This document shows, piece after piece, positions 1-64,000 of a DNA stretch of 64,000 bases. The stretch is from Quadrisphaera sp. INWT6. Its GTDB lineage: Bacteria > Actinomycetota > Actinomycetes > Actinomycetales > Quadrisphaeraceae. Below the pieces are notes generated by a model. The model worked only from the letters and a program-made list of their open reading frames with translations. It had not been told where the DNA came from and ran no database searches. Both the position numbers and the translations under genes were made by a program. The stretch covers positions 310,001 to 374,000 of the forward strand of contig NZ_VUOH01000004.1 in NCBI RefSeq assembly GCF_015390235.1, given 5' to 3'. Position 1 is the stretch's first letter. Each line of letters opens with the position of its first letter.

Positions 1-39
1 GTGGGTGCCGTCCAGCCCGATGATCTCGAGGGTTGACAC
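1..39 (-). CDS. Start of an unidentified gene running off the left edge
   Basis: A GTG at 37-39 on the minus strand opens a 13-codon reading frame that stays open to the edge of the window and reads VSTLEIIGLDGTH. Twelve of the 13 codons end in G or C, which matches local coding bias. The plus-strand alternative ending in TGA at 34-36 has much weaker third-position bias. No function can be assigned from 13 residues. The gene would be divergent from the arabinofuranosidase at 129 and could share the palindrome at 63-76. The start is uncertain because no clear ribosome binding site is visible. Confidence 0.4.
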   Translation of the reverse strand, partial: MSTLEIIGLDGTH

Positions 40-62
40 GGGCGGGCACCGACCCACAGGAT

Positions 63-76
63 TTACCACGTTGTAA
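63..76. promoter_or_regulatory. Palindromic operator upstream of the arabinofuranosidase
   Basis: TTACCACGTTGTAA is an inverted repeat with a single mismatched pair. It sits between the edge gene (start at 39, minus) and the GH51 gene (start at 129, plus). TTGACA at 33-38, followed 18 nt later by CAGGAT at 57-62, could be a plus-strand promoter, which would place the palindrome just after the -10. Sugar-responsive LacI- or GntR-type repressors bind sites of this size. The regulator is not in the window, so the assignment is an inference. Confidence 0.45.
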
Positions 77-128
77 TCCCCGTCAGCGTCGTCGGGTAGA
101 GACGCCGCTCCACCCCTGGAGGACCGCC

Positions 129-1682
129 GTGCCCCGAGCCAGAGCAGCTCTCGACGCCAGCTTCACCACCGCCCCCGTGCCCCGCCGCCTGTTCGGCTCG
201 TTCGTGGAGCACATGGGCCGCTGCGTCTACACCGGCATCTACGAGCCCGACCACGCCACGGCCGACGCCGACGGCCTGCGCTCGGACGTGCTCGACCTGG
301 TCCGCGAGGTGGGCCCGACGATCGTGCGCTACCCCGGCGGCAACTTCGTCTCCGGGTACGACTGGGAGGACGGCGTCGGCCCCGTCGCCGACCGCCCCCG
401 CCGCATCGACAGGGCGTGGCGCACGGTCGAGACCAACGCCTTCGGCCTCGACGAGTTCTCCCGCTGGGCCGACAAGGCCGGCACCGAGACCATGTACGCC
501 GTCAACCTGGGCACCCACGGGCTGCAGGAGGCGTGCGACGTCCTCGAGTACGCCAACCACCCGGGCGGCACGAAGTTCTCCGACCTGCGCCGCTCCCACG
601 GGCGCGAGCAGCCGTACGGCATCGAGTGGTGGTGCCTCGGCAACGAGATGGACGGCCCCTGGCAGACCGGCCACAAGACGGCCTTGGAGTACGCCCGCCT
701 CGCCGGCGAGACCGCCCGCGCCATGCGGCAGGTCGACCCGAGCGTGAAGCTGGTCGCCTGCGGCTCCTCCTCGCGCGCCATGCCCACCTTCGGGGAGTGG
801 GAGCGCGTGGTGCTGGAGGAGTGCTACGACGACGTCGAGCTCATCAGCGCGCACGCCTACTACGAGGAGTCCGAGACGACGCCGCTGGCCGACTTCCTGG
901 CCTCCGCCGTCGACATGGACCTCTTCATCGGCTCCGTCGCCGCCACCGCCGACGCCGTGGGCGCCAAGAAGAAGAGCGCGAAGAAGATCGGCATCTCCTT
1001 CGACGAGTGGAACGTCTGGAACCAGACGGCCTGGAACACCTCCGAGCGCGCCGCCGGCCGCACCGAGTGGGACGTCGCGCCCCGCGTCATCGAGGACGAG
1101 TACTCCGTCACCGACGCCGTCGTCGTCGGCACCCTGCTCAACTCCCTGCTGCGCCACGGCGACCGCGTGCTCGTCGGCTGCCAGGCCCAGCTGGTCAACG
1201 TCATCGGCCTGCTGCGCAGCGAGCCGGGCGGCGCGGCGTGGAAGCAGCCGATCGCCCTGCCGTTCCAGGAGATGAGGAACCGGGCGCTGGGCGCCACCAT
1301 CCTCGACGTCCGCACCACCTCCACCACGTACGAGACCGGGCGCTACGGCGCCGTCGACCTCGTCGACGTCACCGCCGTGACCCACGACGACGGGCGCGTC
1401 ACCGCCTTCGTGGCCAACCGCTCCCTCGACGAGGCCGCCGACGTCGACGTCGCCCTCGGCGGCTTCGGCCCCCTGGTGCCGGGCGAGGCGCTCGTGCTCG
1501 CCGCCACCGACGGGCAGGACCGCTGGGCCACCAACACCGCCGACGCCCCCGACGCCGTGCGCCTGCGCCCGCTGTCCGGCGTCACCGTCGAGGCCCCCGA
1601 GCGCCCGGGCGCCGCGGCCGTCGCGCGGTTCCAGCTGCCGCCGCTGTCGTGGGCCGTCGTCGAGCTGGTGCCCGCCAGCTGA
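129..1682 (+). CDS. abfA: Alpha-L-arabinofuranosidase, glycoside hydrolase family 51
   Basis: A 517-residue retaining exo-glycosidase predicted to release terminal alpha-L-arabinofuranose from arabinan or arabinoxylan oligosaccharides. The N-terminal (beta/alpha)8 barrel carries the GH51 landmarks: RYPGGNF near residue 67, the acid/base Glu173 in CLGNEMDGPW, and the nucleophile Glu293 in SFDEWNVW. A C-terminal beta-sandwich follows from about residue 390. There is no signal peptide, as expected for the intracellular GH51 enzymes, so it probably acts on imported oligosaccharides. The GTG at 129 was chosen because GGAGG at 118-122 lies 6 nt upstream and the protein then starts where the family does; the frame itself is open from 33. 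Length is normal for the family. Confidence 0.92.
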   Translation: MPRARAALDASFTTAPVPRRLFGSFVEHMGRCVYTGIYEPDHATADADGLRSDVLDLVREVGPTIVRYPGGNFVSGYDWEDGVGPVADRPRRIDRAWRTVETNAFGLDEFSRWADKAGTETMYAVNLGTHGLQEACDVLEYANHPGGTKFSDLRRSHGREQPYGIEWWCLGNEMDGPWQTGHKTALEYARLAGETARAMRQVDPSVKLVACGSSSRAMPTFGEWERVVLEECYDDVELISAHAYYEESETTPLADFLASAVDMDLFIGSVAATADAVGAKKKSAKKIGISFDEWNVWNQTAWNTSERAAGRTEWDVAPRVIEDEYSVTDAVVVGTLLNSLLRHGDRVLVGCQAQLVNVIGLLRSEPGGAAWKQPIALPFQEMRNRALGATILDVRTTSTTYETGRYGAVDLVDVTAVTHDDGRVTAFVANRSLDEAADVDVALGGFGPLVPGEALVLAATDGQDRWATNTADAPDAVRLRPLSGVTVEAPERPGAAAVARFQLPPLSWAVVELVPAS

Positions 1683-1722
1683 CGGGTGCGCCCCCGGGGG
1701 GCCGTGTCGCTAGCGTGGCGGC

Positions 1723-2325
1723 ATGGCCTCCCGGGGGATCCTCAGCCAGCTGACCGAGCTCGTCCGCGCGGTGGCCGACGCCGCCCGGTCGACGCCCCCC
1801 GCCGAGCAGTGCAGCACCGAGCAGCACACCACCGAGCAGCACACCACCGAGCAGCGCACCCCCGAGCAGCGCACCCCCGAGCAGCGCAGCCCGCGGCTGC
1901 GGCGCGAGCCCACCCCCGCCGAGCGGGCTGAGCGGGTCGAGCGGGTCGAGCCGACCTACGCCCCCGAGCGCGACGGCGAGCCCGACCCGGGCGAGGTCGT
2001 GTGGGCCTGGGTGCCGTACGAGGAGGACGCTTCCCGCGGCAAGGACCGCCCGGTGCTGGTGCTGTCCGTCGCCCCCTCCCGCCGCGGGCGCGAGGTCGTG
2101 GCCCTGATGCTCACGAGCAAGGAGCACGCCGACGCCGAGCGCGACGGCCGCCGCTGGATGGACGTCGGCACCGGGGCGTGGGACGCCCAGCGCCGTCCCA
2201 GCGAGGTGCGGCTCGACCGCGTCCTCCACCTCGACGCCGGCGCCGTGCGGCGCGAGGGCGCGGCCCTGGACGAGCGCGTCTTCACGCGCGTCGCCGAGGC
2301 CGCCTCCCGACTGCACGGCTGGTGA
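1723..2325 (+). CDS. PemK/MazF-family protein with a repetitive N-terminal tail
   Basis: A 200-residue protein. Residues about 85-200 resemble the PemK/MazF fold (GEVVWAWVPYEED, then RPVLVLS), the family of type II toxin endoribonucleases. The first 30 residues could form a helix. Residues 27-56 are six 5-residue repeats (AEQCS, TEQHT, TEQHT, TEQRT, PEQRT, PEQRS) encoded by 15-bp tandem repeats. No antitoxin-like small gene lies on either side, so this may not be an active toxin module; long orphan members of this family are common in actinobacteria. TAGCGT at 1711-1716 followed by 6 nt and ATG suggests a leaderless transcript. The fold is fairly secure, the toxin role is not. Confidence 0.7.
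   Translation: MASRGILSQLTELVRAVADAARSTPPAEQCSTEQHTTEQHTTEQRTPEQRTPEQRSPRLRREPTPAERAERVERVEPTYAPERDGEPDPGEVVWAWVPYEEDASRGKDRPVLVLSVAPSRRGREVVALMLTSKEHADAERDGRRWMDVGTGAWDAQRRPSEVRLDRVLHLDAGAVRREGAALDERVFTRVAEAASRLHGW
1801..1890 (+). repeat. Six 15-bp in-frame tandem repeats
   Basis: Six consecutive 15-bp units with the core GAGCAGC encode a Thr/Pro-Glu-Gln-rich linker in the MazF-like protein. The period is a multiple of three, so copy number can change by slippage without breaking the frame. Confidence 0.85.
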
Positions 2326-2328
2326 CCT

Positions 2329-2455
2329 GCGCACTCGTCGACTCGCAGTGCCCCTGTGATGACTCGTGCGTCAGTCGTCACGTCCGCGAGTGCGCGTAAC
2401 GACTGGCGAGTAGCGAGTCGCGTCGCTACTGCACCAGCCCTCCGCGCTACTCGCC
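2329..2455. promoter_or_regulatory. Intergenic cluster of ACTCG/CGAGT motifs and competing hairpins
   Basis: The 211-bp gap between 2325 and 2537 holds seven copies of ACTCG or its complement, at 2333, 2341, 2362, 2387, 2407, 2414 and 2449. GCGCACTCG (2329-2337) pairs with CGAGTGCGC (2387-2395). GGCGAGTAGCG (2405-2415) pairs perfectly with CGCTACTCGCC (2445-2455). GTAGCGA (2410-2416) can instead pair with TCGCTAC (2423-2429), so two hairpins exclude each other. There is no U-tract. It could be a terminator, a regulatory RNA or a multi-site operator. Confidence 0.5.
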
Positions 2456-2536
2456 TTCCGCGTCGAACGCCCGTCGGAGCGGACGGTCTCGCGTAGACGG
2501 GCGCGCCGTTGCGCCGTCCGCCGCTACTCTCGTCCC

Positions 2537-3319
2537 GTGGACGTCGTCGAGGTGCTGCGCCGGGCTTCGGACGTCGTGGAGCGGGCCGGGGTCCCGGCCG
2601 ACCTCCGCCCGGTGGCCTTCTCCACCGCCGTCGACCTCCTGATGAAGGACCCGTCCGCGGCCTCGCGCCCCATCGCCCCCTCGCTCCCGGCGCCGCAGCG
2701 CTCCCGCGAGCCCGAGCCGCGCGAGGCCCTCGACCTCGAGGACGAGGAGCCCGCCGAGGAGGTGCCCGCAGCCTCGGTGAGCCGGCTCGGCGCCCGCCCG
2801 AGCCACCGGCCCGTCGACAGGCCCCTCGACAGGCCGGCGCCCTTCCAGGGCTTCGGCGCCCGCTCGTCCGGCCGCAGCGACCGCCTCGTCAGCGTCGGCC
2901 CGACCCGCGGCCCGGCCCCCGCCGGTGACGACCCGTGGGGCCACATCGCCGACGCCCTCGGCGTGCGCCCCGAGCTGCTCGACAGGGTCTGGGAGGAGCG
3001 CGGGGGCCGCCTGCAGCTCGCCGGCGACCCCTCCCGCCTGGGCCGCACCCGCGCCCAGCGGGTCGGCACCGCGGCGGTCCTGCTGCTGGCCGCGCTGCGC
3101 TGGAGCGGGCAGGACGGCGGGGAGCCCGTGCCGGACGCCGTCGTCCGCGCCGAGGTCGAGCGCCTGGGGCTGCTCGACACCGGCAACTACACCAAGCACC
3201 TCGCGGGGCGGCGCCACCTGCTGTCGGTCAGCGGCTCCGGCCGCACCGCCACGTACAAGCTCCGCTACGACGGCCTCGAGGAGGCCCGCGCGGTCGCGCA
3301 GGCGCTCCTCGAGGACTGA
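2537..3319 (+). CDS. Hypothetical protein with a possible winged-helix C-terminus
   Basis: A 260-residue protein of unknown function. Residues 1-40 look helical. Residues about 45-130 are rich in Pro, Arg and Glu and probably disordered. Residues about 135-260 form a conserved-looking globular part: a helical segment (IADALGVRPELLDRVWEE), a hydrophobic helix (VGTAAVLLLAALRW) and a region resembling a winged helix (VERLGLLDTGNYTKHL ... KLRYDGLEEA), which hints at DNA binding. This is inference from pattern only. The GTG start is supported by TACTCT at 2525-2530, 6 nt upstream, the leaderless arrangement seen repeatedly here. It converges on the aldo/keto reductase gene. Confidence 0.6.
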   Translation: MDVVEVLRRASDVVERAGVPADLRPVAFSTAVDLLMKDPSAASRPIAPSLPAPQRSREPEPREALDLEDEEPAEEVPAASVSRLGARPSHRPVDRPLDRPAPFQGFGARSSGRSDRLVSVGPTRGPAPAGDDPWGHIADALGVRPELLDRVWEERGGRLQLAGDPSRLGRTRAQRVGTAAVLLLAALRWSGQDGGEPVPDAVVRAEVERLGLLDTGNYTKHLAGRRHLLSVSGSGRTATYKLRYDGLEEARAVAQALLED

Positions 3320-3348
3320 CCCGCCCCTGAGGCCCCGGGAGGGCCCCG

Positions 3349-4395
3349 TCAGCTGGCGCGGCCGCCGGTGATGGGACGGGTGCGCTGGACGACCGCCGCC
3401 GCGCCGTAGGGGTAGTCGCCCACCTGCGGGCGGCTGGCGGCGTCGAGGCGCTCCAGCTCGCCGGCGTAGAGAACCAGGTCAGCGGCCCCGAGGTTGTCGG
3501 TGAGCTGCTCGGTGGTGCGGGCGCCGAGGATCACCGAGGTCACCGACGGCTGCTGCGACAGCCACGCCAGGGCCACCTGCGCCATGGAGGCGCCGCGGGC
3601 GGAGGCCACGGCCTCGACCGCGCCGACGACGTCCCAGGTGCGCTCCTGCGCCGAGCGGGGGCCGTAGGCCTCCATGCCGCGGGCCGGGTCCTCGCCGAGG
3701 CGGGTGGCGCCGGTGGGGGCCTGGTCGCGGCGGTACTTCCCGGTGAGCCAGCCACCGCCGAGCGGCGACCACGGCAGCAGCCCGAGGCCGGCGTCGAGGC
3801 AGGAAGGCACGACCTCGAGCTCGACCTCTCGGGCGAGCAGGTTGTACTGCGGCTGCAGCGTCACCGGGACCGACAGCCCCAGCTCGCGGGCCAGGGCCAC
3901 GACCTTCTGCACCTGCCAGCCGGTGAAGTTCGACAGGCCGACGTAGTGGACCTTGCCGGCGCGGACCGCGTCGTCGAGGAAGCGCAGGGTCTCGTCCAGC
4001 GGCGTCAGGCCGTCCCAGGCGTGCACCTGGTAGAGGTCGACGGCCTCGACGGAGCTCCCGAGGCGGCGCAGCGAGGCGTCCAGGGCGCGGGACAGGTGCC
4101 GGCGCGAGAGGCCGACGTCGTTCGCGCCGGTGCCGGTGGGGAAGCGCCCCTTGGTCGCGAGGACGACGCGGTCGGTCACGTCGGCGGGCCGGGAGGCGAA
4201 CCACCGGCCGATGACCTCCTCGCTGACGCCGTCGTTGTAGACGTCGGCGGTGTCGACGAGCGTGCCGCCCGCCGCCACGAAGGCGTCGAGCTGGGCGTGG
4301 GCGCCCTCCTCGTCGGTCTCCTTGCCGAACGTCATCGTCCCGAGCGCGTACGCCGACACGGCGCACCCGCTGCGTCCCAAGAGCCTGGTCTCCAT
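3349..4395 (-). CDS. Aldo/keto reductase
   Basis: A 348-residue NADPH-dependent oxidoreductase with the AKR (beta/alpha)8 barrel. The catalytic tetrad is complete: Asp48 and Tyr53 in DTADVYNDG, Lys82 in LATKGRF and His125 in LYQVHAWD. The C-terminal nucleotide-binding part (SVILGARTTEQLTDNL) is typical. It resembles the general-stress YajO/YhdN type; the substrate cannot be read from sequence. I chose the ATG at 4395 over the GTG three bases upstream because CAGGGT (complement at 4402-4407) lies 6 nt away. GCGGAC-C-GTCCGC at 4414-4426 is a perfect inverted repeat in the promoter spacer and may be an operator. Confidence 0.88.
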   Translation of the reverse strand: METRLLGRSGCAVSAYALGTMTFGKETDEEGAHAQLDAFVAAGGTLVDTADVYNDGVSEEVIGRWFASRPADVTDRVVLATKGRFPTGTGANDVGLSRRHLSRALDASLRRLGSSVEAVDLYQVHAWDGLTPLDETLRFLDDAVRAGKVHYVGLSNFTGWQVQKVVALARELGLSVPVTLQPQYNLLAREVELEVVPSCLDAGLGLLPWSPLGGGWLTGKYRRDQAPTGATRLGEDPARGMEAYGPRSAQERTWDVVGAVEAVASARGASMAQVALAWLSQQPSVTSVILGARTTEQLTDNLGAADLVLYAGELERLDAASRPQVGDYPYGAAAVVQRTRPITGGRAS

Positions 4396-4463
4396 CACCC
4401 CACCCTGCCCCGTGCGGACCGTCCGCGCCCCCCGCGAGCGCCCCGACCTGCGAGTCAGTGAGC

Positions 4464-4727
4464 GTTGCGGTGCAGTACCAGCGCGTCAGGACCGCGTAGC
4501 CACCACCCGTGTGTTGCGTGTTCGTGACATGACTGGCACCCGTGTAGCGCGTCGCACCGACGTGAATAACACGCGACGGGCGCGTCGTGACGTCGTGAAC
4601 CACACGCGCGGAACGCGTAGGGCGGACCTGAACGACACGCGCGTGGTGCGTCACCACGGCATGAACCACACGAGCGCGACGCGTCACCGGTACCTGAACC
4701 ACACGGGTGTGACGCGTCCTCGCTGGT
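4464..4727. repeat. Array of eight 33-bp direct repeats in a gene-free region
   Basis: The 397-bp gap between 4396 and 4792 has no convincing gene. Most of it is eight contiguous units of exactly 33 bp, starting at 4464, 4497, 4530, 4563, 4596, 4629, 4662 and 4695. The conserved parts are TGAACCACACG at the start of a unit and CGCGTC about 7 nt later; the last 9 nt of each unit differ in every copy. Units 4-8 are most alike and copies degrade toward 4464. GC content and codon use are lower than in the flanks. Both strands are open in several frames (see the HD protein and the findings). The 33-bp period is close to three helical turns, which would put conserved blocks on one face of the helix. 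Confidence 0.85.
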
Positions 4728-4792
4728 CAGCCCGTCGATCATGGGGCGTCACCCCCTTCCGGTCGCGCGCGACCCGGTCTAGGGTCCGTCGG

Positions 4793-5458
4793 GTGCCGCG
4801 CACCACCCCCCTCCTCGGTGACGCCTCCCGCCCCGGCGAGCTGGTCGGGCGGGCCCGGCTGCTCTCCGCGCTCCTGCTCTCGTCGAGCGGTGACCGCTGG
4901 CAGCACACGCGCTCCGTGGCCCGGCGCGCCCGCGAGGCCGTGCCCGCGGTGACGCCCACCGGTGGGCAGCGCGCGGGCGAGGTGCTGGTCGCCGCCGCCT
5001 GGCTGCACGACATCGGCTACGCGGCGCCCCTGGTCGACCACGGCTTCCACCCCGTCGACGGCGCGCAGCACCTGCGCTCCACCGGGTGGCCCGAGGAGGT
5101 GGTGGCGCTGGTCGCCCACCACTCCGGGGCCCGCTTCACCGCCGCCGAGAGCGGGCTGGGCCACCTCCTGGACGGCTACGACGCCGACCTCGGGCACCGC
5201 TCCCCGGTGGCCCAGGCGCTGGTGTGGGCCGACCAGACCACCGGCCCCGCCGGTGAGCTGGTGCGCGTGGAGGAGCGCACCGCCGAGGTGCTGCGCCGCC
5301 ACGGCCCGGACAGCGCGCAGGCCCGCTGCGCCGCGGAGCGCGTGCCCGCCCTCCTGCACGACGCCGCCGCCACCGAGGCCCGGCTGGCTCACCTGGTGGG
5401 CCGCGAGCGGTGCTCCCCGGCCTGCGCCCACGAGGGCGTCTGGTACCTCACGGCCTGA
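4793..5458 (+). CDS. HD-domain phosphohydrolase
   Basis: A 221-residue HD-superfamily protein. The metal-binding residues are His38 (RWQHTRSVA), the His72-Asp73 doublet in LHDIG, and later His and Asp residues (VAHHSG, VWADQ). The family hydrolyses phosphate esters, often nucleotides; the substrate is unknown. The reading frame continues upstream through the whole 33-bp repeat array, but the GTG at 4793 is preferred because TAGGGT at 4780-4785 sits 7 nt upstream. The last 11 bp overlap the convergent LysR gene. Confidence 0.8.
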   Translation: MPRTTPLLGDASRPGELVGRARLLSALLLSSSGDRWQHTRSVARRAREAVPAVTPTGGQRAGEVLVAAAWLHDIGYAAPLVDHGFHPVDGAQHLRSTGWPEEVVALVAHHSGARFTAAESGLGHLLDGYDADLGHRSPVAQALVWADQTTGPAGELVRVEERTAEVLRRHGPDSAQARCAAERVPALLHDAAATEARLAHLVGRERCSPACAHEGVWYLTA

Positions 5459-6326
5459 CGGCGCGCTCCAGCTCTGCCACCACTGCCGCGACCGCGGGCA
5501 CCCGCTGGGCCTCGGGCCGCAGCAGCACCTCGACCACCCGCTCGTCGACGCCCGCCAGCGGGCCGTGCGCCGTCCCCGCCCGCGCTCCCGCCAGCAGCGC
5601 CCACGTCGGCAGGAGCGCCACCCCGAGACCGGCGGCGACCAGCGCCTGCACCGCGGCGTGGTCGTCGGTCTCGTGCCGGACGTCCGGCACGAACCCGGCG
5701 GCCGCGGCGCAGCGCACCAGGTGCGCCCGGCAGCGCGGGCACCCGGCGATCCACGGCTGGTCGGCCAGGTCGGCCAGGTGCTGCGGCAGCGGCCGCCCCG
5801 CGGGCACGACGGCGTGCACCGCGTGCTGGCCGACGGGGCGGCGCACCAGGTCGCCCGGGGGCGGCTCGGGGTCTCCCCGGTGGCGGAACACCAGCGCGAC
5901 GTCGACGTCACCGGCGCGCACGGCGGCCTCGGCCTCGGGGGGCTCGAGCTCGGTGAACCTGACGGACAAGCCGGGCGCCCGCGCGGCGAGGGCCGCCAGC
6001 GCCGGGGGCAGGACGGCGACGGCGGCGGTGGGGAAGGCCGCCACCGCCACCCGGCCGCGCACCAGGCCGGCGAGGGCCGCCAGGTCGTCCTCGGCGGTGC
6101 GCAGCACCGCGGCCAGCGACGCCGCGTGGCCGGCGAGCACCCGGCCCGCCTCGGTGAGGGCGCTGCCGCGGCCCTGGCGGACCAGCAGCGGCGCACCGGC
6201 CTCGGCCTCCAGGCGGGCCACCTGCTGGCTGACCGCCTGCTGGGTGGTGCCCAGGCGCGCGGCGGCCGCGGTCAGGGAGCCGGTCTCGCCGACGGCGTGC
6301 AGCACCAGGAGGCGTCGGGGGTCCAC
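5448..6326 (-). CDS. LysR-family transcriptional regulator
   Basis: A 292-residue LTTR. The winged helix-turn-helix covers residues 1-60 (LTAAAARLGTTQQAVSQQVARLE). The periplasmic-binding-like effector domain runs from about residue 88 to the end, with the usual strand GRVAVAAFPTAAV at its start. The start is the GTG at 6324-6326, which has GGGAGG upstream in mRNA sense; the family's N-terminus begins here. The gene is divergent from an aspartate/glutamate racemase-family gene, the classical LTTR layout, and a 17-bp palindrome sits between them. The likely targets are the racemase and the following alcohol dehydrogenase. The effector is unknown. Confidence 0.88.
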   Translation of the reverse strand: MDPRRLLVLHAVGETGSLTAAAARLGTTQQAVSQQVARLEAEAGAPLLVRQGRGSALTEAGRVLAGHAASLAAVLRTAEDDLAALAGLVRGRVAVAAFPTAAVAVLPPALAALAARAPGLSVRFTELEPPEAEAAVRAGDVDVALVFRHRGDPEPPPGDLVRRPVGQHAVHAVVPAGRPLPQHLADLADQPWIAGCPRCRAHLVRCAAAAGFVPDVRHETDDHAAVQALVAAGLGVALLPTWALLAGARAGTAHGPLAGVDERVVEVLLRPEAQRVPAVAAVVAELERAVRP

Positions 6327-6339
6327 GCGAGCAGCCTCC

Positions 6340-6356
6340 CACAAGCAGCGCTTGTG
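6340..6356. promoter_or_regulatory. LysR-type operator palindrome
   Basis: CACAAGCAGCGCTTGTG is a perfect 7-bp inverted repeat around a 3-nt centre. It lies 14 bp upstream of the LysR start and 58 bp upstream of the divergent racemase. Size, symmetry and position fit an LTTR recognition site serving both autorepression and activation of the divergent gene. Confidence 0.65.
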
Positions 6357-6413
6357 CCCGGTCTGGTGACCGCGGGCCTGGTGGCTGCACGCCGCGCACC
6401 CCACCGTGGAGGG

Positions 6414-7163
6414 ATGAACACCACCTCGACGTCGACGATCGGCGTCCTCGGCGGCATGAGCTGGGAGTCGACCGCCCTCTACTACCGCCTCGCCAACGAG
6501 CTCGTCCGCGACGCCCGCGGGGCCGCCTCCCCGCTCGCCAGCGCCGACCTGCTGGTGCGCAGCCTCGACTTCGCCGGCGTCCGCGAGCTCCAGCTCACCG
6601 ACCGCTGGGACGAGGCCGCCGAGCTCCTGCGGCGCGAGGGGCTCGCCCTCGCCGACGGGGGAGCGGGCGTCGTCCTGGTCGCCACCAACTACATGCACAA
6701 GGCCGCCGGGCCGCTGGAGCGCGCCCTCGCCGAGCGGGGCGCGCGGCTGCTGCACCTGGCCGACGTCGTCGCCGACGCCGCGCTCGCCCGCGGCGCGCGC
6801 ACCGTGGGCCTGCTGGGCGCGGGCGGCACCATGACCGAGCCCTTCTACGCCGAGCGGCTCGCCGCTCGCGGCGTCGACGTCGTCGTCCCCGACGCCGCCG
6901 GGGTCGCCCGCGTCGACGAGGCCGTCTTCGGCGAGCTGTGCGCCGGGGTCTTCTCCGACAGCACGCGCGCCGCCGTCGCGGCGGTGGTGGCCGACCTGGT
7001 GGAGCGCGGCGCCCAGGCCGTCGGGCTGTGCTGCACCGAGCTGGAGCTCCTCGTGCGCCCGGAGGACTCGCCCGTGCCGCTGCTGCCCTCGGCCCGCCTG
7101 CACGTCGAGGCCGCGCTCGCGGCGTCCGGGCAGGTCGCTGGAGGTGTCGCGGGCCAGCAGTAG
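6414..7163 (+). CDS. Aspartate/glutamate racemase-family protein
   Basis: A 249-residue PLP-independent amino-acid racemase homologue of the YgeA type. GGMSWEST (13-20) is the family signature. The first catalytic site is in VATNYMHK (Thr91-Asn92, with Thr instead of Cys as in YgeA-like enzymes) and the second in GLCCTELELL (Cys206 or Cys207). Amino-acid substrate unknown. The start is ATG 6414; CACCGT at 6402-6407 is 6 nt upstream, while the GGAGGG directly abutting the ATG is too close to act as a normal ribosome binding site. The neighbouring LysR gene probably controls it. An alcohol dehydrogenase follows after 9 nt. Confidence 0.85.
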   Translation: MNTTSTSTIGVLGGMSWESTALYYRLANELVRDARGAASPLASADLLVRSLDFAGVRELQLTDRWDEAAELLRREGLALADGGAGVVLVATNYMHKAAGPLERALAERGARLLHLADVVADAALARGARTVGLLGAGGTMTEPFYAERLAARGVDVVVPDAAGVARVDEAVFGELCAGVFSDSTRAAVAAVVADLVERGAQAVGLCCTELELLVRPEDSPVPLLPSARLHVEAALAASGQVAGGVAGQQ

Positions 7164-7172
7164 CCTCCCGCG

Positions 7173-8231
7173 GTGCGCGCGCTGCAGTACACGGCCTTCC
7201 ACGGACCCCTCGAGCTCGTCGACCTGCCCGACCTCGAGCCCGCCCCCGGGGCCGCGGTCGTCGCCGTCGAGGCGACGGGCCTGTGCCGCAGCGACGTCCA
7301 CGCCTGGGCCGGCCACGACGGCGACGTCACCGCCAGCGCCGACCGGCCCCACGTCCCGGGCCACGAGCTGGTGGGGCGGGTGGCCGCGGTCGGCACCGGG
7401 GTCGACCCCTCGTGGGTGGGGCGCCGCGCGACGACGCCCTTCGTGTGCGCCTGCGGCCGCTGCGCCGAGTGCCGCAGCGGTGACGGCCAGGTGTGCAGCG
7501 CGCAGACCCAGCCGGGGTTCACCCACCACGGCTCCTGGGCCGAGCAGGTGCTGGTGCACGACGCCGCGACCAACCTCGTCGAGGTGCCCGACGACGTCGA
7601 CGCCGGGGCCGCGGCCCTCCTCGGGTGCCGCTTCGCCACCGCCCACCGGGCCCTCGCCCAGCTGGCCCGGGTGCGCGCCGGCGAGGTGGTGCTCGTGCTG
7701 GGGTGCGGCGGGGTGGGCCTGTCCGCGGTGATGATCGCCGCGGCGCTGGGCGCCGACGTCGTCGCCGCCGACGTCGACCCGGCCGCGCTGGAGCGCGCCA
7801 CGGCGCTGGGGGCGGCGGCCGCCGTCGTCACGCGCGGACTGGCACCGGCGGAGGTCGCCGAGGCCGTCCGCGGTGTGCGGCCCGCCGGCGCCGCCGTCAG
7901 CCTCGACGCCGCCGGGCGCCCCGAGACGATGACCGCGGGCCTGCTGTCGCTGGCGCGCCGCGGGCGGCACGTGCAGGTGGGACTGCTCGCGGGCGACCCG
8001 GTGGTGCCGGTGCCGCGGGTGGTCAGCCACGAGCTCTCGCTGCTCGGGAGCCACGGCATGGACGCCCGCGCCTACCCCGAGCTGCTGGGCCTGGTCACCA
8101 GCGGGCGGCTCGACCCGGCCGCGCTCGTGGAGCGGTGGCTCCCGCTGTCCGACGCCGCGGGGGTCGAGGCGCTGGTGCGCGCGATGGACGCCGGCACCGC
8201 CCCGGCGGGCGTGACGATGCTCCGGCCGTGA
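7173..8231 (+). CDS. Zinc-dependent alcohol dehydrogenase (MDR family)
   Basis: A 352-residue medium-chain dehydrogenase/reductase. Catalytic zinc ligands are Cys38, His64 and Glu65 (TGLCRSD, VPGHELVG). The structural zinc lobe is complete with Cys94, Cys97, Cys100 and Cys108. The Rossmann motif GCGGVG follows near residue 183. The substrate is not evident. TAGCCT at 7161-7166 lies 6 nt before the GTG start, so it may have its own leaderless transcript despite the short distance from the racemase gene. It overlaps the next gene by GTGA. Confidence 0.87.
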   Translation: MRALQYTAFHGPLELVDLPDLEPAPGAAVVAVEATGLCRSDVHAWAGHDGDVTASADRPHVPGHELVGRVAAVGTGVDPSWVGRRATTPFVCACGRCAECRSGDGQVCSAQTQPGFTHHGSWAEQVLVHDAATNLVEVPDDVDAGAAALLGCRFATAHRALAQLARVRAGEVVLVLGCGGVGLSAVMIAAALGADVVAADVDPAALERATALGAAAAVVTRGLAPAEVAEAVRGVRPAGAAVSLDAAGRPETMTAGLLSLARRGRHVQVGLLAGDPVVPVPRVVSHELSLLGSHGMDARAYPELLGLVTSGRLDPAALVERWLPLSDAAGVEALVRAMDAGTAPAGVTMLRP

Positions 8232-8602
8232 GCACGGCCGACAGCACCGCCGACAGCACCGCCGAGGTCGAGGCGCTCCTGCGGGCCGAGCGCGCGGCGG
8301 CCCTCGCCACCGTGCGCGACCTCGACCGCGTGATCGCCGGGGTGGTCGAGGCCACCGAGGGCGCCAACACCGACGACGAGCACGACCCCGAGGGCGCCAC
8401 CATCGCCTTCGAGCGCGCCCAGGCGAGCGCCGTCCGCGACCGGCAGCTGGCCCGCGTCCGCGAGGTCGACGAGGCCCTCGCCCGCGTCGCGACGAGCACC
8501 TTCGGCACCTGCGCCCGCTGCGGCGGCCCGATCGCCCCCGGCCGCCTGCTGGCCCGCCCGACGGCCACCCGCTGCATCACCTGCGCCGCGCTGGGCAGGT
8601 GA
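8228..8602 (+). CDS. TraR/DksA-family zinc-finger protein
   Basis: A 124-residue member of the DksA/TraR family, which acts in the secondary channel of RNA polymerase. A coiled-coil-like acidic region is followed by a four-cysteine zinc finger: Cys95, Cys98, Cys116 and Cys119 (TCARCGGPI ... RCITC). The N-terminus has a short repeat (ADSTADSTAE). The GTG start overlaps the dehydrogenase stop (GTGA), implying translational coupling. Actinobacterial members often take the place of DksA-like stress regulators, but a role for this copy is not shown. Confidence 0.8.
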   Translation: MSTADSTADSTAEVEALLRAERAAALATVRDLDRVIAGVVEATEGANTDDEHDPEGATIAFERAQASAVRDRQLARVREVDEALARVATSTFGTCARCGGPIAPGRLLARPTATRCITCAALGR

Positions 8603-9054
8603 CCGGGGTGCCCCAGGACTACAGCCCGCGCGGCTCGGACCGGCCCTGCGTCTTCTGCGCGATCGTCGAGGGTCGCTCGCCCGCCCACGAGGTGCACCGC
8701 AGCGACCGGCTGGTCGCCTTCCTCGACGTCCACCCGCTCTTCCCGGGGCACGTGCTGGTGGTGCCGACCGTGCACGTGCAGACCTACGACGAGCTGCCCC
8801 GCGACCTCGCCCAGGAGTGGCTCGACACCAGCCAGGCGCTGCAGCGCGCCGTCGAGAGCGCCGCCGGCGCCGAGGGCGCCCTGCTGCTCCTCAACAACGT
8901 GGTCAGCCAGAGCGTGCCGCACGTGCACCTGCACGTGGTGCCGCGCTCCCGGGGTGACGGGCTGCGCCTGTTCCTCGGACCGCGGCAGCGCTACGCGCCG
9001 GGTCAGGCCGAGGAGGTCGCGGCGGGGATCCGAGCAGCGCTCCAGCTCGGCTGA
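8599..9054 (+). CDS. HIT-family nucleotide-binding hydrolase
   Basis: A 151-residue histidine-triad protein. The signature HVHLH is at residues 108-112, with the usual CVFCAIVEG near residue 17 and FPGHVLVVP before it. Members hydrolyse nucleotide phosphoramidates or dinucleoside polyphosphates such as Ap4A; which applies is unclear. The GTG start overlaps the previous stop codon (GTGA), so it is the last gene of the 7173-9054 run. The gene ends directly against the convergent STAS gene. Confidence 0.88.
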   Translation: MTGVPQDYSPRGSDRPCVFCAIVEGRSPAHEVHRSDRLVAFLDVHPLFPGHVLVVPTVHVQTYDELPRDLAQEWLDTSQALQRAVESAAGAEGALLLLNNVVSQSVPHVHLHVVPRSRGDGLRLFLGPRQRYAPGQAEEVAAGIRAALQLG

Positions 9055-9387
9055 TCAGCCCTCGACCAGGTCGGTGATCCGGTCGGCGCCGAAGAGCTTG
9101 AGCGCGGTCAGCGGCTGCTTGCTCGCGCCGACCACCCGGAGGCGGTGGGGGCGCACCAGGCGCGCGACCTGCGCCACCAGCCGCATGCCCGAGGAGTCGA
9201 GGAAGGTGACGGCGCTGAGGTCGACGACGCGGACCCCGGTCCACGTCGAGAGCTCGGCGAGCGCCTCGTCGCTGACGGCGACGTCGACCTCCCCGGTCAT
9301 CACGAGCACCTCGGGCCGCTCCGGCGACATCGACACCGAGCCGTAGGGCCCCACGGGTCCCTCGGGCGGTCGCGGATCGTGGTGCAC
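9055..9387 (-). CDS. STAS-domain anti-sigma-factor antagonist (RsbV-like)
   Basis: A 110-residue STAS protein. The phosphoacceptor loop reads VTFLDSSGMRLV (residues 60-71), with the paired serines 65-66 that RsbW-type kinases phosphorylate. Dephosphorylated, such proteins bind the kinase and free its sigma factor. The candidate kinase at 17335 and the SpoIIE phosphatases at 14925 and 29246 could be partners, though none is adjacent. The GTG at 9387 is favoured over the longer frame from 9453 because CAAGAT (complement at 9394-9399) lies 6 nt upstream. Confidence 0.82.
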   Translation of the reverse strand: MHHDPRPPEGPVGPYGSVSMSPERPEVLVMTGEVDVAVSDEALAELSTWTGVRVVDLSAVTFLDSSGMRLVAQVARLVRPHRLRVVGASKQPLTALKLFGADRITDLVEG

Positions 9388-9436
9388 CGCGCCATCTTGC
9401 CAACCGCCCGCCGCGCCGCTGCGGCAGGCTGGATGC

Positions 9437-9748
9437 ATGGGCGGTGGAGGCACGCGCTACGAGTTCGACGCCGAGCTGTGGCGCTGGGAATCGCGCACCG
9501 ACGAGTGGGTGTTCGCACGGCTGCCGCTGGACGCCTCCGACGAGATCGCCGACGTGCCCCGCCCGCGCGCGGGCTTCGGGGCGGTGAGGGTGCGCGTCAC
9601 CCTCGGCGGCAGCCGGTGGACGACGTCGGTCTTCCCCGAGGGCCGCGAGGGCGGCGCGTACGTGCTCCCCGTGAAGAGGTCGGTCAGGACGGCGGAGGGC
9701 GTGGGCCTCGGCGACGTCGTGCGCCTCGCGGTGGAGACCCTCGGCTGA
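9437..9748 (+). CDS. DUF1905-family protein
   Basis: A 103-residue small beta-barrel-like protein matching DUF1905: FDAELWRWES near the start and LGGSRWTTSVFP in the middle are typical. The function of the family is unknown. CAGGCT at 9425-9430, 6 nt before the ATG, fits a leaderless start. It is divergent from the STAS gene across 49 bp and converges on the helicase gene. Confidence 0.75.
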   Translation: MGGGGTRYEFDAELWRWESRTDEWVFARLPLDASDEIADVPRPRAGFGAVRVRVTLGGSRWTTSVFPEGREGGAYVLPVKRSVRTAEGVGLGDVVRLAVETLG

Positions 9749-9763
9749 CGTCGGCGGCGGGCC

Positions 9764-11962
<2,199 letters not shown>

Positions 11963-12009
11963 GGGGGACCACTCTGCACGCCGCCACCGACAGCGCCCCC
12001 GGACCTCCG

Positions 12010-12591
12010 TCAGACGGCGGCGAGGAAGGCCCGCACCCGCTCCAGGAGCAGGGCCGCGGCGACCGGGTCGTAGGACGGCAGCGAGGAGTCCGCGAACAGG
12101 TGCTCCTCCCCGGGGTAGGTGAACAGCTCGCCCCGGGGAGCCGACGCGACCAGCTCGCGGGCGGCGGGCAGGTCCTCCAGGAAGAACTCGTCGGGGTCCT
12201 TGCCGTGGACCTGGACCGGCACCTCCTCCGGCCAGGAGGTCCCGAACTCCGAGACCGGCAGGCAGGAGTGCAGCAGCAGGGCCCCGCGGGCACCCGGACG
12301 GATCTGCGCCAGCTGCTGGGCGATCGTCACCCCGAACGAGGAGCCGGCGTAGACGAGCCCGTCGCCGGTCCCGTCACCGAGCCCCCCGGCCGCCGCGGCG
12401 CCCCGCTGCCGGAGCAGGTCCAGCCCGACCGCACGGGCGTGGGCGAACCCGTCCTCGAGCGAGCCGAAGGTGCGGCCGTCGAACAGGTCGGGCGCGTGCA
12501 CGACGTGCCCGTCCTGCCGCAGCGCGTCGGCGAAGCCCCGCACCCCCGCGGTCAGCCCCTGGATGTGGTGGAACAGCACGACCTCGGCCAC
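12010..12591 (-). CDS. Dienelactone hydrolase-family protein
   Basis: A 193-residue alpha/beta hydrolase. The nucleophile elbow is GSSFG, the acid is probably in HGKDPDEFF and the histidine in GEEHLF. This order and length fit the dienelactone hydrolase family (ester or lactone hydrolysis). I use the GTG at 12591, giving an N-terminus that starts directly with the first beta-strand (VAEVVLFHHI); CAGGCT lies 7 nt upstream in mRNA sense. The alternative start at 12654 would add 21 low-complexity residues. No catechol-degradation genes are nearby, so the substrate is open. Confidence 0.78.
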   Translation of the reverse strand: MAEVVLFHHIQGLTAGVRGFADALRQDGHVVHAPDLFDGRTFGSLEDGFAHARAVGLDLLRQRGAAAAGGLGDGTGDGLVYAGSSFGVTIAQQLAQIRPGARGALLLHSCLPVSEFGTSWPEEVPVQVHGKDPDEFFLEDLPAARELVASAPRGELFTYPGEEHLFADSSLPSYDPVAAALLLERVRAFLAAV

Positions 12592-12689
12592 GAGGGCGAG
12601 CCTGCCGCACCCCGGCCCGGGGGGCCAGGCGCGTCGTGGCGCGACGGCGTCCACGCGGACCGGAGGTCAGCCGCGAGCCGCACTGACGC

Positions 12690-14915
12690 TCAGGCCAGGC
12701 CGAGCACGTCCAGGGCCCAGGCGTCCTCGAAGGCCCGCTCGCGCCACGCCTCGTAGCGCCCCGAGCGGCCGCCGTGCCCGCCGTCGACCTCCGTCTTCAG
12801 CAGCACCTGCGGCGCGCCGTCGCCGGAGAGCAGGCGCATGCGGGAGACCCACTTGAACGGCTCCACGTACAGCACCCGGGTGTCGTGGAGGCTCGTGGTG
12901 ACCAGCACCCGCGGCCAGGTGCCCCACGCGGGCGAGCCCCCGGCCGGGAGGTTCTCGACGGGGGAGTAGCTCTTGATCAGCGCGTAAGCCGCGGCGTCGC
13001 GGATCGGGTCGCCCCACTCCTCCTGCTCGGGGACGGTCAGGGGGAGCGACTCGTCGAGCATGGTGGTGAGCGGGTCGACGAACGGCACCGCCGCGCTCAC
13101 CCCGGTGAACAGGTGCGGCGCGAGGTTCAGCGCCGCCCCGACGAGCAGCCCGCCCGCCGAGCCCCCGGACGCCACCAGCCGTGAGGGGTCGACGAACCCG
13201 GCGGCTCCCAGGTGCTCGGCGACGGCCACGAAGTCGGTGAAGGTGTTCCGCTTGTGCGTGAGCTTGCCGTCGTCGTACCAGTGGCGGCCCATCTCCCCGC
13301 CGCCGCGCACGTGGGCGACGGCGAAGGCGACGCCCCGGTCGAGCATCGACAGCCGCGACGTGGAGAACCACGGGTCGAGGCTGACCTCGTAGCTGCCGTA
13401 GCCGTAGAGGTACCCCGGGGCGGGCTCGCCGGCGGCCGCCACCGACGCGCGGCGCACCACCGAGACCGGCACCCGGACGCCGTCCGGGGCGGTGGCCCAG
13501 GTGCGCTCCTCGACGTAGTCGGCCGCGTCGTACCCGCCGAGCACGGGGGTCTGGCGGCGCAGCAGCACCTCGCCGTCGGACGGGCCGCCCGACAGGTCGA
13601 GGTCGACCACGCGGGTCGGCGTGGTCCACGAGGTCTGCTGCAGCCGCAGCAGCGGGGCCTCGAACGACGGGTTCGACGCCACGCCGCTCGAGGCGAGCGC
13701 CGTCGGCGACGCCACCTCGACCGGGGCGCCGAGCGTCCCGTCGGGCTGCACGCGCAGGACGGCGACGCGGGGGGTCGCCTCGCGCCGCCACGACAGCGCC
13801 ACGTGCCCGGCGAACGCGTCGACGTCCTCCAGGCGCCGGCCCTCCTCGTGGGGCACGATCACCCGCCAGCGCTCGTGCGCGCCCTCCCCGACGTCGGCGG
13901 GGTCGAGCTGGGCGAGCTCGAAGTCGGGGGCGCCGTCGTCGTGCAGCACCAGGAGGACGTCGTGACCGCCGAGCACCGCGTGGTCGACGTGGTGCTCCAC
14001 GCCCTCGCGGCGGCCCGCCACGGAGAGGGGCTCCTCCCCGGGGGCGCGGTCGACGCCGCCGGCGTCGAGCAGCCACACCTCCGAGGTGGTCTTGGACCCG
14101 CTGGACAGCACCAGGTACCGCCCCGAGCGGGTGCGCCCGACGCCGAGCCAGTACCGCTCGTCGTCCTCGCGCAGGACGACGGCGTCGCCCTCGCCGTCGG
14201 GGGAGCTCTCCCCGACGACGTGGCGGCGCACCTCGTGGGGGCGCCAGGCCTCGTCGACGGCGGAGTACAGCAGCGTGCGCGAGTCCGAGCCCCAGGTGGC
14301 GCCGTGGCCCAGCCCCGGGACGGCGACGTCGAGGTCGGCCCCCGTGACCAGGTCGCGCACCCGCAGGGTGAACCGCTCGTCACCGGTGGTGTCGGTCGAC
14401 CAGGCGAGCAGCTGCCCGTCGGGGCTGACCGACGCCGCCCCGAGGGCGAAGAAGGCCTCCCCGCCCAGACGGGGCGCCTCGACGTTGCCGTCGAGCATGA
14501 CCTGCTCGCCCGGCAGCGCGGACCCGTCCTCCGGCAGCACCGGCGGCGTCCACCCGTCAGGTCCGTCGACCGCGGAGGCTGCTTCGACGGCGACGCGGCA
14601 CAGCAACCCGTACTGCTGCCCCTCGACCGTGCGCCGGTAGTACCACCACGCGCCGTCGCGGGCGGGCACGGACAGGTCGCTCTCCTGGGTGCGTCCCTTC
14701 ACCTCCTCGAAGAGCCGCTCGCGCAGCGGCTCCAGGTGGGCGGTGCTGGCGGCGGCCCAGGCGTTCTCGGCCTCGACCAGCGCGCGCACGCGCGGGTCGT
14801 CGGTGTCGCGGAGCCACTCGTGCTCGTCGACGACGACGTCGCCGTGGTGGGTGCGCTCGACGCGCTCCCTGTCGGCGACGGGCGGGGCGGAGGGGGCGAC
14901 GGGAGGGACGCTCAC
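12690..14915 (-). CDS. ptrB: Oligopeptidase B (S9A prolyl-oligopeptidase family)
   Basis: A 741-residue cytoplasmic serine peptidase that cleaves short peptides after basic residues. The first 420 residues form the beta-propeller that excludes large substrates; the rest is the alpha/beta hydrolase domain. The triad is Ser586 (GGSAGG), Asp678 (SLHDTR) and His714 (GGHGG). Length and domain order match protease II. TAGGGT (complement at 14922-14927) followed by 6 nt and GTG supports the start and a leaderless mRNA. It lies 9 bp downstream of the phytochrome-phosphatase stop codon in the same direction. Confidence 0.9.
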   Translation of the reverse strand: MSVPPVAPSAPPVADRERVERTHHGDVVVDEHEWLRDTDDPRVRALVEAENAWAAASTAHLEPLRERLFEEVKGRTQESDLSVPARDGAWWYYRRTVEGQQYGLLCRVAVEAASAVDGPDGWTPPVLPEDGSALPGEQVMLDGNVEAPRLGGEAFFALGAASVSPDGQLLAWSTDTTGDERFTLRVRDLVTGADLDVAVPGLGHGATWGSDSRTLLYSAVDEAWRPHEVRRHVVGESSPDGEGDAVVLREDDERYWLGVGRTRSGRYLVLSSGSKTTSEVWLLDAGGVDRAPGEEPLSVAGRREGVEHHVDHAVLGGHDVLLVLHDDGAPDFELAQLDPADVGEGAHERWRVIVPHEEGRRLEDVDAFAGHVALSWRREATPRVAVLRVQPDGTLGAPVEVASPTALASSGVASNPSFEAPLLRLQQTSWTTPTRVVDLDLSGGPSDGEVLLRRQTPVLGGYDAADYVEERTWATAPDGVRVPVSVVRRASVAAAGEPAPGYLYGYGSYEVSLDPWFSTSRLSMLDRGVAFAVAHVRGGGEMGRHWYDDGKLTHKRNTFTDFVAVAEHLGAAGFVDPSRLVASGGSAGGLLVGAALNLAPHLFTGVSAAVPFVDPLTTMLDESLPLTVPEQEEWGDPIRDAAAYALIKSYSPVENLPAGGSPAWGTWPRVLVTTSLHDTRVLYVEPFKWVSRMRLLSGDGAPQVLLKTEVDGGHGGRSGRYEAWRERAFEDAWALDVLGLA

Positions 14916-14924
14916 CCCCCGACC

Positions 14925-17213
14925 CTACGGAGTCCAGCCGACGGCGAGGACTGTCGTGTCGTCGGCGCGGGCCGAGACCGAGCGGAGCAGGCGGTCGCAC
15001 AGCCCGTCGAGGGAGGCCACCGGTCCGCTGGCGGTCTCGAGCACCCGCTCCAGGCGCTCCTCCCAGCTGCTCCGCCGCTCCTCCACGAGGCCGTCGGAGT
15101 ACAGGACCAGCGCCCCGCCGGCCTCCAGCCGGACCTCGCCGGCCTCGTACGCGGCGTCGTCGAGGAGCCCGAGCGCGGGGCCGGGGCTCACCTGGTCGAC
15201 CAGGGCCGCGGCGCCGTCGGCCCCGCGGACCACCAGCGGCGGGTGCCCGGCCCCGGCGACCTGCGCGCGCCCGGTGGCCGGGTCGACCACCACGACGACG
15301 GCGGTGGCGAGCTCGCCGGCCATCAGGGAGGTCACGAGCTCGTTCAGCCGGTCGAGGGCCTGCGCGGGGTCGCGGGTGGCGAGCACGTGCGCACGCAGCG
15401 CGTTGCGCATCTGGGCGCTGATGGCCGACACCGCCAGGCCGTGCCCGGCGACGTCGCCCAGGACGACGGCGGTGCGGCCGTCGGGCAGCGGGACGATGTC
15501 GTACCAGTCGCCGCCGACGACGTCGTCGCTGTGCGGCACGTACCGCACGGCCAGGTCGAGGCCGGGGACGTCGGGCAGCTTCTCCAGCAGCAGCGTCTGC
15601 TGCAGCGCGGTGGCGAGCCGGTTGGTCCGCTCCACCTCGCGCAGCATCGAGTCGGACAGGTGCTGGGCGAGCCCGAGCGCGGCCTCGACCTCGTGCGGCG
15701 CCCACGCGGTGGCGGTGCGGCGCACCGTCTCGCTCCAGGCGTCGAAGGAGCGCCGCGGAGACAGGCGCAGGTGCCCGCCGCGGTCCTCGACGACCTTGGA
15801 CGAGCGGGGGTCGCCGCCCCAGGTGACCTCGCGCAGCACCTCGGGGCGGAACCAGGCGACCAGGTCGCCGGGCTGACCGCCGACCACGGGTGCGGCGAGC
15901 ACGCCGCTGGCCTCGGCCCAGGCCTCCTCGCCCAGCCAGGGGGCGTCGGCGGCGGCCGCCGAGGTGACCAGCGGGGTCAGCTCGCGGCCCTCCTCGAGGT
16001 CCGCGGCGAACCGGTCGGACAGGGCGGTGACCACGCCCTCGGGCGGGGTGGTGCCGAGCAGGCGCAGCTCGCCGTGCAGGCGCACCGCGACCCCGCCGCA
16101 GGGCACGAGGTCGGCGACGGTCACCTCCTCGCGGGTGAGCGCCTCCACCGGCAGGGCCAGGTGCTCGGCGAGCAGCTCGGTGAGGCGGGCGCGCACCCGC
16201 GCCGAGGCCACCACCTGCGCGTCGGCCTCGCGACCCACCACGGTCGGCAGCAGCAGCGACGCGGTGCGCCCCAGGAACTCCGCCGCGGTGCGCACGGGGA
16301 CGCTCGGGCGGTGGGGCCCGGCGTAGTGGTGGCACGCGATGAGGCCCCAGAGCCGGTCGCCGTGGAGGAGAGAGATGGACATCGAGGCGGCGACGCCCAT
16401 GTTGCGCAGGTACTGCAGGTGCACGGGGGAGACGCTGCGCAGCTGCGCCAGCGACAGGTCGAGCGGCTGGGCGCCGGCCGGTCCGGGGACCAGCGCCGGC
16501 TCCAGCGGCAGCGCCTCGTAGGTGGAGGTGGGGATGATCCGCAGCCACTGCCGCGCGTACAGCGCACGGGCCTGCGCGGGGATGTCGGAGGCGGGGTAGC
16601 GCAGCCCGAGGAAGGGCTCGAGGTCGTCGCGGCGGTCCTCGGCGAGCACCTCCCCGTTCCACTCGGCGTCGAAGCGGTAGACCATGACGCGGTCGAAGCC
16701 GGTGAGGTGGCGCACCCCCGTGGCCAGGCCCTCGGCGAGCCCGGCCACCGAGCGCGCGTCCTGCAGGCGGCGCAGCACCGGGGGCAGCTGCAGGTGCCAG
16801 GGGCTGCCGGGCCCCTCGTCGCCCTCGGCGGCCTCGAGCTCGACGACGGCGGTGCCGCCGTCGACCCGGTGGGCGACGGCGTGGTGCAGGCGGCCCGACC
16901 CGGACGGCAGCTCGACGGGGGCGGGCGTGCTGGCCTCCGCGTCCTCCCCGGAGGCGACGGCGCGCACCAGGTCGGCCAGCGGTCCCGACAGCTCCGCCAG
17001 GTCGCCGCCGGCCACCGCCTGCGGGCCGAGCGCGGCGGCGGCGCCCGCCGACGCGGTCAGCACGGGCAGGGCGCCCGGCGAGCGGGTGTCGACGGCCAGC
17101 AGGTGGCCGTGGGGCTGCACGCTGCCCGGCACGCGGATCGGCTCGTCGGCGCACGCCGCGGCCGCCGCCTCCAGCGCCGTCTCCTGTGCCGTCTCCTGTG
17201 CGGTGTCGGGCAC
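14925..17213 (-). CDS. Bacteriophytochrome fused to a SpoIIE/PP2C phosphatase
   Basis: A 762-residue red/far-red photoreceptor with a phosphatase output. PAS: Cys21, just before EPIRVPGSVQPHG, occupies the biliverdin-attachment site of bacteriophytochromes. GAF (about 150-320): PASDIP with Asp210, His265 in SPVHLQYLRNMGV and His295-296 in CHHYAG, all chromophore-pocket residues. PHY (about 330-510): tongue motif PRRSF at 486-490. SpoIIE (about 545-762): metal ligands in VGGDWYD (566-572), GDVAGHG (586-592), YSDGLVE and ADDTTVL. All landmarks of a working receptor and phosphatase are present. The likely substrate is a phosphorylated STAS antagonist, linking light to sigma-factor release. It is divergent from an RsbW-like kinase gene. 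No heme oxygenase is in the window. Confidence 0.9.
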   Translation of the reverse strand: MPDTAQETAQETALEAAAAACADEPIRVPGSVQPHGHLLAVDTRSPGALPVLTASAGAAAALGPQAVAGGDLAELSGPLADLVRAVASGEDAEASTPAPVELPSGSGRLHHAVAHRVDGGTAVVELEAAEGDEGPGSPWHLQLPPVLRRLQDARSVAGLAEGLATGVRHLTGFDRVMVYRFDAEWNGEVLAEDRRDDLEPFLGLRYPASDIPAQARALYARQWLRIIPTSTYEALPLEPALVPGPAGAQPLDLSLAQLRSVSPVHLQYLRNMGVAASMSISLLHGDRLWGLIACHHYAGPHRPSVPVRTAAEFLGRTASLLLPTVVGREADAQVVASARVRARLTELLAEHLALPVEALTREEVTVADLVPCGGVAVRLHGELRLLGTTPPEGVVTALSDRFAADLEEGRELTPLVTSAAAADAPWLGEEAWAEASGVLAAPVVGGQPGDLVAWFRPEVLREVTWGGDPRSSKVVEDRGGHLRLSPRRSFDAWSETVRRTATAWAPHEVEAALGLAQHLSDSMLREVERTNRLATALQQTLLLEKLPDVPGLDLAVRYVPHSDDVVGGDWYDIVPLPDGRTAVVLGDVAGHGLAVSAISAQMRNALRAHVLATRDPAQALDRLNELVTSLMAGELATAVVVVVDPATGRAQVAGAGHPPLVVRGADGAAALVDQVSPGPALGLLDDAAYEAGEVRLEAGGALVLYSDGLVEERRSSWEERLERVLETASGPVASLDGLCDRLLRSVSARADDTTVLAVGWTP

Positions 17214-17245
17214 GGAGCTCCAGCCGTCGTCGTCGGTCCGGCGCT

Positions 17246-17276
17246 CACGGGGCGTGGGGCGCTGTGCACGGGGCGT
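17246..17276. promoter_or_regulatory. Two 10-bp direct repeats 21 bp apart
   Basis: CACGGGGCGT occurs at 17246-17255 and 17267-17276, exactly two helical turns apart, in the intergenic region between the phytochrome-phosphatase and the kinase. A dimeric activator or repressor could bind both on one face of the DNA. The factor is unknown. Confidence 0.4.
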
Positions 17277-17334
17277 GCCGTGCCATCATCGCACCCTGCG
17301 CGCCAGCGCACCGGCCGACGACCTGGAGGATCCC

Positions 17335-17817
17335 GTGCACCTCAGCTACGGGCTCCGCCTGCCCACCGACGTGCGGCACGTGCCGGTGGTCCGCCACCTG
17401 GCCACCGCCACCCTGCGCGAGCTCGGGGTGCGGCGCGAGAGCATCGACGACATCGCCCTGGCGGTCACCGAGGCGTGCGCGAACGTGGTCCAGCACGCCG
17501 GCGCTGCGGCCAGCGGGCACAGCGACTTCGAGGTGCGCGTCTCGGTCGAGGGCGTCTGGTGCCGCATCGAGGTCGTCGACTCCGGGGCGGGGTTCGACCC
17601 CGAGCAGGCCGCGGCCGACGTCCGCGAGGAGGGGCCGATCGCCGAGCTGACGCACGGGCGCGGCCTGGGGCTGATGCGGGTGCTGATGGACGAGCTGCAC
17701 TTCGAGCCGGGCGAGAACGGCACCACCGTGGTGCTGCTCAAGCGGCTCCAGCTGCGCGAGGGGTCGGTGCTGGCAGCAGAGGGCCCCGGCACCCCCGTGG
17801 GGGGCACCGGGGCCTGA
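17335..17817 (+). CDS. RsbW-like anti-sigma factor serine kinase
   Basis: A 160-residue GHKL ATPase. N box EACANVVQHA near residue 45, G1 box DSGAGFDP near 82 and G2 box GRGLGLMRVLMD near 107. Such proteins hold a sigma factor inactive and phosphorylate a STAS antagonist. The GTG start has GGAGG at 17325-17329. The last 20 residues are an unstructured Gly/Pro tail. The divergent gene encodes a light-sensing SpoIIE phosphatase, whose natural job would be to reverse this kinase's phosphorylation. No sigma-factor gene is adjacent, so the target is not visible. Confidence 0.88.
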   Translation: MHLSYGLRLPTDVRHVPVVRHLATATLRELGVRRESIDDIALAVTEACANVVQHAGAAASGHSDFEVRVSVEGVWCRIEVVDSGAGFDPEQAAADVREEGPIAELTHGRGLGLMRVLMDELHFEPGENGTTVVLLKRLQLREGSVLAAEGPGTPVGGTGA

Positions 17818-17829
17818 CCCGCTGGGGTC

Positions 17830-18273
17830 TCAGGACTCCAGCGACGCGTCGAGCGTGATCTCGACGCCGGTGAGCGCCTTGCTGACGGGGCAGCCGGCCT
17901 TCGCGTCGGCGGCGGCCTTCTGGAAGCCGGCCTCGTCGAGGCCCTCGACCTCGCCGACGACGGTCAGCTTGATGCCGGTCAGCTTGAACCCGCCGGCGGC
18001 GGAGTCCGGGCCGAGCGACACGTCGGCCTTGACCTCGAGCGACTGCGGGGTGCCGCCGGCCTGGGCGATGAGCGCGGACAGCTGCATCGCGAAGCAGGAG
18101 GAGTGCGCCGCGGCGATGAGCTCCTCGGGGCTCGTGGTGCCGTCGGCGTCGTCAGCGGCGCGCTTGGGGAAGGACACCGTGTAGGTGCCGACGCCCGAGC
18201 TGGTGAGCTCGACCTGGCCGGAGCCCTGCTCGAGGGTGCCGTTCCAGGCGGTGCGCGCGGTGCGGGTGGGCAT
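17830..18273 (-). CDS. OsmC-family peroxiredoxin
   Basis: A 147-residue OsmC/Ohr-fold protein that reduces organic hydroperoxides through two cysteines, here Cys60 (AAHSSCFAMQL) and Cys128 (KAGCPVSKAL). The sequence is closer to OsmC than to Ohr. ATG 18273 is preceded by GAGGAG in mRNA sense. Upstream lies the palindrome at 18318-18327 next to a possible TATGTT -10, which suggests peroxide- or stress-dependent control. It converges on the kinase gene 12 bp away. Confidence 0.88.
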   Translation of the reverse strand: MPTRTARTAWNGTLEQGSGQVELTSSGVGTYTVSFPKRAADDADGTTSPEELIAAAHSSCFAMQLSALIAQAGGTPQSLEVKADVSLGPDSAAGGFKLTGIKLTVVGEVEGLDEAGFQKAAADAKAGCPVSKALTGVEITLDASLES

Positions 18274-18317
18274 TGGGTCTCCTCGTGGTTCGGGGCTGGT
18301 GCTGTGACCAGAACATA

Positions 18318-18327
18318 TCGTGCACGA
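18318..18327. promoter_or_regulatory. Palindrome in the OsmC gene promoter
   Basis: TCGTGCACGA is a perfect 10-bp palindrome that abuts a minus-strand TATGTT (a possible -10) about 40 bp upstream of the OsmC start. A MarR/OhrR-type repressor would fit the position, but no such gene is nearby. Confidence 0.4.
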
Positions 18328-18357
18328 CAGATCTCTGGCGACCCGGGGCGGGCGCCG

Positions 18358-19338
18358 TCAGCCGGCGATCTCCACCCTGCCCGGCGGCAGCACGGCGTGC
18401 ACCCCGTGGACGCCGCCGTTGACCACCTGCGTGACGCGCAGGTCGACGGCGGCCGAGGCCAGCGCCAGCGCGCGCTGCCGGCTGAGGCCGTGGCGGGCGA
18501 CCAGCAGGTCGACCACCCCGCCGAGGGCGTCGGCCGCCGCCTCGTCGAGCGAGGTGCCCGTGCCCAGCACCACGAGCCCCGCGGGGGCGGTGGCCCACGG
18601 CCGTCCGCCCGGCAGCGCCACCCCGCTGGCCCCGCCGCCGTCCCGGTGCAGCACGAGCTGCAGCTCCAGCAGCTCCAGCGGGCACTCCAGCGCCACACCG
18701 GCCACCTCGCCGTCGCCCTGCGCGGCGTGCCCGTCGCCGAACGAGAGCAGCGCCCCCGTCACCTCCACCGGCAGGAACAGCGCGGACCCGGCCACCAGCT
18801 CGCGGCAGTCGACGTTGCCGCCGGTGCGCCGCGGCGGCACCGTCGAGCGCGGCCCGGCGCCGGCCGGGACGGCGGGGCAGGTGCCCACCAGCCCCGGGAA
18901 GGCCCGGACCGCGACGGCGTCGCCGAACTGGTCGACGGCGCGGCGCCGCTCGGCGTCGAGCCGCCACACCAGCACCTCGCGGGGCAGCCCGTCGACGCCG
19001 GCGGCGCGGTCGGCGTACGTCTCCCGCGAGCCGGCGCCCGTCAGCGCCCAGGCGCCGGGACGCACGTCGAGGACGCGCACCTCGAGCACGTCACCGGGCA
19101 CCGCGCCGCGCACGGCCACCGGACCGGTGAGCGCGTGGCCCGGGTCCCGGACGGGGTCGTGGGCGGCCCAGCGCTCCAGCACGCCCGACCGCAGCGCCTC
19201 CTCGGTCTGCTCCGGGGCGTGCCACCCCGAGTCGAGCGTCGACGCCGCGACGACGTCGCCGTCGTCCACCACCAGAGCGGGCTCCAGCGACGGGTCGAAC
19301 CGCCCGTGCGGACGGGCGGGCTCGAGCAGGTGCCTCAC
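18358..19338 (-). CDS. Acetamidase/formamidase-family amidohydrolase
   Basis: A 326-residue protein of the FmdA/AmdA family, which hydrolyses formamide or short amides to ammonia and the acid. Typical segments are DVVAASTLDSGW near residue 30, GPVAVRGAVPGDVLEV near 70, and the C-terminal VDLLVARHGLSRQRALALASAAVDLRV. If it acts on formamide, its product formate could feed the formate dehydrogenase at 62041; this link is inference. The gene follows the nitroreductase gene by 18 bp and may share its transcript. Confidence 0.85.
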   Translation of the reverse strand: MRHLLEPARPHGRFDPSLEPALVVDDGDVVAASTLDSGWHAPEQTEEALRSGVLERWAAHDPVRDPGHALTGPVAVRGAVPGDVLEVRVLDVRPGAWALTGAGSRETYADRAAGVDGLPREVLVWRLDAERRRAVDQFGDAVAVRAFPGLVGTCPAVPAGAGPRSTVPPRRTGGNVDCRELVAGSALFLPVEVTGALLSFGDGHAAQGDGEVAGVALECPLELLELQLVLHRDGGGASGVALPGGRPWATAPAGLVVLGTGTSLDEAAADALGGVVDLLVARHGLSRQRALALASAAVDLRVTQVVNGGVHGVHAVLPPGRVEIAG

Positions 19339-19356
19339 CGGTGCCTCGTCCCGGTC

Positions 19357-19935
19357 TCAGGCCAGCCGCAGCACCAGCTCCGGCAGCGGCAGGCGCTCGC
19401 GGGCGGTCTCGCGCTCGCGGGTCCTCTCGTCGAGGACCGACAGGTCGCCCTGGCGCCCCACGGCCACCACGACGAGCGGCTCGACGCCGTCCGGGACGTC
19501 GTAGGCGGCGCGCACGGCGTCGACCTCGAACCCGCCCATGCTGTGCACCACGAGGCCGTCGGCCGCGGCCTGCACCGTCAGGTGCGCCAGCGCCTGCCCG
19601 GCGTCGAGGTCGGCCCAGCGCAGCTCCTTGCCCTCGGGGGTGGTCCGCTGCACCGCGACGAGCACCAGCGCCGAGGCGCTGGCGGCCCAGGCGCGGTTGA
19701 AGCCCATGAGGCTGTCGAACAGGACCTGGTGCTCCGGGGTGCCGCGCAGGGCCAGCGCCAGGCGCCAGGGCTGGGTGTTGCTGGCGCTGGGCGACCAGCG
19801 CGCGGCCTCCAGCAGGCGGGCGGCGGCGCCGTCGTCGAGCACGTGCTCGGGGTCGAAGGCGCGGGTGCTCCAGCGGGTGGAGAGCAGGGGGTGGATCTCG
19901 GAGCGGGTCTCGGTGTCGGTCAGGGTCACGGGCAC
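19357..19935 (-). CDS. Nitroreductase-family flavoprotein
   Basis: A 192-residue FMN-dependent oxidoreductase. The family hallmarks are RWSTRAFDP near residue 21, the FMN-binding WSPSASNTQPWR near 47, and the C-terminal GVEPLVVVAVGR. The natural substrate is not predictable. The start is the GTG at 19935; a second GTG lies two codons on. A 25-bp imperfect palindrome directly upstream (19939-19963) is a good operator candidate. The formamidase gene follows closely. Confidence 0.86.
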   Translation of the reverse strand: MPVTLTDTETRSEIHPLLSTRWSTRAFDPEHVLDDGAAARLLEAARWSPSASNTQPWRLALALRGTPEHQVLFDSLMGFNRAWAASASALVLVAVQRTTPEGKELRWADLDAGQALAHLTVQAAADGLVVHSMGGFEVDAVRAAYDVPDGVEPLVVVAVGRQGDLSVLDERTRERETARERLPLPELVLRLA

Positions 19936-19938
19936 GGC

Positions 19939-19963
19939 AACAGGCGGGTGACACCCGTTTGTT
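19939..19963. promoter_or_regulatory. 25-bp imperfect palindrome before the nitroreductase gene
   Basis: The centre CGGGTGACACCCG (19945-19957) is a perfect inverted repeat around one base. It is extended by AACA on the left and TGTT on the right, with two mismatched pairs between. It ends 4 bp before the nitroreductase start, a position where a bound TetR- or MarR-type repressor would block transcription. Its position just after the DUF1206 stop also allows a terminator role. Confidence 0.5.
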
Positions 19964-19981
19964 CCGGCTCCCGCACGTGCC

Positions 19982-20851
19982 CTACAGGTGGCCCAGGCGC
20001 GCCCTCACCGCCGCGTACACCCCGTACGCCGCGAAGCCCGTGCCGACCGCCACCAGCACCCCGGGCCCGGCGGGCAGCTCCAGCAGCGCGCGCAGCGCGG
20101 CGTCGAGCCCGCCGGCCTCGCGCGGGTCGTTGGTGGCGGCCGCCCCCACGAACAGCACCCCGACCACGCCGAGCGCCAGCCCCTTGGCGGTGTACCCGAG
20201 CACCCCGGCGACGTCGACGGCCATCCGCCCCGGGCCCTCGGGCAGGCGCACGTCGTCCCGGAAGCGCAGCCGCACCCCCTTGACCACGTGGTAGACCCCG
20301 ACGCCCAGCACCGCCAGGCCCGCGGCCCCCACCGCCAGCGTGCCGAGGAGGTTCTCCATCAGCTGCTCGGTGACGTCGTCGCTGGTGTCCTCGGTGTCCG
20401 TCTCGCCGCCGGCGGCGTACGTCGCCGCCGTCACCACCACCGCGCTGTAGACCAGCCCCTTGGCGAGGTCCTTCACGCCGTCGCCGTGCTGGCGCCACCG
20501 CAGCTCCAGCGCGCCGTCGACCAGGTGCCAGACCGCCAGCGCCGCCAGCGCCGCGCTCGCCGCCCACAGCAGCACCTGCCCGCCCGGCGTGCCGGCCACC
20601 GCCGCCAGCGCCCCGCTCTGGTCGGCGCTGCCCCCGCGCACCCCCAGCGCCAGGCGGACCGCCAGCACGCCGATCAGCACGTGCAGCACGCCGCTGATCG
20701 CGTAGCCCACCCGCGCCACCGGCTCCAGGCGCTCCCGGGTGGCGCGCGCGCCGTCCTCGACGTCGTCGGAGACCTCGCCGTCGCCGTCGCGGTCGAGCAG
20801 GCGGCGCAGCGCGCTCAGGGCGAGCCCCAGCGGGCCCGCACGAAGCTCCAC
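19982..20851 (-). CDS. DUF1206 membrane protein (downstream copy)
   Basis: A 289-residue integral membrane protein made of three repeats of a two-helix DUF1206 unit: VARVGYAISGVLHVLIGVLAVRLAL, then AKGLVYSAVVV / GVGVYHVVKGV, then GYTAKGLALGVVGVLFV / GFAAYGVYAAVRAR. Function unknown. The start is uncertain: I use the GTG at 20851, which overlaps the end of the upstream paralogue by 37 bp and adds a charged N-terminus (LLDRDGDGEVSDDVEDG). A CTG overlapping the upstream stop is another possibility. It is probably co-transcribed with the paralogue. Confidence 0.75.
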   Translation of the reverse strand: MELRAGPLGLALSALRRLLDRDGDGEVSDDVEDGARATRERLEPVARVGYAISGVLHVLIGVLAVRLALGVRGGSADQSGALAAVAGTPGGQVLLWAASAALAALAVWHLVDGALELRWRQHGDGVKDLAKGLVYSAVVVTAATYAAGGETDTEDTSDDVTEQLMENLLGTLAVGAAGLAVLGVGVYHVVKGVRLRFRDDVRLPEGPGRMAVDVAGVLGYTAKGLALGVVGVLFVGAAATNDPREAGGLDAALRALLELPAGPGVLVAVGTGFAAYGVYAAVRARLGHL

Positions 20852-21633
20852 ACCCCGTAGAGCACGAAGCCCGCGCCCACCGCCACCAGCAGCGCGACGC
20901 CGAAGGGCGCGCCCACCAGCGTGCGCATCGCCGCGTCGATGCCTCCGGCCTGGGAGGGGTCGGCCCGGACGGCCGCGACGACGAAGAGCACGCCCACCAC
21001 GGCCAGCGCGACGCCCTTGGCGACGTACCCCGCGCGTCCCGCCCACAGGGCCCCGCCCGGGGGGCGGCCGCCCCTCCCACCGGCGCCGCCGTCGAGGTCG
21101 TCGCGGACCTTGCGGGAGCACCCCTTGTAGACGAGGTACCCGCCCCCGCCGAGCACCGCCAGGCCCACCGCCCCCACGAGCAGCACCCCGCCGGGGGAGG
21201 CCATGAGGGTCGCCGTGGCGTCGTCGGTGGAGCCCTCCGACGACGACGAGCCGCCGCGCGCGAACGTCAGCGCCGTCGCGGCGAGCGCCAGGAACACGAC
21301 GCCCTTGCCGAACCCCTTCGCGGCGTCCCCCGCCTCGCGCGCCCGGGCCCGCAGCGCCCCGTCGAGCAGCTGCCACAGGCCGAGGGCGGCCAGGGCGACG
21401 ACGGCGGCCCACAGCGCGAACGCCCCGAAGGGCGTGGCCGCGACCTCCCCGAGCGCCCCGCTGGAGTCAGCGCTCCCCGATCCGCTGCCCGACCCGCCTC
21501 CGAGCGCGATCCGCACCGCGAGCACCCCGATGAGCACGTGCAGCAGCCCCGAGACGACGAAGCCCGCGCGGGCCACCGGCTCGAGGCGGCGGTGGAGCTC
21601 CTCAGCGCTCTGCTCGGCGGACACAGCGCACAT
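20815..21633 (-). CDS. DUF1206 membrane protein (upstream copy)
   Basis: A 272-residue paralogue of the preceding protein with the same three DUF1206 repeats (VARAGFVVSGLLHVLIGVLAV; GFGKGVVFLALAA / GGGYLVYKGCSRK; AGYVAKGVALAVVGVLFV / GFVLYGVWSFVRARW). The ATG at 21633 or the GTG three codons later (CACGAT lies 7 nt before it) may be the start. The two copies are tandem duplicates. Function unknown; the family is largely actinobacterial and cyanobacterial. Confidence 0.8.
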   Translation of the reverse strand: MCAVSAEQSAEELHRRLEPVARAGFVVSGLLHVLIGVLAVRIALGGGSGSGSGSADSSGALGEVAATPFGAFALWAAVVALAALGLWQLLDGALRARAREAGDAAKGFGKGVVFLALAATALTFARGGSSSSEGSTDDATATLMASPGGVLLVGAVGLAVLGGGGYLVYKGCSRKVRDDLDGGAGGRGGRPPGGALWAGRAGYVAKGVALAVVGVLFVVAAVRADPSQAGGIDAAMRTLVGAPFGVALLVAVGAGFVLYGVWSFVRARWGSP

Positions 21634-21651
21634 CGTGGCGCTGCGGCCGCC

Positions 21652-22560
21652 TCAGCGCGATCGCTGGGCCCCTCCGGGCAGGACCGCCGCCACGTCGGAC
21701 ACGACGGCGCCCGCGGCCCCCAGCGCGCGGGCCCGGTCGAGCTGCGCGGACGTCGTCAGCACGTGGGCCAGCACCGGCCTGCCGAGGCCGCGGACCTCCG
21801 CCCACCGGGCGTCGGGGGCGCCGACGTCGAGGCCGAGCAGGTCCCACGACGCCGCGGTCCGGGCCAGCAGCTGCGGGTCGGCGTCGAACTCCCTCGCCCA
21901 GCAGAAGCCCCAGCTGCGCCACCCCTCGCGGCGGGCCGCGGCGGCCCAGCCGGTGGTGGCCACCGGCGCCTTGGCCACCACCCAGTCCTGCGACGACGGC
22001 ACGCGGCGCAGCGCGGTGACCAGCTCGCCGTGGAAGCGGGCCTCGACGGCCTTGGGGTCGACGAACAGCACCCGGCGTCCGCCCCACCGCTCCAGCACCG
22101 CCTCGAGCCGCGCGTAGGGCCGGGTGGGCTGCTGCGGGTCGCGCGTGCCGGCGGGGCTGATGCGGAAGGCGTTGACCTCGGCCCAGGTGCGCTTCGCCGC
22201 CACGAAGCCGGTGGTGCCCGACGTCCTGTCGAGGGTGCCGTCGTGCAGGCCGAACCACACGCCGTCGGCCGTGCGCGACAGCGACAGCTCCAGGGCGTCG
22301 GCCCCGAGGTCGGCGGCGCTCGCGTACGCGTGCAGCGACATCTCCGGCCAGTCGCGCGAGCCGCCGCGGTGGGCCACGACGAAGCCCGGGGAGGCCAGCA
22401 GGTCGTCGACGTCGGGCGCGGCCGGCGGTGCGGCAGCGGCGCCCGCACCCGCGCCCGCCGCACCCGCGCCCGCCGCACCGGCGGCGGCGCCGAGGGAGGC
22501 GAGGACGGCTCGGCGGCTCCAGCTGCTGCTCTGGGGGCTGATCTGGCCTCGGGGGTGCAC
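21652..22560 (-). CDS. Secreted glycerophosphodiester phosphodiesterase-like protein
   Basis: A 302-residue GDPD-family protein with a twin-arginine signal: SRRAVLASLGAAAG at residues 15-28, then an Ala/Gly-rich segment. The catalytic start is VVAHRGGSRDWPEMS, and GLHDGTLDRTSG supplies the HD metal/catalytic pair. The family hydrolyses glycerophosphodiesters to glycerol 3-phosphate and an alcohol. It is probably exported folded. The GTG start at 22560 has TAGGAC 6 nt upstream in mRNA sense. It is divergent from the M3 peptidase across 39 bp, so the two promoters overlap. Confidence 0.85.
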   Translation of the reverse strand: MHPRGQISPQSSSWSRRAVLASLGAAAGAAGAGAAGAGAGAAAAPPAAPDVDDLLASPGFVVAHRGGSRDWPEMSLHAYASAADLGADALELSLSRTADGVWFGLHDGTLDRTSGTTGFVAAKRTWAEVNAFRISPAGTRDPQQPTRPYARLEAVLERWGGRRVLFVDPKAVEARFHGELVTALRRVPSSQDWVVAKAPVATTGWAAAARREGWRSWGFCWAREFDADPQLLARTAASWDLLGLDVGAPDARWAEVRGLGRPVLAHVLTTSAQLDRARALGAAGAVVSDVAAVLPGGAQRSR

Positions 22561-22599
22561 GGTCTCGTCCTACCGGACCCCTCCGCTAGCGTCGAGGGG

Positions 22600-24666
22600 G
22601 TGCTGGACCCCACCAACCCCCTGGCCGCACCGAGCACCCTCCCGCACGGCCTGCCGCCGTTCGACAGGCTGCGCACCGAGCACCTCCTCCCCGCGCTGCG
22701 CGAGGGCATGGCGCAGCAGCGCGCCGAGGTCGAGGCCGTCGCCGCCGAGACCGCGCCCGCCGCGTTCGCGAACACCGTCGAGGCGCTGGAGCGCTCCGGT
22801 GAGCTGCTCGCGCGGGCCTCCAACACCTTCCACGCGCTGGTCTCCTCCAGCTCCACCCCCGAGCTGCGCGCGGTGGAGGCCGAGGTCGCCCCGGAGCTGA
22901 GCGCCCACTGGGACGCGGTCCTGCTCGACCCCCGGCTGCACGCCCGTCTGGCAGCGGTGGGCGAGGAGCCCCTCGACGCCGAGCAGCGCGCCGTCCTCGA
23001 CCGCTGGCGCCGCGACCTGGAGCGCGCCGGCGCCGCCCTGGACGACGCCGCGAAGGAGCGGCTGCGCGAGATCAACGGCGAGCTGAGCCGCCTGACCACC
23101 GAGTTCGGCACGCAGCTGCTCGCCGAGGCCAACCGGCTCGCGGTGCACGTCACCGACGAGGCCGAGCTGGCCGGCCTGGGCGCGGGCGAGCGCGCCAGCG
23201 CCGCCGCGGCCGCCGCCTCGCGCGGCCTGGAGGGCTGGGTGCTGCCGCTCTCGCTGCCGGTCGACCAGCCCGTCATCGCCTCCCTCGACGACCGCGGCCT
23301 GCGCGAACGGGTCTTCCGCGCGTCGGTCTCCCGGGGCCTGGCCGGTGAGCACGACGTGCGCCCCCTGGTCAGCGCCATCACCGCGCTGCGCGCCGAGCGC
23401 GCCGGTCTGCTGGGCGCCGCCCACCACGCCGAGCACGTCATCGCCGACGCGACGGCCCCGAGCGTCGAGGCCGTCGAGCAGCTGCTGCGCTCGGTGGTGC
23501 CGGCCGCCACGAGCAACGCCCGCGGCGAGGCCCTCGAGCTGGCCGCCGAGCTGGAGGCCTCCGGGCAGGCCGCCGCCGCCGACTTCGCCCCCTGGGACTG
23601 GACCTGGGCCGCAGCCCGGGTGCGCGCCCGCCGCTTCGACCTCGACCCGGCCGAGCTCAAGCCGTACTTCGAGCTCGACGCCGTGGTCCGCGGCGTCTTC
23701 GCGGCGGCCACCGGCCTGTACGGCCTGACCTTCACCGAGCGGCCCGAGCTGCCGACGTACCACCCGGGCGTGCGCACCTGGGAGGTCTTCGACGAGGGCG
23801 GCGCCTCCGTCGGCCTGTTCCTCGGGGACTTCTTCGCCCGCGAGTCCAAGCGCGGTGGCGCGTGGATGAGCAACTTCGTCGACCAGAGCGCGCTGCCGGG
23901 CCGCCCGGCCGCGCGGCCGGTGGTCTACAACGTGCTCAACATCCCCGAGCCCGCGGCGGGCGACCCGGCGCTGCTCACCCCCGACGAGGTGACGACGGCG
24001 TTCCACGAGTTCGGGCACGCGCTGCACGGCCTGCTGTCCGACGTGCGCCACCCGCGCCTGTCGGGCACGAGCGTCCCGCGCGACTTCGTGGAGTACCCCA
24101 GCCAGGTCAACGAGGTCTGGGCGTGGGACGCCGGCGTGCTGGCGGGGTACGCCCGCCACTGGTCCACGGGGGAGCCCCTGCCCGCCGCGCAGGTCGAGCG
24201 CCTGCTCGCGGCGCAGTCCCACGGCCAGGGCTTCGCCACCACCGAGATCGTCGCGGCGATGCTGCTCGACCAGGCCTGGCACCAGCTGGCCCCGGGGGAG
24301 TCGGTGTCCGCCGAGGACGTCGAGGCCTTCGAGGCCCGTGCGCTGGACGACGCCGGCATCCCCGCCGACGTCCTCGCCCTCGTGCCGCCGCGGTACCGCA
24401 CCACGTGCTTCAACCACGTCTTCTCGGGCGGGTACTCGGCCGGCTACTACTCCTACCTGTGGAGCGAGGTGCTCGACGCCGACACCGTGGAGTGGTTCGC
24501 CGAGAACGGCGGGCTGCGCCGCGAGAACGGCGCCGCCTTCGCCCGCGAGGTGCTCTCGCGCGGCGGCACCGTCGACCTCGCCGAGGCCTACCGCGCCTTC
24601 CGGGGCCGCGACCCGCGCGTGGAGCCGCTGCTCCAGCGCCGCGGGCTCGCGGCCACCGGCTCCTGA
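22600..24666 (+). CDS. dcp: M3-family metallopeptidase (peptidyl-dipeptidase Dcp type)
   Basis: A 688-residue zinc peptidase. The zinc motif HEFGH is at residues 469-473 (TAFHEFGHALHGLL) and the third ligand glutamate lies about 25 residues later in SQVNEVWAW. N-terminal helices (NPLAAPSTLPHGLPPFDRL) match the family's start. Dcp and oligopeptidase A cleave short peptides in the cytoplasm; no signal peptide is present. GTG 22600 was chosen since TAGCGT at 22587-22592 is 7 nt upstream and the frame further upstream is antisense to the GDPD gene. Confidence 0.9.
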   Translation: MLDPTNPLAAPSTLPHGLPPFDRLRTEHLLPALREGMAQQRAEVEAVAAETAPAAFANTVEALERSGELLARASNTFHALVSSSSTPELRAVEAEVAPELSAHWDAVLLDPRLHARLAAVGEEPLDAEQRAVLDRWRRDLERAGAALDDAAKERLREINGELSRLTTEFGTQLLAEANRLAVHVTDEAELAGLGAGERASAAAAAASRGLEGWVLPLSLPVDQPVIASLDDRGLRERVFRASVSRGLAGEHDVRPLVSAITALRAERAGLLGAAHHAEHVIADATAPSVEAVEQLLRSVVPAATSNARGEALELAAELEASGQAAAADFAPWDWTWAAARVRARRFDLDPAELKPYFELDAVVRGVFAAATGLYGLTFTERPELPTYHPGVRTWEVFDEGGASVGLFLGDFFARESKRGGAWMSNFVDQSALPGRPAARPVVYNVLNIPEPAAGDPALLTPDEVTTAFHEFGHALHGLLSDVRHPRLSGTSVPRDFVEYPSQVNEVWAWDAGVLAGYARHWSTGEPLPAAQVERLLAAQSHGQGFATTEIVAAMLLDQAWHQLAPGESVSAEDVEAFEARALDDAGIPADVLALVPPRYRTTCFNHVFSGGYSAGYYSYLWSEVLDADTVEWFAENGGLRRENGAAFAREVLSRGGTVDLAEAYRAFRGRDPRVEPLLQRRGLAATGS

Positions 24667-24678
24667 GGGGCGGGCGCC

Positions 24679-24981
24679 GTGCCGCGGGTGCCGGGGGAGA
24701 ACGACGGGCTCGGCCGGCTCGCCGCCGTGGTGGGCGTCGTCTCGCTCGTCATCGGCGTGGTGGTGCCCCTGTTCGCCCTCGGGGGCGTGGCGGGCCTGTG
24801 GCTGTCGCTGCGCGCCCGGCAGCGGGTGCTCGACGGCGACGCCTCGAACGGGCGCGCGGTGCTGCTGGGCCTGGTGACCTCCTCGCTCGCGGCCGCCTGG
24901 TTCCTGCTGCTGCTCGTGGTGGGCGTGCTGCGCGAGGCGGGCGTCGTGGTCCCCGGGTTCGGGTTCCTGACCTCCTCGTGA
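24679..24981 (+). CDS. Small DUF4190-like membrane protein
   Basis: A 100-residue protein with two transmembrane helices (LAAVVGVVSLVIGVVVPLFALGGVAGLWLSL and VTSSLAAAWFLLLLVVGVL) and a basic loop between (RARQRVLDGDASNGRAV). The spacing resembles DUF4190 proteins. Function unknown. It starts 12 bp after the M3 peptidase gene and is probably in its operon. It converges on the HrpA gene with only 3 bp between. Confidence 0.7.
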   Translation: MPRVPGENDGLGRLAAVVGVVSLVIGVVVPLFALGGVAGLWLSLRARQRVLDGDASNGRAVLLGLVTSSLAAAWFLLLLVVGVLREAGVVVPGFGFLTSS

Positions 24982-24984
24982 CGA

Positions 24985-27900
24985 TCAGCGCAGGGCGCTG
25001 ATCGCCGCGGCCACGCGCTTCTCGCTCACCGGGCCGCTGGCCCCGACGGTCTGCGCGAAGAGGCTGACCCGCAGCTCCTGCAGCATCCAGCGCACCGCCC
25101 GCACCTCGCGGGCGGTGCGGCGGGCCGAGGGCAGCGCCGCGACGGCGCGCTCCAGGTCGGCTTCGAGCCGCTGGACGACGCCGGTGCGGTCCCGGTCGCG
25201 CTGCACGGCCTGGGGGCTGGACAGCACCTCGAGCCGGCGCAGCAGCGCCTGCAGGTAGCGCTGCAGGTCGGGCAGGCGCTCGAGCCCGGTGCGGGCGACG
25301 AAGCCCGCGGGCACGAGCACGCCGAGCTGGGCGCGGACGTCGGCCAGGGACGCGACCAGCGGCAGCGACGCCGGGGTCCGGTCGAGGGCGTGCTCGACGT
25401 CGCGGGCCGACTTCAGCACCCGCTGCACCAGGCCGAGGACGGTCTTCGTGGTGGCCAGCACGTCGGGTCGCACGGCGCGCAGGACGGCGTCGAAGGCGGC
25501 GGCGTCGCGCACGCCCAGCCCGCCGCCGGGCGCCCGGGTGAGCACGAGGTGGTCGACGGCGGCGTCGGCGCAGTCGGCGAGCAGCGCGTCGACGCTGCCG
25601 TGCGGCGAGCGCGCCAGCGCCAGCTTCCCCGGGGTCCCGAGGCCGTCGAGCAGCGCCTTGGTGGGGTTGGCCACCACCGTGCGCGCCAGGCGCGCCACGC
25701 CCGCCGGGTGGGCCGCGGCGGCCTCCGGCTCGGTGGCCAGCACCCTCACCGCGACCGCCCTCGCAGCGCCCTCCACGACCAGGCTCGGGAAGCCCACCAC
25801 GGGCCGCCCGTCCGGCGCGGCGGTCTCCACCTGCTCCGCCAGCACCAGACCGGCCGGCCACGACGTCAGCGCCTCGTGCTCCAGCTGCTGCCCCGACGCC
25901 TTCGCGCCCGCCGTCACGGCCTGCACGACGGCGGCGCGCTGGGCGCCGGCGGTCCTCTCGCGCAGCGCGGCGAGGTCCTTGCCGGTGGCCACGACGCGCC
26001 CGTCGGCGTCCTCCAGCGCGTAGGTCGGGAGGAGGTGGGGGGCGGTCTCCGCGAGCTTGCGCGAGTCCCAGGCGTCCGGCGGCACGACCACGCCGCGGCG
26101 CGCGCGCAGCACCTCGGCGACGGCGTCGACCAGGCGCACCCCGGCGGGCGGGACCTCCGGCAGGGCCGCCGCCACCTCGCGGGCGGTGTCGGGCACCGGC
26201 ACCAGCTGCACCCGCAGCGGCTTCGGCAGCCCCCGCAGCAGCGCCGTCACCAGCTCGGTGCGCCACGCGGGCACGCCCCAGTCCAGACCCGTCTCGGGCA
26301 CCTGGGCCAGCACCGCCAGCGGCACGTGCACCGTCACGCCGTCGTCGCTGGCGCGGGGGTCGAACCGGTAGCTCAGCGACAGGTCGAAGGCTCCCGAGCT
26401 CCACGACGTCGGCGCCTCGCCGACCTCCGCCTCACCCGTCGTCAGGTCGGCGACGGTGAGGGTCAGCAGGTCCGGGCGGGTGCGGCGCTCTCGGCGCCAC
26501 CAGGACTCGAACGCGCGGGCGCTCGTGGCGTCGGCGGGCAGGCGCGCGTCGTAGAAGGCGACCAGCGCCTCGTCGTCGACCCGCAGGTCGCGGCGGCGGG
26601 TGCGGGCCTGCAGCTCCTCGACCTGCTCCGCCGTGCGCGCGTTCGCGTCCACGAACGCCACCGCTGCGCCGCCGGCCCTCCCGGCGTCCCACTCGCCGCC
26701 GACGAGGGCGTGGCGGATGAACAGGTCGCGGGCGGCCTCCGGGTCGAGCCGCGCGAGCTGCACGGTCCGCCCGGCCACCAGCGGCAGGCCGTAGAGGGTG
26801 ACGCGCTCGGTGGCGACGGCGGAGCCGCGCTGCTTGCTCCACCGCGGCTCGGAGTGGCTGCGGACCACCAGGTGCGCCGCGAGGCGCTCCACCTGCTCGG
26901 GCTCGACCCTCGCCACCACGCGGGCCCACAGCCGGGAGGTCTCCACCAGCTCGGCGGCCACCACCCACGACGGCGAGCGCTTGGCCAGCACCGACCCGGG
27001 CGCGATGGCGAACCGGGTGCCGCGGGTGCCCAGGTACTCGGCAGGGCCCCTGCGCCTCCTGTCCCTGTCGCGCGCGCCCTTCTCCTCGGCGCGCTCGTCC
27101 TTCGTGCCCACCTGGGTGAGCAGCCCCGCCAGCAGCGCGGTGTGCACCTGCTCGCGGACGGCGTCGAGCTCCTCGCCGGTGCGCACGCGCGCGGCCTCGG
27201 CGCCCGAAGGGGCCTGGACGCCGAGCTGGCGCAGCACGCGGCGCAGCTGGGCGTGCACGTCCTGCCACTCGCGGATCCGCAGGTGGTGGAGGAACTCCGC
27301 CTTGCACATCCTGCGGAACGAGGACGAGGACCTCTCCGCGGCCTGCTCGGTGAGGTAGGCCCAGAGGTTCAGCGTGGAGGCGAAGTCGGAGTGCTCGTCG
27401 GCGAAGCGCCGGTGGCTCTCGCGGGCGGCGTCGGCGTTCTCCAGGGGGCGCTCGCGCACGTCCTGGACGGACAGCGAGGCGACCAGCACCAGCAGCTCGG
27501 GGACCACGCCCTCGACGTCGGCCTGCAGCAGCATCCGCGCGAAGCGCGGGTCGGCGGGCACCTGCGCGAGCCGCCGGCCGATCTCGGTGAGCCTCGGGCT
27601 GGCGCCGGCGGGGGCGGCGGCCGGGTCGTCGATGGCGCTGAGCTCGTGCAGGAGGGCCAGGCCGTCGCGCACCTGGCGGCGGTCGGGGGCGTCGAGGAAG
27701 GGGAAGTCCTCCACGGCACCGAGACCGAGGGAGGCCATCTGCAGGATGACGCTGGCCAGCGACGTGCGCTGCACCTCGGGCTGGGTGAACCGGGGGCGGG
27801 CCTCGAGGTCGCGCTCGCTGTAGAGGCGGATGGCGACGCCGTCGGCCACGCGCCCGCAGCGGCCGGAGCGCTGGGCGGCGCTGGCCTGGCTGACCGGCTC

Positions 27901-29205
27901 GATGGGGAGTCGCTGCACCTTGGTGCGCGCCGAGTACCGGGAGATGCGGGCCGTGCCGGTGTCGACGACGTACCGGATGCCCGGCACCGTCAGCGACGTC
28001 TCCGCCACGTTGGTGGCCAGCACGATCCGCCGCGACGTGCCCGCCCCCGGGGCGGAGAACACGCGGTGCTGGTCGGCGGCCGACAGGCGGCCGAACAGCG
28101 GCAGCACCTCGGTGGCGCCCGCGCCGCCCGACCCGGCGGCCCGCAGGCCGGGGATCTCGCGGCGCTCGATGGCGGCGGTCAGGGCGTCGGCGGTGTCGCG
28201 GATGTCGCGCTCGCCGGAGAGGAACACGAGCACGTCGCCGTCGCCCAGCGCGGTGAGCTCGGCGACGGCGTCGATGACGCCCTCGGTCTGGTCGCGGTCC
28301 TGGGAGTGGTCGACGCCCTCGTCGTCGGGGTCGCCCTCGAGCTCGTCGTCGTCCTCGCCCCCCTCGCCCCCCTCGCCCCCCAGCGCTGCCTCGTCGAGGC
28401 TGAGCGGCCGGTAGCGGACCTCGACCGGGAAGGTGCGCCCGGAGACCTCCACCACCGGGACCTCGCCGACGGCGCTGGCGAAGTGGTCCGCGAAGCGCTG
28501 CGGGTCGATGGTCGCCGAGGTGATGACGACCTTGAGGTCGGGACGGCGCGGCAGCAGCCGGTGCAGGTACCCCAGGAGGAAGTCGATCGTCAGCGACCGC
28601 TCGTGGGCCTCGTCGATGATGATCGTGTCGTAGGCGAGAAGCTCGGGGTCGCGCTGCACCTCGGCCAGCAGGATGCCGTCGGTCATGAGCTTGACCAGGC
28701 TCTCCGGGCCCACCTCGTCGGTGAAGCGCACCGCGTAGCCCACGGTCCCGCCGACCTGCGTGCCCAGCTCCTCGGCGACGCGCTCGGCCACCGCGCGGGC
28801 GGCGATGCGGCGGGGCTGGGTGTGCCCGATGAGGCCCCGCACGCCGCGGCCCAGCTCGAGGCAGATCTTCGGCAGCTGCGTCGTCTTGCCCGAGCCGGTC
28901 TCGCCCGCCACGACCACCACCTGGTGGTCGCGGATGGCGGCGGCGATGTCGTCGCGGCGGTCGCTGACCGGCAGGTCGGGGTAGCTGATGGGCTGGGTGC
29001 TCGCGGCGCCCGCCCGCGCCGCCAGGCGCGCCTGCGCCGCGACGAGCTGCTCGGCCACCTCGGCGAGCTGCGCGGCGCGCCGCGGACCCTTCGCGCGCTC
29101 GGCGCCGGCCAGGCGGCGTCGCAGCCGCGCCTCGTCGCGCAGCGTGGTGGCCACCAGACCGCTGCGCAGCACCTCGGGGTCGGGTCCGGCGGTCGTCGTC
29201 GTCAT
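24985..29205 (-). CDS. hrpA: ATP-dependent RNA helicase HrpA
   Basis: A 1406-residue DEAH-box helicase. Walker A GETGSGKTT lies near residue 100 and DEAH in IIIDEAHERS near 195. The motif VI region QRSGRCGRV, the HA2 and OB-fold domains and the long C-terminal DUF3418 extension follow, giving the full HrpA length. An acidic insert (GGEGGEGGEDDDELEGDPDD) lies between the helicase lobes. In E. coli HrpA resolves stalled ribosomes. ATG 29205 is chosen since the family N-terminus begins there; the frame is open further upstream only as an antisense artefact of the neighbouring phosphatase gene. Confidence 0.92.
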   Translation of the reverse strand: MTTTTAGPDPEVLRSGLVATTLRDEARLRRRLAGAERAKGPRRAAQLAEVAEQLVAAQARLAARAGAASTQPISYPDLPVSDRRDDIAAAIRDHQVVVVAGETGSGKTTQLPKICLELGRGVRGLIGHTQPRRIAARAVAERVAEELGTQVGGTVGYAVRFTDEVGPESLVKLMTDGILLAEVQRDPELLAYDTIIIDEAHERSLTIDFLLGYLHRLLPRRPDLKVVITSATIDPQRFADHFASAVGEVPVVEVSGRTFPVEVRYRPLSLDEAALGGEGGEGGEDDDELEGDPDDEGVDHSQDRDQTEGVIDAVAELTALGDGDVLVFLSGERDIRDTADALTAAIERREIPGLRAAGSGGAGATEVLPLFGRLSAADQHRVFSAPGAGTSRRIVLATNVAETSLTVPGIRYVVDTGTARISRYSARTKVQRLPIEPVSQASAAQRSGRCGRVADGVAIRLYSERDLEARPRFTQPEVQRTSLASVILQMASLGLGAVEDFPFLDAPDRRQVRDGLALLHELSAIDDPAAAPAGASPRLTEIGRRLAQVPADPRFARMLLQADVEGVVPELLVLVASLSVQDVRERPLENADAARESHRRFADEHSDFASTLNLWAYLTEQAAERSSSSFRRMCKAEFLHHLRIREWQDVHAQLRRVLRQLGVQAPSGAEAARVRTGEELDAVREQVHTALLAGLLTQVGTKDERAEEKGARDRDRRRRGPAEYLGTRGTRFAIAPGSVLAKRSPSWVVAAELVETSRLWARVVARVEPEQVERLAAHLVVRSHSEPRWSKQRGSAVATERVTLYGLPLVAGRTVQLARLDPEAARDLFIRHALVGGEWDAGRAGGAAVAFVDANARTAEQVEELQARTRRRDLRVDDEALVAFYDARLPADATSARAFESWWRRERRTRPDLLTLTVADLTTGEAEVGEAPTSWSSGAFDLSLSYRFDPRASDDGVTVHVPLAVLAQVPETGLDWGVPAWRTELVTALLRGLPKPLRVQLVPVPDTAREVAAALPEVPPAGVRLVDAVAEVLRARRGVVVPPDAWDSRKLAETAPHLLPTYALEDADGRVVATGKDLAALRERTAGAQRAAVVQAVTAGAKASGQQLEHEALTSWPAGLVLAEQVETAAPDGRPVVGFPSLVVEGAARAVAVRVLATEPEAAAAHPAGVARLARTVVANPTKALLDGLGTPGKLALARSPHGSVDALLADCADAAVDHLVLTRAPGGGLGVRDAAAFDAVLRAVRPDVLATTKTVLGLVQRVLKSARDVEHALDRTPASLPLVASLADVRAQLGVLVPAGFVARTGLERLPDLQRYLQALLRRLEVLSSPQAVQRDRDRTGVVQRLEADLERAVAALPSARRTAREVRAVRWMLQELRVSLFAQTVGASGPVSEKRVAAAISALR

Positions 29206-29245
29206 CTCGCCGTCCAGAGTAGGCGCTGCGCGACGGGCGGTGACC

Positions 29246-30382
29246 TCAGCGGCGGGCGCGGGCGGCGAGGACGGCGACGTCGTCGTCGTGCCGGCCCTCC
29301 AGCACGGCGGGGATGACGGTGTCGAGCATCTGGTCGAGGCCCTGGTGGGCCTCCCGCTCGATCGCCGCGCAGAGCAGGCGCGTCCCGGTGTCGAGGTCGG
29401 TGTCCCGCCGCTCCACCAGTCCGTCGGTGTGCAGGACCAGCGTGGCCCCCAGGGGGAGCTCGGCGGTGTGGTCCGCGCGCGGCACCCCGGGCAGCGCCCC
29501 GAGCAGCAGGTCGGCCGGCGCCTCCAGCGGGGTCGCTCTGACACCCGAGCCACCCGAGCCACCCGAGCCACCCGGCAGCAGCAGGACCGGCGGCGGGTGG
29601 CCGGCGCTCGACCACGTGATGCACAGCGGGGCGCCGTCGACCTCGGGGCGGGTCACGCGGACGACGACGGCGGTCGCCAGCGCGTCGATGCCGAGGCGCT
29701 CCAAGGCGGTCTCGGTGCGGGTCAGCACCTGCGAGGGCTGCTGGCCCCCCTCGACGGCGTAGGCGCGCAGCACCGCGCGGATCTGCCCCATCGCGGCCGC
29801 CGCTGCGATGTCGTGGCCGGTGACGTCGCCGATGACGAGCGTGGTGGACCCGTCGCGGTCGACCAGCGCGTCGTACCAGTCGCCCCCCACCTGGTCGCCC
29901 TGGCTGGCGGGGACGTACCGGCTGGCGAGCTCCAGCTGCTCGGGGTCGGGCAGGTGGGTGAGCATCGCCGCCTGCAGCGTGCGCGCCGCCTGGCGGCGGT
30001 CCTGCAGCTGCGCCAGGTGCGACTGCCGCACCCCGGCGACGGCCGCGGCCACGCTCGTGGCGACCGCCACCACCGAGGCGCTCGCGATGGTGGTGAGCAT
30101 CGGCGTCCCGTCGACCACGCACATCAGCGCGGCCAGGGCCGCCGCCAGCAGCCCGACCACCACCACGTGCCTGCGGGCCCCGCCGATGGCCGTCAGCGTG
30201 GGGGCCAGCGCCAGGGTGCCGGAGATGTTCGCCGCCGCCGGGTCTCCTGACAGGACGGCGAGCACCAGGTCGAGCAGGGCCAGGCCCGCGCTGGCCGCGA
30301 GCCCCAGCCACAGCCACCTCTGCGTCGGACGCAGTTGGTGCTCGCCCGCCGGTGGGCGGGGCGGCGACGTGGGGGCGCTCAC
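29246..30382 (-). CDS. Membrane-anchored SpoIIE/PP2C phosphatase
   Basis: A 378-residue protein. Residues about 25-120 contain four or so transmembrane helices. The rest is a SpoIIE phosphatase with metal-binding VGGDWYD, IGDVTGHD, HTDGLVE and DDDVAVL. A Gly-Ser linker (GGSGGSGGSG) encoded by a 9-bp tandem repeat at 29542-29570 interrupts the domain. It probably dephosphorylates a STAS antagonist in response to a membrane signal. GTG 30382 is favoured over GTG 30400 because CACCCT (complement at 30389-30394) is 6 nt upstream. It is the second phosphatase of this class in the window. Confidence 0.87.
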   Translation of the reverse strand: MSAPTSPPRPPAGEHQLRPTQRWLWLGLAASAGLALLDLVLAVLSGDPAAANISGTLALAPTLTAIGGARRHVVVVGLLAAALAALMCVVDGTPMLTTIASASVVAVATSVAAAVAGVRQSHLAQLQDRRQAARTLQAAMLTHLPDPEQLELASRYVPASQGDQVGGDWYDALVDRDGSTTLVIGDVTGHDIAAAAAMGQIRAVLRAYAVEGGQQPSQVLTRTETALERLGIDALATAVVVRVTRPEVDGAPLCITWSSAGHPPPVLLLPGGSGGSGGSGVRATPLEAPADLLLGALPGVPRADHTAELPLGATLVLHTDGLVERRDTDLDTGTRLLCAAIEREAHQGLDQMLDTVIPAVLEGRHDDDVAVLAARARR

Positions 30383-30426
30383 CCGCCCAGGGTGCCGCAC
30401 GCAGCTGGTGGGGGTAGGCAGGAGCC

Positions 30427-30579
30427 ATGAGCGAAGAGAGCACCCCCAGCGCGAGCGGCCACGAGCAGGGCGTCGGCAAGACCGGCGGGCTGCCCGGGGC
30501 CAACGCCGACCCGCAGGCGTCGCAGACCCCCGAGCGCGAGCTGCAGGAGGTCCAGGCCGGCGAGGTCGCGCCCGAGTAG
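30427..30579 (+). CDS. Small acidic hypothetical protein, 50 residues
   Basis: ATG 30427 to TAG 30577-30579 encodes a 50-residue hydrophilic protein, starting MSEESTPSASGHEQG and ending QAGEVAPE. Almost every codon ends in G or C. TAGGCA at 30415-30420, 6 nt before the ATG, and a GGAG at 30421-30424 support expression. It is probably disordered (Glu, Gln, Gly, Pro and Ser rich). No homologue is recognised. It is divergent from the phosphatase gene and convergent with the VOC gene. Confidence 0.6.
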   Translation: MSEESTPSASGHEQGVGKTGGLPGANADPQASQTPERELQEVQAGEVAPE

Positions 30580-30593
30580 CCCTCCCGGCCCGC

Positions 30594-31076
30594 TCAGCCC
30601 GCGGCGGCGACGTCGCGCTCCAGCCGGGCGATGTCGATGCGCTGCATCGTCATCATCGACCGCATGGCGGCCCGGGCCCTGACGGGGTCCGGGTCGGCCA
30701 TGAGCTCGGTCAGCCGCACCGGGACGATCTGCCACGAGAAGCCCCACGGGTCCTTCAGCCAGCTGCAGTCGCTCTCCGTGCCGCCGCCCTCCAGGAGCCC
30801 GTACCAGTAGTGGTCGACCTCGGCCTGGTCGGCGCACATGACCTGGATGCTCGTCGCCTCGTTGGGCGTGAACTGCGGGCCGCCGTTCAGGCCCAGGAAG
30901 CGCCGGCCGTCGAGGGTGAACTCGACGGTGAGCACCCCGCCCTCCGGGGTGCTGGGGTTGTCGGCCGGCGAGGGCACCACGGCGTCGATGCTGCTGTTCG
31001 GGAACAGGGACGTGTAGCGCTGCGCCGCCTCCTCGGCGCGGCCGTCGAACCACAGGCAGGTCACCATCTCGGGCAT
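30594..31076 (-). CDS. VOC-family protein (PhnB-like)
   Basis: A 160-residue protein of the vicinal oxygen chelate superfamily in the PhnB or 3-demethylubiquinone-methyltransferase-like branch. Characteristic stretches are CLWFDGRAEEAAQRY near residue 7, FLGLNGGPQF near 60 and WGFSWQIVP near 112. The function of this branch is not established; the members lack a proven reaction. ATG 31076 is preceded by GAGGAGAGG in mRNA sense. The frame is open far upstream only as a shadow of the HNH gene. Confidence 0.82.
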   Translation of the reverse strand: MPEMVTCLWFDGRAEEAAQRYTSLFPNSSIDAVVPSPADNPSTPEGGVLTVEFTLDGRRFLGLNGGPQFTPNEATSIQVMCADQAEVDHYWYGLLEGGGTESDCSWLKDPWGFSWQIVPVRLTELMADPDPVRARAAMRSMMTMQRIDIARLERDVAAAG

Positions 31077-31141
31077 CGCTGGTCCTCTCCTCAGGTGCGT
31101 CCGTCCTCTGGTGGACGGCGCGGCTCCCGGGAACTCATCGG

Positions 31142-33337
31142 TCAGAAGCAGGGCTCGTCGGGGAAGGCGCTCGGAGCCGGCACCGCGCCGCTCGTCCCCG
31201 TGAGCTCGACGAGGCCCACCCCGGGCCCGAGCACCCGCACCGGGGCCTGGAGGCGCGCGAACCGGCCCACCGGCTCGGCAGGACGTCGGGGCCGGACCGC
31301 GTGGCGGCGCCCCAGGGGCGTCACCCAGTGCGCCGAGCCCTGGTCGCACCGCCAGTGCTGGAAGCGCCGCTGCCACGGCGCCGGAGCCGCTGCGGTGGCC
31401 GAGCGCCACCGCACCCGGTCGGTGCCGTGCTTGAGGCCGTGCCAGCGCCGGCTCTTGGGGTCGAGGTTGCAGGCGCACGTCGGCCCGCCGGCCCCGTGGG
31501 CGACGACGTGGTCGAGGTCGGCCCGCGACGCCCGCCGCGTGCTCCCCGGGCCCGTGCACCGGCCCCAGGCGCGGCGCACCAGGCGGGCCAGGGCCGCTGG
31601 TGGGTCGTGGGCGCCGCCACCGGCCCGCGTCACGGGGCAGTCGGCGGGGTCGACGGGGGAGCAGTTGCCGTCGGCGCAGGGGTCGTCGCCGTGCGCGAGG
31701 GCCTGATCGACGAGCTGCTCGACCTCGGCGTCGGACAGCTCGGGTCCGAGGACGTCGTCGGCGGCGGGAGTCGGTGGCAGCTGCTGCACGGGCAGCCCGC
31801 GGAAGCGGCCCCCGGGCGGCGGCCCCGTGCCCGGAGGGGGACCGGGGGCCCCGCCCCCACCGCCGTCGGGGTCGCTGCCTCGCAGCCAGGACGCGGGGTA
31901 GGTGTGGCCGTCGACGGTGACGAGGTCGCCCGTGTACGGGTCGGTCAGCACGCGGCGCAGGCGGCAGGAGCCCCAGGCCAGGGCCTGCTCGACGAGCCAC
32001 CCCGGCACCCAGCCGCAGCCCTCCAGCAGCCCGGGGTCGTCGGTCGCGCCCACGAGTCCGGGCAGCGTGACCAGCAGCTCCAGCGGAGCGACGGGCCGTG
32101 CCGCCCCCGGGGCCGCCGGCCGCGCGGTGAGGGCGTGGGAGGTGAGGGCGTCGAAGCGGTGGGCGTCGAGGCCCCGCGCGTCGGTGTCGGGACCGTCCGG
32201 GTCGGCCCAGGGGTCCCCGCCGTCGGCGGGGGTGCGTCCCTCCGCGGTGGCGGCGCGGGCCTCGGCGAGGTTCGCGCGGGCGACGGCGTCGAGGTGGGAG
32301 TCCACCGCGGCGACCGCGGGGGTGGGCCCGGTGACCTCCAGGCGCGAGAGGCCGTCGCGCAGCACCCGCACCCGCACCCCGCGGGCGGCGACACCCGCCC
32401 GCGACCGCTTGCGGACCGCCGCGGCGTCGAGCCGGGCCAGCAGGCGGTCGGCCTCGGTGCGCAGCTCGGCGGTGTTCAGGCCGACGCCCGAGCCGCCCTC
32501 GCCGAACAGCTCGACATCGACGCGGAGGGCCACGGCCTCGTCGGCCCAGACCGTGCGCTCGGCGACGACGAGGGCCTTGGACAGGTCGACCTCCCCGGCG
32601 TCCAGCCGGGCCATCGTGTGCGGGGCCCACGCCACCAGGCGCCGGGCGTACCGCAGCCGGCGGGTGGCGTTGTGGTCGGTCCAGGCGAGCGCGGGCGCCA
32701 CCTCGGCCACGAGGGCGTCGAGGTCACCCAGCTCGGGGGCGTCGAGGGACCCCTCGGAGCCCGGGGCGGCCAGTGCCGGTGCGTACAGCGGTGCCAGTGC
32801 GCCCAGGGCACGCACCTGGGCGCCTTGAGCCGCACCGATGACGGCCTGGCGGGCGCGCAGCAGCTCGACGTGGGCGTCGGCCTCGCGCTGGGCGGCGAGC
32901 TCGGCGCGCGCCTCCTCCACCCGGGCGCGGGTGGCCTCGTCGGCGCCGGCCATCCAGCGCGAGAAGGCGCTCACGGCGTCGGAGCGGCGCTGGCGCTCGC
33001 GGCGCTCGGCCTCGGCGGCGGCCTCCTCGGCGCGGGCACGGGCGGCTGCCTCGGTGGTGAGGCGGGCCCAGTGGGCGGAGGCTGCCTCGCGCACGAAGGG
33101 GTCGGCCGCGGCGCCGGTGCCTGCGGCGACCTGCTCGGCGCACCAGGCCCACCACGCGGCGTCGCGCTCGGCCGCGTCACCGGGGTCGGGGCGGTCAGGG
33201 CGGTCGGGGGCGGGCTCCAGCCACGGCTCGGAGCCGACGGCGTCGAGCCGCCCGTAGGCCAGCTCGAGGTCGGCGCGCGCCCTGCCCGCCGGGCCGGGCA
33301 GGGCCGGCGACGCCGGGGCTCCCACCGGTGCGCTCAT
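31142..33337 (-). CDS. DUF222/13E12-family HNH endonuclease
   Basis: A 731-residue protein. The large N-terminal part is the DUF222 region typical of the mycobacterial 13E12 repeat family (LPALLYAPAL-like helices, LDALVAEVAPALAW, VDLSKALVVAERT). A long variable Pro/Gly linker follows. The C-terminal HNH domain, near residues 597-635, reads DLDHVVAHGAGGPTCACNLDPKSRRWHGLKH. The family is thought to act in DNA repair or mobility, but its substrate is unproven. ATG 33337 is fixed by TATGAT 6 nt upstream, and a LexA-type SOS box overlaps this promoter, so DNA damage should induce it. Confidence 0.85.
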   Translation of the reverse strand: MSAPVGAPASPALPGPAGRARADLELAYGRLDAVGSEPWLEPAPDRPDRPDPGDAAERDAAWWAWCAEQVAAGTGAAADPFVREAASAHWARLTTEAAARARAEEAAAEAERRERQRRSDAVSAFSRWMAGADEATRARVEEARAELAAQREADAHVELLRARQAVIGAAQGAQVRALGALAPLYAPALAAPGSEGSLDAPELGDLDALVAEVAPALAWTDHNATRRLRYARRLVAWAPHTMARLDAGEVDLSKALVVAERTVWADEAVALRVDVELFGEGGSGVGLNTAELRTEADRLLARLDAAAVRKRSRAGVAARGVRVRVLRDGLSRLEVTGPTPAVAAVDSHLDAVARANLAEARAATAEGRTPADGGDPWADPDGPDTDARGLDAHRFDALTSHALTARPAAPGAARPVAPLELLVTLPGLVGATDDPGLLEGCGWVPGWLVEQALAWGSCRLRRVLTDPYTGDLVTVDGHTYPASWLRGSDPDGGGGGAPGPPPGTGPPPGGRFRGLPVQQLPPTPAADDVLGPELSDAEVEQLVDQALAHGDDPCADGNCSPVDPADCPVTRAGGGAHDPPAALARLVRRAWGRCTGPGSTRRASRADLDHVVAHGAGGPTCACNLDPKSRRWHGLKHGTDRVRWRSATAAAPAPWQRRFQHWRCDQGSAHWVTPLGRRHAVRPRRPAEPVGRFARLQAPVRVLGPGVGLVELTGTSGAVPAPSAFPDEPCF

Positions 33338-33343
33338 GCAGTG

Positions 33344-33365
33344 ATCATATCCGACAGGTGTTCGA
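33344..33365 (-). promoter_or_regulatory. SOS-controlled promoter of the HNH gene
   Basis: On the minus strand TCGAAC-ACCT-GTCGGA (33350-33365) matches the actinobacterial LexA consensus TCGAAC-N4-GTTCGA at 10 of 12 positions. It abuts TATGAT (33344-33349), a near-perfect -10, which is 6 nt from the ATG at 33337. A TTGCTT lies 18 nt upstream of the -10. LexA bound here would occlude RNA polymerase. Several mycobacterial 13E12 genes are known LexA targets, which supports the assignment. Confidence 0.7.
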
Positions 33366-33483
33366 ACAAGCAAGTCGCGTGAGGCCTCTGAGCAGCGGCG
33401 ATGCGACCCTGGAGGGCGACCCGCCGCCACCCTGCACCACGCCACTGACAGCGCTGCCCGACCGATCGGCCTACCGTTCCCGG

Positions 33484-34337
33484 GTGCAGCCCCCGGCCGA
33501 CCTCCTCCGCCTGCTCCGGGAGGCCCGCGAGAGCGGCCGCGGCGTGCTCGCCCTCACCGGCGCCGGGATGTCGACGGCGTCGGGCATCCCCGACTACCGC
33601 GGGCCCACCGGCGCGCAGCGCACCAACAAGCCCATGACGTACGGGGAGTTCCTGCACGACCCGGAGGGGCGGCGCCGGTACTGGGCGCGCTCGTACGTCG
33701 GGTGGTGGCAGATCGCGACGGCGCAGCCCAACCCCGCGCACACCGCGCTCGCGGCGCTGCAGCAGCTCGGGGCGGTCGGGCCGGTGCTGACCCAGAACGT
33801 CGACGGCCTGCACCAGGCGGCCGGCAGCGACCGGGTGCTGGAGCTCCACGGGACGCTGGCGCGCGTCGTCTGCCTCGACTGCGGCTCGGTGCTGCCGCGC
33901 ACCCAGCTCGACCGGCGCCTGCGGGCGGCCAACCCCGGCTTCGCCGAGCAGTCGCAGGCTCGCGCCGACCAGCTCAGGGTCAACCCCGACGGCGACGTCG
34001 ACCTGCCGGAGGAGCTGGTCGAGGGCTTCGTCGTCGTCCCCTGCCCGGTCTGCGAGACGGGGGTGCTCAAGCCCGACGTCGTCTACTTCGGCGAGCCGGT
34101 GCCCAAGGAGCGCGTCACCCGCGCCTTCGAGCTGCTGGAGGCGGCGCCCGCGCTGGTCGTGCTCGGCAGCTCGCTGACGGTCATGAGCGGGTACCGCTTC
34201 GTGCGGGCGGCGGTGCGCGCCGGACAGCCGGTCGCCGTCGTCACCGACGGGGTCACGCGCGCGGACGGGGACGGCGTCCTCAAGGTCGCCGCCCCGTCCA
34301 GGAGCTCCTGCCGGAGCTGGTCAGCCAGCTCGCGTGA
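33484..34337 (+). CDS. Sirtuin NAD-dependent deacylase (one frameshift near the 3' end)
   Basis: About 284 residues when repaired. The NAD motif is TGAGMSTASGIPDYRG (residues 25-40), QNVDGLHQAAG follows, and the catalytic base is His122 in ELHGTL. The zinc site is Cys130, Cys133, Cys187 and Cys190. The features RTNKPMTYGEF and RYWARSYVGW place it near the class II, SIRT4-like sirtuins. TACCGT at 33472-33477 is 6 nt before GTG 33484. Near 34298 one base is missing, since the expected ending VQELLPELVSQLA with its TGA at 34335-34337 is in the next frame. Unrepaired, the frame would run antisense through the acyl-CoA oxidase gene, which is not credible. Confidence 0.85.
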
Positions 34338-36432
34338 TCAGCGGGCGATGCTGGCCCCGAGCCACCCCTCGGGCAGCGCGAACGCGTCGACGACCCGGCC
34401 CGCGTGCGGCCGCAGCTGCGCGCACAGCGCGTTGACCGCCGACGTCAGCTCGCGCGAGCGCGCCGGGGTGATCAGGCCGCGCTCGAGGTACCAGGCTCGG
34501 TCGGCCTCCAGCTGCGCGAGCACGTGGAGGTCGAGCACCCGGCCCAGGAGCGCCCGGGCCCTCTCGGAACCCTCGCCGTCGGCCCGCTCGATCGCGGCCG
34601 CCGCCGTGGAGGCGACGTGCGCGTCGAGGTGCGCCTTGGCGGCGAGCACGAGGTGGTCCTGCACCTCGTTGACGACCGTGAACGCGTCGGCGCCCGCGGC
34701 GGAGCGCTTGCGCATCCGGGCCACCAGCGACTCCAGCACCCGGCGCTCGCGGTGCGCCAGCAGCCGCAGCTGCCAGTCGCGGTCGAGCGGGCCGGCGTCC
34801 TCGGTGCGGCGCAGGTCGGCGAGCGTCTCACCGACGAAGCCGGCGAGCGCGCGCGCCGGGGTCCGGCCGGCGTAGGCGTCGACCAGCGACGTCGTGACCG
34901 CGCGGGCGGCCCCGAGCTTGCCGGCCTGCTTGAGGGTGTCGCGGTAGGTGGCGAGCAGGTGCTTGCCCAGCAGCTGCGCGAGCACGGTGTTGTCGCCCTC
35001 GAAGGTGGTGAAGACGTCGGTGTCGCCCTTGAGCTGGGCGATCCGGTTCTCCGAGAGGAACCCGGCGCCGCCGCAGGCCTCGCGGGCCTCCTGCAGCGCC
35101 TCGGTGGCGTGCCAGGTGAGCAGCGCCTTCATCCCGGCGGCCTTGGCCTCGAGCGCCTTCTGCGGGCCGGGGGAGGGGGCGGCGCCCAGCAGCACCGGGT
35201 TGGTGACGCGGTGCAGCTCGGCGACCAGCTCGTCCTGCGCCAGCGACAGCACCGCCGAGCGCGCCAGCAGCGGCAGCAGCCGGCGCTGGTGGGTGCGGTA
35301 GTCCAGGAGGGTGACCTCCTCGCCGCCCCCGCCCGGCCGCGGGAACTGCCTGCGGCTCTCGGCGTAGCGGACGGCGATGGCCAGGCCCGTCTTCGACGCC
35401 GCCAGCGCCGCCCCGCCGATGCACACGCGGCCCTTCACGAGGGCGCCCAGGGTGGTGAAGAAGCGGGCGTTGTCGCTGGCGATGGACGAGCTGTAGGTGC
35501 CGTCCTCGGCCACCTGGCCGTACCTGTCGAGCAGGTTCTCACGGGGCACGCGCACCTGGTCGAACACGATCCGGCCGTTGTCGACCCCGTTCAGCCCCAT
35601 CTTGCGGCCGCAGTCGCTCAGGGTGACGCCGGGCAGGGCGTTCCCCGCCTCGTCGCGGACCGGCACCAGGACGGCGTGGACGCCGTGGCGCTCGCCCTTC
35701 GTGATGAGCTGGGCGTACACGACGGCCATCCGCGCGTCCTGCGCGGCGTTGCCGATGTAGTCCTTGCGCGCGTCCGGGCCGGGGGTGTGGACGACGATCT
35801 CGCCGGTCGCCTCGTCGTAGGTGGCGGTGGTGGCGAGGTTGGCGACGTCGGAGCCGTGGCCCGTCTCCGTCATCGCGAAGCAGCCGAGCAGGTCGGTCTC
35901 GACGGCGTCGCGCAGGTAGCGCTCGTGGTGCTTCGCGGTGCCGAGCGCCTGGATGGAGCCGGCGAACAGGCCCCACTGCACGCCCGCCTTGATGGTGAGC
36001 GAGAGGTCGGCGTGGCCGAGCATCTCGAAGTTCACCGTCTGCGCGCCCCACGCTGTCGCCGCCGAGCCCGCTGGTGGCCGACGCCGCGAAGCCGTAGCGG
36101 TGCTCGCCGGTCGGCACGACCTCCTTGAGGCGCTCCAGCGTCACCGCGCGGTGCTCCGCGGTCGAGAGGTGGTCGGTGGGCTCGCACCAGGACGCGGGGA
36201 CGGTGGCGCGGGCGCGCTCGCGGACGTGGGGCCCAGCGGCCGTCGAGCACCCGCTGGACGGCGGCGGGGTCGGCCGCGAGGTCGCTGGCGGAGCGTCCGC
36301 CAGGTCCGCCAGGGCGGCCATGGTGTCGGCGTCCTGGTCGAGGCGGCTCGGGGCGGAGCCCCCGGCCTCGGCGACGCCGGCCGCGACCTCGGCGGCCTCG
36401 GTGCTGGCGGCCGTGCTGGCGGTGGTGCTCAT
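34338..36432 (-). CDS. Acyl-CoA oxidase/dehydrogenase (three frame disruptions)
   Basis: About 697 residues of an FAD-dependent acyl-CoA oxidase, which introduces the trans-2 double bond in beta-oxidation. The FAD/substrate motif CFAMTETGHGSD, the central CGRKMGLNGVDNGRI and the C-terminal EACGGAGFLSENRI and FTTFEGDNTVLAQLL are oxidase-type. The frame changes at about 36293 (one base missing), in the run 36228-36231 (one extra) and at about 36050 (one extra); the restored N-terminal stretch reads LDGRWAHVRERARATV. The segment after 36035 is intact to the stop. ATG 36432 has GAGGAGAGG upstream and overlaps the TetR stop (ATGA), so the two are translationally coupled. Confidence 0.85.
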
Positions 36433-37139
36433 GGCCTCTCCTCGTGGTCGTGGGACTCGTCGTGGCTCAGTGGTGCTCGTGACAGGCCGCCCCAGGCGAG
36501 GGCGGTGAGCTGGGAGGCCAGCTCGTCGGCGGTGGCGCAGCCGGAGGGGTCGGCCGCGCGCTGGCGCATCCAGTGGTCGGTGGCCGCACGGATCATGCCC
36601 ACCAGCCCGTGCGCCCAGGCGGGGGCCGCCGAGGCGTCGATGCCGGCCGCGGTGAGGCGCCGGGTGATCTCCGCGGCCAGCTCGGCGCTCACGGCGCTGG
36701 AGAGCCCGGCCAGGGGGTCGGCGCTGCCCCCCGAGCCGCCCCCCGAGCTGCCAGCGCCGCCCGAGCCGGGGGGCCGGTGGGTGACGAACCAGTAGACGTC
36801 CGGGTCGTCGGCGACCAGGCGGAGGTAGGTGGAGACGAGCGCGCGGAGCGCGGCGCGGGGGTGCTCCTGGGCCGCGGCGGCGGTGACGAGGTCGGCCAGG
36901 ATGCGCCGGCTCACGCGCTCGGCGACGGCGAGGTAGAGCTGCTCCTTGTCGGCGAAGTGCCGGTACAGCGCGGTCTTGCTGGTGCCGGCCTCGGCGGCGA
37001 TCTCGTCGACGCCGACGCCCGGGCCGTGCCGGGTGATGGCCCGCAGGGCCGCCTGCACCAGCTCCTCGCGGCGGGCGGTGCGGTGCGCCTCCCAGCGGGT
37101 GCTGCGCCCGTCGAGGGCGGGCGCTGACGTCATCGGCAT
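36429..37139 (-). CDS. TetR-family regulator of the fatty-acid locus
   Basis: A 236-residue TetR protein. The helix-turn-helix (GVDEIAAEAGTSKTALYRHFADKEQLYLAV) lies at about residues 35-65. A Gly/Ser-rich loop (GSGGAGSSGGGSGG) interrupts the ligand domain. It is the first gene of an operon with the acyl-CoA oxidase (4-bp overlap) and is divergent from the thiolase operon, so it probably represses both and responds to acyl-CoA. TACTGT (complement at 37146-37151) 6 nt before ATG 37139 defines the start. Confidence 0.85.
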   Translation of the reverse strand: MPMTSAPALDGRSTRWEAHRTARREELVQAALRAITRHGPGVGVDEIAAEAGTSKTALYRHFADKEQLYLAVAERVSRRILADLVTAAAAQEHPRAALRALVSTYLRLVADDPDVYWFVTHRPPGSGGAGSSGGGSGGSADPLAGLSSAVSAELAAEITRRLTAAGIDASAAPAWAHGLVGMIRAATDHWMRQRAADPSGCATADELASQLTALAWGGLSRAPLSHDESHDHEERP

Positions 37140-37160
37140 CCACCGACAGTAACCCGGCAC

Positions 37161-37190
37161 CCGGGGTACCCGCTACTTCCGGTACCGGAA
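37161..37190. promoter_or_regulatory. Paired palindromes between tetR and thiolase genes
   Basis: TTCCGGTACCGGAA (37177-37190) is a perfect 14-bp palindrome. CCGGGGTACCCG (37161-37172) is a second, imperfect one. Both centre on GGTACC, 16 bp apart. The pair sits just upstream of the tetR -10 on one side and over the -35 region of the thiolase promoter (TAGCCT at 37207-37212) on the other, as expected for a TetR operator controlling both directions. Confidence 0.6.
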
Positions 37191-37218
37191 AGATGCCGTG
37201 GCCGGTTAGCCTGGGCCG

Positions 37219-38539
37219 GTGGCTCCCGCACCCCCCTCGTCAGCCCACCTCCGCAGCGCCGTCGTCGTCGCCGCCGACCGCACCCCGTTCTCCCGCACGG
37301 GCCGCGCCTACGCCCGCGCGAGCAGCCAGGACCTGCTGACCGCCGCCCTCGACGGGCTGGCGGCGCGCACGGGGCTCGCGGGCGAGCGGCTCGGCACCGT
37401 CGTCGCCGGCGCCGTGCTGCGCCACAGCCGCGACCTCAACCTCACCCGCGAGCCGTGCTCTCCAGCGCCCTCGCCCCCACCACGCCCACCACCGACCTGG
37501 CGATGGCGTGCGCCACCGGCCTCGAGGCCGCCGTCATCGTCAGCAACGCCATCCGGGTGGGCCAGGTGGAGGCCGGGATCGCCGGCGGCGCCGACAGCGC
37601 CAGCGACGCCCCGCTCGCCGTCGGCGACGACCTGCGCCGCACCGCGCTCGCCGTCCGCGGCGCCCGGTCCGTCCCCGCCCGGGCGAAGGCGCTGGCGCGG
37701 CTGCGCCCGAGCGCGCTGCGGGTCGAGGCCCCCCGCAACGCCGAGCCGCGCACCGGCCTGTCGATGGGCGACCACGCCGCCCTGACCGCTGCCGCCTGGG
37801 CGTCTCCCGCGAGGCCCAGGACGCGCTCGCCGCGCGCAGCCACCACGCGCTCGCCCGCGCCTGGGACGACGGCTTCTTCGACGACCTCGTCACCAGCTGC
37901 CTCGGCCTGCGCCGTGACGACGTGCTCCGCCCGTCCACCTCGGTGGAGGCGCTGGCGGGGCTCGGGCCGGTCTTCGGCGACACCATGACCGCCGGCAACT
38001 CCACGCCCCTCACCGACGGCGCCGCCGTGGTGCTGCTCGCCAGCGAGGAGTGGGCCGCCGAGCGCTCGCTGCGGCCGCTGGCGCGGGTGGTCGACGCCGA
38101 GTCGGCCGCCGTCGACTTCGTCACCGGCACCGACGGGCTGCTCACCGCCCCCGTCTACGCCATGCCCCGGCTGCTGGACCGGACCGGGTGGACGCTGCAG
38201 GACGCCGACGTCCTCGAGGTCCACGAGGCGTTCGCCTCCACCGTGCTGGCCACCCTGGCCGCGTGGGAGTCCGAGGAGTTCTGCCGCGAGCGGCTCGGGC
38301 GGCCGGCCCTGGGCGCCGTCGACCGCTCCCGCCTCAACCCGGTGGGCTCCTCCCTGGCCACCGGCCACCCCTTCGCCGCCACGGGCGGCCGGGTGCTCGC
38401 CACCGCCGCCAAGCAGCTGCACCTCCTGGCCCAGCAGCGCGAGCAGGAGCACGGACCCGGGGCCCCGAAGCCCCGCGCGCTCCTGTCGGTGTGCGCCGCC
38501 GGCGGGCAGGGCGTCGTCATGGCGCTCGAGGCCCTGTGA
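37219..38539 (+). CDS. Acetyl-CoA C-acyltransferase (thiolase) with two frameshifts
   Basis: About 440 residues of a thiolase that cleaves 3-ketoacyl-CoA in the last step of beta-oxidation. VVVAADRTPFSRTGRAY opens the protein; the nucleophile cysteine is in TTDLAMACATGLEA; VLEVHEAFA, NPVGSSLATGHPFAATGGR and CAAGGQGVVM are the conserved C-terminal blocks. One base is missing at about 37453 and one at the GGG run 37798-37800; both restore the family sequence when inserted. It begins the plus-strand operon with the FabG-like and MaoC genes, overlapping the next start by one base (TGATG). TAGCCT lies 6 nt before the GTG. Confidence 0.86.
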
Positions 38540-39957
38540 TGACCTCGGCGACGAGCGGGACGCGCGACCTATACGCGGAGGCGGTCCGCACCGGACCGGG
38601 AGCCGCGCTGGCGAAGCGGCTCGGGCTGCCGCGACCGGCCGTGCTGCGCCGCCACGCGGACGGCCAGCCGCTGCTCGCCGGCCCCGTCCTGGTGCTCACC
38701 ACCGGCAGCGAGCCGTCCGTCTTCAGCACCCGCGAGGCCGGGGGCGCGCTCGCGTCCGTGCTGCGAGGCGCCGGTGCGGACACCGCCCCCGTGGACTCCC
38801 TCGAGGCCGGCGGGAGGCTGGGCGCCGTCGTCGTCGACGCCACGGGCGCGGCGCGCACCGGCGACCTCGCCGCGCTCGGCCTCGCCCTCGGCCCGGCGGT
38901 GCGCCGCCTGGGGCCCAGCGCGCGCGTCGTCGTCGTCGGTCCGGCCCCGGCCGCCGCGGGCGACCCGGAGGCCGCCGCCGTGGCCCAGGGGCTCGAGGGG
39001 GTCGTGAGGACCGTCGGCAAGGAGCTGCGCGCCGGGGCCACCGCCAACCTCCTGCGCCTCGCCCCCGGCGCCGGGGCCGCCGAGGTCGCCGGACCCCTGC
39101 TCTTCCTCGTCTCGGCGCGCTCGGCGTTCGTCGACGGCCAGGTGGTCGAGGTCGCGGCCGCCGAGGGCCTCTCGGGGGGCGCGACCGCACCGGCGGGCCC
39201 GCCCCTGGAGGGAGCCGTCGCCGTCGTCACCGGCGCCGCCCGCGGCATCGGGCGCGCCACCGCGCAGGTGCTCGCCCGCCAGGGGGCGCGGGTGGTCGCC
39301 GTCGACGTGCCGGCCGCCAGCGGTGACCTGGCCGCCACCGCCAACGCCGTCCGCGGGCACGCCCTCGCCCTCGACGTCACCGCTCCCGACGCCCCGCGGC
39401 GCCTGGTGGAGCACCTGCGCGAGCGCCTGGGCGACCTGCGCGGACCGGGGGACCGGCGGCTCGTCGTCGTCCACAACGCCGGCATCACCCGCGACCGGCT
39501 GCTGGTCAACCTCGACGCCGCCCGGTGGGACGCCGTGCTCGGCGTCAACCTCGCGGCGCCGCTGCGGCTGACGGCCGCGCTGCTGGACGCCGGGCTCCTG
39601 GGCGAGGGGGCGCGCGTCGTCGGCGTCTCCTCGACGTCCGGCCTCGCCGGCAACCGCGGGCAGGCCAACTACGCCGCGTCCAAGGCCGGGGTCGCCGGCT
39701 GGGTGCGCGCCCTCGACCCGCAGCTGGCGGCCGCGGGCGCCACCGCCAACGCCGTCGCGCCGGGGTTCGTCGAGACGGAGATGACGGCGAGGATCCCGCC
39801 GCTGCTGCGCCAGCTCGGACGGCGCACCGCGAGCCTGCAGCAGGGCGGCCGGCCGGTCGACGTCGCCGAGACCGTCGCGTGGCTCGCCGAGCCCGCCAGC
39901 GCCGGCGTGCGCGGCCAGGTGGTCAGGGTCTGCGGCCAGGCGCTGGTGGGCGCGTGA
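38539..39957 (+). CDS. 3-oxoacyl reductase, long FabG4-like SDR
   Basis: A 472-residue two-domain short-chain dehydrogenase. Residues 1-210 are a degenerate Rossmann domain. Residues about 215-472 are the active SDR: cofactor loop GAARGIGRA, NAG in VVHNAGITRDR, the catalytic Ser in VGVSSTSGLAGN, and YAASK (Tyr and Lys). The length and tandem layout match mycobacterial FabG4, an NADH-using beta-ketoacyl-CoA reductase. In this operon it would interconvert 3-hydroxyacyl- and 3-ketoacyl-CoA between the MaoC hydratase and the thiolase. The start overlaps the thiolase stop and its end overlaps the MaoC start by GTGA. Confidence 0.87.
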   Translation: MTSATSGTRDLYAEAVRTGPGAALAKRLGLPRPAVLRRHADGQPLLAGPVLVLTTGSEPSVFSTREAGGALASVLRGAGADTAPVDSLEAGGRLGAVVVDATGAARTGDLAALGLALGPAVRRLGPSARVVVVGPAPAAAGDPEAAAVAQGLEGVVRTVGKELRAGATANLLRLAPGAGAAEVAGPLLFLVSARSAFVDGQVVEVAAAEGLSGGATAPAGPPLEGAVAVVTGAARGIGRATAQVLARQGARVVAVDVPAASGDLAATANAVRGHALALDVTAPDAPRRLVEHLRERLGDLRGPGDRRLVVVHNAGITRDRLLVNLDAARWDAVLGVNLAAPLRLTAALLDAGLLGEGARVVGVSSTSGLAGNRGQANYAASKAGVAGWVRALDPQLAAAGATANAVAPGFVETEMTARIPPLLRQLGRRTASLQQGGRPVDVAETVAWLAEPASAGVRGQVVRVCGQALVGA

Positions 39958-40888
39958 GCGCGCCGCGACGGTCGACGGGGGGGCCGGCGGGGGGACTGGT
40001 CCCGGTCTACGCCCGGGCCGTGCTCTCGGCCCGGCGCAAGGGCGCGGCGCTGCGCGCGGCGGACGGCCGCGGCGAGCCGGTGGTCGTCCCGTCGGAGGCG
40101 GTCGTGCTGCCGGGGGTCGCCGTCGACGCCCAGCGCGCCACCGCCCTCGCCCGCGTCACGGGCGTGCCGCTGCGGCCGGTGCTCCCCGCCCTCGGGCCGC
40201 ACCTGCTGGCGTTCACCGCGCAGCTGCGGCTCATGGGCGCCGACGCCTTCCCGTTCCCGCTGCCGGGGCTCGTGCACGTCACCCAGCACGTCCGCCAGCA
40301 CCGACCGCTGGGCGTGGGGGAGCGCGCGGAGGTCCGCACCCGCGCCCGGGGCCCGCTGGCGCACGCGAAGGGGACCCTGGTCGAGCTCGTCTCGCAGGTG
40401 CTCGTCGGTGACGAGGTCGCGTGGGAGGGGACGAGCGGGTACCTCGCCCGGGGGGTGGGCGGCGCCGCCGGCTCCGGTGCCCCCGACCCGCTGGACCCGC
40501 TGGACCTGCCGGAGCCGCCCGGGCGCACCGCCGCGCGGTGGCGCGTGCCCGCGGACGCCGGCCGGGCCTACGCCGCGGTGAGCGGCGACGCCAACCCGAT
40601 CCACCTGTCGCGGCTCGCCGCACTGGCGCTGGGGTTCCGCGGCGCGATCACCCACGGGATGTGGACGCTGGCCAGGGCGGTGGGCCAGGTGGAGCCGCAG
40701 GTCGCCGCTGCCGGCGACGGCGCCGTCGAGGTGCGGGCCCGCTGGGGCTCGCCCCTGCTCCTGGGCTCGCGCGCGGACCTCTGCGTCGAGCCCCTCGCAG
40801 CGGGCCCGGGCGCGGGGTGGGCGCTCGCGGTGCGCTCGGGGAGCGGGTCCACCTCACGGCCGCGGTGGCCCCGCTCCCTCGGGCCTGA
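39954..40888 (+). CDS. MaoC-family hydratase (one frameshift near the 3' end)
   Basis: About 312 residues, a hot-dog-fold enoyl-CoA hydratase. The active-site block AVSGDANPIHLSRLAALALGF is near residue 205, followed by ITHGMWTLARAV. The N-terminal half is a degenerate hot-dog domain, giving the double-domain arrangement of FAS-associated or peroxisomal-type hydratases. Near 40841, in a GGGG run, one base is missing: the repaired ending reads GERVHLTAAVAPLPRA with TGA at 40886-40888. Third gene of the beta-oxidation operon. Confidence 0.82.
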
Positions 40889-40909
40889 GGCCCCCGGCCG
40901 TCTCAGGCC
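40882..40909. terminator. Bidirectional hairpin over two convergent stop codons
   Basis: GGCCTGAG (40882-40889) pairs perfectly with CTCAGGCC (40902-40909) across a 12-nt loop. The stem contains the stop codons of the MaoC gene (plus) and the DUF2945 gene (minus). No U-tract follows, as is usual in this genome. Confidence 0.55.
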
Positions 40910-41118
40910 TCGTCGAGCGACTCCGGCTTGTGGACGGCCTCCTTGCCGGTCTTGTCGCTCTTCACCAGGTACTGCGGGTCGTCGTCGCTGGCGCGCACCT
41001 GGCGGCCACCGGCCTTCGTGTCCTCGGTGATCTTCTTCTCGACGGTCCCCTCGACGGTGTTGCCGTGGGAGGACCACTCCACGTCGTCGCCCTTGCGGAA
41101 GGTCTGCTCGTCAGCCAT
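40903..41118 (-). CDS. DUF2945 (hypervirulence-associated TUDOR-like) protein
   Basis: A 71-residue small protein: FRKGDDVEWSSHGNTVEGTVEKKITEDTK is the SH3/TUDOR-like core and ASDDDPQYLVKSDKTGKEAVHK the conserved C-terminus of the DUF2945 family. Function unknown. ATG 41118 has AGGTGA upstream in mRNA sense; a GTG at 41127 is an alternative. Confidence 0.82.
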   Translation of the reverse strand: MADEQTFRKGDDVEWSSHGNTVEGTVEKKITEDTKAGGRQVRASDDDPQYLVKSDKTGKEAVHKPESLDEA

Positions 41119-41183
41119 GGCGATCACCTGCCCCGTGATCGCCGGTCCACACCCGCACCACCCGGACGGGTGCTGATGTTCTT

Positions 41184-41237
41184 CTGATGCATCAGTGGCC
41201 CCCCGGTGTTGTCGGGCGCCGGGGGAGTGCCTACGGT
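41184..41237 (+). promoter_or_regulatory. Promoter and palindrome before the formaldehyde dehydrogenase
   Basis: TTGTCG (41209-41214), a 17-nt spacer and TACGGT (41232-41237) form a good housekeeping promoter, about 63 bp before the ATG. CTGATGCATCAG (41184-41195) is a perfect 12-bp palindrome just upstream of the -35, where an activator would bind. Confidence 0.6.
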
Positions 41238-41300
41238 CGGGGGCACCGGGACACAGGCGTCAGCGGTGACGCGGGTGCCCGGCTCACCTCGGGAGCGTGC

Positions 41301-42516
41301 ATGAGCAGCAACCGCGCAGTGGCCTACAACGGGCACGGGGTCGACGTCATCGACATCGACTACCCCACCTTCGAGCTCAAGGACGGGCCGGGCGTCAAAC
41401 CCGGACAACGTCGGCCGCCCGGTGCGGCACGGCGTGGTCCTCAAGACCGTCTCGACCAACATCTGCGGCTCCGACCAGCACATGGTCCGCGGCCGGACCA
41501 CCGCCCCCGAGGGCCTCGTGCTGGGCCACGAGATCACCGGCGAGGTGGTCGAGGTCGGGCCCGACGTCGAGTTCATCAAGGTCGGCGACGTCGTCTCGGT
41601 GCCGTTCAACATCGCGTGCGGCCGCTGTCGCAACTGCAAGGAGCGCAAGACCGGCATCTGCCTCAACGTCAACCCCGACCGCCCGGGCTCGGCGTACGGG
41701 TACGTCGACATGGGCGGCTGGGTCGGGGGCCAGGCCGAGTACGTGCTCGTGCCCTACGCCGACTGGAACCTGCTGAAGTTCCCGGACCGCGACCAGGCGC
41801 TGGAGAAGATCCTCGACCTGACGATGCTGTCCGACATCTTCCCGACCGGCTTCCACGGCTGCGTCACCGCGGGCGTCGGCGTCGGCTCCACCGTCTACAT
41901 CGCCGGCGCCGGCCCCGTGGGCCTCGCGGCGGCGGCGGGGGCGCAGCTGCTGGGGGCTGCCGTCGTCATCGTCGGCGACCTCAACGAGGAGCGGCTCGCG
42001 CAGGCCCGCAGCTTCGGCTGCGAGACCGTCGACGTCTCCAAGGGCGACCCGAAGGACCAGATCGAGCAGATCCTGGGTGTGCCCGAGGTCGACTGCGGCG
42101 TCGACGCCGTGGGCTTCGAGGCCCGCGGGCACGGCTCCGGGGCCGGCCAGGAGGCCCCCGCCACGGTCCTGAACTCCCTGATGGAGATCACGACGGCGGG
42201 CGGCGCGCTGGGCATCCCCGGCCTCTACGTCACGGGTGACCCGGGCGGTGTCGACGACGCCGCCAAGCGCGGCGCGCTCTCCCTCGACCTCGGCACCGGG
42301 TGGGCCAAGTCGCTGTCGTTCACCACCGGCCAGTGCCCGGTGATGAAGTACCACCGCGGCCTGATGCAGGCGATCCTGCACGACCGCGTGCAGATCGCGA
42401 AGGCCGTCAACGCCACCCCGATCGGCCTCGACGAGGCCCCGCAGGGCTACGCCGACTTCGACAAGGGCGCCGCCAAGAAGTACGTGCTCGACCCCCACGG
42501 CACCATCAAGCGCTGA
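41301..42516 (+). CDS. fdhA: Glutathione-independent formaldehyde dehydrogenase (one frameshift)
   Basis: About 405 residues, a zinc MDR enzyme of the Pseudomonas FdhA type that oxidises formaldehyde to formate with tightly bound NAD. After the start MSSNRAVAYNGHGVDV the key parts are NICGSDQHMVRGR (catalytic Cys), LGHEITGEV (His-Glu), the structural zinc cysteines in CGRCRNCKERKTGIC, GAGPVGLAAAAGAQL and the family's dimer/loop insert. One extra A in the AAA run at 41397-41399 shifts the frame; without it the sequence reads VNPDNVGRPVRHGVVLKT. ATG 41301 has GGGAG upstream. Formate could go to the dehydrogenase at 62041. Confidence 0.87.
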
Positions 42517-42534
42517 CCCCGCGACCGGCCGTGA

Positions 42535-42603
42535 CGCCGGACGTGCAGGACCCCGCCCCGCGGGGCTGACAGCCCCAGCGGGCGGACCTCTGCACGTCCG
42601 GCG
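42535..42603. terminator. Long compound hairpin after the formaldehyde dehydrogenase
   Basis: CGCCGGACGTGCAG (42535-42548) pairs perfectly with 42590-42603, and GGGGCT (42562-42567) with AGCCCC (42571-42576) forms an inner stem with a GAC loop. It lies 18 bp after the stop and about 100 bp before the MFS gene. It is likely a terminator without a U-tract. Confidence 0.6.
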
Positions 42604-42704
42604 CCACGAGCAGCCACGCGCCGGGGCTGCGGCTGGTTGGATGGGGCCGGGCGACGACGAGGACGCCTCCACCACCCGTCCCGCCCGTCCCCGGAAGGCC
42701 CGCA

Positions 42705-44032
42705 GTGCCCACCTCCACCTCCAGCCGGGCCCTGCTCGCGCTCGCCACCGGCGCCTTCGCCATCGGCTCCACCGAGTTCCTCATGATGGGCCTGCTGCCC
42801 GAGGTCGCCGGCGACCTGTCCGTCACCGTGCCGGCGGTCGGGTACGCGATCTCCGCGTACGCCCTCGGCGTCGTCGTCGGCGCGCCGACGCTCACGGCCC
42901 TGTCCACCCGGTACCCCCACCAGCGGGTGCTCGCCGGGCTGATGGTCCTGTTCGTGCTCGGCCACGTCGCCACGGCCTTCGCCCCCGGCTACCACGAGCT
43001 GCTCGCCGCCCGCTTCGCCACCGGGCTCGCGCACGGCTCGTTCTTCGGCGTCGCCGCCGTCGTCGCCCGGTCCCTGGCCGCCCCCGGCAAGGAGGGCAGC
43101 GCCATCAGCCGGGTCTTCACCGGCCTCACCGTGGCCCAGCTGCTCGGCGTCCCCGTCGGGACGGCGCTGGGCCAGGTGCTCGGCTGGCGCTGGGCCTTCG
43201 GCCTCGTCGGCGTGCTCGGCGTGGTCACGGTCCTCGCCGTGCTGCGCTGGGTGCCGCTGCGCCGGGAGGCGCCGGTGCGCCTGGCCACCGAGCTCACCGG
43301 GGTGCTGCGCCCCCAGGTGCTGCTGACGCTGGCCGCCACCGCCGTCGGCACCGGCGGCCTCTTCGCGGTGTACAGCTACGTCGCCCCGATCCTCACCGAC
43401 CTCGCCGGCTTCCCCGCCGCCGCGGTCGCCTGGTGCTCGTGGCCTACGGCGCCGGCACCGTGGCCGGCACGCTGCTCGGCGGCAGGGGCTCGGACCGCTT
43501 CCCCGAGGGCTCCGCCGTGCTGGGCCTGGCGGCCCTCTCACTCGCGTGCCTGGTGATGCTCGGCGCGTCCGGGCACCCCGCCACGGCGCTGGTGGCGCTG
43601 GTGCTCTTCGGCGTCGTCGCCTTCTTCGTCGGGCCACCGCTCATCAACCGCGTCATCTCCGTGGCCCCCGGCAGCGGGCTGATGGCCTCGGCCGCCAACC
43701 AGGCCGCGTTCAACGCCGCCAACGCCCTGGGCGCCGCCGCCGGCGCCCAGGTGCTCGCCGCCGGGTACGGGCTGCGCGCCACGATGGTCGTCGGCGCGGT
43801 GCTGGCCGCCGCCGGCGCCCTCATCGCCCTGGTGGCGGTGCTGCTGCAGCGCCGGGCCCCCAGCGGCACCGGCGCCCTGCCGCTGGTGCGCCGCCGCGCC
43901 GTCGTCGAGCACGAACCCTCCCTCGTGCTGGAGGCCCTGCGCCTGGCCGGCATCGCCGGGGCCACCAGCTGCGTGGCGGCCGTCCGGCTGGACGCCGACA
44001 CCCGAGAGGCGCAGACCCCCGCCGCGCGGTGA
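42705..44032 (+). CDS. MFS transporter, DHA1 family (one frameshift)
   Basis: About 443 residues, a 12-helix drug:H+ antiporter-type exporter. The N-terminal half has LALATGAFAIGSTEFLMMGLLPEVA (helix 1) and the motif-A-like loop ALSTRYPHQR between helices 2 and 3. The C-terminal half continues VLVAYGAGTVAGTLLGG ... FFVGPPLINRVIS ... NQAAFNAANALGA. One base is missing near 43430 (GTCGCC|TGGTGC), between helices 7 and 8, and the two halves are in different frames. It resembles AraJ/YdhP-type exporters; substrate unknown. The last 45 residues form an unusual basic/variable tail. The GTG start has GGAAGG upstream. Confidence 0.8.
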
Positions 44033-44041
44033 GATCGAGCG

Positions 44042-44887
44042 GTGCCCGAGGGAGACACCGTCGCGCGGCTGGCCCGCCGCATGGACGCCGTGCTGGCGGG
44101 CCGGCGCCTGCTGGCCGGGCGGCTCATGGTCCCCGCCCACGCCGGGGCCGACCTCGCCGGCGCCCTCGTGCTCGGCACCGCCACCCACGGCAAGCACCTC
44201 CTGACCCGCCTGGACCACGACGGCGAGGCGCTCACCCTCCACACCCACCTGCGCATGGACGGCGAGTGGGCGCTCCTCGGCCCCGGCAAGCGCCTGCCCG
44301 CCGCCCGCCACCCCGACGTCCGCGCCCTGCTCGTCACCAGCGAGCAGCGCAGCGCCGCCGGCCTGCGCCTGCCCGTGGTCGAGCTGCTCCGCACCTCCCG
44401 CGAGGCCGACGCCGTCGGCCACCTCGGTCCCGACCTCCTGCACGACGGCTTCGACGCCGCGCTCGCGGCCCGCAACCTCCTCGCCGACCCCGCGCGCCCC
44501 CTCGCCGGGGCCCTGCTCGACCAGCGCAACCTCGCGGGCCTGGGCAACCTGTGGGCCAACGAGCTGTGCTTCCTGCTGGGCCGCAGCCCCTGGACGCCGG
44601 TCGGCGACCTGGGGGAGGACGGCGTGGCGCGCGCCGTCGCGCTCGCCGAGAAGGCCCTGCGGGCCTCGGCCGCCGGGACCACCGGCTACCAGGTCACCAC
44701 CGGCGACACCCGCCCCGGCCAGGAGCACTGGGTGGCGGGGAACGCCGGGAAGCCCTGCCGGCGGTGCGGCACCACCGTGCGGGTGGTCGACGGCGCGGCG
44801 GGCGCGTCCTCCGGGGCCGACCAGCGGTACGGGGTCCACCGGCGGACCTGGTGGTGCCCGCGGTGCCAGCCCGGTCCCCAGCCCTAG
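44042..44887 (+). CDS. Fpg/Nei-family DNA glycosylase
   Basis: A 281-residue base-excision repair enzyme with the catalytic N-terminus Pro2-Glu3 (MPEGDTV), the THGKHLL segment near residue 53, the helix-two-turn-helix LAGLGNLWANELCFLLG near 170, and a C-terminal zinc finger (CRRCGTTV ... WWCPRCQP). MPEGDTV rather than MPELPEV points to the Nei side, glycosylase/lyase for oxidised pyrimidines. GTG 44042 lies 9 bp after the MFS stop. It is transcribed with or next to the phosphoribosyltransferase gene. Confidence 0.88.
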   Translation: MPEGDTVARLARRMDAVLAGRRLLAGRLMVPAHAGADLAGALVLGTATHGKHLLTRLDHDGEALTLHTHLRMDGEWALLGPGKRLPAARHPDVRALLVTSEQRSAAGLRLPVVELLRTSREADAVGHLGPDLLHDGFDAALAARNLLADPARPLAGALLDQRNLAGLGNLWANELCFLLGRSPWTPVGDLGEDGVARAVALAEKALRASAAGTTGYQVTTGDTRPGQEHWVAGNAGKPCRRCGTTVRVVDGAAGASSGADQRYGVHRRTWWCPRCQPGPQP

Positions 44888-44896
44888 GGTGCGGGG

Positions 44897-45367
44897 ATGC
44901 GAGAGGTCCTGACGTGGGAGCTGTTCGGGACGGCGGTGCGCGACCTCGCGCAGCAGGTCGCCGACGACGGGTTCGAGCCCGAGGTGGTGCTCGCCATCGC
45001 CCGCGGCGGGCTCGTGCCCGGCGGGGCGCTCGCCTACGCGCTCGGCACCAAGAACACCGCGGTGATGAACGTCGAGTTCTACACCGGCGTCGACCAGCGC
45101 CTGCCCGTGCCGGTGGTGCTGCCGCCGGTGCTGCAGGCCGTCGACATCGCCGGGGCGCGGGTGCTGGTGGTCGACGACGTCGCCGACACCGGCCGGACCC
45201 TGGAGACGGTCCTCGACTTCTGCGCCGGGCACGTCGCCGACGTGCGCTCGGCGGTGGTCTACGAGAAGCCCACCTCGGTGGTGCGCTGCGAGTACGTCTG
45301 GCGCCGCACCGACCGCTGGATCGACTTCTGCTGGTCGACCCCGGGACCGGTCACGTCCTCGCGCTGA
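44897..45367 (+). CDS. Purine-type phosphoribosyltransferase
   Basis: A 156-residue type I PRTase. The PRPP-binding loop is VLVVDDVADTGRTLETV near residue 90, and AIARGGLVPGGALAYALG near residue 33 supplies the pyrophosphate loop. It resembles xanthine/hypoxanthine-guanine phosphoribosyltransferases of the Gpt type that salvage purines; the exact base is uncertain. TAGGGT at 44885-44890, 6 nt before the ATG, marks a leaderless start. The last 17 bp overlap the convergent GGDEF gene. Confidence 0.82.
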   Translation: MREVLTWELFGTAVRDLAQQVADDGFEPEVVLAIARGGLVPGGALAYALGTKNTAVMNVEFYTGVDQRLPVPVVLPPVLQAVDIAGARVLVVDDVADTGRTLETVLDFCAGHVADVRSAVVYEKPTSVVRCEYVWRRTDRWIDFCWSTPGPVTSSR

Positions 45368-47969
45368 CCGCCTCGACGAGGTCCGCCCGCCAGCACCGGG
45401 CCTCGTCGGCGGTCATGGGTGCGGCGACGAGCGGCCCGCGCACGGCGGTCGCACCGGCGGCGACGGCGCGCTCGAGCTGGTCGTCGGTGGTGACCCCGGT
45501 GGCCGCCACCAGCAGGCCCAGCCGCTGGGCCGCCGCCGCGACCAGGTCGAGCACGAGGCGCTGCGCCGGGTCGTCGGAGCTGACCAGGTCCGCCGCCAGG
45601 GCGAGGGCGCGCACCGGCAGGGCGGGGAGCTCCCTGAGGGGCGTCGACCCGCTGGCCTCCAGGCCCGCCAAGACGCCGACCGCCTGGAGGGTGCGCAGGT
45701 TCCAGACCACGGACGGGTCGGTGCCGCAGGCCTCGCCCACGGACAGGGCCAGCGCCCGGCCGGGCAGCTCGGCGGTGACGAGCGCGTCGGAGACGTCGTC
45801 GAGCAGGCGCCCGTCGGCGGCGTGCGCGGGCGAGAGCCTGACCGTGAGCGGGACGTCGTCAGGAGCGCCGTCCCGCCCGCGCCACTGCGACGTCTGCACC
45901 GCCGCGGCGTGCAGCAGCCACCGGCCGAGGTCGCGTCCGAGCCCGGCGGCCTCGGCGGCGCCGACGACCTCGCTCCCCGAGAGCGCGGTCCCGGCGCGGT
46001 CCCAGTGCGGGACGGCGTGCCACGCGAGCAGCGCCCCGCTCGTCGCGTGGACCACGGGCTCGTAGCGGACCTCCAGCGCCCCCGCGGCCAGCGCGGCACG
46101 CAGGTCGTGGGCGACGGCGTCGCGCTCGGCCTCCTCGCGCAGGAGGTCGGCGTCGTGGACGACCACGCACCCCCGCCCCCGGGCCTTGGCGCGGTAGACG
46201 GCGGTGTCGGCCTTGCGCAGGAGCCGCGCCGGGGTCGCGCCGCCGCCGGAGGAGACCACGAGGCCGACGCTGGCGCCGACCGACGGCGTCCGCAGCGTCC
46301 CGTCGACGGTCAGCTCCAGCGGCTCGGACACCGCCGCGACCAGGCGCTCGCCGAGCGCGCGCGCCCCGTCGGCGTCGAGGTCGCGGGCGACGACGACGAA
46401 CTCGTCACCGCCCAGGCGGGCCACCACGTCGTCGCCGCGCAGCTGGGCGCGGAGCCGGGCGGCGGTGGTGCGCAGCACCTCGTCGCCCGCCGCGTGACCG
46501 CACCTGTCGTTGACCTGCTTGAAGCCGTCGAGGTCGACGAAGAGGACCGACGTGGTGCCCCCGTCGGCGGCGACGCGCGCCACGGCGTCGTCGAGCGCGG
46601 ACAGGACCGCAGCGCGGTTGGGCAGGCCGGTCAGCGGGTCGTGGGTGGCGCGGTGCACGAGCTCGGCGCGCAGGGCGTCGCGGGCCGCGACGGCGTGCAC
46701 CACCGCCTCCAGGGAGTCCTGCACCGCCTCGGCCAGCCGGCCGGGCACCGGGGTCCGGTCGAGGGCGGGGCCCAGGTCACCGCGAGCGACGGCCTCGGCC
46801 TGCACCCGCACCCGGTGCAGGCCCTCGGCGGTGCTGCGCAGGGCGTCACCGACGTCGCGGACCTCCCGCGGGCCGCGCAGGGGCAGGTCCAGCGGCTCCC
46901 CGTCGAGGGCCCGCCGGGCCGCCTCGCTCAGGCGGCGCAGGGGGCGGGCCGTGCGACGCGCCACGACCAGGGTGCTCGCCACCGCCAGCACCAGGGCCAG
47001 CACGCACAGCAGGACCGCTCGGGCGAGGGCGCGCTCGGAGGTGCCGCGGTCGGCGTCCGAGGCCGCCAGGGCGTCGTCCACGGCGCTGCGCAGCAGGCGG
47101 GTGAGCACCGCGTCGCGCAGGCTGCTGGCGGCGCGCAGCGACACCGCCGCCGGGGCGTCCAGGTGCTGGACCGCGGTGGCGTCGATGCTCTCGGCGACGG
47201 ACGAGCCCATGGCCTGCGCCCACGCGTTGCGCAGCACGGAGGTCGACAGGGCGTCCCCCTGGTGGACCAGGTGCTCGTAGCTGCCGGTGGCCTCCTCGAG
47301 CGCCCGCGCGGCCAGCACGCGGTCCTGTCCCGTCAGCACGGCCGCCGCGAAGGCCAGGGGCAGCTGGCGGCTGGCGTGACCGGTGAGCTCGGCGACCAGC
47401 CCGACGTCGTGGACGCGCGGTGCGCTCTGCTCGGACAGACCGGCCGAGGCGGCCCGCACGGACGCGCGGGTCTCGGCCAGGCGCACGGCGTCGGAGGCGC
47501 TGAGGTAGGCGTTCAGCTGGTCCGGCAGCGCCGAGAGGCCCGCGTCGGCGGCCACCCGCACGGCGCGCAGCTGCTCCGCGACGGCGGGGGCGACCGCCGT
47601 CGCGCGCCCGGGGGTCACCGCCGCGACCGCCCGGTCCGTCAGCGTGCGCGCCTGCGCCAGCGACTCGGGGGCGTCCTGGCGCAGGCGCGCGCGCTCCAGC
47701 GGGCTGAAGCCGGCGCGGGCGGTCGCGGCGTCGTCGCGGATGACGGTGACGACGAGCGTCGGGAGCAGCTCCTGGTCCACGGCTCGGCGCACGGCGTCCA
47801 GCTCCAGGCTGGCGGTGAGCAGCTCGTGGGCGGCGACCGCCCGGTCGACCTGGCCGAGGTGGGACTGCACGACGCCGGCGCTGAGCGCAGCGGTGGCGAG
47901 CACGGGCACGGCGACGAGCGCCGCGAGGTGCTGCCAGACGCTGCGTCCTCGACGCCTCTCCCGGGTCAC
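45351..47969 (-). CDS. GGDEF diguanylate cyclase with degenerate EAL domain, copy 1
   Basis: An 872-residue membrane sensor. TM helix at about 15-35, an extracellular helical sensor to about 320, a second TM helix (AVLLCVLALVLAVASTLVV), a HAMP-like linker, then GGDEF. The active site is ARLGGDEFVVV near residue 520 and the product-inhibition I-site RGDD lies five residues before it, so c-di-GMP synthesis is likely. The C-terminal EAL domain has lost its motif (LLAWHAVPHW in place of the EAL strand) and other ligands, so it should be inactive as a phosphodiesterase. Third in the order of transcription of three paralogues. Its GTG start lies 8 nt after CCGATG. Confidence 0.86.
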   Translation of the reverse strand: MTRERRRGRSVWQHLAALVAVPVLATAALSAGVVQSHLGQVDRAVAAHELLTASLELDAVRRAVDQELLPTLVVTVIRDDAATARAGFSPLERARLRQDAPESLAQARTLTDRAVAAVTPGRATAVAPAVAEQLRAVRVAADAGLSALPDQLNAYLSASDAVRLAETRASVRAASAGLSEQSAPRVHDVGLVAELTGHASRQLPLAFAAAVLTGQDRVLAARALEEATGSYEHLVHQGDALSTSVLRNAWAQAMGSSVAESIDATAVQHLDAPAAVSLRAASSLRDAVLTRLLRSAVDDALAASDADRGTSERALARAVLLCVLALVLAVASTLVVARRTARPLRRLSEAARRALDGEPLDLPLRGPREVRDVGDALRSTAEGLHRVRVQAEAVARGDLGPALDRTPVPGRLAEAVQDSLEAVVHAVAARDALRAELVHRATHDPLTGLPNRAAVLSALDDAVARVAADGGTTSVLFVDLDGFKQVNDRCGHAAGDEVLRTTAARLRAQLRGDDVVARLGGDEFVVVARDLDADGARALGERLVAAVSEPLELTVDGTLRTPSVGASVGLVVSSGGGATPARLLRKADTAVYRAKARGRGCVVVHDADLLREEAERDAVAHDLRAALAAGALEVRYEPVVHATSGALLAWHAVPHWDRAGTALSGSEVVGAAEAAGLGRDLGRWLLHAAAVQTSQWRGRDGAPDDVPLTVRLSPAHAADGRLLDDVSDALVTAELPGRALALSVGEACGTDPSVVWNLRTLQAVGVLAGLEASGSTPLRELPALPVRALALAADLVSSDDPAQRLVLDLVAAAAQRLGLLVAATGVTTDDQLERAVAAGATAVRGPLVAAPMTADEARCWRADLVEAVSART

Positions 47970-48055
47970 CTCCAGTGCATCGGTGCCTCAGGCGCCCGGG
48001 TGAGCCCGGGAGGGGCTCGAGGCGCTCGTGCCGTCCAGGTGCACCCGTGCGGACG

Positions 48056-50695
48056 TCACCCCGCGGCGTAGGCCGCGTCGTCAGCGGACGAGCACCGGGC
48101 TGCGGCCTCGTCGGTGGTCATCGGGGCACCGGTCAGGGGACCGCGCACGACGTCGGCCCCGGCCGCGACGGCCCGCCGCAGGTGCTCCTCGGTCTCGACG
48201 CCGGTGGCCACGACCCACAGGCCCAGCTGGCGGGCGACGCCGGCGAACAGGGCCAGGAGCTGCTGGCGCGCCGGGTCGTCGGCGGCGACGAGGTCGGCCG
48301 ACAGGACCACGCCCCGCACGGGCAGCCCGGGCAGGTCCTGCAGCGGGGTCGCCCCGGAGCCGGCGACCGCCGTGTGGACGCCGAGGACCCCCAGCGACCG
48401 CAGGTGCCAGGCGGCGCCGGGGTCGGCGGCCGCGGTCTCGGGCACCACGACCGCCAGCGCGCCGGCGGGCAGCGCCGCGGCGACCAGGGCGTCGGCGACG
48501 TCGTCGAGGAGCCGCTCGTCGGCGGCGTGGCGCGCGGTGACGCGCACCGACGCGGGCGTGCGGCCTCCCCACGCGGCCACCTGCGCGGTCGCGGCCAGCA
48601 GCTGCCAGCGCCCCAGCTCGCGGCCCAGGCCCGCGGCCTCCGCCGCCTCGACGAGCGCCTCGCCGCACACCTGCGCCCCCGCGCGCGTCCAGTGCGGGAC
48701 CACGACCCACGAGAGCAGGTCCGAGGTGCCGGGGCGCACGGCGGGCTCCCACCGTAGCTCGAGGCGGCTGCGCGCGGGGTCGTCCAGGGCGGCGCGCAGG
48801 TCGTGGGCGACGGCGTCGCGCTCGGCCTCCTCGCGCAGCAGGGCGGCGTCGTGCAGCACGACCCGGCCCCGGCCCAGCGCCTTGGCGCGGTAGACCGCGA
48901 CGTCGGCCTCGCGCAGCAGGCGCTCTGCGCCGACGCGCCCGCCCGGTGAGAGGGCCACGCCCACGCTGGCGCCCACCCGCGGGGTGCTCAACCCGCCGTC
49001 CACCACCAGCTCCACCGGCGCGGAGACCGCCACCACCAGGCGCTCGCCGAGGGCGAGGGCCTCGGCGGTGCCCAGGCCCTGGGCGACCACCACGAACTCG
49101 TCACCCCCGAGGCGGGCGACGACGTCGCCGCCGCGCAGCAGCTCGCGCAGCCGCGCCGCCACCGCGCAGAGCACCGCGTCACCGGTGGCGTGCCCGCAGC
49201 GGTCGTTGACCAGCTTGAAGCCGTCCAGGTCGACGAAGAGCACCGCGACCGACCCCTCGGCACCGGTGGTGCGCGCCAGGGCGGCGTGCAGCGCCGCCAG
49301 CGCGGCCGCCCGGTTCGGCAGACCGGTGAGGGGGTCGTGCGCGGCGCGGTGCGACAGCTCGGCGCGCAGCGCGTCGCGGGCCTCCACCGCGCGCACCATG
49401 GCCTCGACGGAGCCCTGCACCACCTCGCCCAGGCGCCCGGGCACGGCGGGCTGGGCGAGCGCGGCGTCGAGGTCGCCGCGCGCGACGGCCTCGGCCTGCT
49501 GCCGCACCCGGTGCAGGCCCTCTGCGGTGCGGCTGAGCGCGTCACCGACCTCGCGCACCTCGCGCGGCCCGCGCCGCAGCGGTGCGAGCGGCTCGCCCTC
49601 CAGGGCGCGCCGCGCCGCCTGGCTGAGGCGGCGCAGCGGCCGCGACGTCAGACGCGCGACGACGACGGTGCTCACCACCGACAGCACGAGCACCACCACG
49701 CACAGCCACACCGCCCCCTCCAGGGCGCGCTCGGACTCGGCGCGGTCCGCGGCGGTGACGCCCAGCGCCCGCTGCACCTGGGTGCGCAGCAGCCCGGTGA
49801 GCACGGCGTCGCGGATGCCGCTCGCCTCGCGCATCCCCAGCAGCTGGGGCCCGCTCAGGCGGTCGGGGGAGTCGACCGGGAGGGCCGCGAAGGCCGCCAG
49901 GGCGGCGCTGGTCCGCACCGGCAGGGGCGCGCCGACGGCTGCCGTCCAGGCGGCGCGCGCCGCGGACCCGGACAGCGCGGCCGGCTGACCGGCCAGCTCG
50001 GTGTAGCTGCCGGTGGTGGCCCGCAGGGCGTCGGTGGCCCGGTCGCGCTCCTCGCCGGTCAGCACCGCCGCGGCGAAGGCGAGGGGCAGCTCGCGGCTGG
50101 CGTGGCCGGTGAGGGCCACCACGAGGCTGACGTCGTTCACGGCCGGGGCGCTGGCGGCCGTCAGGCCCGTCGCGGTCGCGGCCACGGCGGCGTCGCGCTG
50201 GGCCAGGCGCAGGACGTCGGAGACCTGCAGGTAGAGGGTCAGCAGGGTGGTCACCGTGTTGGACCCCTGGTCCGCGGCGGCCCGCACCGCCCGCAGCCGG
50301 CTCGAGACCGACCCGGTGACGCTGGTGGCGGGCAGGGGCGCCACCGCGGCCAGGGCGCCGTCCGTGGCGGTGCGCGCCACGTCCAGGGAGGCGGGCACGT
50401 CGCGCAGCAGCTGCACGCGCACCGCCGGGGTGAAGCCCGCGGCGCCGGCCACCTCGTCGTCGCCGGCCACGGCCAGGACCAGGGTGGGCAGCACCTCCTG
50501 GTCCACGGCGCGGCGCAGCGCGTCGAGCTGCAGGCTGGCGGCGAGGAGCTGCTGCGCGGCGGCGGCCCGCTCCACCTCGTCGTGGCGGGTGCGCACGACG
50601 ACGGCGCTCAGGGCCGCGGCGGCGAGCAGCGGGACGACGACGAGCGCGGTGAGGTGCTGCCACACCGCGCGTCCCCGGGAGGGTCTGGTCGCCAC
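48056..50695 (-). CDS. GGDEF diguanylate cyclase with degenerate EAL domain, copy 2
   Basis: An 879-residue paralogue with the same layout: TM, helical sensor, TM (AVWLCVVVLVLSVVSTVVV), HAMP, GGDEF, remnant EAL. GGDEF motif ARLGGDEFVVV near residue 528 with I-site RGGD; EAL strand reads LLSWVVVPHW. It is closest to copy 1. GTG 50695 is chosen by alignment of the three N-termini (all continue GRxVWQHL) and lies 7 nt after CCGATG; a longer frame from 50749 would add 18 residues overlapping copy 3. It follows copy 3 by 34 bp. Confidence 0.85.
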   Translation of the reverse strand: MATRPSRGRAVWQHLTALVVVPLLAAAALSAVVVRTRHDEVERAAAAQQLLAASLQLDALRRAVDQEVLPTLVLAVAGDDEVAGAAGFTPAVRVQLLRDVPASLDVARTATDGALAAVAPLPATSVTGSVSSRLRAVRAAADQGSNTVTTLLTLYLQVSDVLRLAQRDAAVAATATGLTAASAPAVNDVSLVVALTGHASRELPLAFAAAVLTGEERDRATDALRATTGSYTELAGQPAALSGSAARAAWTAAVGAPLPVRTSAALAAFAALPVDSPDRLSGPQLLGMREASGIRDAVLTGLLRTQVQRALGVTAADRAESERALEGAVWLCVVVLVLSVVSTVVVARLTSRPLRRLSQAARRALEGEPLAPLRRGPREVREVGDALSRTAEGLHRVRQQAEAVARGDLDAALAQPAVPGRLGEVVQGSVEAMVRAVEARDALRAELSHRAAHDPLTGLPNRAAALAALHAALARTTGAEGSVAVLFVDLDGFKLVNDRCGHATGDAVLCAVAARLRELLRGGDVVARLGGDEFVVVAQGLGTAEALALGERLVVAVSAPVELVVDGGLSTPRVGASVGVALSPGGRVGAERLLREADVAVYRAKALGRGRVVLHDAALLREEAERDAVAHDLRAALDDPARSRLELRWEPAVRPGTSDLLSWVVVPHWTRAGAQVCGEALVEAAEAAGLGRELGRWQLLAATAQVAAWGGRTPASVRVTARHAADERLLDDVADALVAAALPAGALAVVVPETAAADPGAAWHLRSLGVLGVHTAVAGSGATPLQDLPGLPVRGVVLSADLVAADDPARQQLLALFAGVARQLGLWVVATGVETEEHLRRAVAAGADVVRGPLTGAPMTTDEAAARCSSADDAAYAAG

Positions 50696-50729
50696 GCCGC
50701 TGCATCGGCAGGGCGGAAGATCAAGTGCC

Positions 50730-53339
50730 TCAGGAAAGCAGCAGTGCACCCGGACGGGTCAGCGCGACCAGCGGGCCGGACAGGCAGAGGGTCCCCAGGC
50801 CCACCAGGCGCGCGGCCTGCTCCTCGGTCACCACGCCCTCGGCGGACACCAGGACGCCCGCCGCCGCCGACGCCCCGGCCACCAGCCGGGCGACCCGCTG
50901 CTGGCGCGGGTCGTCGCGCACGAGGTCCTGGGAGAGCACCACGACGTCGACGGGGGCGCCCGGCAGGTCGCGCAGCGGGGTCAGCCCGTCGACGACGACG
51001 CCGACGGGCACCCCGAGGGCCCGCAGCACGTGCAGGTGCGCCACGACGTCGGGGTCGGCGAGGGCGCGCTCGCCGACCTCCACGTACAGGTCCCGCGCCG
51101 CGCCGGGGCGTCCGGTGGCCTCCAGGACCTCGGTGACGTCGTCCAGCACGGCCGGGTCGGCTGCGTGGCGGTCGGTGAGCGCGACGACGACGCACGCACC
51201 ACCGCGCGGCGCCTCGCGCAGCACCTCCGCGGCCTGCGCCAGCAGGGCCCGCCCGACGGCGCGGCCCAGGCCGGTGGCCTCCGCGCAGCGCACCAGCTCG
51301 GCCGTCCCCACCGCGCCGCCGCGCTCGGCGGGCCGGTGCCAGACGGGCCGCGCGCGGTGCCCGGTCACGACCCGGCCCTGCGCCAGCACCTGCGGCTCCC
51401 ACTCCGCGAGGACCTCCCCGGCGGCCAGCGCGCGAGGCAGGTCCCGGGCCCGCTCCTCCTCGCGGGCCACCTCGGCCCGCAGCGCCTCGTCGAAGAGCAC
51501 CACCCGGCCCCGGCCGGCGGCCTTCGCCCGGTAGGCGGCGGTGTCGGCGCGGGTGAGCAGCGCGGGGGCGGCGACCGACCCGGCCCGCTGGAGGGCCACC
51601 CCGATGCTGGCCCCGACGGTGCGCTCGCGCTCGTCGCCGCCGACCGGGACCCGCACCGGCCGCGCGACCAGCTCCACGAGCCGCTCGGCGACGGCGAGGG
51701 CGTCCTCGACGCTGATGTCGGCCATGACGACGACGAACTCGTCGCCGCCGAGGCGGCCCACGAGGTCCTCCTCGCGCACCCCGTCGCGCAGGCGCCCGGC
51801 CACCGCCCGCAGCAGCACGTCACCGGCGGCGTGGCCGCAGCCGTCGTTGACGGCCTTGAAGCCGTCCAGGTCCACGAAGAAGACCGCGACCTGCTCTCCG
51901 GTCCGGCGCGAGCGCTCCACCTGCGCCTCCAGCGCCGCCTCGGCGGCGGCGCGGTCGCGCAGGCCCGTCAGCGGGTCGTGGTCGGCGCGGTGCGCGAGCT
52001 CGGCGCGGAGCGCGTCGCGGGCGCGCACGGCCGCCACCAGCGAGGTGACCGAGGCGTGCACCGCCCCGCCCAGCGGGCCCGGCACGGCCGGGAGCTCGAC
52101 CGCCCGGCCCAGGTCGCCGCGGGCGACGGCCTCCACCTGCTCGCGCACGCGGTGCAGGCCGCGGGAGGCGGTGCGCAGGGCGCGGGCGACGTCCCGCAGC
52201 TCGCGGGGGCCGGAGGCCGGCCGGTCCAGCAGCGCGCCCTCCTGCAGCTCGCGGGCGTCCCGGCCGAGGCGGCGCAGCGCGGCGGCCAGGGAGCGGGCCG
52301 CGGCCACCGTCGCCCACGTCCCGCCCAGCAGGGCCAGCAGGCACAGGACCCCCGTGAGGCGCAGCGACGACGCCGCGGCCTCCGCGTCCGCGGCGGTGGC
52401 GGCCTCCGCCAGGCCGTGGGCCCGGCCCACGAGGACGGCGAGGTCGGCGTCGCGGTCGGCGCTCAGCGGGCGCAGGGCGAGCAGCTCGACGCCGCCCAGG
52501 TGGCCCGGCGAGGTCGGGTCCAGGGCCCAGCCGCTGCTCAGGCCGCCCGCCAGGGCCTGCGCGGCGGGCGAGTGCAGCGCGTCGTGGGTGCCGGTGGCGA
52601 GCGCCGCCACCAGCGGCTCCTGCTCGGGGTCGTCGAGGTGCTCCAGGTCTCCCGAGGCCGCGCGCCACCGGCGCAGGGCGGCGTCGCGGTCCTCGCCGGT
52701 GAGCACGGTGGCCACCAGCGCCGCGGGGAGCTGGCGGGTCGCGCTCGTGGACAGGCCCACCAGGCGCTCGACGTCGGCCACGGCAGGAGCGCTCCGGCGG
52801 CTCAGACCCGTCGCGGCGGCCTCCACGGACGCCTCCCGCTCGGCCACCACGAGCACGTCGGAGACGTACCGGAAGTCGTCGGCGAGGGCGCCGAGGCCGT
52901 GCAGGCCGCGGTCGGTGTCCGCCCGCAGGGCGAAGAGCTGGTCGGCGGCGACGCCGACCGCCACCGCGGCCTCCTGCTGGCCGACGCCGGCGATCGCCCG
53001 GTCGGTGGCAGCCCGGGCCCGCTCGAGGTCGCTCGGGGCCCGGGACAGCAGGGTCGCGCGACCGGTGTCGCGGCCGTCGGGCTGCTCGAGGCCCGCGCGC
53101 CGGGCGAGCACCCGGTCCTGGGCGATGCGCAGCACGAGGGTCGGCAGCAGCTCGGCGTCGACGGCCCGGCGCACGGCGTCGACCTGCTCGCTCGTGCGCA
53201 GCTGCTCCTGGGCGCTCCGCGCGTCCTGGAGGTCCCCGACCCCGCGGCCGGTCAGCGAGCCCGCCAGCACCGTCGCGGCGAGCAGGGGGATGCCGACGAG
53301 CGCCGTCAGGTGCTGCCACACGGCGCGTCCGCGTCCCAC
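50730..53339 (-). CDS. GGDEF diguanylate cyclase with degenerate EAL domain, copy 3
   Basis: An 869-residue paralogue, the first transcribed of the three and the most divergent. TM, helical sensor, TM, HAMP, GGDEF (GRLGGDEFVVV near residue 530, I-site REED) and a remnant EAL domain (VVTGHRARPVW). GTG 53339 was chosen by alignment with the other copies; CCGATG is 7 nt upstream. The gene lies 25 bp downstream of the selB stop in the same direction, so read-through from the selenium genes is possible, though the functions are unrelated. Confidence 0.85.
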   Translation of the reverse strand: MGRGRAVWQHLTALVGIPLLAATVLAGSLTGRGVGDLQDARSAQEQLRTSEQVDAVRRAVDAELLPTLVLRIAQDRVLARRAGLEQPDGRDTGRATLLSRAPSDLERARAATDRAIAGVGQQEAAVAVGVAADQLFALRADTDRGLHGLGALADDFRYVSDVLVVAEREASVEAAATGLSRRSAPAVADVERLVGLSTSATRQLPAALVATVLTGEDRDAALRRWRAASGDLEHLDDPEQEPLVAALATGTHDALHSPAAQALAGGLSSGWALDPTSPGHLGGVELLALRPLSADRDADLAVLVGRAHGLAEAATAADAEAAASSLRLTGVLCLLALLGGTWATVAAARSLAAALRRLGRDARELQEGALLDRPASGPRELRDVARALRTASRGLHRVREQVEAVARGDLGRAVELPAVPGPLGGAVHASVTSLVAAVRARDALRAELAHRADHDPLTGLRDRAAAEAALEAQVERSRRTGEQVAVFFVDLDGFKAVNDGCGHAAGDVLLRAVAGRLRDGVREEDLVGRLGGDEFVVVMADISVEDALAVAERLVELVARPVRVPVGGDERERTVGASIGVALQRAGSVAAPALLTRADTAAYRAKAAGRGRVVLFDEALRAEVAREEERARDLPRALAAGEVLAEWEPQVLAQGRVVTGHRARPVWHRPAERGGAVGTAELVRCAEATGLGRAVGRALLAQAAEVLREAPRGGACVVVALTDRHAADPAVLDDVTEVLEATGRPGAARDLYVEVGERALADPDVVAHLHVLRALGVPVGVVVDGLTPLRDLPGAPVDVVVLSQDLVRDDPRQQRVARLVAGASAAAGVLVSAEGVVTEEQAARLVGLGTLCLSGPLVALTRPGALLLS

Positions 53340-53364
53340 GCCCTCCCATCGGCACCCGGGGTGC

Positions 53365-55242
53365 TCACCCTGCAGCGGCACCACCTGGCCGGCCCAGCGT
53401 CCGGGTCCCGTCGGGAGAGCGCAGGGTGTCGCCGCGGCGGTCGAGGAGCTCCAGCAGCGGCACCGCCACGCGCCGCGTCGTGCCCCAGGCGCGGCGCGCC
53501 TCGCTCAGCGGGAACGGCTGCGGCAGGCCGGCGAGGGCCGCCGCCGCACCGTCCAGGGCCTGCGGGGCGAGGTAGATCCCGTCGGCCACCCGGGCCAGCG
53601 CACCCGCGCGCACCGCGGCCGCCAGCTCGCGCGGTCCCAGGCCGAGGTCGCGCAGGCGGTGGGCCTCCGGGGCGGAGTACGGCGCCGCGCGCAGGTCGGC
53701 GAGCACCGCGTCGACGGCCTCGGCCACGCGGGGCGGGAGCGCCGGGCCCGTGGCGGCGCCGGCGGGCACCACGCGACCGTCGCGCACCGCGAGGTCACCG
53801 CCCACGAGGTCACCGCCCACGAGGTCACCGCCCACGAGGCGGGCCACGAGCCCCGTCGTCGGCAGGTCGAGCCGCCTGCGCAGCGCCTCGAGGGTCGGAC
53901 CCGGCTCCAGGGGGTGCTCGCGCTGGTGGGCGGCCACCTCACCGGCCACGCACCCCCGCAGGCCGGCCGCCGCGCCGGGGGAGAGCAGGTGGTCGCCGTC
54001 GGACAGCACCACCGGCGAGGCGGCCAGCGCCTCCACGTCCCCGGCGCGCAGCCCCAGCGCCCGCAGCGCGGTCCGCGTGGTGCTCCCGCGCCGGGCCAGC
54101 TCGGCGGCGGCGCCCCCCGGACCGGGCACCGGCACCAGCGGCACCCCCGCCAGCACCTCCGCGCGCTCCCGGGCGGCACCGCGCCGGCGCAGCGGCGGGG
54201 GAGCGGGGTCGAGGACGGCGACGCCCGCCAGCACCCGGTGGCCGCCCGGGTCGCGCAGCAGCGCGCGGTCACCGGTGCGCAGCGGCAGCGGCTCCGCCAG
54301 CGACAGCCGCGCGTGCTGGCCGTCGAGGGGGCGCACCCTCACGGGCGCGGCGGCCGTGCCGAGGTGGAGCACCAGGTGCTCGGGCCACCTCCCGCCGTCG
54401 CGGTCGCCCTGGTCGACGGGGTCGACGGGGAGCAGCCGGACGTCGACGGCGTCCGTCGTCGTCACCGTCCCGGGGGTGCTCAGCGCCGTGCCGCGGCGCA
54501 CGGCGGCGGCGGGCACGCCCCGCAGGTTCAGCGCCACGCGCGCGGGCCCGGAGGCCGAGGGGACCGGGGCGTCGAGGGACTGCAGGCCGCGCACGCCGAC
54601 GCGGGTGCCGTCGGGCAGGGCCAGCTCGTCGCCGCTGGTGACGGTGCCGGCGGCGAGGGTGCCGGTGACCACGGTGCCCGCGCCGCGCACGGTGAAGCTG
54701 CGGTCGACCCACAGCCGCACCGGGGCCGCCGGGTCGGGCCGGGGCGCCGCGGCGAGCACCCCGCCGAGGGCCGTGCGCAGCGCGTCCAGGCCGGCGCCGG
54801 TGGCGGCGCTGACCTCCACCGCCGGCAGGCCGCGCAGGGGGGTGCCCGCCAGGTGGGCGCGCGCCTGCTCCACCACGGCGGCGCGGCGCTCGGGGCCGCC
54901 GAGGTCGCAGCGGGTCAGCACCAGCAGCCCCCGCTCGACCCCGAGGGCCGCCAGGGCGTCGAGGTGCTCGGACGACTGCGGCATCCACCCGCCGTCGGCG
55001 GCCACCACGAGGAGCACCGCCGTGACCTGGCCGACGCCCGCCAGCATCGTCGGCACGAAGCGCTCGTGGCCCGGCACGTCGACGAAGGCGACGTCGCGCT
55101 GGGGAGTCCATACGAAGCCCAGGTCGGTGGTCAGGCCCCGGCGCTGCTCCTCGGGGAGCCGGTCGGGGTCGGTGCCGGTGAGGGCGCGCAGCAGGGTCGA
55201 CTTGCCGTGGTCGACGTGCCCGGCGGTCGCGACGACGTGCAC
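53365..55242 (-). CDS. selB: Selenocysteine-specific elongation factor SelB
   Basis: A 625-residue translational GTPase that delivers selenocysteyl-tRNA to UGA codons marked by a SECIS element. G1 is GHVDHGKS (8-15), G3 DVPGHERF, G4 LTRCDL. Domains II-III follow to about 340, and the C-terminal winged helices that bind SECIS RNA end the protein (VPLLELLDRRGDTLRSPDGTRTLG). Three exact 15-bp repeats at 53791-53835 encode a VGGDL linker triplet between the wing domains. The GTG start directly follows the selA stop, so selA and selB are co-translated. Confidence 0.92.
   Translation of the reverse strand: MHVVATAGHVDHGKSTLLRALTGTDPDRLPEEQRRGLTTDLGFVWTPQRDVAFVDVPGHERFVPTMLAGVGQVTAVLLVVAADGGWMPQSSEHLDALAALGVERGLLVLTRCDLGGPERRAAVVEQARAHLAGTPLRGLPAVEVSAATGAGLDALRTALGGVLAAAPRPDPAAPVRLWVDRSFTVRGAGTVVTGTLAAGTVTSGDELALPDGTRVGVRGLQSLDAPVPSASGPARVALNLRGVPAAAVRRGTALSTPGTVTTTDAVDVRLLPVDPVDQGDRDGGRWPEHLVLHLGTAAAPVRVRPLDGQHARLSLAEPLPLRTGDRALLRDPGGHRVLAGVAVLDPAPPPLRRRGAARERAEVLAGVPLVPVPGPGGAAAELARRGSTTRTALRALGLRAGDVEALAASPVVLSDGDHLLSPGAAAGLRGCVAGEVAAHQREHPLEPGPTLEALRRRLDLPTTGLVARLVGGDLVGGDLVGGDLAVRDGRVVPAGAATGPALPPRVAEAVDAVLADLRAAPYSAPEAHRLRDLGLGPRELAAAVRAGALARVADGIYLAPQALDGAAAALAGLPQPFPLSEARRAWGTTRRVAVPLLELLDRRGDTLRSPDGTRTLGRPGGAAAG
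53791..53835 (-). repeat. Three exact 15-bp repeats inside selB
   Basis: The unit GAGGTCACCGCCCAC (plus-strand sequence) occurs three times in a row and encodes VGGDL repeats in SelB. The identity of the copies suggests recent expansion by slippage. Confidence 0.85.
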
Positions 55243-56646
55243 TCAGCGCCTCGCAGCGAGCAGGGCGCCGGTGAGGGCGCCGATGAGGGCGCCGATGAGG
55301 GCGTCGTCGTGGGGGAGGACCGCGCGCAGGTCGACCAGGCAGCGGCCGCCCTCGACGCGGGTGAGCACGGGGACGGCCTCGGGCTGCCCGGTGCGGCGCA
55401 GGGGCTCGGCGAAGGCCTCCGGCAGGGACAGGGCCACCGAGGGCAGGACGACGCCGGGGGCCCCGCCGCCACCGACCACGGCCTCGCTGTCGACCACGGC
55501 CACGTCGAGGTCGGGGTCGGCCGTCCGCAGGGCGGCCGCGCAGCGCTGGGCGCGCTCGCGCAGGTGGCCCAGGTCGGCCTCCAGCGCCGCGACGACCGGG
55601 GGAGGTGGACCGGTGAGGGTGGCCTCCAGGGCCGCGAGGGTCAGCTTGTCGACGCGCAGGGCCCGCGCCAGCGGGTGGCGCCGCAGCTGCTCGACGAGGT
55701 CGGCGCGGCCCAGCAGCAGCCCGGCCTGCGGGCCGCCGAGCAGCTTGTCGCCGCTGGCCGTCACGAGGTCGGCACCCGCCCGCAGCGCGGACGCGGCGTC
55801 GGGCTCGTCGGGCAGGTCGCGGCGCGGGGCGAGCAGCCCGGAGCCGGTGTCGACCAGCAGCGGGACGCGGCCACCCGGAGCCGACCTGCACACCCGCGCG
55901 AGGTCGGCCGTGCCGGGGGCGGCGGTGAACCCCTCCACGCGGAAGTTCGACGGGTGCACCTTGAGCACGAGCCCCACCCGGCGGCCCTCGCGCTCGGCGG
56001 CCTCGAAGGCCGCGGCGACGTCGGCGGCGGTGGTGCGGTTGGTGGTGCCCACCTCCCGCAGCCGCGCCCCGGTGGAGGCCACCAGCTCGTGCAGGCGGAA
56101 CCCGTCGCCGACCTCGACCATCTCTCCGCGGCTCATGACGACGTCGCGGTCGAGCCCGCCCCCGGCCAGCGCCGTGCACGCCAGCACCAGCGCCGCGGCA
56201 CCGTTGTTGACGACGTGCACGGCCCCGGCGTCGGGGACCGCCGCGGCCAGCGCCGCCGTCGCCCCGCGGCCCCGGCGCGCACGACGGCCGGTGGCGAGGT
56301 CGAGCTCGACGTCGGTGGTTCCCGCGGCGTCGGCCACGGCCCGCACCGCGGCCGCCGACAGGGGCGCCCTGCCGAGGTTGGTGTGCAGCAGCACCCCCGT
56401 CGCGTTCACCACGGGGCGCAGCGAGGAGGCGGTGGGCGGCAGGTCGGCGAGGACGGCGGCGACCACGGCGTCGAGGTCAGGGGCCAGGGCCCCCTCCCGG
56501 ACGCGCTGCTGCGCCCTGCCGACGGCGTCCCGCACCAGCCGGCGGCCCAGGCGCTCGCGCGCGCCGGCCAGGTCGGGGGAGTCGAGCACGGCGTCGGTGC
56601 GGGGCACGGCCCTCCTCGCGTCCGCGGGGGTACCGGTGCCTGTCAC
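55243..56646 (-). CDS. selA: L-seryl-tRNA(Sec) selenium transferase SelA
   Basis: A 467-residue PLP enzyme that converts seryl-tRNA(Sec) to selenocysteyl-tRNA(Sec) with selenophosphate. The PLP lysine is Lys301 in VTASGDKLLGGPQAG; VNATGVLLHTNLGRAPL near residue 82 and the Ser/Asn-rich cofactor pocket are conserved. The C-terminus has a repetitive ALIGALIGALTGALL stretch. TACGCT (complement at 56653-56658) is 6 nt upstream of the GTG at 56646, favouring this start over an internal GTG near residue 14. First gene of the selA-selB unit. Confidence 0.92.
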   Translation of the reverse strand: MTGTGTPADARRAVPRTDAVLDSPDLAGARERLGRRLVRDAVGRAQQRVREGALAPDLDAVVAAVLADLPPTASSLRPVVNATGVLLHTNLGRAPLSAAAVRAVADAAGTTDVELDLATGRRARRGRGATAALAAAVPDAGAVHVVNNGAAALVLACTALAGGGLDRDVVMSRGEMVEVGDGFRLHELVASTGARLREVGTTNRTTAADVAAAFEAAEREGRRVGLVLKVHPSNFRVEGFTAAPGTADLARVCRSAPGGRVPLLVDTGSGLLAPRRDLPDEPDAASALRAGADLVTASGDKLLGGPQAGLLLGRADLVEQLRRHPLARALRVDKLTLAALEATLTGPPPPVVAALEADLGHLRERAQRCAAALRTADPDLDVAVVDSEAVVGGGGAPGVVLPSVALSLPEAFAEPLRRTGQPEAVPVLTRVEGGRCLVDLRAVLPHDDALIGALIGALTGALLAARR

Positions 56647-56708
56647 CCGTCCAGCGTAGGAACGCGTGTGCGATCACGCCCGCCCTGCCGCATGGACGAC
56701 CATGGGGC

Positions 56709-57359
56709 GTGCCCGGCTCCACGCTCCTGCTCGTGCTCGACCTCGTCGGCGTGCTCGCCTTCGCCGTCGACGGCGCCCTCACCGCCTCGCGCACCGCGCG
56801 CCTGGACGTGGTCGGCGTCATCACCCTCGGCGTCATCACCGCCCTGGGCGGCGGCATCATGCGCGACCTGCTCATCGGCAGGGTCCCCCCGGCCACCTTC
56901 TCCGACTGGCGCTACCTCGCCGTCGCCGCCACCGGCGGGGTGCTCGTGTGCCTGTTCGGCCACCGCATGGGACGCCGCCGCGTGGCCCGCTCCCTCACCG
57001 TGCTCGACGCCGCCGGCCTGTCCCTGTTCGCCGTGACCGGAGCCGGCACCGCGCTCGCGGCCGGCCTGGGCCCGGTGCAGGCGATCCTGCTGGGGGGTCT
57101 GACGGCCATCGGCGGCGGCACGCTGCGCGACGTGCTGACCGGCCGCACGCCGCAGGTGCTGAGCTCGGGCCTGTACGCGGTGCCCGCGCTGCTGGGGGCG
57201 GCCGTCGTCGTCCTGAGCGCCCAGGTCACGCACACCGACGTGGTGGGCATCGGGTCGGTGTGGGCCGTGGTCGCGGCCGGGCTGTGCTTCGCGCTGCGCA
57301 TGGTGGGCGTGGTCCGCAGGATCGACCTCCCGGGGCCGCGGCAGCCCCCCGTGGCCTGA
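56709..57359 (+). CDS. UPF0126/TRIC-family membrane protein
   Basis: A 216-residue protein with seven predicted transmembrane helices. Two repeats carry the UPF0126 hallmark: LGVITALGGGIMRDLLIGRVPP and LGGLTAIGGGTLRDVLTGRTP. Prokaryotic TRIC channels conduct monovalent cations; other members have been proposed as glycine transporters. The start GTG 56709 has no clear ribosome binding site. It is divergent from selA and separates the selA-selB pair from the selC-selD pair; a role in selenium metabolism is not implied by its sequence. Confidence 0.85.
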   Translation: MPGSTLLLVLDLVGVLAFAVDGALTASRTARLDVVGVITLGVITALGGGIMRDLLIGRVPPATFSDWRYLAVAATGGVLVCLFGHRMGRRRVARSLTVLDAAGLSLFAVTGAGTALAAGLGPVQAILLGGLTAIGGGTLRDVLTGRTPQVLSSGLYAVPALLGAAVVVLSAQVTHTDVVGIGSVWAVVAAGLCFALRMVGVVRRIDLPGPRQPPVA

Positions 57360-57363
57360 CCCG

Positions 57364-58050
57364 TCAGGTCGAGGTGGCGGCGGTCATGGCCGGCACCATC
57401 ACGGCGACCATCACCGCCGTGTCCACGGCCTCCAGGGCGCGCTTCACGCTCCCGGCGATCCGGTCGTCGGCCGCGACGGCCCTGCCGGCGTCCTGCAGCT
57501 GCCGCCGGTCCAGGCCGACCTGGGCGGGGTCGACCACCTTCGGCAGCACCCCGCTCACGCTGAGCAGCGCCACGAGGGCGGCGGTGCGCTCGTCGTCGGC
57601 GCGGCCGCCGCGCAGGGCCGAGTGCACGCGGTCGCGCACGGAGCGTTCGGCGCTCGGGTCGGCCGCGGGGTGGGTGGTCCTGTCGAAGATCCGCCACACC
57701 TTCTCCTCCCGGCGCTCCAGCGCGCCGGCGGCCACGAGCCGGGAGACGAGCTCGTCCTCCAGGCCCTTGGCCAGGTGGGGGAGGAGGGCGTCAGCCCGCG
57801 AGGGCTTGCGGTCACCGGCGCGGCGCAGGGCCTCGTCGAGCACGGGGTCACCGGTGGGCGAGGAGTCGACGACGACGAGCTTCGCCTTCTTCGGGTCGGC
57901 GTCGGCGCTCTCGGGGGCGACGCGCCCGAGCAGCACCAGCTCGGTGAGCACCGCACCGGCGAGCGCGGGGCCGCGGTGGCTGCCGTCGAGCAGCCAGGTC
58001 CCCCTCGCGTCGTCGAGCAGCAGCAGTGCGAGGTCCTCGGCGATGAGCAC
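57364..58050 (-). CDS. GPP34/GOLPH3-family protein
   Basis: A 228-residue helical protein of the GPP34 family: LIAEDLALLLLDDARGTWL at the start, then LAGAVLTELVLLGRV and LVVVDSSPTGDPVLDEAL. Eukaryotic GOLPH3 binds phosphatidylinositol 4-phosphate; the role of actinobacterial members is unknown. TAGTTT (complement at 58057-58062) lies 6 nt before GTG 58050. It converges on the UPF0126 gene with a 4-bp gap and lies downstream of selC in the same direction. Confidence 0.83.
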   Translation of the reverse strand: MLIAEDLALLLLDDARGTWLLDGSHRGPALAGAVLTELVLLGRVAPESADADPKKAKLVVVDSSPTGDPVLDEALRRAGDRKPSRADALLPHLAKGLEDELVSRLVAAGALERREEKVWRIFDRTTHPAADPSAERSVRDRVHSALRGGRADDERTAALVALLSVSGVLPKVVDPAQVGLDRRQLQDAGRAVAADDRIAGSVKRALEAVDTAVMVAVMVPAMTAATST

Positions 58051-58074
58051 CTGGGGAAACTACCGTCTGGCAGC

Positions 58075-58170
58075 TGGCGGAGGTGGACGGGAATCGAACC
58101 CGCCAAGCCGAGGTGCTCGGCTTCGTCGGCTTTGAAGGCCGCGGGGACCACCAGGAGCCCTGACACCTCC
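58075..58170 (-). tRNA. selC: tRNA-Sec (anticodon UCA)
   Basis: A 96-nt tRNA including an encoded CCA (58075-58077). The acceptor starts GGAGGTG at 58170 and ends CACCTCC plus discriminator G at 58078. The anticodon TCA is at 58133-58135 in CTTCAAAG. The long variable arm forms an AAGCCGAG/CTCGGCTT stem and the T arm has GGTTCGATTCCC (58088-58099 region). Length, anticodon and long extra arm identify tRNA-Sec. It is divergent from selD. Confidence 0.93.
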
Positions 58171-58185
58171 CCGTCGCTGCCCCAC

Positions 58186-58216
58186 CAGGCTAGGTGCCCC
58201 GAGCACACCTAGCCTG
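58186..58216. promoter_or_regulatory. Mirror-image divergent promoters for selC and selD
   Basis: CAGGCTAGGTG (58186-58196) and CACCTAGCCTG (58206-58216) are perfect inverted copies around 9 nt. Each contains a TAGCCT -10 facing outward: the plus-strand copy at 58210-58215 is 6 nt before the selD ATG, and the minus-strand copy (58187-58192) points at tRNA-Sec, about 17 nt from its 5' end. One factor could regulate both. Confidence 0.65.
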
Positions 58217-58221
58217 CCGGG

Positions 58222-59244
58222 ATGAGCACCACCCCCCTGTCCACGCGCCGGCTGACCAGCTACGCCCACGGCGGGGGGTGCGCCTGCAAGATCCCGCCGG
58301 GCGAGCTCGAGGCGGTGGTGGCGGGCCTGGCCGGCGGGCAGCCGACCGCCCCCGCGGTCGACGGCGCGTCGCTGCTGGTGGGCCTGGACGACGGCGACGA
58401 CGCCGCCGTCGTCGTCCTGCCCGACGGCAGTGCCGTCGTGTCGACGACGGACTTCTTCACGCCGGTCGTCGACGACGCCTACGACTGGGGGCGCATCGCC
58501 GCCACCAACGCGCTCTCCGACGTGTACGCGATGGGCGGGGAGCCGCTGGTGGCGCTCAACCTCCTGTGCTGGCCGCGCGACCAGCTGCCGGCCGAGCTCG
58601 CGGCCGAGGTGCTGCGCGGCGGGCTCGACGCCGCCCGCGGCGCCGGGTGCTTCGTGGCCGGGGGCCACTCCGTGGACGACCCGGAGCCCAAGTACGGCAT
58701 GGCCGTGACCGGTCGGGTCGACCCGGCGCGCCTCCTGCGCAACGACTCGGGGGAGGCGGGCCGCCCGCTCACCCTCACCAAGCCCCTCGGGCTGGGGGTC
58801 CTCAACAACCGGCACAAGGCGACGGGTGAGGTGTTCGAGGAGGCGGTCGCGGTGATGACGCGGCTCAACCGCGACGCCTCCCGCGCCGCGCTGGCCGGCG
58901 GGGCGCGGTGCGCCACCGACGTCACCGGCTTCGGGCTGCTCGGCCACCTCTACAAGCTGGCGCGCGCCTCGGGCGTGACGGCCGTCGTGGACGCCGCCGC
59001 GGTGCCGTACCTCGCGGGGACCCGTGAGTCGCTGGCGGACGGGTTCCTGCCCGGCGGCTCGCGGCGCAACCTCGACTGGGTCGCGCCGCACCTGTCCGCC
59101 GGCCCGGGGGTGGACGACGACGAGCTGCTGCTGCTCGCCGACGCGCAGACCTCCGGTGGGCTGCTCGTGGCCGGCGAGGTGCCGGGCTCACCCGTCGTCG
59201 GGGAGCTCGTGCCGCGCGGGGAGCACGTGGTCGTCATCAGGTAG
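58222..59244 (+). CDS. selD: Selenide, water dikinase SelD
   Basis: A 340-residue enzyme that makes selenophosphate from selenide and ATP, the selenium donor for SelA. The glycine-rich active-site loop is SYAHGGGCACKIPP: Cys20, Cys22 and Lys23 align with Cys17, Cys19 and Lys20 of E. coli SelD, so this copy uses cysteine rather than selenocysteine. ATG-binding aspartates follow in VSTTDFFTPVVDD. The C-terminal part (CATDVTGFGLLGHLYKLARASG ... DAQTSGGLLV) is standard. ATG 58222 with TAGCCT 6 nt upstream implies a leaderless mRNA. A perfect hairpin follows the stop. Confidence 0.92.
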   Translation: MSTTPLSTRRLTSYAHGGGCACKIPPGELEAVVAGLAGGQPTAPAVDGASLLVGLDDGDDAAVVVLPDGSAVVSTTDFFTPVVDDAYDWGRIAATNALSDVYAMGGEPLVALNLLCWPRDQLPAELAAEVLRGGLDAARGAGCFVAGGHSVDDPEPKYGMAVTGRVDPARLLRNDSGEAGRPLTLTKPLGLGVLNNRHKATGEVFEEAVAVMTRLNRDASRAALAGGARCATDVTGFGLLGHLYKLARASGVTAVVDAAAVPYLAGTRESLADGFLPGGSRRNLDWVAPHLSAGPGVDDDELLLLADAQTSGGLLVAGEVPGSPVVGELVPRGEHVVVIR

Positions 59245-59251
59245 CCCCCGA

Positions 59252-59306
59252 CCGTGATCATGGGCGTCCGCCACCTGCCGGGGGTGGCGGACGCCCATGA
59301 TCACGG
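59252..59306. terminator. Perfect 24-bp hairpin between convergent genes
   Basis: Bases 59252-59275 are the exact reverse complement of 59283-59306, with a 7-nt loop TGCCGGG. It starts 8 bp after the selD stop and ends 11 bp before the stop of the minus-strand gene at 59318. There is no T-run on either side. It probably ends both transcripts. Confidence 0.8.
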
Positions 59307-59317
59307 ACGGGACGAGG

Positions 59318-59863
59318 TCAGGGGCGACGGGCGCCCGTCACCCCGGGCAGCACCTCGGAGGCGCGCTGCTGCTCACCGGCGAAGGAGCTGATGACCACGA
59401 GCGTGCCCGTGAGGGCCGGGATGACCCACTGCATGAGGTCGAGCTTGCCCTGCGCGGCGGTGACCTCTGCGGGGGTGTTCTTCGACGACTTGGTGCCGCC
59501 CTTGACGCGCGGGTCACCGGCGTCGTCGATCACCTTGCCCAGCGCCCGCGAGTACGCGGTGGCGCCCAGCGCGGCGATGGTGACGACCGTCTTGACGCTC
59601 GACATGGTCTTCACGCCGGGCTGCGCGGCCACGCGGCCGGCGTTGCCGGCGAGCTGGCCGACCGAGCCGACGAGGTGCGCGCCGATGGCGACGGCGTTCA
59701 CCGGCGTCCACCGGTTCCAGCCGGCGTTGGTGACGCGGCCGGCGTCCTTCTCGTCGGCCTCGCCGGCCGCGGCGTTCAGGGCCACGGCGTTGGCCAGGGT
59801 GCCGCCGAACCAGGCGGCCAGGCCGACGTCGTGCAGGGAGCGGGAGAACGTGTTGCGAGCCAC
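59318..59863 (-). CDS. Hypothetical membrane protein downstream of the formate dehydrogenase
   Basis: A 181-residue protein with about four hydrophobic segments (HDVGLAAWFGGTLANAVAL; AVAIGAHLVGSVGQLAG; VVTIAALGATAYSRAL; WVIPALTGTLVVISSFAG). Not recognised as a named family. GTG 59863 has GGAGG upstream in mRNA sense. It follows the NrfD-like subunit gene by 73 bp and is probably the last gene of the formate dehydrogenase operon, so a role in quinone or membrane assembly is conceivable but unsupported. Confidence 0.7.
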   Translation of the reverse strand: MARNTFSRSLHDVGLAAWFGGTLANAVALNAAAGEADEKDAGRVTNAGWNRWTPVNAVAIGAHLVGSVGQLAGNAGRVAAQPGVKTMSSVKTVVTIAALGATAYSRALGKVIDDAGDPRVKGGTKSSKNTPAEVTAAQGKLDLMQWVIPALTGTLVVISSFAGEQQRASEVLPGVTGARRP

Positions 59864-59936
59864 AGGAGACCTCCGTGGTGAGAACCGGTCAGGTGTTCTC
59901 CGGCTCCGTACCCCGGGTTTCCATGACCACTACTCG

Positions 59937-61061
59937 CTAGGGCGCCGTCTTCGGGGCGAGGTGCGGGTCGGCCTCGCGGCCCTCGCGGCGGGCGTCCAGG
60001 CGCTCGCGCTGGGGCACCACCGTGTACTTCGGGTCGCGGGCGGAGATCATCCCCGCCTCGTAGACGCCGAACCTCGTCAGCGCGGCACCGGCGTTGAGCA
60101 GCGCCCCGCCGACCACCGACACGACCTTGCGCGCCCGCTGCGCCTTCGCCGTCCTCGGCCACACCGGCAGGTCGCTCGCCAGCGCTCCGGCGGCCCCGCC
60201 GGCCATCGCGACGCGGCTCAGCCGCAGCAGCACCCCGGCGCGACCGGTGCGGTACGCCTCCCCGATCATCCCGATCCGGTGCTCCATGCGGTGGCTCAGC
60301 ACCAGCTCCGCCACCGCACCCAGCGCCCCCATGCGCCGCGCGGGACCGGCCTCGGCCAGCGGCGCGGCCACCATCCCGATCCCCCCGGCGCTCGCGGCGC
60401 CGGAGGCGGCGAAGACGAAGGGGAGCTCCGGGTACACCGAGTGCCACGCGGGCACGGCGGTGTCGGCGATGAGGACGGCGGTGTACGTGGCCAGCGGCGG
60501 CCCGAAGACCGCCGAGCCGACGCCGCCGACGCGCCCGGCCACCGGCAGCACCACCTCGGCGAGGTGCCCGATCCTCGCCCCGGCGACCTTCCGCACGAGC
60601 GGCAGCACGACGCCGGACAGCTCGTGCACCGCCGCGAGCCCCGCCCCGGTGGAGAAGGGCATGAGGATCCACGAGCCCACGCTCAGCGGCGAGGTCCACT
60701 TCACGACGCGCAGCATGTTGAGGAAGCGCGTGGGCACGCCCAGGTCGTCGATGAGCAGGACGACGGAGACGATCGAGCCGCCCGACGCGGCCAGCCGCCC
60801 GACCTTGGCCAGCGCCGGCCGCCCGGTCGCGTCGGCCAGCGCGCCCATCACGGACGCGGCGCCGCTCATGCCGCCGAGGTACAGGTAGCCCGGCACCTGG
60901 GGCACCTCCCACACCGGGGTGTGGATGACCTGGCGCCCGTAGTACGACTGGAACTCCGCGTCGGGGACGACGACGGACTCGGCGCCCCGGCGGCGACGGC
61001 GTCCGGGGGCGCCCTGCTCGCTGGGCCGCTCGGCCCCCTGGCCGCCGTCGGCGACGCTCAC
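59937..61061 (-). CDS. NrfD/PsrC-type membrane subunit of formate dehydrogenase
   Basis: A 374-residue integral membrane protein with eight or nine helices of the NrfD/polysulfide reductase C family, which passes electrons between an iron-sulfur subunit and the quinone pool without haem. TPVWEVPQVPGYLYLGGMSGA at about residue 50, GSWILMPFSTGAGLAAVHE and PLATYTAVLIADTAVPAWH are typical. GTG 61061 overlaps the FdhB stop (GTGA). With the two genes upstream it forms a three-subunit, quinone-linked formate dehydrogenase, differing from E. coli FDH-N, whose membrane subunit is a cytochrome b. Confidence 0.86.
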   Translation of the reverse strand: MSVADGGQGAERPSEQGAPGRRRRRGAESVVVPDAEFQSYYGRQVIHTPVWEVPQVPGYLYLGGMSGAASVMGALADATGRPALAKVGRLAASGGSIVSVVLLIDDLGVPTRFLNMLRVVKWTSPLSVGSWILMPFSTGAGLAAVHELSGVVLPLVRKVAGARIGHLAEVVLPVAGRVGGVGSAVFGPPLATYTAVLIADTAVPAWHSVYPELPFVFAASGAASAGGIGMVAAPLAEAGPARRMGALGAVAELVLSHRMEHRIGMIGEAYRTGRAGVLLRLSRVAMAGGAAGALASDLPVWPRTAKAQRARKVVSVVGGALLNAGAALTRFGVYEAGMISARDPKYTVVPQRERLDARREGREADPHLAPKTAP

Positions 61062-62044
61062 GGCCGGCGTCCGAGGAAGGCCGTCCCGACGACGGCGAAC
61101 AGCGCGCCCGCCGCCACCGCCGCGTGGCGCCACATCGAGGGGAGCGCCTTCGTCGTCACCACCGGGTCCGGCGGGAGGCCGTAGACCTCGGGGTCGTCGA
61201 GGAGCAGGAAGAACGCCCCGTCGCCGCCCACGCCGTCGTCGGGGTCCCGGCCGTACAGCTGCGCCTTCGGCTCGCCCTTCGCCTGCAGCTCCGCCAGGCG
61301 CGCATCGGCGCGCTCGCGCAGCTCGTCGAGGGGGCCGTACTGGATCGACTCGGTGGGGCAGGCCGTCGCGCAGGCAGGCTGCTTGTCAGCGCCGATCCGG
61401 TCGTAGCAGAGCGTGCACTTGTGGGCCTTGCCCGTCGACTCGCGCTTGCCGATGACGCCGTAGGGGCACGCCGAGACGCAGTAGCCGCAGCCGTTGCAGA
61501 CGTCGTCCTGGACGACGACGGTGCCGAACTCCGTGCGGAACAGCGCCCCCGTCGGGCAGACGTCGAGGCAGGCGGCGTGCGTGCAGTGCTTGCAGACGTC
61601 GGAGCTCATGAGCCACCGGACGCCCTCGATGGACCCCGACGGACCCTGCTCCCCAGCGCTCTCGTGCGGGGGGCGCGTGACCTCGGGCTCGAGGAAGCCC
61701 TCGGGGCGGATGCTGGGCATGCCGAGGGACACGGTGGGCCGCTCGGGGTCCGGAGCGTTCTGGGGCTCGCTCGCCGCGGGCGCGGCCTGCTCGATGAACG
61801 CGACGTGCCGCCAGGTGCTCGCCCCGAGCATCGAGGAGTTGTCGTACGACCACCCCGTGAGGTCCATCTCGCCGGTGGCGGGGACCTCGTTCCACTCCTT
61901 GCAGGCGACCTCGCAGGCCTTGCAGCCGATGCACACCGAGGTGTCGGTGAAGAACCCCATGCGGGGCGGGTGGTCCTCGCCGTAGCCGGAGTGCGACGCC
62001 GGGTCGTACGCCGGCCCCGTCGAGCGGGGGGTGGTGCTGGTCAT
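61058..62044 (-). CDS. Formate dehydrogenase iron-sulfur subunit
   Basis: A 328-residue electron-transfer subunit with four [4Fe-4S] motifs: CIGCKACEVACKEWN, CKHCTHAACLDVCPTG, CNGCGYCVSACPYG and CTLCYDRIGADKQPACATACP. The C-terminus (WRHAAVAAGALFAVVGTAFLG) is a membrane anchor. It carries electrons from the molybdopterin subunit to the NrfD-like subunit. ATG 62044 overlaps the stop of the catalytic subunit (ATGA) once that gene's frame is repaired. Confidence 0.92.
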   Translation of the reverse strand: MTSTTPRSTGPAYDPASHSGYGEDHPPRMGFFTDTSVCIGCKACEVACKEWNEVPATGEMDLTGWSYDNSSMLGASTWRHVAFIEQAAPAASEPQNAPDPERPTVSLGMPSIRPEGFLEPEVTRPPHESAGEQGPSGSIEGVRWLMSSDVCKHCTHAACLDVCPTGALFRTEFGTVVVQDDVCNGCGYCVSACPYGVIGKRESTGKAHKCTLCYDRIGADKQPACATACPTESIQYGPLDELRERADARLAELQAKGEPKAQLYGRDPDDGVGGDGAFFLLLDDPEVYGLPPDPVVTTKALPSMWRHAAVAAGALFAVVGTAFLGRRP

Positions 62045-64000
62045 GGGGTGTTCCGCCCGTCGGTCGGCTCGGACTCCAGGTCGGCGCCGCCCCGGGGGAC
62101 GGCACGTCGTCGTCGGTGGGCAGCCCCGCCGCGGCGCGGCGCGCCGCGACGTACTCGACCAGCGCCGGGCCGCGCGGACGCCGCCCCGGCACGACGTCGC
62201 AGGCGCCGACCTTGTCCTGGATGTGCGTGTTGGGGTCGAGCAGGATCTCCACCAGCTCGTTCGCCGCGTCGCCGCGGCTGATGCCGTTCGGGCCCCAGTG
62301 CCAGGGGATGCCCACCTGGTGCACGACCTGCACCTGGCCGCCGTCGTCGCCCGCGCCGGGAAGCCGCAGCGGCCTGATGCGCGGCGTCACCATCACGCGC
62401 GCCTCGATGGCGCTGCGCGGCGTGACGACCGTCGCCCAGCCCTGGTGCTCCAGGCCGCGCTCGCGCGCCAGCTCGGCGGAGACCTCGATGAACATCTCCG
62501 GCTGCAGCTCCGACAGGTACGGCAGCGTGCGGCTCATGCCGCCCGCCGTGTGGTGCTCGGTGAGCCGGTAGGTGGTGAACACGAAGGGGTAGACGTCCGA
62601 GCGCGTCGGCACCCCGCGGTTGCCGGGCCGGGGGAAGGCCCGGCGCGCCGGGTTGTAGACCCGGTTCGGGTGGAGCGGGTTGCCCACGGGCGACTCCGCG
62701 CCCTCGTAGTGCGTGGGCAGCGGCCCGTCGACCACGCCGGACGGCGCGAACAGCCACGCCTTGCCGTCGGCCTGCATGATGAACGGGTCGCGGCCGGCGA
62801 TGGCCGCCGGGCCCTTCGAGCCCGCGGGCGGCACGTACGACGGCGGCTTGGTGGCCTCGAAGTCGGGCACGTCGTGTCCGACCCAGCGCCCTGCACCGCC
62901 GTCAGCCTCGGCGTCCCACCAGATGAGCGCTTTGCGCTCGCTCCACGGCTTGCCGTCCGGGTCCGCCGAGGCGCGGTTGTACAGCTGTCGGCGGTTCATC
63001 GGCCACGCCCAGCCCCACTCGGCGGCGGTCCAGTCCTGCTCGGACCCGGGCCTGCGGCGCGCGGTCTGGTTGACCTCGTCGGCGTACGCGCCGCAGTAGA
63101 TCCAGCAGCCCGAGCGCGTGGTGCCGTCGGACTTGAGCTCCGTGTAGGACGACAGCGCCCGGTCGACGAGGTTCCCGTCGTCGTCGAGGTGGGTCTCGGT
63201 GCCGCTGATCTCGCGCAGCACGGCCTCGCCGTCCGGCTCCCAGCTCAGCGGGTCCGAGGCGGGGCCGAACTCGTCCTCGTGCACCGGGTAGTCCCAGGTG
63301 AGGTCGAGCAGCGGCCGGTCGCGCGGGTCGGTCGACGCCGCGAGCTTCTCCCGCAGGATCCGCCCCAGCTGCCAGTAGAACCACAGCTCGCTGCGCGACT
63401 CGCCCGGCGGCGACACCGCCTGGTGGCGCCACTGCAGCAGCCGCTGGGTCTGCGTGAACGTGCCGGCCTTCTCCACGTGGCTCGCCGCGGGGAGGAAGAA
63501 CACCTCGGTGTCGATGTCCTCCGTGCGCAGCTCGCCGGTCTCGATCTCCGGCCCGTCCTTCCAGAACGTGGCCGACTCGATCATCTGCAGGTCGCGGACC
63601 ACCAGCCACTTCAGGTTGGCCATGCCCAGGCGCTGCAGGCGGGCGTTCGCGGAGCCCACCGCCGGGTTCTGCCCCAGCAGGAAGTACCCGTCGACCTTCC
63701 CGTCGACCATGTCCATCACGGTGCGGTACGTGCCGTGGTCGCCGGAGATCTTGGGCAGGTAGCTGAACGCGAAGTCGTTCTCGGGCTGCGCCGCGTCGCC
63801 CCACCACGACTTCAGCAGGCTCACCGAGTAGTCGCGCATGTTGCCCCAGAACCCGGCGAGGTCCTCGGAGGAGCCGACGTAGGAGTCGACGTCGTCCTGC
63901 CCGACCTTCGGCATCGGCAGGTAGCCCGACCACAGGTTGAACAGCGTCGGGATGTCGGTGGAGCCCTGGATGCTCGCGTGCCCGCGCAGCGCCAGGATCC
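62041..64000 (-). CDS. Formate dehydrogenase catalytic subunit, C-terminal part (edge; one frameshift)
   Basis: The last 650 or so residues of a molybdo/tungsto-bis-MGD formate dehydrogenase; the 5' part lies beyond 64000. DGYFLLGQNPAVGSANARLQRLGMANLKWLVVRD and the C-terminal cofactor domain (FIEVSAELARERGLEHQGWATVVTPR, VHQVGIPWHWGPNGISRGDAANELV) identify the family (FdnG/FdoG-like). Next to selA, selB, selC and selD it very likely contains selenocysteine, but the UGA would be upstream of this window. One base is missing in the G-run at 62094-62098; restored, the end reads RGGADLESEPTDGRNTP with TGA at 62041-62043 overlapping the next ATG. Confidence 0.9.

Follow-up and report, generated by a model that had tools for sequence, protein, structure and literature searches.

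The phytochrome–SpoIIE gene and its surroundings

The locus described here lies in a 64,000-nucleotide stretch of the Quadrisphaera sp. INWT6 genome (the window, by which we mean the whole stretch that was analyzed). It centers on two divergent genes, one for a predicted phytochrome–SpoIIE fusion protein and one for a predicted RsbW-like serine kinase, here called KIN. The relevant features are as follows:

14925..17213, reverse strand: phytochrome–SpoIIE fusion gene, 762 amino acids, GTG start
16827..17153, reverse strand: PAS_2 domain, residues 21–129, with Cys21 at its start (Pfam, 50.7 bits)
16269..16727, reverse strand: GAF domain, residues 163–315, with PASDIP, H265, and H295 (Pfam, 47.3 bits)
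15636..16190, reverse strand: PHY domain, residues 342–526, with the PRRSF tongue motif (Pfam, 129.6 bits)
15591..15698, reverse strand: helical linker, residues 506–541, modeled by AlphaFold2 as a single uninterrupted helix
14934..15485, reverse strand: SpoIIE/PPM phosphatase domain, residues 577–760, with D587, D707, and D751/D752 (Pfam, 152.3 bits)
17280..17295, forward strand: element GTGCCATCATCGCACC, 39 bp before KIN, in 6/6 phytochrome–KIN loci with one mismatch in G008
17335..17817, forward strand: KIN, RsbW-like serine kinase, 160 amino acids, with E46, N50, DSGAG, and GRGLGL (HATPase_c_2, 99.4 bits)
12690..14915, reverse strand: prolyl oligopeptidase-family gene that follows the phytochrome gene after 9 bp
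9055..9453, reverse strand: STAS protein, a weak candidate partner
29246..30400: second SpoIIE gene of the window

The PAS_2, GAF, PHY, and SpoIIE domains of the fusion each exceed the Pfam cut-off and share a single open reading frame, which upholds the first-pass annotation of the gene as coding for a photosensor joined to a full SpoIIE phosphatase. The residues named in that annotation were all located: C21, PASDIP around D210, H265, H295, and PRRSF (R487, S489) in the sensor, and GGDWYD (D569), GDVAGHG (D587), SDGLVE (D707), and ADDTT (D751, D752) in the phosphatase. D569 lies just ahead of the Pfam boundary of the SpoIIE domain. The DIP motif, two pocket histidines, and PRxSF tongue by which bacteriophytochromes are recognized are thus all present. 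The N-terminal cysteine, C21, is of the biliverdin type; the residue before H265, which we take to be the position of the GAF-domain cysteine in plant and Cph1 phytochromes, is a valine and not a cysteine. Residues 15–527 resemble solved bacteriophytochromes, the top sequence match in the PDB being 6bap with an E-value of 2.2e-94, so the similarity is not due to chance, and a Foldseek comparison with 6bap gives 527 aligned columns. The phosphatase half has its top PDB match in 3ke6 (Rv1364c; 1.4e-23), with a weaker match to SpoIIE. These comparisons confirm that the protein joins a full bacteriophytochrome sensor (PAS-GAF-PHY) to an SpoIIE/RsbU-type phosphatase domain, and it is the single PHY match in its genome. 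SaBphP1 (6bap), DrBphP, and Agp1 share with the fusion the whole PAS-GAF-PHY sensor, the cysteine in the N-terminal segment, the DIP motif, the two histidines, and PRxSF; however, their output is a histidine kinase, whereas that of the fusion is a Ser/Thr phosphatase domain. Among the bacteriophytochromes that have been studied, most use histidine kinases or cyclases for signaling.

KIN also exceeds the Pfam cut-off for HATPase_c_2, and its residues 7–138 match RsbW (6m36) at 3.7e-12; RsbW (6m36, 6m37) is the sole PDB sequence match of KIN at E ≤ 0.001. The features of a GHKL ATPase are present, namely E46, N50, and both G boxes, and we take Glu46 and Asn50 to be the catalytic glutamate and the asparagine typical of this class. 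In contrast to its likeness to RsbW, the KIN of the window has no adjoining STAS gene, and none of the five genes of the window that were tested encodes a sigma factor. The divergent placement of an RsbW-like kinase, as first annotated, is borne out, but the spacing needs correction, as the start-to-start gap between KIN and the fusion is 121 bp, not 122 bp. The element at 17280–17295 within this gap is probably the extended −10 promoter region of KIN. Degenerate look-alikes of it, recognized by eye, precede KIN in two genomes of the family that have KIN but no phytochrome (G007 and G010), which makes it look like a promoter of KIN itself. A role as a light-regulon operator is unlikely: a search allowing at most two mismatches outside the locus in four genomes (G000, which is our own, G001, G004, and G008) returned five matches, against six for the reversed control. 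The own genome contains one copy with a single mismatch at C1:919815. On the other side of the fusion, the prolyl oligopeptidase-family gene possibly forms one transcript with the phytochrome gene; it has no known link to a switch of the kind discussed below.

Distribution and conservation of the fusion

A sensor match at 1e-40 was found in 15 of 59 genomes (own included), of which 13 carry the SpoIIE part and two have a GGDEF-like C-terminal end on inspection of the translation. Within the family of the window, 7 of 13 genomes encode the phytochrome. In a scan of named genomes, 41 of the best 80 loci contain the fusion; one of these (L067) is the G005 contig, leaving 40 named loci, and the fusion-bearing loci occur in Geodermatophilaceae, Cellulomonadaceae, Promicromonosporaceae, Nocardioidaceae, Frankiaceae, Mycobacteriaceae, and others. 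In a 90-row sensor tree, which is unrooted, quickly built, and supported by SH-aLRT values only, one branch (support 99) separates the 51 SpoIIE-linked rows, all actinobacterial, from every other row; this result holds among the best 80 loci listed plus relatives, which is what the tree covers. The phytochromes of G008, Geodermatophilus poikilotrophus, and Blastococcus massiliensis fall within the 11-row subclade of the window. Given this single-branch grouping and the wide occurrence, the fusion is, by sequence, an established actinobacterial lineage and not a peculiarity of one genome.

The residues predicted to hold the chromophore and the metals are conserved throughout. Cys21 is kept in every row that reaches the position (52 rows, 51 distinct, of which one stops short), and D210, H265, H295, R487, S489, D569, D587, D707, D751, and D752 are invariant in 52/52 rows (51 distinct). 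The chromophore and metal residues are likewise invariant, with the same one-row exception at Cys21, in a second alignment of 49 rows, which uses 49 of 52 distinct rows and leaves out L082, L087, and L098. This alignment includes L027 (from G003), which reads PATDIP instead of PASDIP and stands outside the 52-row set and the 90-row tree. Because the named genomes were scanned with the patterns LWGL[IV]ACH and FLGL[HR]YPAS, the conservation of H295 and of part of PASDIP among the named rows is to some extent a product of the selection; the rows from the genome search of relatives are free of such patterns.

SpoIIE/PPM has already been named as an effector class of phytochromes, with the same architecture as the fusion; PMC9587094 names the class in the legend to a figure and comments on the control of phosphatases in general terms, and neither passage gives biochemistry or partner genes. 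Two other light-sensing families touch the same output. Flavin-based LOV/BLUF–SpoIIE proteins, as the relevant part of PMC4844311 presents them, also connect a light sensor to SpoIIE/STAS but use a blue-light flavin and not a phytochrome. The photocobilin SasPcob is a B12/bilin sensor with a predicted STAS/SpoIIE/PP2C interaction in the corresponding part of PMC10979010, and is not a phytochrome fusion. Among the titles and abstract openings of the open-access literature, we found no paper that takes a phytochrome-driven partner switch as its subject, which is not proof of absence. Both the photocobilin study and a study of light and SigB (PMC3019169) touch on the subject.

The kinase, the putative STAS antagonist, and heme oxygenase

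In all six genomes in which that flank of the phytochrome lies on the contig (G000, G001, G002, G003, G004, and G008), KIN is divergent from the phytochrome gene; the pair spans two genera, comprising the own genome, four genomes of the same genus, and G008. The contig of G005 starts within the phytochrome gene, and a search of the remainder of G005 at 1e-15 turned up no KIN. Three loci outside the genus of the window include an additional gene: in G008, G. poikilotrophus, and B. massiliensis, a STAS gene lies between KIN and the phytochrome and completes an RsbU/RsbV/RsbW-type triad, a set that was not part of the first-pass annotation. The latter two species repeat the order of G008: KIN, whose product is 46–47% identical to the window KIN, comes first, and STAS and then phytochrome follow, both encoded on the opposite strand. 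The three triad STAS proteins form one clade (support 96/90). Phosphatase, antagonist, and kinase are therefore encoded together in these three loci but not in the window, where the 121-bp gap holds no STAS gene, nor is one present between KIN and phytochrome in G001–G004. We infer that the ancestral locus carried the full phosphatase–antagonist–kinase set and that the genus of the window dropped or moved the antagonist. The annotation had put KIN forward as the partner of the fusion; the pair kept in 6/6 genomes and the triads of relatives strengthen the case, and on sequence grounds we regard KIN as the likely partner kinase.

Within about 4 kb of the phytochrome in the 40 named loci (from the best 80 listed), STAS genes occur at 13, KIN-like genes at 5, and both at 4 (L068, L069, L080, and L100), against about 0.03 STAS genes expected per 8 kb from the density in the own genome. 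Many of the 13 STAS-flanked loci belong to close relatives and are not independent. At 35/40 loci a KIN-like gene, and at 27/40 a STAS gene, is lacking within that distance, with some flanks ending at contig ends. The home-made KIN and STAS models used for this search include some of the sequences that they find; Pfam, applied as an independent check to 8 of the 13 STAS, all 5 KIN, and 4 of the 5 heme oxygenase neighbors among the loci listed, confirms each of them.

The first-pass annotation also pointed to the STAS gene at 9055 and the second phosphatase gene at 29246. Both are real, but STAS matches number 15 in the own genome and SpoIIE matches 30, the latter amounting to about 27 genes because three look split in two, and by density alone any 64 kb should contain about 0.2 STAS and 0.4 SpoIIE genes, so one more of each in the window is unremarkable. 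As a dedicated partner, the 9055 protein is unlikely: it groups with orthologs from G001, G002, and G004 outside the triad clade, and neither a tblastn search nor a reading of the three reverse-strand frames found a STAS at the equivalent place in G003, which keeps both phytochrome and kinase. In its favor, the gene is retained near the locus in G001, G002, and G004. None of the 13 own-genome STAS proteins that could be placed, of 15, falls in the triad clade; the other two (L181 and L184) scored too low for the tree.

These observations bear on a different reading, in which the phosphatase is gated by light but acts on an unlinked STAS protein served by another kinase, KIN being an old neighbor with inputs of its own. 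The genus of the window has no STAS at the locus, and the own genome offers ample alternatives, with the STAS and SpoIIE genes counted above and 37 HATPase_c_2 matches, 29 of them over the cut-off. KIN is moreover present without a phytochrome match in G007 and G010, members of the same family that are 90% and 76% complete, and may therefore have other inputs. There it adjoins OsmC; in G010 an S9 peptidase gene directly follows KIN with no phytochrome between, and in G007 the aspartate of the DxG box is replaced by glutamate. Against this stand the divergent pair maintained across two genera and the STAS triads of G008 and two Geodermatophilaceae, and we consider the unlinked arrangement rather unlikely. 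It is less likely still that a genuine partner switch here serves a client other than a sigma factor, such as a developmental regulator, a cyclase, or a secretion step: RsbW-like proteins with other targets exist and the five window genes tested include no sigma factor, but RsbW is the only PDB match of KIN at the threshold given above and no alternative client was identified.

Biliverdin supply requires separate consideration. The first-pass annotation proposed a search for heme oxygenase and held that its lack would refute the proposed reading; no heme oxygenase was found in the own assembly, which is 91.42% complete, an absence that on its face counts against that reading but is best explained by an assembly gap. 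Within the family, heme oxygenase occurs in 6/7 phytochrome-bearing genomes, the own genome being the exception, and in 0/6 of the others. The gene of G001 is separated from ileS by about 3 kb and from folC by 2 kb, and the DNA surrounding it is collinear in the other five phytochrome genomes of the family that bear heme oxygenase. The own assembly has no passing match for ileS either (its top score is 209 bits, whereas the cut-off is 621 and 14/14 control genomes pass it), and the 12-kb heme oxygenase region of the closest relative gives a single 69% match of about 400 bases. Since the nearby essential ileS gene and the tested 12 kb are also missing, the heme oxygenase of this organism most likely lies in a gap, and its loss is unlikely. 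Outside the family, 5/8 phytochrome genomes have heme oxygenase; PF01126 has no match in the phytochrome–SpoIIE genomes G042, G045, and G057, whose phytochromes nevertheless keep all chromophore residues. Among the 40 named loci listed, heme oxygenase lies within about 4 kb at five, where one match is weak and truncated; at four loci it adjoins the phytochrome gene. The idea that the sensor is blind to light here for want of biliverdin and answers to temperature, redox, or a ligand draws on the missing gene, but the equally missing ileS, the presence of heme oxygenase in 5/5 same-genus relatives, and the invariant chromophore residues make it very improbable.

The linker and a possible light-gated partner switch

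The segment from W504 to Q538 spans 34 residues in 49/49 sequences, and that from Q538 to G568 another 30 in 49/49. In a control over 27 inter-anchor segments, 12 have a single length (two are the linker and most others the GAF core) and 15 have from 2 to 15 lengths; the linker is thus as rigid as the GAF core, and a fixed length is not special to it. An AlphaFold2 model of the monomer built from 49 rows (mean pLDDT 87.7, pTM 0.69) predicts a continuous helix at 506–541, with pLDDT of 84–96 in the five 10-residue blocks covering it and low confidence in the tongue (468–492). As this is a monomer model with a pTM of 0.69, the helix as such is more certain than how the domains are arranged relative to one another. 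Hydrophobicity over 507–541 has a period of 3.5–3.6, and 35 of 2,000 shuffled sequences were equally strong.

The modeled helix and its hydrophobic period give the fusion a helical linker into the phosphatase, as found in the RsbU group. According to PMC12143880, RsbU is switched when a helical linker brings its phosphatase domains, together with the switch helices, into a dimer. The same source places a dimeric helical linker before the PPM phosphatase of Bacillus subtilis RsbU and RsbP and of Rv1364c, as predicted for the fusion, but there the sensors are an RsbT-binding bundle or a PAS domain, whereas here the sensor is a full phytochrome. PadC, a phytochrome-activated diguanylate cyclase, likewise joins phytochrome to enzyme through a helical linker; its linkers come in several lengths in the account that PMC9587094 gives of them, in contrast to the one length of the fusion. 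A phytochrome dimer driving an RsbU-like linker is the simplest reading.

Returning to KIN as the partner, we posit, with somewhat better than even confidence, that the fusion is a biliverdin-binding, light-gated RsbU that acts through a STAS antagonist and KIN. Light would alter the tongue and the sensor dimer of the biliverdin-bound phytochrome, and a single 36-residue helix would relay this change to the phosphatase domain, in which metal binding would be switched by the first helices. The enzyme would then strip phosphate from the STAS antagonist, which in its dephosphorylated form would capture KIN and free a sigma factor or other client, and KIN would rephosphorylate the STAS protein to complete the cycle. 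To the fuller proposal, that actinobacteria have a phytochrome-driven partner switch in which one protein, by way of a helix of fixed length, lets red/far-red light directly set how a STAS antagonist is dephosphorylated, with STAS and kinase genes of its own in the ancestral locus, as a one-step input to a sigma factor, we give even chances.

Light is known to reach this type of regulation elsewhere: SigB of B. subtilis is activated by blue and red light according to the opening of the abstract of PMC3019169, and blue light reaches sigma-B control through the stressosome according to PMC12143880. With an actinobacterial clade of phytochrome–phosphatases, some of which have their own STAS protein and kinase, direct red-light control of a partner switch becomes testable with three small proteins. 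The fusion may also serve to test, with a light-switchable sensor, the linker mechanism proposed as general for RsbU phosphatases in PMC12143880. If the proposal is true, actinobacteria would gain a one-step light input into sigma-factor control.

Gene following the phytochrome gene

12690-14915, minus strand: prolyl oligopeptidase-family gene, starting 9 bp past the phytochrome gene

A gene of this family also follows the phytochrome gene in the same-genus relatives G001-G005.

Heme oxygenase and assembly completeness

Neither ileS nor the 12 kb that we tested from the ileS-folC-heme oxygenase region was found in the strain's own assembly (G000), which is therefore incomplete at an essential locus. 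Outside the family, the phytochromes of three phytochrome-SpoIIE genomes (G042, G045, and G057; loci L030, L033, and L034, respectively) have intact chromophore residues, and heme oxygenase (Pfam: PF01126) was not found in these three genomes.

Further SpoIIE, STAS, and RsbW-like genes

29246-30400: second SpoIIE phosphatase

This phosphatase looks, from its sequence, to have an N-terminal membrane segment. In G007, a relative without the phytochrome, the counterpart of the divergent RsbW-like kinase (L193, 7615-8109) has an ATP site in which the aspartate of the DxG box is replaced by glutamate. Elsewhere in G000, an RsbW-like gene adjoins a STAS gene (contig C2, 881253-882758), and the two likely constitute a canonical RsbV-RsbW pair.
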